Shown: positions 1 through 22,637 of the stretch, in pieces
How the letters are laid out: every line of letters begins with the position of its first letter
Position numbering within the stretch: the stretch's first letter is position 1
Virus record (IMG/VR): IMGVR_UViG_3300017989_002703
Coordinates: 1 to 22,637 of that record
Reading direction: 5' to 3' (one strand)
From: a virus
Length of the DNA stretch: 22,637 nucleotides
Made by a program: the position numbers and the translations under genes
Notes under the pieces: generated by a model
Seen by the model: the letters and a program-made list of their open reading frames with translations, nothing else
Database searches by the model: none
Told to the model about the DNA's origin: nothing

Positions 1-1
1 A

Positions 2-1816
2 GACAAAGTTGCGGCCAAAATCGTTAAGATGTGGCTGGACAGCATGTCATACGATATGGACATTGATATCAAGCGGATTCAGTGGGAGCTTCAAAAGAAG
101 ATTTTTGGAGAATGTTTTGTTATCCCTAAATGGGATTATCTCATGGGCGACATTCATCCGATGGCCAAAAATTTAGTGGATGACGACCTTCCTCTTGTTG
201 ATGAAGATGATCGGCCGATCCGAGACAAAGACGGAAATCCGTTGAAGGTTGATAAACACCAACGAATAGGGGATATCGATCTAGTGAATCCTCTTCCTTT
301 CGATGTGATGATCGATCCCAAGCATTACTACAAAGATTCAAATTGGTTCTATTGGGTAGACAGGAAAGAGACTTGCGAGGTAGAAAGCGAGTACGAGGTG
401 AAGTTTTCAAAGGATAAGAAAAATCCGAATCTCTCAAAGTATGATCCAAATAGCGGGTTTGACAAGGGTGCATCAGAATTCACCAAGGTTTACAATTTCT
501 ACCACAGATCTCATCCAATGCTCCCAAATGGCTACCATTTCGTGGCTACCAATGAACACGTTTTGGAAAAGAAGACGATGGAGGGAAGCACTACTCTCGT
601 CAATAACCGAGAACTTCCTTTGGTTCGATATATGGATTTGGATATCGGTTTCGGTGTCAGAGGAAATCCTATTCTTTTCAGGAATACCAGGAACGTTGTC
701 AGCGGATATAACCGCTTGACTAATCAGATCTACAAGAATCTTGAGGCTGAGTCTCCGAAGGTGATGGTTCACGAGACGGCAGGTGTCGATGCTCAGAGAA
801 TGCCCAACGGTGTCATTGTCATGGAGTGGAGAGGAAATATTAAACCTACTATCGAGACTCCGACTACCAACACCACTTCCATCTTCAAGTTTAGAGAGGA
901 TCTCAAGAAAAATATCATAGAACTTGGTGGTCAGACCCCAATGGTCAGGGGAGACACTCCCAACGCTCAACTCGACTCTTTCATTGCTTTGCAACATTTC
1001 GAAGACCAAAGAATTCAATTAGCTGCACCAGATATTAAAAACCATATCAAGTGCATGGAACATTTATACCGTTTCATGATCGTGATTGCTAGAGATCATT
1101 ATGATACCGACGATCAAAGGCTTATAAAGATAATCGGTCGAGACAATAAATTCAACCTTCAATATTTCGATCCCGACAATCTCGATAAGGTTTACGACGT
1201 TAAGATCACAACTACTGGAAACCTGGCAAATTCAAAGGCGGCCAGAACCCAGTTGATCATGACGATCAAAAGAGAATTTCCAGACATCATATCCAATGAA
1301 GTTTTTATCGATATGCTGGGCTTAAGCTCAAGCGATAAATTCCAAAATACCATTACAGCAGCAGTGAATGCGGCCGAATCTGAAAACGAAGATATGCTGA
1401 ATGGAGTGCCTGTCCCTCCTCCCGAAAGGTATGAGGATCTCATCACTCACTGGGATACGCATAGGATACCTCTGCAAAGCCGTGAGTACAAACTTGCTCC
1501 GCCCGACATTAAGGAACTGTTTGAAAGACACGTAACCGCCACAGAAAAGCTCATGTATGACCAAGCAGCCGAAAGTGAAGTTTTTGCCTCCAGACTCGCT
1601 GGGCTGCGGCAGTTCCCAATGTTTTTCTCTCCATTACCTAATAATGATAATCCCCAGGAAGAGGAACAGGCGGTTGAAGAAGCGAGACCCGTACCAGAAT
1701 CGACCAGCGAACAAATTATCGAAGTTGACCGCGAAGGCGAAGAGGGACAACCTCAACCAGAACAATTACCAATTCAGGACAGAGAAGAAGCAGAAACTCT
1801 TCCTGAGCCAACTTAG
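2..1816 (+). CDS. Portal protein (5' partial)
   Basis: Probable portal protein, the ring at one capsid vertex through which DNA is packaged and leaves. The reading frame is open to the left edge, so the N-terminus is missing; about 604 residues are visible, and P22-like portals run to roughly 700. The call rests on a PLPFDVMIDP segment, then a D..WFYWVDRKE stretch, a central segment around RNVVSGYNRLTNQIYKNLEA followed by GQTPMVRGDTPNAQLDS, and a helical region rich in conserved-looking charged residues. The last ~60 residues are Glu/Pro/Gln-rich and look disordered. It sits directly before scaffold and capsid genes, the classic order. The first ATG in the window (29) is internal and not the real start. 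P22-like versus another portal subfamily cannot be settled by eye. Confidence 0.85.
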   Translation, partial: DKVAAKIVKMWLDSMSYDMDIDIKRIQWELQKKIFGECFVIPKWDYLMGDIHPMAKNLVDDDLPLVDEDDRPIRDKDGNPLKVDKHQRIGDIDLVNPLPFDVMIDPKHYYKDSNWFYWVDRKETCEVESEYEVKFSKDKKNPNLSKYDPNSGFDKGASEFTKVYNFYHRSHPMLPNGYHFVATNEHVLEKKTMEGSTTLVNNRELPLVRYMDLDIGFGVRGNPILFRNTRNVVSGYNRLTNQIYKNLEAESPKVMVHETAGVDAQRMPNGVIVMEWRGNIKPTIETPTTNTTSIFKFREDLKKNIIELGGQTPMVRGDTPNAQLDSFIALQHFEDQRIQLAAPDIKNHIKCMEHLYRFMIVIARDHYDTDDQRLIKIIGRDNKFNLQYFDPDNLDKVYDVKITTTGNLANSKAARTQLIMTIKREFPDIISNEVFIDMLGLSSSDKFQNTITAAVNAAESENEDMLNGVPVPPPERYEDLITHWDTHRIPLQSREYKLAPPDIKELFERHVTATEKLMYDQAAESEVFASRLAGLRQFPMFFSPLPNNDNPQEEEQAVEEARPVPESTSEQIIEVDREGEEGQPQPEQLPIQDREEAETLPEPT

Positions 1817-1836
1817 ACCTAAGAAGGAGATTTGGC

Positions 1837-2961
1837 ATGACGGCGCAAATGGAAGAAGTAACAAGAGAAGAAAGTAAAGCTAGCTTGATTGATCAACTCC
1901 ATGAGAAAAGAGAGCAGCAAGATCAAGAGAGGGAAAAAAATGCCTTTCAAGAGCAAAAAGCAGATGAGATACATGTTCGCGAATCTTCCGAAGATAGCCA
2001 ACGCATGGGTGGGGGAAGCGAAGAAGAAGAAGAAACCCATGATAGCGAACGAGAAGAAAAAGGGAAAAGTTTCCTCTACTCGTTAGGAGAAGAAGAGGGC
2101 GAGATTGATGAGAATGCCATTTTTGAGCTGAAAGCCGATGGCAAGACGATGAAGATGACGTTAAAAGAAATGCGAGATGCGGCCGCTGGCGGCGTTGCTG
2201 TTAGAAATAGAATGCGTCAATTATCTGATGAAAGAAAAAAATTATATACACCTTATAAAGATTTTTATAACATTGCGAGTAAAGATCCACTAGGTGCTTT
2301 AAAGAAAGTTTTTTCTGCTATAAAGCAGGTAGATCCAAAAGCTGACATGAATAGTTTTCTAGTCGGCTTGGGTAAGCAAGCACAGAGCCTAGCTAAAATG
2401 AGTCCCTCTGAGCGTAAAGCTTACCAATTAGAAAAAGAACTGGATGAAACGCGGGAAACTCTTACAGAAAGTGAGAGGATAGCAAAGATCCAGGATTTGA
2501 AGCAAGAGCTTATCGGCGAGATGGGCATGTCTGAGGAGCAAGTATTTGACTTCGGGCAAAGAATTCTTTCCGACCCCACTCTTGCGGAGACAGTAAAGAA
2601 TGAGGAAGACCTCTTTGATCGGATTGGCGACCTACATGATGAGATCGAAAGGCAACAAGCTGTGATTGCAGCCTTGCAGAAACACGATCCCAAATTAAAA
2701 GGTAACGATCCCCTAGTCTTTGAGTTGTCGGCTCTTCTTGAAAAAAACCCTGATTTTGATGAAAGCGATCTCGAAGAGATAGCTGAGGGAATTTTAAAAG
2801 GGGTGAAGAAGTCTAACGTTTCGAGAGTGCTCTCGAAGAGGCAGAGGAGTAATGCTGTCAGGGGCTATAAAGCCAAACAGCAACCTAACTACTCCAGGAT
2901 GGCTCCGAAAGATGCTCTTAAGCAGCAGATTTTGCAAAAGAGGAATAGTCAACAACACTAA
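1837..2961 (+). CDS. Capsid scaffolding protein
   Basis: Probable scaffolding protein that guides coat assembly and is then lost from the capsid. It is 374 residues, starts at an ATG seven bases after AAGGAG (1824-1829), and lies between portal and capsid genes. Residues 1-85 are low-complexity Glu/Lys/Gln-rich. Residues ~97-165 hold a short conserved-looking region (ELKADGKTMKMTLKEM) of the type seen in phage scaffolds. The middle is strongly helical and charged, with a likely coiled coil at ~195-215 and ~265-285. The C-terminus is basic (RVLSKRQRSNAVRGYKAK), as expected for a coat-binding end. Oddity: residues 35-83 are also read in another frame as a separate small gene (1940-2086), which probably explains the poly-Glu run. 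Function is inferred from position and composition. Confidence 0.8.
   Translation: MTAQMEEVTREESKASLIDQLHEKREQQDQEREKNAFQEQKADEIHVRESSEDSQRMGGGSEEEEETHDSEREEKGKSFLYSLGEEEGEIDENAIFELKADGKTMKMTLKEMRDAAAGGVAVRNRMRQLSDERKKLYTPYKDFYNIASKDPLGALKKVFSAIKQVDPKADMNSFLVGLGKQAQSLAKMSPSERKAYQLEKELDETRETLTESERIAKIQDLKQELIGEMGMSEEQVFDFGQRILSDPTLAETVKNEEDLFDRIGDLHDEIERQQAVIAALQKHDPKLKGNDPLVFELSALLEKNPDFDESDLEEIAEGILKGVKKSNVSRVLSKRQRSNAVRGYKAKQQPNYSRMAPKDALKQQILQKRNSQQH
1940..2086 (+). CDS. Nested small basic phage protein (MPFKSK family)
   Basis: A 48-residue protein lying wholly inside the scaffold gene in the +1 frame. It begins MPFKSKKQMRYMFAN, continues LPKIANAWVGE and ends in a lysine-rich tail. From memory, short phage proteins of the form MPFKSKxQxRYMxAxxPxIAxxWxxE recur next to head genes in many phages; their role is unknown. 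AGAGAGGG (1926-1933) lies six bases before the ATG, a strong SD that the scaffold frame does not need. The longer frame from 1889 adds 17 residues with no SD of its own, so 1940 is preferred. The KKKKKP run in this frame reads as EEEEETH in the scaffold frame. I infer a genuine overlapping gene; it could still be a chance frame. Confidence 0.65.
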   Translation: MPFKSKKQMRYMFANLPKIANAWVGEAKKKKKPMIANEKKKGKVSSTR

Positions 2962-2976
2962 GATAAGAGGTGTGAA

Positions 2977-4221
2977 ATGAGTACAGTAGTACAACAACTT
3001 TCCCTTTCTGATCTGTCGGAACTTTATCAAATAGCCTATGGCGGCTTTGAAGTCGATGCCGCTGGCTGGGATAACCGACAGTTGATCGGGACAATCCGTA
3101 AAAATGAAAAATTCAATGGTAACAAGCTAGTCATTGGCCAGCTACTCGATTACGGGGGCGGACAATCATCTGGTGGATTGCCATCAAGCTCAACTGCCTA
3201 CATGATCAATCCGCAACTCTTTGCGAAGTCCGTATACAGCACAACTGTATTGGATAACCAAAGCATGAAGGCGGCTAGACGCGCGGGAACAAATCTCGGT
3301 GCTTTCGAAGATGCAACAGAACTTTCAATGCAAATCCTGAAGCAAAGCTTCCAGGAAAACATCGCCCGTCAATTTTTCGGGGATGGAACTGGAGAGCTTG
3401 GGGAAATTGCATCGGTGGTTACCAACGCCCCTGGCGATTATTCGGTAACGATCACAGCCGCATCCTTCATCGAAGCTCATTGGATCAGAAACGATCTATT
3501 GAACGTCGCATCCAGTACCGACCTGTTCTTGGTATCTGATATCAACCTATCAACTAGGGTGATCAGACTTCTTAGACAAAATGGATCTCATGTTCCATTG
3601 GCTGGTGAAAAAATTTACAAACAGAAGTCAAAAGACAATGAGATGTTCGGTCTCAAGGGTGTTTGTGATACTACATCAGGTCAGCTCTATGGAGTCGATG
3701 TCGGATACCGTTGGCAGGCAACAAACATTGATGCAGCAGGTTCTGGGCCATCAATTAAGTTGTTCCGTCAACTCGATCAGGAAATGAGATTTAACTCTCG
3801 CGGTGTCCTTCCAACTGACTACATCTTCTCTCACACTCAGCTAAGACTGTTTGAGGATTCAGAAGATGCTAAGTCAATCATCTGGATTGAGCCAACAGTA
3901 GCACCTGAGAGAGAAGCTGGATCGCAAGTGGCGGCTGTTAAACTCAACGGTCGAACAGTCCGTATCCAATGGTCTCCATACTGCCCAGAGGATAGAATCT
4001 ACGCTATTAACAGAAACAAAGTAAGCTTGGAGCTTAGACCTGATTCCATCGATCGCGGTGAAGACTGCGGTGGATTCATCGAGAACGGGGACTCAATTTT
4101 CTTCCCTCTCCATGTATCAGGAACTCCTATCGACAGCTTTGCAATGTTCTACTCGACTTATGGAAACTTCTTCATCAATCCTACCTTCACAGGTTGCATT
4201 GATGGGCTAGCAACATCATAA
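2977..4221 (+). CDS. Major capsid protein
   Basis: Probable major capsid protein, 414 residues, expected to have the HK97 fold that forms the icosahedral shell. It directly follows the scaffold gene, with GAGGTG upstream of the ATG. The N-terminal part (LSDLSELYQIAYGGFEVDAAG) is helical. Next come a Gly/Ser-rich loop at ~65-77 (GGGQSSGGLPSSS), candidate for the E-loop, and a long helical segment with NQSMKAARRAG and QSFQENIARQFFGDGTGELG, resembling the spine helix. The C-terminal half is beta-rich. No protease or cleavage site is evident. Position, length and codon use like neighbouring structural genes support the call; no specific capsid subfamily was recognised with certainty. Confidence 0.85.
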   Translation: MSTVVQQLSLSDLSELYQIAYGGFEVDAAGWDNRQLIGTIRKNEKFNGNKLVIGQLLDYGGGQSSGGLPSSSTAYMINPQLFAKSVYSTTVLDNQSMKAARRAGTNLGAFEDATELSMQILKQSFQENIARQFFGDGTGELGEIASVVTNAPGDYSVTITAASFIEAHWIRNDLLNVASSTDLFLVSDINLSTRVIRLLRQNGSHVPLAGEKIYKQKSKDNEMFGLKGVCDTTSGQLYGVDVGYRWQATNIDAAGSGPSIKLFRQLDQEMRFNSRGVLPTDYIFSHTQLRLFEDSEDAKSIIWIEPTVAPEREAGSQVAAVKLNGRTVRIQWSPYCPEDRIYAINRNKVSLELRPDSIDRGEDCGGFIENGDSIFFPLHVSGTPIDSFAMFYSTYGNFFINPTFTGCIDGLATS

Positions 4222-4231
4222 GGAGGGTGTA

Positions 4232-4600
4232 ATGGCTGAACAAGGATACCCACTTTTTGGCGGACAGCCTAGCGGCTATCTGTACGTTTTCAAGATAGAC
4301 GGGTCGGAAGTTGGAACATCGGCAGGAAGTGCTGGCCTCGATGGTCGAGGTCAGGCGATTGCTGATATCAACGATGATGGATCAAACGAAGTCACCATTA
4401 CTTGGAAAAGGAAGTTTGAAGACACTCCTTACGTCTTCATTCAGCCTTTGACAGCGAATGGATCCGCCAATATCACTACCAACGATGGTTCGACATTGGT
4501 TTTTGACGGAGTGGAAAGAGACGATAACGCAGCAGGATTGGCAGACCAAGACTACTTTGTTTACGTCTATGCTCATGACACAACCCAATTTATCTTGTAA
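4232..4600 (+). CDS. Small beta-rich structural protein, candidate decoration protein
   Basis: A 122-residue acidic protein with a strong SD (AAGGAGG just after the capsid stop). The sequence alternates short hydrophobic strands with Gly/Asn/Asp turns, for example GYLYVFKIDGSEVG, TWKRKFEDTPYVFIQ and DQDYFVYVYAHDTTQFIL, and predicts an all-beta fold. No signal peptide or membrane segment is seen. The place right after the major capsid gene suggests a capsid decoration or head-stabilising protein. The central TPYVFIQPL...ANITTNDGS section also resembles the carbohydrate-binding-like sandwich in many phage appendage proteins, so a fibre-associated role is the alternative. Function is inferred from position and composition only. 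Confidence 0.6.
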   Translation: MAEQGYPLFGGQPSGYLYVFKIDGSEVGTSAGSAGLDGRGQAIADINDDGSNEVTITWKRKFEDTPYVFIQPLTANGSANITTNDGSTLVFDGVERDDNAAGLADQDYFVYVYAHDTTQFIL

Positions 4601-4617
4601 CAAGGAGGCGATCTCTT

Positions 4618-4935
4618 ATGAGTAACTCAGGACAGAATGTCAAAGATGAGGCGGTCAGAGAGGTCGCCTTTGGTGATCTCAACGCTACTTATACGGCGTT
4701 GGGGTCAGCATTGGCACACGATTGTTTCACCTTGTCGATTTTCAACGACACGGATGCAAATGTTTATGTGTCAACTGACGAGTCAACTGATATGAAAAAG
4801 ATTGCGGCTCAAACAGGCCGCGTCTTTGATTATAAAACCAACGATATGTACAGGAAGAAGGATACTCAGTTCTACGTCAAGTACGATACGGCTCCTTCCT
4901 CTGGAAGCTTTTGGATAGAGGTGGAATACGTATGA
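4618..4935 (+). CDS. Small phage structural protein, unknown role
   Basis: A 105-residue protein preceded by AAGGAGG (4602-4608). The text TALGSALAHDCFTLSIFNDTDANVYVSTDE resembles small phage proteins with an FxNxTDxDVxxSxDG-type pattern, usually beta-sandwich proteins coded between capsid and fibre genes; that is family recall, not a search. C-terminal strands (QFYVKYDTAPSSGSFWIEVEYV) also point to a beta fold. Its stop overlaps the next ATG (ATGA), so it is translationally coupled to the fibre gene. It may decorate the virion or attach the fibre. It has no signal peptide, membrane segment or catalytic motif. Confidence 0.6.
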   Translation: MSNSGQNVKDEAVREVAFGDLNATYTALGSALAHDCFTLSIFNDTDANVYVSTDESTDMKKIAAQTGRVFDYKTNDMYRKKDTQFYVKYDTAPSSGSFWIEVEYV

Positions 4936-5879
4936 GTCAGATTGCTAATTTAGCTCCCACAGGAACTGCCCCCGCTGGAGATGTTGTCGGGCCAGCTAGC
5001 AGCACTGACAATGCGATTGCCAGATTCGATGGGACGACGGGGAAACTTATTCAAAACAGCGGGGTATTAATCGACGATTCCGACAATGTGACTGGCGTAA
5101 CCTCCATGATCATTGACGGGGCGACAGGAAATGTCCTCATCGTTGACACAGACACTCTCGTTGTAGATGCGACCAATGATCGTGTAGGTATAGGCGAAGC
5201 TACACCTACAGCCGCTCTTCACCTGAAAGCGGGTACAGCTACGGCTGGCACTGGGCCTTTAAAATTCACATCAGGAACTAACTTGACAGCCCCAGAAGAA
5301 GGGGTGGTCGAGTTTGACGGGACAAACCTTTTTTACACTGACAGCACGCCTACAAGACAAACTTTGGCGGTTCTAGAGGGTGGCGCGACAAATAACGTAG
5401 GCAGTGCAGGCAGCAGCACAGATAATGCCATAGCTAGATGGGACGGCGCGACAGGACAATTAGTTCAAGACTCTGGTTGGATCATTGAAGATGCCCCAGC
5501 GGGATATACAGGATCGGAACTCATCCAGGTTAAAGATGTTGTTCAAACAACAGATGCAACGCCTACAGACCTTGTTCAAATCTCTATAGATGAAGATGAA
5601 ATGCTGGTGATGGAAACATACCTGAATGGCTTTCAAAGCGATTTTACAGACTCTATCTCTGCTTGTGTCAGGTGTAAATTTTTCAGACAATCGGGCGGAG
5701 ATGTGACAGCGGGAACCAATCCAGATATTTGGATTAGCGAATCGGATGCAGATACAGATGTAACCCTAGTGGCCGACACGGCAAATCAGGAAGCGACAAT
5801 TCAGGTAACAGGTGTAGCAGCTCAAACCTGGAATTGGGTTTCTTATACAAGATATTTTAAAACAATAACAAATAGTTGA
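4932..5879 (+). CDS. Tail fibre protein with two SSTDNAIAR repeats
   Basis: A 315-residue probable tail fibre. The start is the ATG overlapping the previous stop (ATGA, with GAGGTGG upstream); an earlier in-frame TTG at 4911 lacks an SD. Domains: repeat 1 at ~20-52 (SSTDNAIARFDGTTGKLIQNSG); a VVDATNDRVGIGEATPTAALHL segment at ~77-100, typical of trimeric fibre shafts; repeat 2 at ~157-190 (SSTDNAIARWDGATGQ); and a C-terminal beta domain from ~204 starting VQTTDATPT and ending LVADTANQEATIQVTG...WNWVSYTRYF. The same C-terminal domain is found in the last + strand gene (17710-18258). It probably forms an adhesin shaft plus tip domain that touches the host surface. No pyocin-knob or lyase motif is seen. 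Confidence 0.8.
   Translation: MSQIANLAPTGTAPAGDVVGPASSTDNAIARFDGTTGKLIQNSGVLIDDSDNVTGVTSMIIDGATGNVLIVDTDTLVVDATNDRVGIGEATPTAALHLKAGTATAGTGPLKFTSGTNLTAPEEGVVEFDGTNLFYTDSTPTRQTLAVLEGGATNNVGSAGSSTDNAIARWDGATGQLVQDSGWIIEDAPAGYTGSELIQVKDVVQTTDATPTDLVQISIDEDEMLVMETYLNGFQSDFTDSISACVRCKFFRQSGGDVTAGTNPDIWISESDADTDVTLVADTANQEATIQVTGVAAQTWNWVSYTRYFKTITNS
4989..5087 (+). repeat. Fibre repeat unit, copy 1
   Basis: About 33 codons encoding GPASSTDNAIARFDGTTG then KLIQNSGVLIDD. It recurs at 5400-5498 with conservative changes (Phe to Trp, Lys to Gln, Val to Trp). Repeats of this kind are common shaft modules in phage fibres. Confidence 0.75.
5400..5498 (+). repeat. Fibre repeat unit, copy 2
   Basis: Second copy of the module, encoding GSAGSSTDNAIARWDGATG then QLVQDSGWIIED. 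The DNA has diverged from copy 1 at many third positions, so this is an old duplication, not a recent one. Confidence 0.75.
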
Positions 5880-5886
5880 GGTTAAA

Positions 5887-7362
5887 ATGACAGTACCATC
5901 AGTCGGATTTACCAATGGGGTATTAAGATACAAAATCTCCCAGGTTGGGGCGCACAGAATAGGTATGTCCCTCAGCAGCGGAACATTTTCAGTCCTTTCA
6001 AGCAATGGAAGGGATCTTTCAGCCAATGATGCTGGTTTTGTGACAGTCAAAAGCAAAACAGCAGGTCTTTTAAAAGAATATTTCATCACGGCAAACCAAA
6101 GTTTTGACGATGCGACGGCAGGAGGTGGGAGCGACATCATCGGGGCACTTTTCGGATTTCCAACAGGGGTCGCGATCACTTCCGATGTCACTTTCACGGG
6201 GTATGCCGTAGTCAACGACAATGAAGACGCGATTCAGATCATGATCGGGGTGGACGATACCTTGGAAACTTCTCCTTCCTCGGCCTTGATAGGAACTCCA
6301 AGCTCCCCAACCGATGCTAGCGATGCCAATAGTTTGTTTTCATTCGACGACATCACAACGACAGAGTGGGATAACAATCCTTGTGTTCCGATTTTCAAGA
6401 TGAGAATGCGAATGGACGGATCAGATGACTGGACTGTTCAAACTTTAAGCTCAAGCGATGGGATGATTGTTTCAGCTTCCTATACTCCTTCCTCAAAGAT
6501 TACAAAATTTTCTACTTCTGGAACATGGACAAAAGATCCTCGCACCAAGAGTGCTTTAGTCGTCGGATGGGGCGGCGGAGGCGGCGGAGGAAGTGGAAGA
6601 AGGGGAGCTAACGGAACTAACCGAGCAGGAGGAGGTGGAGGCGCATGTCAAGGGATGTTTATCTTTAATTGCGATGCTTCCTCTTTAGGAGATACAGAAA
6701 CAGTAACAGTGGGTGCAGGCGGTTCTGGTGGGGCATCTCAAACTTCAACAAGTACAAATGGAAATGATGGGACGGCTGGAGGAGCAACTTCGTTTGGCAA
6801 TATTTACACCTATAGTCCTAGTGTTAATTCTTTTGGAAGTGGAGGTCAAGCTGGATCAGGAACTGCTGCTGGTCAACCATATGTGTTTAGCAATTTTAAT
6901 GCTGTTCAAGTCTCTGGTGCAGGATCTGGGGGAACGATTGGAGCGGCTTCAGATGCGGAAGATGCCCCTGGATCAACTGGATTAGGAGGCTGTTTAGGTG
7001 GCGGCGGAGCTGGCGGAGGCGGCGGAATCAACACAGGAAATACTCGATTTAATGGCGGTGATGGGGGGGATATCACTACATGGGAAGCCTCTCCTTCAAC
7101 AATTTTGGCGGGTGGAATTGGCGGAGTTGTCAATATGACTCAGGCTGGTGGGAATGGAAATTCTAATTCCACTCTTTCATCTGGTGCAGTCTTTGCCACA
7201 GGGACAGGAGGCGGAGGCGGCGCAGCTCCAGCAGCAGGTGGAGACGGTGCTTCCCCTGGTGGAGGAGGTGGCGGCGGAGGAGCTGGTCAAGATCCAAGCT
7301 CTAACTCTGGAGCAGGCGGAGATGGTGCTGACGGCGCAGTATGGGTATTTGAATATTTTTAA
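5887..7362 (+). CDS. Glycine-rich tail fibre / adhesin
   Basis: A 491-residue protein started after GAGG (5880-5883). The first ~200 residues are beta-rich with low charge and hold a GVDDTLETSPSSALIGTPSS linker. Near residue 207 is FSTSGTWTKDP, the lead-in typical of phage glycine-rich domains, followed by ALVVGWGGGGGGGSG. From ~228 to ~485 come repeated Gly blocks (AGGGGGA, GGGGAGGGGG, GGGGGGGGAGQ) separated by Asn/Ser-rich turns. Such blocks form polyglycine-II helix bundles in known phage adhesins. The protein ends DGAVWVFEYF, like other members of this type. It is probably the receptor-binding tip, and the variable turns would set host range. Confidence 0.8.
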   Translation: MTVPSVGFTNGVLRYKISQVGAHRIGMSLSSGTFSVLSSNGRDLSANDAGFVTVKSKTAGLLKEYFITANQSFDDATAGGGSDIIGALFGFPTGVAITSDVTFTGYAVVNDNEDAIQIMIGVDDTLETSPSSALIGTPSSPTDASDANSLFSFDDITTTEWDNNPCVPIFKMRMRMDGSDDWTVQTLSSSDGMIVSASYTPSSKITKFSTSGTWTKDPRTKSALVVGWGGGGGGGSGRRGANGTNRAGGGGGACQGMFIFNCDASSLGDTETVTVGAGGSGGASQTSTSTNGNDGTAGGATSFGNIYTYSPSVNSFGSGGQAGSGTAAGQPYVFSNFNAVQVSGAGSGGTIGAASDAEDAPGSTGLGGCLGGGGAGGGGGINTGNTRFNGGDGGDITTWEASPSTILAGGIGGVVNMTQAGGNGNSNSTLSSGAVFATGTGGGGGAAPAAGGDGASPGGGGGGGGAGQDPSSNSGAGGDGADGAVWVFEYF

Positions 7363-7372
7363 GGAGAGTTTC

Positions 7373-7624
7373 ATGAGATACGCATTAATAGATAAAGAAA
7401 GCCACAAGATTAAAAACGTTGTTTCTTGGGATGGCCGAGAGGATATGTGGAAGCCTCCAGAAGATTGTTATGCTGTTCCTCTTCCTAGAGATCAAAAGTT
7501 TGGAATAGGTGATTCCTATGATCCAGATAAAAAAGAATGGTCTATGGCAGAAGAAAGAAAGGGAAAATTTGAGGATGTTAAGCCTGAAAATTCAGAAGAA
7601 GTTACTGAGGAGAGTCCCAAATGA
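7373..7624 (+). CDS. Small fibre-associated protein
   Basis: An 83-residue protein started at the ATG seven bases after AAGGAG; a longer in-frame extension back to 7148 would read through the glycine-rich fibre gene and is rejected. The pattern YALIDKESHKIKNVVSWDG, then W.PPEDCYAVPL and IGDSYDPDKKEWS, resembles short phage proteins that often follow fibre genes, where a YALID...NVIxWDG...IGWxYD pattern recurs. Their function is uncertain; a fibre chaperone or small tip component is plausible. The last 25 residues are Glu-rich. Its stop overlaps the next start (ATGA), which couples it to the lipoprotein gene. Confidence 0.65.
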   Translation: MRYALIDKESHKIKNVVSWDGREDMWKPPEDCYAVPLPRDQKFGIGDSYDPDKKEWSMAEERKGKFEDVKPENSEEVTEESPK

Positions 7625-7794
7625 TCAAAATCCTTCCATTTTTCCTAAGTTTATTTCTTCTTTCAGGATGTCATTACATCAATGAAAAAGTAGGTCTTCC
7701 AGACGACAATTCCATTGAGGAAGCAGCGGAAGACATCGTCAATGACCGCATTGGTATTGACTTTGATTTTACACCAAATACCCCAGAGGAGTAG
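7621..7794 (+). CDS. Small lipoprotein with EEAAED tail
   Basis: A 57-residue gene whose ATG overlaps the preceding stop. The N-terminus is a lipoprotein signal: MIK, a hydrophobic run ILPFFLSLFLLSG, then Cys17 within the lipobox LLSGC. After cleavage about 41 residues remain, highly acidic, ending NSIEEAAEDIVNDRIGIDFD then a short TPNTPEE end. The EEAAED...GI.xD motif recurs in the membrane protein two genes on (7997-8182). An acylated, probably outer-membrane or periplasm-facing peptide made late fits superinfection exclusion or lysis (outer spanin-like). The missing long partner and missing Pro-rich segment argue against a classical Rz1. Function is unproven. Confidence 0.75.
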   Translation: MIKILPFFLSLFLLSGCHYINEKVGLPDDNSIEEAAEDIVNDRIGIDFDFTPNTPEE

Positions 7795-7796
7795 TC

Positions 7797-8000
7797 ATGG
7801 AGTGGAAAGAATATACTCAGCAAGGTTGGATGAAAGAGAAAAAACCTCTGACAACCGACAATGAAAAAGCGTATGGGAAAAATTATAATCCCGCGCCGAA
7901 TGCAAAAAAGAATAATACAACTCCAAAAGAAAACAAAAATCACGGCTCAGCTCAACAAGCGGCCATGAAACCAAAAGATGTGGCGTGTAAATACAAATGA
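7797..8000 (+). CDS. Small hydrophilic protein, unknown
   Basis: A 67-residue basic protein with AGAGGAG five bases before the ATG; it begins two bases after the lipoprotein stop. It is very rich in Lys, Asn, Gln and Pro (MEWKEYTQQGWMKEKKPL, then NAKKNNTTPKENKN) and is probably disordered. It has no membrane segment, cysteine pair or recognisable motif. Its stop overlaps the next ATG (ATGA), so it is coupled between the lipoprotein and the membrane protein that share a C-terminal motif. No function can be assigned. The good SD and tight coupling argue that it is real. Confidence 0.6.
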   Translation: MEWKEYTQQGWMKEKKPLTTDNEKAYGKNYNPAPNAKKNNTTPKENKNHGSAQQAAMKPKDVACKYK

Positions 8001-8182
8001 TACCTGAAGAATTGAAAAAACCTTTCTGGACATGTGTGGCCATATTTGCGGCCGTCATGATTGCTTTTTTTTCCATATATATTCTTGGAATGGGAAATGA
8101 TAACCCTGTTGAGGAAGCGGCAGAGGATTTCATAGAGCATGTCAGCGGTATTAAAGTAGATATCTCACAAGGAGAAGAATAA
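7997..8182 (+). CDS. Small single-pass membrane protein with EEAAED tail
   Basis: A 61-residue protein that starts at an ATG overlapping the previous stop. Residues ~10-31 are one transmembrane helix (FWTCVAIFAAVMIAFFSIYI). The N-terminus carries Lys7/Lys8 and the C-terminus is acidic, so the tail should face the periplasm. The tail NPVEEAAEDFIEHVSGIKVD matches the end of the lipoprotein at 7621-7794 almost residue for residue over the EEAAED block and in the spacing to GI.xD. The pair therefore displays the same short peptide from two membrane anchors. Only ~27 residues lie outside the helix, too short for a normal inner spanin. A holin is possible but the acidic tail is unusual for one. Confidence 0.7.
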   Translation: MIPEELKKPFWTCVAIFAAVMIAFFSIYILGMGNDNPVEEAAEDFIEHVSGIKVDISQGEE

Positions 8183-8466
8183 TGGTAGAACCAGTTTCAA
8201 TGAGTGCTGGTGCGGCCGCTTTGATGGCGGCAGGACAAGGAGCACAAGGACTAGGCTCTTATTTTGCGGCTAAAGAATCAGGAAAGGCTGCTAAGAAGCA
8301 AGCTAAAGAAATGAAGAGAAAAACTCTAGCTGAACTTTTGAATGCTGCATTGAGTCGGGAGTTTGAAGCTGGGGAAGGAATGAGGAAAAGAGGGGGCGAG
8401 TTAGCAACAGCCAGAGCCTCTGCTTTACAAAATATCGCATCACAATATGTTCAAGCTTTGAGGTAG
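8182..8466 (+). CDS. Small Ala/Gly-rich protein, candidate internal virion protein
   Basis: A 94-residue protein with AAGGAG upstream; its ATG overlaps the previous stop by one base. The N-terminal 30 residues (SAGAAALMAAGQGAQGLGSY) are Ala/Gly-rich with small-residue spacing like a glycine zipper. A basic helical stretch follows (KAAKKQAKEMKRKTLAELL) and then an amphipathic C-terminal helix. This is the composition of small internal or ejected proteins of short-tailed phages, which insert into membranes during DNA entry, but no specific family was recognised. The neighbours are small membrane proteins upstream and an acidic protein downstream. Confidence 0.6.
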   Translation: MVEPVSMSAGAAALMAAGQGAQGLGSYFAAKESGKAAKKQAKEMKRKTLAELLNAALSREFEAGEGMRKRGGELATARASALQNIASQYVQALR

Positions 8467-8468
8467 AT

Positions 8469-8834
8469 ATGGCAAGAGAAACCTATAAGAAAGAAAAAAA
8501 ACTTCATGATCAGCTTTTAGAGATGCTTAAGAAGCATTTTGTAGAAGACGAGCAAGAAATCCTAGAAGATGATCTCGATGAAGAAATGAAGCCTATGCCA
8601 AAAAACATGGGGATGAAAAGAGGAAAGAAACTTGGCGCAATGACAGAAGAAGATCCTGATATGGATTATGAGGGTGCTGAAGACTTCTATGGCCAAGATG
8701 GAGATGACGACTATTTTGAAGACCTCACAGAAGAAGATGAGGATGAAGAAAATGAAATGAATCTCCCAAAAGAAAAAAGAAAGAATTTAGCCATTCTCGT
8801 CATCTCTAAGAAGGCTGGGAAAAAAAGAAAGTAG
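8469..8834 (+). CDS. Highly charged acidic protein, unknown
   Basis: A 121-residue protein with a GAGG five bases before the ATG and two bases after the previous stop. The N-terminus is basic and helical (ETYKKEKKLHDQLLEMLKKHF). The middle, ~35-97, is dominated by Asp/Glu (DDDYFEDLTEEDEDEENE), and the end is basic (KEKRKNLAILVISKKAGKKRK). Such opposed charge blocks suggest an assembly or DNA-mimic-like disordered protein, but no motif supports a defined role. It is followed by the connector candidate after a 21-base gap with its own SD. Confidence 0.55.
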   Translation: MARETYKKEKKLHDQLLEMLKKHFVEDEQEILEDDLDEEMKPMPKNMGMKRGKKLGAMTEEDPDMDYEGAEDFYGQDGDDDYFEDLTEEDEDEENEMNLPKEKRKNLAILVISKKAGKKRK

Positions 8835-8855
8835 TCCTCATGGAAAGGAGCAAAA

Positions 8856-9866
8856 ATGGGAACACGTCGTTTAGAAGAAATCCTTACCGATGCAAGGGCG
8901 CAAGCCTATAGTGAAGATTACAGCCTCACGGAAGGTTGGGATGATAACGTCGTTGCCCGTTTAGCTAATTTAGGACTCAACAAACTCTACCATGCAATTA
9001 CTCAGATTGACAATCCCGCAAACATTGAAGAGTATGTGACAGATGTCACCTCTGGACAACAAGCCTACGATATCCCTTTGGATATCTTTATGGCTATTAG
9101 AATCATGGATGTTCGGTATCTATGGGGAACTCAAAACTATGAGTTTGTCACTCTAAAACAGGGAACCATTCAAGATCGATTTGATTATCCAATCAATATC
9201 CCAGACACCTATTGCATCCGAGATGGTCAGATCCTGTTAAGCCCAACTCCCAACATCACAAAAACAAACTCTTTGATCATCAATTTTCAAAAGAGAATGC
9301 GGTCGTTGGATGTAAGAAGAGGACAGCTTGACTCTAAGACAGACTCTCCCGTTACAATCACAATTACATTTTCCACTACAAGCTCTAAGAATGCTAATAT
9401 GCGGGAAAATGCAGAATCTAACTTAGATAAGATCGATTATATTTGCTTGGTTGATCGAGATGGTACTCCGATCGTTTCTCAAATCCCTGTAAACAATTAC
9501 AACGCGACTACACAGGTTATTACAGCCGAAACAAGTTATACCTTCCCAACAGCAGAGCTTGCCGCCCTCGATGCAGCGATCGCGGCAGGTGATGCGATTT
9601 ATGTAGTCTCTGGTCAATACGCTTCCACTCACTCAGAACTTGATAGCCAATGCGAAGACTTCCTCATCGAGTTTGTGATCGCTAGACTCCTCAGATTGCA
9701 GTCAAATAGCAGTGAAATGCAGGAGGCTAGAATTCGAGAGCAGGAAGCAATGGAAGCTCTAATCAATGCATATAGAAGGCAAAGGCAGTCTGTATACCCT
9801 GTTAGATGGGTTCAGAATTTTAGAAGGAATTCTTATCCGTTTGGGCGCAGGGGTATCTACGGATGA
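8856..9866 (+). CDS. Head-tail connector / adaptor candidate
   Basis: A 336-residue protein with AAAGGAG before the ATG. The opening (RRLEEILTDARAQAYSED, then RLANLGLNKLYHAIT) is a helical segment of the kind seen in phage head-completion and tail-adaptor proteins that dock under the portal. Next come a beta-rich section (VTDVTSGQQAYDIPLDI; YCIRDGQILLSPTPN), typical of phage adaptors of short-tailed viruses, and a helical C-terminus (FLIEFVIARLLRLQ; EQEAMEALINAYRRQRQ). A segment at ~157-258 may be an inserted beta domain. The gene overlaps the following hub gene by four bases (ATGA). The pairing of a connector with a large hub protein resembles P22 gp4/gp10 or T7 gp11/gp12; which family it belongs to is not certain. 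Confidence 0.7.
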   Translation: MGTRRLEEILTDARAQAYSEDYSLTEGWDDNVVARLANLGLNKLYHAITQIDNPANIEEYVTDVTSGQQAYDIPLDIFMAIRIMDVRYLWGTQNYEFVTLKQGTIQDRFDYPINIPDTYCIRDGQILLSPTPNITKTNSLIINFQKRMRSLDVRRGQLDSKTDSPVTITITFSTTSSKNANMRENAESNLDKIDYICLVDRDGTPIVSQIPVNNYNATTQVITAETSYTFPTAELAALDAAIAAGDAIYVVSGQYASTHSELDSQCEDFLIEFVIARLLRLQSNSSEMQEARIREQEAMEALINAYRRQRQSVYPVRWVQNFRRNSYPFGRRGIYG

Positions 9867-12718
9867 CGCAGCATGTTCTAACCAAGACTTACAATGGATT
9901 AAGGGGATTTAGTACAGACTCCAAATTTGTAAGACCTGCAAACGTTTCCGATAAAGCCATTAATATGATTCGACTTCCTGACGGCACTTTTTCCCCTAGA
10001 AGAGGGTATCAGGTTCAAACGGATGAGATCGGCGGCCTGGGAATTGGAATCTATGAGAATTTAGATGAGGGTGTTGTTGAACCTGTCTGTATCAATAAAG
10101 ACGGAAATCTTTACATTCAGAAAACAGGATCGATGACAATCACCTTCAATGATCCAAACAACAATCCTGAAAGCTATGTTTCCTATCAAATTTTTGTTGA
10201 TCCTGAGACTGTCTCAGATAATCAAACATGCAATTTTGATCCCTACCTTGTTGTCGATGACAATGCCCTTGTCGATGACTGCATGAAATTCAAAATGGAT
10301 CAGCTTTTAGGATTTGACAATGTAGCCATAGGATCAGCAACAAATACCTATAGCGGAAGCTTGTCTGGCGCGCCTCTGAGTCCAGGAAGCATTTTGATGA
10401 CTGATGGGACTTTGACAATTCAAGACGACTCAGAGGGGGGATTCATTGGAGATATCGACTCTGGTGGAACCAATACAATCAACTATACGACTGGGGCTTA
10501 TACAGTAACATTTAGCGGTGTCACGGGATCAGTTGTGGCAAGCTATCGAACTACTTTGCAAGAACAATTCAATGCCTGTTTAGGTAAAGGTTTTGGAGTA
10601 GCTTCTCCTTTTACTATCAGCTCCTTGGTTGCATTGTTGACAGGGGTTAGCGGGGTGACAGTCTCCACGACTGGATCGACTAACCAGCCAGCGGCCTTTT
10701 TGGACATAACAGAGGAAACTACGATTGCCGACGGGCAAACAGTAACCCTTAATTGGTATTATTGGGAATCGGCAAATAGGACGGTAGCTTCCACTTTTTC
10801 TGGTTTGGCAGCTCAAATCAACAATGATGATTTCAGAATTGCGACATTTGCCCCCTATGAAGAAGCGATTTATATAGCGACTCGATATGACGAAGTTCAA
10901 AAGTATGACGGTCAAAATATCTACAGAGCAGGGATGCCGCAAGGAGCTACCCCATCAGTTGCGGCCGCAGGTTCTGGAACGGGTGTTGATATGGGCGATC
11001 ACACCTATTACATCACTTATGAGCAAATAGACAATAATGGTCGTTTAGTCGAAGGAAGACTATCTGTAGGAGACGATATCTCTTTAGGGGCGGCCGAAGA
11101 TGTCAACGTTACCTATACAAATCTTTTGCAAGGAAGCGGGTGGAATACAAATTGCGCGATCACAAACGGGGTGCAAGCGGGAGTCAATACTATAACGGTA
11201 GATGACGGATCTGGCGGCCCTCACAGTTTAAGAGACGGGGATGTCGCGTATTTCTTTGACGGAGTGACAAGCACTTATGTAACCCGAAATATTACAGCGG
11301 TGACTTCTACTTCCATCACCATCGATGGAGATCCTGTAAACGTAGGGGATAATGAGACAATCTCCAATAATCTAAAGATCAATATTTATAGGACGATCGA
11401 TGGAGGGACAACACCTTTCTTGGTGGTGGCACTTTCTAATAATTCTTATGCAACTTCTCCAGGAACGGAGATTTATTTAGATCAATCAAGCGATGCAACG
11501 ATTCAAGCAAACCGAGAGTATGTGATTCCAGCAAGACAGCCTGACCCCCCACCTAAAGTTGGTGTTGTGATTGCTTTTAGGAACCAGCTTATTTTTACTG
11601 ATGATCCAATCAACGACGACTATGTTTGGTTTTCTGAGGCAGCGCAGCCTGAATATGTTCCAGAGGCTTTCAATAATTTTATTATACCAAGTAACGATGA
11701 TGATGTGACGGGAGCAGGGGTTGCGGGATCTACCCTTATCATCTTCAAAAGCAAGTCGATTTATGCAGTGAGCGGCGATCTGATCACTAGCCAGTTTACG
11801 GTCACGAGCGTTGCCCCTGGGTCAAACATTGGGTGTGTGACTCACCACACGATTGTTTCTGTAGGCGGTTTGATTTACTTCCTCCATACCAACGGACTCT
11901 ATGCCATTGCCGAAACTCAACTTTACCCTACAGATTCATTCGGTAACCCGATTCCGTTGACAATCATGATTGACCAGGTATTTAGGACAGATGCCTTCCA
12001 GAAGAACCAGCGGTATGTTTTAAAGAGGGCAACAGCGACAAACTACACAAAAGACAACCAATACCTTTTATTTTTACCAGCAGAAGAGGAAGACGGCCCA
12101 AGGGCGGCCAATAATAATTCCAGAGTATTTTGCTATGACTATCAAGGCAAAAACTGGTTTGAGTGGACTAGGGTAAATGCGGCTGGTGGGTGGTATGTCC
12201 TAAGCGACAATCTCTATTGGCAGGAAAGAAGGCGGATGAATGCGACGATCACTGCAAAACAGTATAGGCAGCATAGACACTATCGTTTAATTGATTATGT
12301 GGATCATGTAACACCTGTTCGTGTGACATGGGAATCTTCTTGGGAGGATTTGGGTCAACCACGTGTGAGAAAGAAGTTTGTGAGAACATGTTTGTTGTTT
12401 GACGAAATATCAGCTTTGTTTCAACAAAATATTCCAACTTTATGCTTTTACAGTTATAAAGACTGGGTAGAAGGTAGAATAAGTACAAGCACTGATATTA
12501 TGCAAAAGATCAATAGTTCTCAGTGGAGCACAGACTTATGGAATTGGATTCAATGGTCTGGATATCAGGACTCTTTTATCACCATTCCTTTAAAAGGTGG
12601 CACTGTAACAAAGTCTATGAAAATAGGATTGCAGTTAAATCAAATCAACACAACTTTTAATTTGCAGGGATTCCAGCAGGAAGTAAGTCCTGACTTCAGG
12701 AGGACGATTGTCAGATGA
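9863..12718 (+). CDS. Large tail hub / nozzle protein (beta-propeller type)
   Basis: A 951-residue probable tail hub or nozzle protein, of the type of P22 gp10 or T7 gp12. The N-terminus LRGFSTDSKFVRPANVSDKA with PDGTFSPRRGYQ is characteristic. Residues ~169-233 form a PGSILMTDGTLTIQDD...INYTTGAYTVTF beta module found in other phage structural proteins. From ~325 come blade-like segments: FAPYEEAIYIATRYDEVQKY; FRNQLIFTDDPINDDYVWFS; GSTLIIFKSKSIYAVSGD; GGLIYFLHTNGLYAI. The C-terminus ends LQGFQQEVSPDFRRTIVR, also familiar in the family. T7 gp12 is about 790 residues, so this version is long, mostly from the inserted beta modules. It overlaps both neighbours with ATGA junctions. Confidence 0.8.
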   Translation: MTQHVLTKTYNGLRGFSTDSKFVRPANVSDKAINMIRLPDGTFSPRRGYQVQTDEIGGLGIGIYENLDEGVVEPVCINKDGNLYIQKTGSMTITFNDPNNNPESYVSYQIFVDPETVSDNQTCNFDPYLVVDDNALVDDCMKFKMDQLLGFDNVAIGSATNTYSGSLSGAPLSPGSILMTDGTLTIQDDSEGGFIGDIDSGGTNTINYTTGAYTVTFSGVTGSVVASYRTTLQEQFNACLGKGFGVASPFTISSLVALLTGVSGVTVSTTGSTNQPAAFLDITEETTIADGQTVTLNWYYWESANRTVASTFSGLAAQINNDDFRIATFAPYEEAIYIATRYDEVQKYDGQNIYRAGMPQGATPSVAAAGSGTGVDMGDHTYYITYEQIDNNGRLVEGRLSVGDDISLGAAEDVNVTYTNLLQGSGWNTNCAITNGVQAGVNTITVDDGSGGPHSLRDGDVAYFFDGVTSTYVTRNITAVTSTSITIDGDPVNVGDNETISNNLKINIYRTIDGGTTPFLVVALSNNSYATSPGTEIYLDQSSDATIQANREYVIPARQPDPPPKVGVVIAFRNQLIFTDDPINDDYVWFSEAAQPEYVPEAFNNFIIPSNDDDVTGAGVAGSTLIIFKSKSIYAVSGDLITSQFTVTSVAPGSNIGCVTHHTIVSVGGLIYFLHTNGLYAIAETQLYPTDSFGNPIPLTIMIDQVFRTDAFQKNQRYVLKRATATNYTKDNQYLLFLPAEEEDGPRAANNNSRVFCYDYQGKNWFEWTRVNAAGGWYVLSDNLYWQERRRMNATITAKQYRQHRHYRLIDYVDHVTPVRVTWESSWEDLGQPRVRKKFVRTCLLFDEISALFQQNIPTLCFYSYKDWVEGRISTSTDIMQKINSSQWSTDLWNWIQWSGYQDSFITIPLKGGTVTKSMKIGLQLNQINTTFNLQGFQQEVSPDFRRTIVR

Positions 12719-13071
12719 TTATCAATAATCCCCCAAGGCTTCCATCCCGTCAGGGCGTTGATAAATATGTGCAGAGCGATCTTTTCGGATGGCTACAGAA
12801 TTTTATTTCAGGGATCAATGGACGGTTGAGTTTTGACGACAACTTTCCTTCCTTTCTAGTTCAAGATGTCGTCATAGCAGCAGGGGCAACGGCTTTAATT
12901 CCTAATCAGCTCACAGTAATTCCAAACGAGAGATACATTGTCAGGCAAATAGGAAACGGAGTAATTACAGATGGGACTTGGGACATAGGAACATTGCGGT
13001 TGGTAAATAATGGGGCGGTTGAAGTCACAATCAGCGTAAGATTTTTCCATGTTTATCAATCTACAACGTAA
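12715..13071 (+). CDS. Small virion-associated protein, unknown
   Basis: A 118-residue protein whose ATG overlaps the hub stop (ATGA). The N-terminal third is polar (NNPPRLPSRQGVDKYVQSD, then LFGWLQNFISGINGRLS). The C-terminal two thirds alternate hydrophobic strands (FLVQDVVIAAGATALIPN; VTISVRFFHVYQSTT), suggesting a small beta-sandwich. It has no cysteine pair, membrane helix or enzyme motif. Its place between the hub and the ejection-type proteins suggests a tail accessory or needle-attachment part. No family was recognised. Confidence 0.55.
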   Translation: MIINNPPRLPSRQGVDKYVQSDLFGWLQNFISGINGRLSFDDNFPSFLVQDVVIAAGATALIPNQLTVIPNERYIVRQIGNGVITDGTWDIGTLRLVNNGAVEVTISVRFFHVYQSTT

Positions 13072-13085
13072 GGGGTTAATAAAAG

Positions 13086-13718
13086 ATGTTTGGTAGAATC
13101 CGAAAGAAAAGAGAAAAGAAAAGAAAGAAAAAAGAGCAGGAAAGACTACGCCAAGAGCAAGAACAAAAGCAGCGTGAAGAAGAGCTTAAAGAGGCTCAAG
13201 ATCCTGTTAAGATTGGTGAAGAGCTTCAAGATGTTCAAGAACAGATTGACCGAGCGCAAGAATCCGACAAGCCAAGGGAAGAGGAAAAGAGAGAGCAGCA
13301 CAAAGATGAGGCTATGGAGGATGTCACAACCGATGTTCCTGGACTCACAGAAAAGCAAAAGATTGCAATGAAAGAGTCTGCCAACAATGCAATCAATAGC
13401 CAGGTGCAGAACTATTCCAGAATGCTTGCCTCGCAATCAGGAAGAAGCGGAGTAAGAGGGGGAGCGGCGGCGGCTCCACAAGTGGAATTAGCAGAGAAGG
13501 GATTGCAGGCTCAAAACCAATTCCAGAGAGATCTGACAGAAAAGGATGCGGAAGTGGCTTTAAAGAAACTTGCAGCTTACATGGCCTCCTTGGAAGGTAA
13601 AACAGCCGAAGATATTATTAAACGTCAGCAATACTTTGATTATATCACAGGAAGACAGGATAAAGGGAAGCAGGATGTATGGGCAAATTATTGGTGGCCG
13701 AAATTTTCAAAAGTATAA
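13086..13718 (+). CDS. Coiled-coil protein, candidate ejection protein
   Basis: A 210-residue protein. Residues 1-85 are extremely charged (RIRKKREKKRKKKEQERL, then Gln/Glu repeats) and likely form a long helix or coiled coil. A hinge containing SGRSGVRGGAAAAPQ at ~122-136 is followed by a helical C-terminal half with a Trp-rich end (DVWANYWWPKF). Small Lys/Glu/Gln-rich proteins at this place, before two long internal proteins, are typical of ejected proteins of short-tailed phages, but the sequence itself gives no family match. The SD is weak (AAGGGG about ten bases from the ATG), so expression may rely on readthrough from upstream. Confidence 0.6.
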   Translation: MFGRIRKKREKKRKKKEQERLRQEQEQKQREEELKEAQDPVKIGEELQDVQEQIDRAQESDKPREEEKREQHKDEAMEDVTTDVPGLTEKQKIAMKESANNAINSQVQNYSRMLASQSGRSGVRGGAAAAPQVELAEKGLQAQNQFQRDLTEKDAEVALKKLAAYMASLEGKTAEDIIKRQQYFDYITGRQDKGKQDVWANYWWPKFSKV

Positions 13719-13727
13719 GGGAGAGTT

Positions 13728-15659
13728 ATGGCTAGAAGAAGAGTACAATCAAAATTCGCATCTGGCGGTGTACAGGAGGCCGACCAAGGAGGTTTCCTTC
13801 AAACATTGGGTAATCTAGCTACTTTTCTTCCCTATATGCAGCAGCAAGGGATGGAAGATATACCAGATCTTAGAGGAACTGCCCAAGATATAGAAGTTGA
13901 AGAAGGTGTCGAATTCCCTCAACTTCCTAGAAACATGCCTCCTCAAGATCAGATGTTTGTTGATGATGTACCTGGTATCCCAGAGGGTATAGAACTTTTG
14001 GGAGATTTAGCACACACAGAATCAAAAGAAGATGCTCTTGATAGGGTAGCAGAAACTAAGACCCCTTACTCACTTCCTCAGCTTCCTTCAGGAGATCTTC
14101 AAGATCCTTTGGAAACGATCAGAATGCGGATTCAAGAAGAACCAGAATTAGAACAGTACCTTCCTCAAGAAACTCTTGAGATGTTAGCAAGCACAGCTCC
14201 ACAGCCTGAAAAGCCTTTTGTCCCTCCTCAAGAGGAAATGGATATGGAAGAGGAAATTGAGCCTCCTCCTCAAGATTTAACAAAAGAGCTTACCGAAGAT
14301 GTAGAAGAGCCTGAGATCCCCCTAGCAGTTCAACAGGTTATTGAGCAGCCCACAAAGGAGATAATTACCGAAGAAGACATTCCAGAGGAAGGTTTAGAGG
14401 CGATGCCTGGTTCTGTAGAGGCTGCACAGTCTGATCCTGTTCTTCAAGAGAAGGTAAAAAATCTACTCAAGCTAAAACAGGGCGATGTTCCTCCAGAAGT
14501 ATGGGAACACGCTAAAATGATGGAGAGAATCTACACAGAAAAAGAAGAAAACCTAAACGATCAAGAAAGACAGCTTCAGCAGCGGTTAGAGAGCGGAGAT
14601 ATGTCAATGCTTGACAAGGTGGCTTTAGGATTGGCGATTGCGATTCCTGTGATCATAGGATTGACCTATGGCAAGGAGGCGTTTTTCTCTACTGTAGGAG
14701 GTACTCTAAAAGGTTTCTCTGAAAGTCTCATGAAAGATTCTCAGATGAAAGATAAAATCCAAGATAAGATTGGGACTGTTCAGAAGGAAAGAGAAGGAAT
14801 TGCTGAAAAGAAAGCGAATCTAACAAAGGATCTCTTGAGCAATATCGAAAATCCAGCTCTTAGAAAGCTCCTTAAAAATTATGACGTGATCAATGTTATT
14901 GAAGGGCCGAATGGAGATCCAGAAGTTCAGGCAGGTAAAGATGCTATCGTGATCGGAAATGATATCGGTATCACAGCCAAAGATGAAGATGGTGTCCTCT
15001 GGTATGATGCAAATGTATTAAGGGATGACGAGGATGTGAAGAACTTTCGTACAGCGGCTCAAGAAGGAAAACAAGCTCTTGCCAAGATGAAGGATGCCAA
15101 CAAGACAGTCGATGATGTCATGGATATTATGAATGTGATTCAGGAGCAAAATCCTTCCGCCTACAGTGCTTTAGTTCAATACATACAGCCTAGCGAAAAT
15201 TCATGGTTTTCTTTTGGTGGAGCGGCAGTTCCTAAATCTCTCAAAGCTTTAACGGTTGATGTCGTTGGTGATGATGGAGAGGTAAGACAGGTGAAAGCCC
15301 TTCCTCTTTTAAAACAGAAAATCACAGCGATGCAAGACGTATACAATAAAGAATACTTGGGAGGAAATAGATTAACTAGCAATCTGCTTAAGCACTGGCA
15401 AGATATATTCCCCGATCCCACTTCGATTGGTGGTTGGTTAAAATCGGATTTCCCAACGATGATGCAGCAGGCTCAAAGTTTTAAAAACACTTTGAATCAA
15501 CGAGCCGTTGAGAATTTAGCGGGATTGGGCTTTTTACGTGAACCTTTGAAACAAGTATTGCCTGTTAGAGGCTCTGATATCTTACAGTCTACCACGGTAG
15601 GAATGGAGGACATTGAAGAGAATCCAGAGAAGTATAAGGGATTAATTAAGGGGAAATAA
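13728..15659 (+). CDS. Internal virion / ejection protein candidate with one membrane helix
   Basis: A 643-residue protein with AGGGAG upstream. Residues 1-235 are Pro/Glu/Gln-rich (LPRNMPPQDQMF; EEEIEPPPQDLT) and probably disordered. Residues ~245-290 are helical and charged, and ~298-318 form one strong hydrophobic helix (VALGLAIAIPVIIGLTYG). After it come a charged coiled region (~325-370) and a mixed alpha/beta C-terminal half (DAIVIGNDIGITAKDEDGVL). The layout of a long acidic arm, membrane-compatible helix and coiled coil fits a protein injected with the DNA that crosses the cell envelope. No lytic transglycosylase motif (Glu in a conserved ES..N context) is seen. The stop and the next ATG overlap (TAATG). 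Confidence 0.6.
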   Translation: MARRRVQSKFASGGVQEADQGGFLQTLGNLATFLPYMQQQGMEDIPDLRGTAQDIEVEEGVEFPQLPRNMPPQDQMFVDDVPGIPEGIELLGDLAHTESKEDALDRVAETKTPYSLPQLPSGDLQDPLETIRMRIQEEPELEQYLPQETLEMLASTAPQPEKPFVPPQEEMDMEEEIEPPPQDLTKELTEDVEEPEIPLAVQQVIEQPTKEIITEEDIPEEGLEAMPGSVEAAQSDPVLQEKVKNLLKLKQGDVPPEVWEHAKMMERIYTEKEENLNDQERQLQQRLESGDMSMLDKVALGLAIAIPVIIGLTYGKEAFFSTVGGTLKGFSESLMKDSQMKDKIQDKIGTVQKEREGIAEKKANLTKDLLSNIENPALRKLLKNYDVINVIEGPNGDPEVQAGKDAIVIGNDIGITAKDEDGVLWYDANVLRDDEDVKNFRTAAQEGKQALAKMKDANKTVDDVMDIMNVIQEQNPSAYSALVQYIQPSENSWFSFGGAAVPKSLKALTVDVVGDDGEVRQVKALPLLKQKITAMQDVYNKEYLGGNRLTSNLLKHWQDIFPDPTSIGGWLKSDFPTMMQQAQSFKNTLNQRAVENLAGLGFLREPLKQVLPVRGSDILQSTTVGMEDIEENPEKYKGLIKGK

Positions 15660-17707
15660 TGGCAACTGTTCAAGATGAGATCATTTCCATTGATCCAGAT
15701 ACAAAGATGGTCGAGTATAAGAGCGGTCGAAAGGTTCCTCTCAGTAAAGAAGCCGAATACCAGCTTTTCGCGTCTCCAGCAAGCAAAGAGATCGAGAAGG
15801 GAGTTAAGGAAACAGAGCTTCAGTTCCATGAAGGAATAGGAAATCTCACAGGATCAAAAGGAGTAAATACCTTCCTAAAGAATCTTTCCGACAACGTTTT
15901 TACAAGGCTTGCAACGGATTATGTGGCCGATCCATTAGTGGCAGCAGGAGCGGCTTTAAAATCGCGTCCAGGGCAAGAGGATACAGGATTTTTCGACAGA
16001 ATCAGCGAGAATTACATCGCTCAACGAAGAGGAAGGAGATCTGCTAGACAAGTAATTGATCAAGAGAATCCAAGGGCAGCGTTAGCTGGAAAGGCTGGAG
16101 CTATTGGAATGGATCTAGCTATGCCTTTAGGAGCTATAGGAAGAAGTCCAACGGCCGTCGGGGCTTTATTTGGTGCAGGTTCTAGCGATCAATCCCTTTT
16201 TGAAGATCCTGAACAGTTTGCTAAGAGCACAGCAGGCGGAGCAGTATTGGGATATGGCCTTGGTAAAGCTGGAACAGCACTTGAAAGAGTTTCTCAAGAG
16301 AGAAGAGCGTTAAGAGAATTTCCTAAAGTAGAAAAAGAAGCGGAAAGAGCATACCAGCAGAGAATACAGAATTTCAGAAAGAGAGTTGGTGAAAAAATCG
16401 GAGCCATGCAAAAAGATCTTGGGAAGTTTGGAATCCCAAAAGATGCAATGGCTATAGAGGAATTTATCAATCGAGAGATAGGCGTTTCTCAATTAGCAGG
16501 TACTCAAGAAGGGCAAAATTTAAGAAAATTCTTTGGGGAGATTGGAGAAAGCCTTCCTCAAAACATGAATGCTTCAGATCTGCAAAGGCTTTATGAAGCA
16601 GTAGAAGTTAAGATAGCCCAGTCAACTCCAGAGCAAATACCTGTTTTAGAATCCTTCAAGCAGCACTTAGTCGATACATTGCCGAGCGGGGCAGCTCAAT
16701 CTAAATTGATGGGAAAAATTTTCCCACGCGTAGAAAGAGAAACCTTGAAAGTCGTTGATCAGGTATTCGAAAAACTTCCTAAGAATGTCGTCACAGAAAT
16801 TGAAAGAGAGTTTGGCAAAGGCGCAATTGATAGGATGAAAGGAAATCTCACAACGGAACTTAGAGAAAGGTTCGGATCTTTAAGTCCTGAAGAATTTGTA
16901 GATGTTCTCCAGTCAAGAGATCCTTCACCATTCATCCAAGCATTAACAGAATCAGAAACATTTCAGAACATCGCAAATTTGCCGTCATATAAGGCCGCTA
17001 GGAGCCTTCCAGGAATGCCCGAACATGTTGTAAGGCTTGCCGAACAAAACATGCCAGCGAGCGTTTTTGAGGCTCAGACAAGGATTCAGAACCTTCCGAA
17101 TCAACTATCCTCTCGAATTGAGACGATCATGCAGAAAAATGCAACGGATGCTTCTATTCTGGTGGATGAAACGCAGAGGAAAATTTCCAGCAGGTTAAGC
17201 AATGCTACAGGTGTTCAAAATCCATACGTAACGAGAAGTCCGACAAATGCCCCTGTTGGGGCTTATTCGCCCCCTCAACGACCACAAGTTGGGGCTATGG
17301 CCCAGAGATTTGAGACTCAGCCATTGGGAGCGCAAAAAGCAGGGCAAGAGGCTTTCGGGTTAGGTGCATTGGGAAAAGTGTTTGGAGTCCCTAAGATTGG
17401 GGCTGCCGTCGGAGCTGCAAAAGGAATGAGAGTAGGTCTAGAAGGAACATTAAGAGGTTTAACTAGTCCTTCCGCTCTTGGGAATCTTGCGAGAAGAGGT
17501 ATGAGGGGTGGGGGAATGCGTTTAATGGTGGAACAAATCGCTTCCTCTTACCCTTCCTATGAAAATGGAGTAATAAGAGATCCAAACGAGAGGAAACAAG
17601 CTGTTGCTCAAATTGAATATGACACAGACATCCCATATGAAGATAAGGCCATGCTCCAAGCGTATATTAATCGCGGTAAAAATTTAGAAACATTAGTTAG
17701 GGAGTAG
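15659..17707 (+). CDS. Large internal virion / ejection protein candidate
   Basis: A 682-residue protein that starts in a TAATG overlap after AAGGGG. The N-terminus (EIISIDPDTKMVEYKSGRKV) is a small beta element. Residues ~140-205 are Gly/Ala-rich and hydrophobic (GKAGAIGMDLAMPLGAIG; GGAVLGYGLGKAGTAL), like a glycine-zipper membrane segment. The following ~260 residues are long charged helices (RVSQERRALREFPKVEKEAE). A Pro-rich linker at ~520-545 precedes a second Gly/Ala stretch (GLGALGKVFGVPKIGAAVG). This is the composition expected of an ejected channel-type protein, as with T7 gp16-like or P22 gp16/gp20-like proteins, but no homology is asserted and no enzymatic motif is visible. Confidence 0.6.
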   Translation: MATVQDEIISIDPDTKMVEYKSGRKVPLSKEAEYQLFASPASKEIEKGVKETELQFHEGIGNLTGSKGVNTFLKNLSDNVFTRLATDYVADPLVAAGAALKSRPGQEDTGFFDRISENYIAQRRGRRSARQVIDQENPRAALAGKAGAIGMDLAMPLGAIGRSPTAVGALFGAGSSDQSLFEDPEQFAKSTAGGAVLGYGLGKAGTALERVSQERRALREFPKVEKEAERAYQQRIQNFRKRVGEKIGAMQKDLGKFGIPKDAMAIEEFINREIGVSQLAGTQEGQNLRKFFGEIGESLPQNMNASDLQRLYEAVEVKIAQSTPEQIPVLESFKQHLVDTLPSGAAQSKLMGKIFPRVERETLKVVDQVFEKLPKNVVTEIEREFGKGAIDRMKGNLTTELRERFGSLSPEEFVDVLQSRDPSPFIQALTESETFQNIANLPSYKAARSLPGMPEHVVRLAEQNMPASVFEAQTRIQNLPNQLSSRIETIMQKNATDASILVDETQRKISSRLSNATGVQNPYVTRSPTNAPVGAYSPPQRPQVGAMAQRFETQPLGAQKAGQEAFGLGALGKVFGVPKIGAAVGAAKGMRVGLEGTLRGLTSPSALGNLARRGMRGGGMRLMVEQIASSYPSYENGVIRDPNERKQAVAQIEYDTDIPYEDKAMLQAYINRGKNLETLVRE

Positions 17708-17709
17708 AG

Positions 17710-18258
17710 ATGGGCACAAGAACAGCCAATATGTCAATTTACAAGCCCGCTCCAGGGGAAACAGTGTATGACCCTGCATTCAGTGCGGGATTAGATAATA
17801 TCGACTCACACGACCACTCTGGCGCGCCAAACAAGGGAATCCCAATTGGAACCGACGGGATACAAGACGGCGCAATCACTCCCGACAAATTATCTCAAGA
17901 GATCTTAGCAGAGGCTACAGTTCAAACCACTGACGCTACACCGACCCAAATTGCCTCAGTAGATGTTGCTGAAAGTCAGTGCGTAACTGTTAGCGGAAGA
18001 GTTGTCTTCCTTAGAGATGATACCACAGAGGCGGGAGGCGGAGAGTTTTGGGGAGTTTTTCACCGCCCGACGGGTAGTTCAGTACAGGCGGTTGGATCGT
18101 CTGTTGTTTCCATTAATGAAAACTCATCAGGTGGACCGACTATGCAGCTTGTCGCCGACACAGTAAACGAGGCTGTCAGTATCCGATGCGTTGGAGAAGC
18201 TGGAAAAACTATTGATTGGCACATCGTTTACAATGCGGTTGCTCAACCAGAAATTTAG
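17710..18258 (+). CDS. Small fibre-like protein with HDHSG motif
   Basis: A 182-residue protein with AGGGAG upstream. The N-terminal YDPAFSAGLDNIDSHDHSG and the following GIPIGTDGIQDGAITPDKL pattern is widespread in phage fibre and appendage proteins; the HDH could bind metal in a trimer. From residue 71 the VQTTDATPTQIASVDV block through LVADTVNEAVSIRCVGEAG to WHIVYN matches the C-terminal domain of the fibre at 4932-5879. It is therefore a second, short protein carrying the same tip domain. It is the last gene of the + strand block; its 3' end overlaps the end of an opposite-strand gene by 50 bases. Confidence 0.75.
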   Translation: MGTRTANMSIYKPAPGETVYDPAFSAGLDNIDSHDHSGAPNKGIPIGTDGIQDGAITPDKLSQEILAEATVQTTDATPTQIASVDVAESQCVTVSGRVVFLRDDTTEAGGGEFWGVFHRPTGSSVQAVGSSVVSINENSSGGPTMQLVADTVNEAVSIRCVGEAGKTIDWHIVYNAVAQPEI

Positions 18259-18475
18259 ACTCTTTCTTTTTCCTTTGTCTAAAAGCCATGAAAATAAGGA
18301 AGGCAAACAATAGATTCACTGGATTTGTGAAACCTCTTGTGCTTCCATCAAACAAACAGGCTGCAATAGATATCCAACAAGCAAAGTAAAATATTGTTTT
18401 GTTTATCTCTTTAAAGTAGTCAATGATTACTATAAAAAAAGATGTTAATGTTATTAATCCAATAATTTCTATCAT
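18209..18475 (-). CDS. Small polytopic membrane protein
   Basis: An 88-residue protein with an AGG six bases before the ATG. Three hydrophobic segments are seen: ~1-20 (IEIIGLITLTSFFIVIIDYF), ~27-42 (TIFYFACWISIAACLF) and ~52-66 (VNLLFAFLIFMAF). A basic tail (RQRKKKESKF) and a Cys pair near the end (HCKRC) follow. It is the last gene of the - strand operon, and its 3' 50 bases are antisense to the end of the last + strand gene. Size and three helices fit a holin-like protein, but phage membrane proteins of other roles look the same. No endolysin was found beside it. Confidence 0.55.
   Translation of the reverse strand: MIEIIGLITLTSFFIVIIDYFKEINKTIFYFACWISIAACLFDGSTRGFTNPVNLLFAFLIFMAFRQRKKKESKFLVEQPHCKRCANQ
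18254..18283. terminator. Inverted repeat between the convergent operons
   Basis: A perfect 7-base inverted repeat, TTTAGAC at 18254-18260 and GTCTAAA at 18277-18283, encloses a 16-base pyrimidine-rich loop. It begins at the stop codon of the last + strand gene, in the zone where the two transcription units meet. The stem is AT-rich and lacks a clean T-run after it, so any terminator activity would be weak. Confidence 0.25.
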
Positions 18476-18488
18476 TTTGTACCTAATT

Positions 18489-18572
18489 TTATTTTAAAAA
18501 ATCACTAAACCAGTTATGGCTTTCACACCAATACCATGCAAAACAAAAAGCTATTAATTGTAAAATTATCAT
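18489..18572 (-). CDS. 27-residue hydrophobic mini-protein
   Basis: A very short frame, ATG overlapping the stop of the upstream gene (ATGA), encoding MIILQLIAFCFAWYWCES and then HNWFSDFLK. Residues 2-15 are hydrophobic, enough for a short membrane helix, followed by an aromatic-rich polar end. There is no clear SD (only GGGT at distance), so translation would depend on coupling. The 13-base gap to the next gene is what a compact operon would leave, and the region would otherwise be an unusually long empty stretch here. It may be chance; confidence is limited. Confidence 0.4.
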   Translation of the reverse strand: MIILQLIAFCFAWYWCESHNWFSDFLK

Positions 18573-18865
18573 TTTGTATTTACCCAATTTGTATGTGTTT
18601 TAGCTTCCTCCCTTCCTCCTTTTTTTACCCACTCGTCAACTTTTTCATAGCTCCCCATCGATCCGATAGGTGCGAAATTGAGAACCCATGTCATATAAAT
18701 TGGAATAATCCATACGTTTTCGGCATCGCCTCTTTTGACAGCTTCCGACAGGTCATTAGCAAAAACAGCAGTTAGAAAGTGACCCATTGGCCTTCCTGTT
18801 TCTATGTACTCCGTCATAGATGTCATCATTCTTTCAGGTATTTTGTTGTATTCAAATAGGTTCAT
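18569..18865 (-). CDS. Small conserved-type phage protein, unknown
   Basis: A 98-residue protein starting MNLFEYNKIPERMMTSM; this ATG has AAAGGA nine bases upstream and overlaps the previous stop (ATGA), whereas the longer frame (18904) has no SD. The pattern YIETGRPMGHFLTAVFANDLSEAV, then a WVLNFAPIGSMGSYEKVDEW segment, matches my memory of a short phage protein family with GxPxGxFLxAVLxNDLxEA and an aromatic NxAPxxxxGS end. Its biochemical role is unknown. It lies between two membrane-protein genes at the end of the - strand operon. Confidence 0.65.
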   Translation of the reverse strand: MNLFEYNKIPERMMTSMTEYIETGRPMGHFLTAVFANDLSEAVKRGDAENVWIIPIYMTWVLNFAPIGSMGSYEKVDEWVKKGGREEAKTHTNWVNTK

Positions 18866-19062
18866 GATTTTTTGTCCTTTAAATATTTTTCTTCCAATGA
18901 GCACAGTCTTCCATGAAAATCTTTCATTTCTTTATTAATTTCTTCTTTCCAACTTCTAATTTCTGATTCAAATTGTCTCAAGTCTGATCTTGATTCGGAT
19001 CTATTCCATAGAAATAAACCGAAAACAGAAATTGAAAATATAGCGAATTGGGTCCACTCCAT
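18862..19062 (-). CDS. Single-pass membrane protein with KDFHGRLC motif
   Basis: A 66-residue protein. The start at MEWTQFAIFS is chosen because AAGGA lies seven bases upstream; the longer frame (19113) overlaps the RuvC-like gene and has no SD. Residues ~5-17 (QFAIFSISVFGLFLW) form one short membrane helix. A charged helical region (RSESRSDLRQFESEIRSW) and EMKDFHGRLCSLEEKYLK follow, likely a cytoplasmic coiled coil. From memory, small phage-type proteins combining a WxRxESR segment with KDFHGRLCxxEE exist; their function is unknown. A holin/antiholin-like role is possible. The stop overlaps the next start. Confidence 0.65.
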   Translation of the reverse strand: MEWTQFAIFSISVFGLFLWNRSESRSDLRQFESEIRSWKEEINKEMKDFHGRLCSLEEKYLKDKKS

Positions 19063-19079
19063 ATTTGATTCCTTTTTTA

Positions 19080-19601
19080 TTATTGTTCTAAATAATTTAA
19101 TCTCATATACCAAAGGGCCATGCTCACGGCATCAATGATATGTTCAAATTGTCCTTTAGCTTTCGGCATATCGTCATAAAGCCAGTTTTCATAATTACCG
19201 ACCATTTCTTCGGTAATCTTTCTCGTTTTTTCCTTCTTTTTGCTTTCATTCCATACTGTAGGATAAACAGGTATTACCCTGTCTCTTTCTACCATCATAA
19301 GGATTCCCCCAGCCACGGCAGCCACTGGAATCAAAGCCCCAGCGGAAAATGTTTTTGAATAGATCGCTGCTGGTATCTCAACGACGCAATGATCTGATTC
19401 TATAAAGCAATCTCTATTTAGAATTTCAGAGACTCGATCCTGCATATCTAAAATGGCATCGATCCCTTTTATTTTTGGGGGAGTCTTTGCCACTCCGCAA
19501 TTGCTTACCCAAATTTCATTCGTTTCGCCGTTATAATTAACGACTCCATAACCTGTAAACCTTAGCCCTGGATCAATTCCCGCTATCCTCACTACTTCCA
19601 T
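19080..19601 (-). CDS. RuvC-like Holliday-junction resolvase
   Basis: A 173-residue resolvase-type nuclease of the RNase H-like fold, expected to cut branched DNA before or during packaging. The start at MEVVRIAGIDPG has GAGG six bases upstream; the frame continues to 19697 but without an SD and wholly inside the next gene. Catalytic residues visible: Asp10 in AGIDPGLRFTGYGVV, Glu75 in CVVEIP, and His154/Asp157 in FEHIIDAVSMAL. The His...Asp ending is like Thermus RuvC, which uses Asp7, Glu70, His143 and Asp146. The middle KTFSAGALIPVAAVAGGIL matches the helix before the active site. It overlaps the ssDNA-binding-type gene by 29 bases, so the two are coupled. Confidence 0.85.
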   Translation of the reverse strand: MEVVRIAGIDPGLRFTGYGVVNYNGETNEIWVSNCGVAKTPPKIKGIDAILDMQDRVSEILNRDCFIESDHCVVEIPAAIYSKTFSAGALIPVAAVAGGILMMVERDRVIPVYPTVWNESKKKEKTRKITEEMVGNYENWLYDDMPKAKGQFEHIIDAVSMALWYMRLNYLEQ

Positions 19602-20133
19602 CTTCAACCTCAACGAGTTTTTGTGTTTCATCGTCAAGATAGAAAGTAACCTTTGTTGGTGAAAAACTAAAGGCGTTTTTTTTGTGGAATTTGTCAAAGT
19701 ATCGTCTCAAGTCAAACTTAACTTTACATTTAAACCCTTCGGGCAAGTCATGTTCTAAATCTAATAGAACAGCCTTTTTCTTCCCTTTTTCTACTAGGTA
19801 GGTTTCAGGTCTTTCACGTCCTTGATAGCTCATCAAAATTAGTCCGTCGTCGGTTTGCCTTCCTAAAGTAGATACATCATTTTCAACGGCAAACTTCTCT
19901 AGAGACTCAAGGTATTTCTTGTGTGTATCCTGCTTAGGATCGAGATAAACGCAAACCTTATATCTAGGAATGTGAGAGCCTGAAAAATAATATGGCTTAT
20001 AAAGTGCACAAAATTGTAGAGTGACAATAGGAGTTTCAAGGTTTTCTTTTATTACCGTGACGTACTCGGATTTAGGAGCTTTGGAGCTTTTAGGTTTTTT
20101 TAAAGAAATCGTTTTTCTAGTTGTTTTTTTCAT
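19573..20133 (-). CDS. Probable ssDNA-binding protein
   Basis: A 186-residue protein started at the ATG seven bases after AAGGAG. The N-terminus is strongly basic (KKTTRKTISLKKPKSSK). The core alternates strands, as in an OB fold (TPIVTLQFCALYKPYYFSG; YKVCVYLDPKQDTHKKYL; FKCKVKFDLRRYF; SFSPTKVTFYLDDET). The end is acidic (VEVEDGSSEDSGN), as in T7 gp2.5 and other phage ssDNA-binding proteins that use an acidic tail to recruit partners. It neighbours, and shares 29 bases with, the RuvC-like gene. No exact family was recognised; the alternative is another phage replication accessory protein. Confidence 0.65.
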   Translation of the reverse strand: MKKTTRKTISLKKPKSSKAPKSEYVTVIKENLETPIVTLQFCALYKPYYFSGSHIPRYKVCVYLDPKQDTHKKYLESLEKFAVENDVSTLGRQTDDGLILMSYQGRERPETYLVEKGKKKAVLLDLEHDLPEGFKCKVKFDLRRYFDKFHKKNAFSFSPTKVTFYLDDETQKLVEVEDGSSEDSGN

Positions 20134-20146
20134 TTAGTACTCCTTG

Positions 20147-20164
20147 GGGGGCTGTTCGGCCCCC
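20147..20164 (-). promoter_or_regulatory. GC-rich leader hairpin before the ssDNA-binding gene
   Basis: In the - strand RNA the arms GGGGGC and GCCCCC form a six-base all-GC stem with a six-base CGAACA loop, which ends one base before the AAGGAG of the gene at 19573-20133. It has no U-run after it in the - direction, so it is not a normal terminator. It could adjust SD access or stabilise a processed transcript. Confidence 0.5.
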
Positions 20165-20170
20165 TACTTT

Positions 20171-20383
20171 TTAATCTTTCTTCTTTCTTCCACGCTTTGG
20201 TTTTTCCTCTTCCTCTTCTTCAACAATCCCGCAATCGACCGCTTCTTTTGCGATTGTAGATTTTTCTTTGTAGTCGTCCAAAAGCATTTTAAAGAAATTT
20301 TCGAAACTGAATCCTTTATTGCTGCATTCATTTTCTACAAAAATTTGATCTTCATTCGAAACTTCAAATAATAATTGTGGCAT
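20171..20383 (-). CDS. Small charged early protein, unknown
   Basis: A 70-residue protein with AGGGGG exactly five bases before the ATG, an SD that overlaps the stop codon of the upstream gene. The N-terminal two thirds are mixed (QLLFEVSNEDQIFVENE, then FENFFKMLLDDYKEK) and probably helical. The C-terminus is a run of Glu followed by a basic end (KPKRGRKKKD), a common pattern in small DNA-associated phage proteins. No motif identifies it. It lies directly upstream of the ssDNA-binding candidate and may be part of the same DNA-metabolism unit. Confidence 0.6.
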   Translation of the reverse strand: MPQLLFEVSNEDQIFVENECSNKGFSFENFFKMLLDDYKEKSTIAKEAVDCGIVEEEEEEKPKRGRKKKD

Positions 20384-20392
20384 TTCTTCCCC

Positions 20393-20593
20393 CTATCCGT
20401 TGTACATTGCTTCTAAAAGCTCCCAAACATTAGTAGCATCCCTAGATGTTCCAAATTGTTGGATTGTGTAAGCTTTTGTTTTGAAGTAAAACTTCAAATT
20501 GAATCTATTTTCGTATTTTTCTTGAGGCTCTAGCGCAATTTTCCACTCATTGCCTTTTTCATCAACAGCCTTAAATTCTTTTTTTTGTTCCAT
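20393..20593 (-). CDS. Small early protein, unknown
   Basis: A 66-residue protein. The start at MEQKKEFKAVDEKGNEWKI is chosen because AAGAGG lies five bases upstream; the ATG at 20608 has no SD. The sequence KGNEWKIALEPQEKYENRFNLK and the repeated aromatic residues suggest a small beta-rich fold, followed by a helix at the end (ATNVWELLEAMYNG). It has no cysteines, membrane helix or known motif. Its stop overlaps the SD of the following gene, which is typical of coupled early phage genes. Confidence 0.55.
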   Translation of the reverse strand: MEQKKEFKAVDEKGNEWKIALEPQEKYENRFNLKFYFKTKAYTIQQFGTSRDATNVWELLEAMYNG

Positions 20594-20634
20594 AATTACC
20601 TCTTGCATTATGTGTTTTTCACGTCAGATACATT

Positions 20635-20895
20635 TTAACATGTTTCTTTATTTGTTTCTAGGTTTACTTTCACTGGATGGTTTCCTAAATACAAATTTTC
20701 GCCCTCTTTTGTCATGATATCAAATAGAATAGGGTGAGACTTGTATCCTCTTAAGCTATAGAAAACCTTCTTAAACATGATATCTTGATATTGGGAAGAG
20801 CCATAAATGACCCTTCCTTTAAATCCTTTGAAATCCCTCACAAAAGCTTGATCGCTTCGGGTTTTCGTGTTATATTTTCTTGTGTTGTACAACAT
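20635..20895 (-). CDS. Small basic early protein, unknown
   Basis: An 86-residue basic protein with AGGGG five bases before the ATG, in a leader TCAATATG identical to that of the gene starting at 21307. It is rich in Lys, Arg, Tyr and Phe (YNTRKYNTKTRSDQAFVRD; FKKVFYSLRGYKSHPILFD) and predicted to be mostly beta. No enzyme motif or membrane helix is present. A small hairpin (20913-20931) sits before its SD. Basic early proteins of this size often bind nucleic acids or host factors, but that is only suggestive. Confidence 0.55.
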   Translation of the reverse strand: MLYNTRKYNTKTRSDQAFVRDFKGFKGRVIYGSSQYQDIMFKKVFYSLRGYKSHPILFDIMTKEGENLYLGNHPVKVNLETNKETC

Positions 20896-20912
20896 ATTGA
20901 CCCCTGAATGGT

Positions 20913-20931
20913 GGGAAATTGCCCGTTTCCC
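20913..20931 (-). promoter_or_regulatory. Hairpin between two early genes
   Basis: In the - strand RNA GGGAAA (20931-20926) pairs with TTTCCC (20918-20913) around a seven-base CGGGCAA loop. It begins right after the stop of the gene at 20932 and ends eight bases before the AGGGG SD of the gene at 20895. A processing or stabilising hairpin is possible; it has no U-run. Confidence 0.35.
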
Positions 20932-21087
20932 TCATTCTTTTTTTTCATATTCAATTTCAAATCCTAGTTTTTTGATCAAAAATAAATCTTCTTGAGAAAA
21001 TATTTCCTTTTTCATCAACTGTAACAATATTCTTGATTTTTTACAGTTAGCTACTCCGACTATATCAGAGGGAAATGTTTTCAACAT
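20932..21087 (-). CDS. 51-residue early protein, unknown
   Basis: A short gene with GAGG five bases before the ATG, overlapping the end of the upstream gene by 23 bases. It encodes MLKTFPSDIVGVANCKKSR, then a helical KKEIFSQEDLFLIKKLGFE segment and a charged end (IEYEKKE). The helix-turn-helix-like spacing of SRILLQLMKKEIFSQEDLFLI is suggestive but too short to call a DNA-binding domain. It fills what would otherwise be a 170-base gap, and the SD spacing equals that of its neighbours, which supports a real gene. Confidence 0.55.
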   Translation of the reverse strand: MLKTFPSDIVGVANCKKSRILLQLMKKEIFSQEDLFLIKKLGFEIEYEKKE

Positions 21088-21307
21088 GTACACCTCTATT
21101 TTTATTTTCACTGATTGCGACCTCCTCTTGAATAAAATTCTTTAAGTCTTCCAGTGCCCAAAAGTAGACTTCATTATTCAAAGTTTGTTTTTTACCTATT
21201 AAAGAAGGCCGACAAAGTGAAATTAATTTCCCCTCGTCGTTGTTACATGAAATAAGATAGCTTTGCATCTCTTGAATGTGTTCAAGTATCATGTTTGTGT
21301 TGTTCAT
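21065..21307 (-). CDS. Small early protein, unknown
   Basis: An 80-residue protein with AGGGGG five bases before the ATG. It is helical by composition: NNTNMILEHIQEMQSYLIS, then an EVYFWALEDLKNFIQEEVA helix. Two cysteines (CNNDEG, CRPSL) are not in a zinc-ribbon arrangement. No motif is recognised. Its last 23 bases are shared with the start of the following small gene. A role in host takeover or regulation is possible for such early genes, but nothing in the sequence proves it. Confidence 0.55.
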   Translation of the reverse strand: MNNTNMILEHIQEMQSYLISCNNDEGKLISLCRPSLIGKKQTLNNEVYFWALEDLKNFIQEEVAISENKNRGVHVENISL

Positions 21308-21322
21308 ATTGACCCCCTTTGT

Positions 21323-21721
21323 TTATTCAAAATCTATGTTCATTCCCTTAATCCAACGACCTTCAAAGTAGAATTCGACGTTAAAGCCCTCTTCGTCTTC
21401 CTCTATGTCCCTTAAGGGAAATTCTTTGTTTGGTAAATTTAAATATCCTTCGGCAGAGGGAAGCTTTTCCCCCTCCTTCCAGTCTCTTATTTTTGAAAAA
21501 TAAATTTGTTCGTCAATGTTAAAATGGATTCCTTCGATTCCGTGCGCGCGCTCGAACTCTTTTAAGCCTTCCTCTTGATAATCTTTGACGTAGCCACCTC
21601 TTACAAAGGGTACACACTTTTTGCAGATTCCAAAGCCTCTATCGCGGTTCCACCATTGTCTATTTTGATCACTCGATCCGCAGCATGAACAATTTAAGTT
21701 TTTTATTTCCTTAAGCTTCAT
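21323..21721 (-). CDS. Zinc-ribbon early protein
   Basis: A 132-residue protein with AGGGGG five bases before the ATG. The N-terminus has two Cys pairs, Cys11-x2-Cys14 and Cys33-x2-Cys36, around RQWWNRDRGFGICKKC, a zinc-ribbon of a kind I recall in small phage proteins (CxxC...RQWWNRDxGxGxCxxC). The remaining ~95 residues are acidic with a NIDEQIYFSKIRDWKEGEK section and an end rich in Glu and aromatic residues (EEGFNVEFYFEGRWIKG). It probably binds nucleic acid or a host protein through the ribbon; no enzyme motif is seen. It overlaps the preceding gene by 11 bases, so its SD lies within that gene. Confidence 0.65.
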   Translation of the reverse strand: MKLKEIKNLNCSCCGSSDQNRQWWNRDRGFGICKKCVPFVRGGYVKDYQEEGLKEFERAHGIEGIHFNIDEQIYFSKIRDWKEGEKLPSAEGYLNLPNKEFPLRDIEEDEEGFNVEFYFEGRWIKGMNIDFE

Positions 21722-21905
21722 TAGTTCCCCCTAAAATTTCCGCCGTTACCTCCAGTCTATCCGCTACCTCTTCGATTGCGAAACATTGAGCGTAACAAGA
21801 TCTTGCAAGATCTGAATTTGTTTCATTATGTTTGAATCCTTCAAGCTCGTACTCAGAAGCTTTTTTTCTAATAAAATTTAATACTTTTTCTAGTTCTACT
21901 TTCAT
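21711..21905 (-). CDS. Small helical early protein, unknown
   Basis: A 64-residue protein with AAGGAG eight bases before the ATG, preceded by the GC-rich hairpin at 21923-21942. The sequence is helical throughout (VELEKVLNFIRKKASEYEL; ARSCYAQCFAIEEVADRLE). Two cysteines four apart in SCYAQC could face the same side of a helix. It has no membrane segment or known motif. The hairpin and the 11-base overlap with the zinc-ribbon gene suggest that translation of the two is coordinated. Confidence 0.55.
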   Translation of the reverse strand: MKVELEKVLNFIRKKASEYELEGFKHNETNSDLARSCYAQCFAIEEVADRLEVTAEILGGTNEA

Positions 21906-21922
21906 TTTAAATACTCCTTAAG

Positions 21923-21942
21923 CGCGCCCCTTTCGAGGCGCG
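21923..21942 (-). promoter_or_regulatory. GC-rich hairpin with GAAA tetraloop (copy 1)
   Basis: In the - strand RNA CGCGCCTC and GGGGCGCG pair over eight positions (one G-U) and close on a GAAA tetraloop, a stable GNRA loop. The stem ends four bases before the AAGGAG of the gene at 21711-21905. The 3' arm is identical to that of the hairpin at 22532-22553. It stands out in an AT-rich region and has no terminator U-run. Confidence 0.6.
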
Positions 21943-21949
21943 ATATAAT

Positions 21950-22498
21950 TTATTCAAAGATTTTTGAGACTTTAACTTCGTTGTGAATGGCTCTATTTAT
22001 TAGCTTGGCTGCTTCTTCTCTTTTCTTTACTTCCTTTGGATCTCTTGAGTATAGGCTTATTGAATCGTTGCTGGCCTCTTCCCCTTCCTTTCTCACGCTA
22101 AATTCAAGCTTTTTGAAAATCTCATTTTTGGCGTTGGCAATTTTAAGTTTGTTTTTCTGAAAATCTGTTAAATTTTCTTTGTGTGTCTCAATGAATAAAG
22201 CAATCTCTTTTTGTTTTGCGTCGCTTCCTAGTCCGTGCTCGTGAATCGCTTCATAGTCAACGTGTCCGTCAGAGTTTACAAAAAGAACGATAACGGCGTA
22301 ATAAGTTGATTTTTTAGGCTTGCACCACGCGCCATTTTTTGGGTTCATTGTCTGAGAAACCACGCGTTGCCCGCCGTTTTTCTTATCTTGGGTTTCTACC
22401 CAGTATCTTTTTTTCGTTTTCATTCTGAAGCCCCAAGGGTAATTATCGACTTCATAAGCTGAATTTTCATCCGTGCAATTGTAAAGATATTTTCTCAT
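21950..22498 (-). CDS. Conserved-type early phage protein, unknown
   Basis: A 182-residue protein with AAAGGA seven bases before the ATG. The N-terminal half has a pattern (YNCTDENSAYEVDNYPWGFR; KKRYWVETQDKKNGGQRVV; SQTMNPKNGAWCKPKKSTY) that I recall from phage early proteins with an NYPxGxxxRxxxRYWxE core. Their biochemical role is not known to me. The second half is helical and charged, ending AAKLINRAIHNEVKVSKIFE. No nuclease, ligase or polymerase motif is visible. Its leader contains a GC-rich hairpin and a palindrome, which suggests regulation. Confidence 0.65.
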   Translation of the reverse strand: MRKYLYNCTDENSAYEVDNYPWGFRMKTKKRYWVETQDKKNGGQRVVSQTMNPKNGAWCKPKKSTYYAVIVLFVNSDGHVDYEAIHEHGLGSDAKQKEIALFIETHKENLTDFQKNKLKIANAKNEIFKKLEFSVRKEGEEASNDSISLYSRDPKEVKKREEAAKLINRAIHNEVKVSKIFE

Positions 22499-22522
22499 AA
22501 TATTTTCCTTTTAGGTTTAAGG

Positions 22523-22532
22523 GTTCATGAAC
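22523..22532. promoter_or_regulatory. 10-base palindrome GTTCATGAAC
   Basis: A perfect palindrome between the leader hairpin and the SD of the gene at 21950-22498, touching the hairpin's last base. It could be an operator half-site pair for a dimeric regulator, or a chance palindrome. Confidence 0.25.
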
Positions 22533-22553
22533 GCGCCCCTTTTCTGAGACGCG
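22532..22553 (-). promoter_or_regulatory. GC-rich leader hairpin (copy 2)
   Basis: In the - strand RNA CGCGTCTC and GGGGCGCG pair over eight positions, two as G-U, around a six-base AGAAAA loop. On the + strand those two positions would be C-A mismatches, so only the - strand RNA folds fully. The 3' arm is identical to that of copy 1 at 21923-21942. Confidence 0.6.
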
Positions 22554-22563
22554 CGCGGAAATC

Positions 22564-22635
22564 TTAAATCCATTCTTTTATTTGTTTCGTTGAATCAAAA
22601 TGATTGATTACTTGATAATCTCTTGTTGAAGCATA
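22564..22635 (-). CDS. 3' end of a further early gene (partial)
   Basis: The - strand frame open to the right edge ends with TAA at 22564-22566 and encodes YASTRDYQVINHFDSTKQIK then EWI. Only 23 residues are visible, the other two frames hit stops, and the composition is protein-like, so this is probably the tail of the gene upstream of the one at 21950. Its function cannot be judged. Confidence 0.45.
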   Translation of the reverse strand, partial: YASTRDYQVINHFDSTKQIKEWI

Positions 22636-22637
22636 CA

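Follow-up and report, generated by a model that had tools for sequence, protein, structure and literature searches.

The window analysed here is a stretch of 22,637 nucleotides, positions 1 to 22,637 of the IMG/VR virus record IMGVR_UViG_3300017989_002703, and it contains a run of phage head genes on the plus strand. A P22-like portal protein gene, whose 5' end is cut by the window, occupies positions 29 to 1816; its match to PF16510 (E 1.7e-5) scores below the Pfam cut-off, and its relatives match the portal family phrog_156. The major capsid protein gene lies at positions 2977 to 4221 (phrog_14242, E 5e-7). Between the two is an ORF of 374 amino acids at positions 1837 to 2961, which is preceded by a strong Shine-Dalgarno sequence (AAGGAG, 1824 to 1829). 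We call this ORF the scaffold gene, a putative assignment based on its position between portal and capsid and on its helical prediction; searches of PHROGs and Pfam gave no match to a scaffold family or to a lysis family. Elsewhere, the window encodes a Gly_rich_2 domain (PF21722) protein that is probably tail-related (5887 to 7359, plus strand), an SU10 adaptor-like protein (8856 to 9863, plus strand; PF24175, E 1.7e-5, narrowly missing the Pfam cut-off) and a RuvC-like resolvase (19083 to 19697, minus strand; PF02075, E 5.9e-6).

Wholly within the scaffold gene, one base out of its frame (phase +1), lies a complete 48-codon ORF on the same strand at positions 1940 to 2086, just as the initial annotation had claimed. 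It starts with the ATG at 1940, its stop codon ends at 2086, and its product is MPFKSKKQMRYMFANLPKIANAWVGEAKKKKKPMIANEKKKGKVSSTR. The annotation had also described a strong Shine-Dalgarno sequence six bases before the ATG. The position is correct, since AGAGAGGG (1926 to 1933) ends there, but the strength is only moderate: GAGG is a 4-base match to AGGAGG and is weaker than the AGGAG of the scaffold gene itself. The corresponding signal is a 3-base match in one related contig (L004, see below) and a GAGG located further upstream in another (L006).

The two frames encode very different peptides in the overlap, with a net charge of -9 in the scaffold and +13 in the small protein. AlphaFold predicts a helix at scaffold residues 3-43 and gives its lowest confidence at residues 44-75, although the overall model is weak (pTM 0.31); this minimum falls inside the range (35-83) that had been singled out as the least structured part of the protein. 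For the 48-amino-acid protein, it predicts two helices, at residues 6-15 and 17-30, followed by a flexible basic tail (pLDDT 83.5).

The small protein matches phrog_1375, a family of small phage proteins of unassigned function, at E 7e-4 over residues 3-29, and a form extended to an upstream TTG matches at E 3e-5. An alignment of 25 family members gives the motif MPFKSxKQ...P.xA..W, which is present in the window protein; the protein also has the family's short length, basic character and two helices. Other searches with it found no match in Pfam, none in PDB by sequence or by fold, and none among plasmids, and a structure search of a viral library returned mainly unnamed small phage proteins. 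When IMG/VR was scanned with the nested proteins, at least 255 family members were confirmed among the 600 pattern matches listed, and the best 80 of these were read: approximately 25 are nested, many are standalone genes, and some form the N-terminus of long proteins. The family is widespread and consists mostly of basic two-helix proteins of 40-70 amino acids with the motif MPFKSxKQ...P.IA..W. The MPFKSEKQ motif also begins some proteins of 400-650 amino acids (L045 at 4144, L076 at 5001, L029 at 3000).

ORF length was discarded as evidence for the nested gene because synonymous codon shuffling of the scaffold gene gave a +1 ORF with an ATG start and 48 or more codons in 1342 of 2000 trials (67%). 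Long +1 ORFs being so common at this composition, the ORF might be a chance product, a Lys-rich frame over a Glu-rich scaffold segment whose likeness to the family is only apparent. In keeping with this, the contigs L003, L005 and L009, which are relatives of the window, keep the +1 frame open without any family sequence in it. The substitution patterns described below bear directly on this point.

These relatives belong to group A, which consists of the window (W) and seven contigs sharing its capsid gene at 71-84%; searches through scaffold and portal alignments added no further members. L004 and L006 carry the nested gene at the same place and in the same phase, with products 60% and 56% identical to that of the window. 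L002, L003, L005, L009 and L010 have no intact family copy at the locus or elsewhere in their contigs, so the gene is dispensable or replaceable in these five of the eight genomes, and no second copy was found elsewhere in the window or in any group-A contig. In all eight genomes, the scaffold gene begins at the same point immediately after the portal gene and retains its N-terminal segment, and the overlap is its most variable part in the group.

Among the three carriers, scaffold third positions differ much less over the first 27 host codons of the overlap than over the rest of the gene: 0.26 against 0.59 for W-L004 (Fisher p 9e-4), 0.26 against 0.66 for W-L006 (p 6e-5) and 0.19 against 0.49 for L004-L006 (p 2e-3). 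In the same stretch of these three sequences, host first positions, which are the wobble positions of the nested frame, change more than third positions. Pairs of non-carriers exhibit no slowing of third positions over the overlap, and a sliding window along the scaffold gene places the signal at the nested gene. The synonymous-site constraint over 1940 to 2086 that the initial annotation had suggested looking for is therefore present, only in carriers and only over the overlap, and the nested frame is under purifying selection. In group A, the constraint on the host frame is visible only as a frame that is kept open.

A tree built from capsid, portal and the C-terminal part of scaffold, with good support, places W with L002 and L003, and L004 and L006 with the other three contigs. 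The carriers do not form one clade (p 2.6e-7), and the tree requires two changes. This distribution would suit a late insertion or lateral transfer of the small gene into a hinge of the scaffold, the window copy having perhaps come from the L004/L006 lineage. Transfer between lineages is kept in consideration because the overlap of W and L004 is nearly as similar as that of L004 and L006. However, L002, a member of the window's own clade, retains a decayed in-frame copy (SPFKRVMMMNPLKIADR*) whose start has been lost and in which a stop has been gained; none of 2000 synonymous shuffles was as similar to the window protein. The nested gene was therefore lost within this clade while the scaffold gene stayed open, and L002 looks like a post-loss state. 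We therefore regard late insertion as possible but unlikely, and ancestral presence followed by two losses is the favoured history of the gene in group A. An intact scaffold with a broken nested frame had been named beforehand as a case that would speak against the gene. L002 is literally such a case; what it reveals is loss of the gene, not absence of coding.

Many of the nested copies in IMG/VR are located in a second host, a family of proteins of about 400 amino acids that we call group B, near the host N-terminus. The host gene is flanked by portal (phrog_6547) and capsid-position (phrog_13704) genes. A nested gene in the same +1 phase is present in 74 of the 79 group-B loci, although this is not an unbiased census, since the loci are the top matches to a single query, with near relatives among them. 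The 74 comprise 67 of the MPF[K/R/E] type, six of the MPFV and MPFQ types, and L170, in which the gene was first missed because the host start had been misassigned. The overprinting of a recognisable family in a head gene, expected at first to be unusual, is thus recurrent. Profile comparison of the window scaffold with the group-B host aligns only the overlap peptide, both profiles being shallow, and the idea that the two hosts are homologous was set aside, no relation being detectable. The group-B host has cultured relatives (elemo phages, Cellulophaga phi38:1 and Calle_1, Tenacibaculum Gundel_1, and ctfjg026), none of which contains a nested copy. The slot is also occupied by different small-protein types (MPFKHKRQMIAMLLSK... 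and MPFKSKAQRKACYTQNNPNWDCKKW...), which would again suit the late insertion considered above. Examples of these differing proteins are found in L143 at 4194, L148 at 2598 and L182 at 4149, and all are basic and in the same phase.

Selection was also assessed in group B. Over 22 disjoint pairs, host codon positions 1, 2 and 3 differ at 0.122, 0.081 and 0.327 outside the overlap and at 0.215, 0.084 and 0.080 inside it, so substitutions there follow the wobble of the nested frame instead (p 5e-42). Nested-wobble changes nevertheless stay below the rate seen at ordinary third positions (0.215 against 0.327, p 2e-8), which indicates that the host frame is also constrained. Mean charge is +9.6 for the nested proteins and -8.6 for the host segment. 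The p value for group B, the reversal of codon positions in the group-A carriers, the recurrence in unrelated hosts, and the family match with its motif conserved in L004 and L006 all argue against a chance ORF, which we consider very improbable. Judged by the sequence evidence, 1940 to 2086 is very probably a genuine protein-coding gene.

Giant ORFs of other phages, each represented by single sequences, likewise contain the small gene nested in this phase: L057 and L060 (2417 codons; 2486 to 9736 in L057), L079 (2799 codons, 1751 to 10147, with GNAT and DUF7178 domains), L107 from a Cytophagales bin (2691 codons, 2904 to 10976, related to L079) and L066 (1376 codons). In L113 (5694 to 6147), the gene shares sequence only with the 3' end of an upstream ORF, again in the same phase, and this locus and L279 are possible intermediates between separated and embedded forms. 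Fusion by frameshift was rejected as a general origin, the nested frame being open for a median of only 5 codons upstream of its ATG.

In every nested copy, a similar acidic peptide, NAIQERETxEVPVGExTGDSxxV, is encoded in the host frame as a by-product of the phase: Lys-rich AAG runs of the nested frame become Glu codons (GAA) in the host frame, in keeping with its acidic disordered segment. The poly-Glu over poly-Lys noted at first in the window is in part an automatic consequence of this phase. All unique nested copies have an open host phase (70 of 70), whereas in standalone copies it is always closed (55 of 55); openness in the former is partly a matter of definition, and the contrast with the latter shows that it is not automatic. 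At potential host-stop sites, defined as NNT codons before AA, AG or GA, nested copies have NNC in all 198 of 198 instances and standalone copies in 93 of 359.

These observations also bear on the idea that the small gene alone matters, with the overlying host ORF a free-riding linker and the scaffold truly starting further downstream. Such a linker would agree with the predicted disorder of host residues 44-75, with the variability of the overlap and with a substitution pattern dominated by the nested frame. It does not agree with the strong Shine-Dalgarno sequence of the start at 1837, the predicted helix upstream of the disordered segment, the N-terminal segment kept in all eight relatives, the invariably open host frame with its NNC codons, or the constraint on the nested wobble, and it is accordingly improbable.

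Since the hosts in which this family is nested have no detectable relation, the small gene appears to be the older, common element, and the proposal that it came first holds in general; larger genes would then have spread over a pre-existing small gene. The specific event proposed, an extension of the scaffold N-terminus over the small gene, is no more than a candidate, because all eight group-A scaffolds share their start, the five non-carriers included, and L002 looks post-loss.

The genomic context of the family gives some indication of its function. Standalone members share the motif, size and basic character of the window protein, which differs from them in lying wholly inside another gene. 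Their annotated neighbours include GroES (12 of the 88 neighbours scanned), portal (10) and terminase, and some copies directly follow portal, lie between terminase and portal or precede a scaffold-like gene, so that the likeness to small phage proteins coded in their own frame near head genes is borne out. A head-assembly or packaging accessory is, on this context, about an even prospect. A role in lysis or host takeover would be suggested by the Streptomyces phage copies, which are flanked by peptidase and holin away from head genes, and by other standalone copies next to endolysin or holin. However, such neighbours are outnumbered by portal, terminase and GroES, the nesting occurs in the portal-capsid interval in two phage groups, and the protein has neither the cysteine of a lipobox nor a long hydrophobic segment; we therefore consider this role rather improbable, if slightly less so than the linker.

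For the nested gene as a head-module protein, we propose that its translation would start internally on the head-operon mRNA, one base out of scaffold phase. The larger gene would have come to read through the small gene in several phage lineages, making the DNA dual-coding, and the one phase used would be that which yields a stop-free, acidic and disordered segment. The small protein, elsewhere standalone and often in head modules, would act in head assembly or packaging, where its positive charge might allow binding to DNA or to the acidic scaffold. More tentatively, and with the odds against it, the basic helix pair and the acidic host segment made from the same DNA might bind each other in head assembly, the overprinting being repeated, stable and confined to one phase.

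Among dsDNA phages, embedded +1 genes are best known from the Rz/Rz1 spanins, which occur in embedded, overlapped and separated forms (PMC6139136). The window pair resembles them in that one gene contains a second, small and complete, in its +1 frame, and the phrog_1375-like family also occurs embedded (groups A and B), overlapped (L113) and separated (standalone). As in the embedded Rz1 architecture, both frames are under selection, the host-frame constraint being derived from group B. In contrast, Rz and Rz1 are lysis proteins whose embedded partner is a cysteine lipoprotein that pairs with an inner-membrane spanin, whereas the window host is a head-module gene and the nested protein has no cysteine or membrane segment. 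In lambda C/Nu3, a head-module product is started inside another head gene. The window would resemble this case, except that Nu3 shares the frame of C and the nested gene is in a different frame from the scaffold. The part of the literature covered contained no paper on phrog_1375, no gene nested in a scaffold-position gene and no single small family embedded in several unrelated hosts.

The present case is a recurrent and statistically strong example of dual coding in dsDNA phages outside the lysis genes. This conserved gene would escape gene callers and annotation pipelines in which nested ORFs are suppressed. Its embedded, overlapped, separated and decayed forms make up a natural series that provides material on how overprinting starts and ends, and the family itself is an uncharacterised protein, often of the head module, that is common to very different phages.
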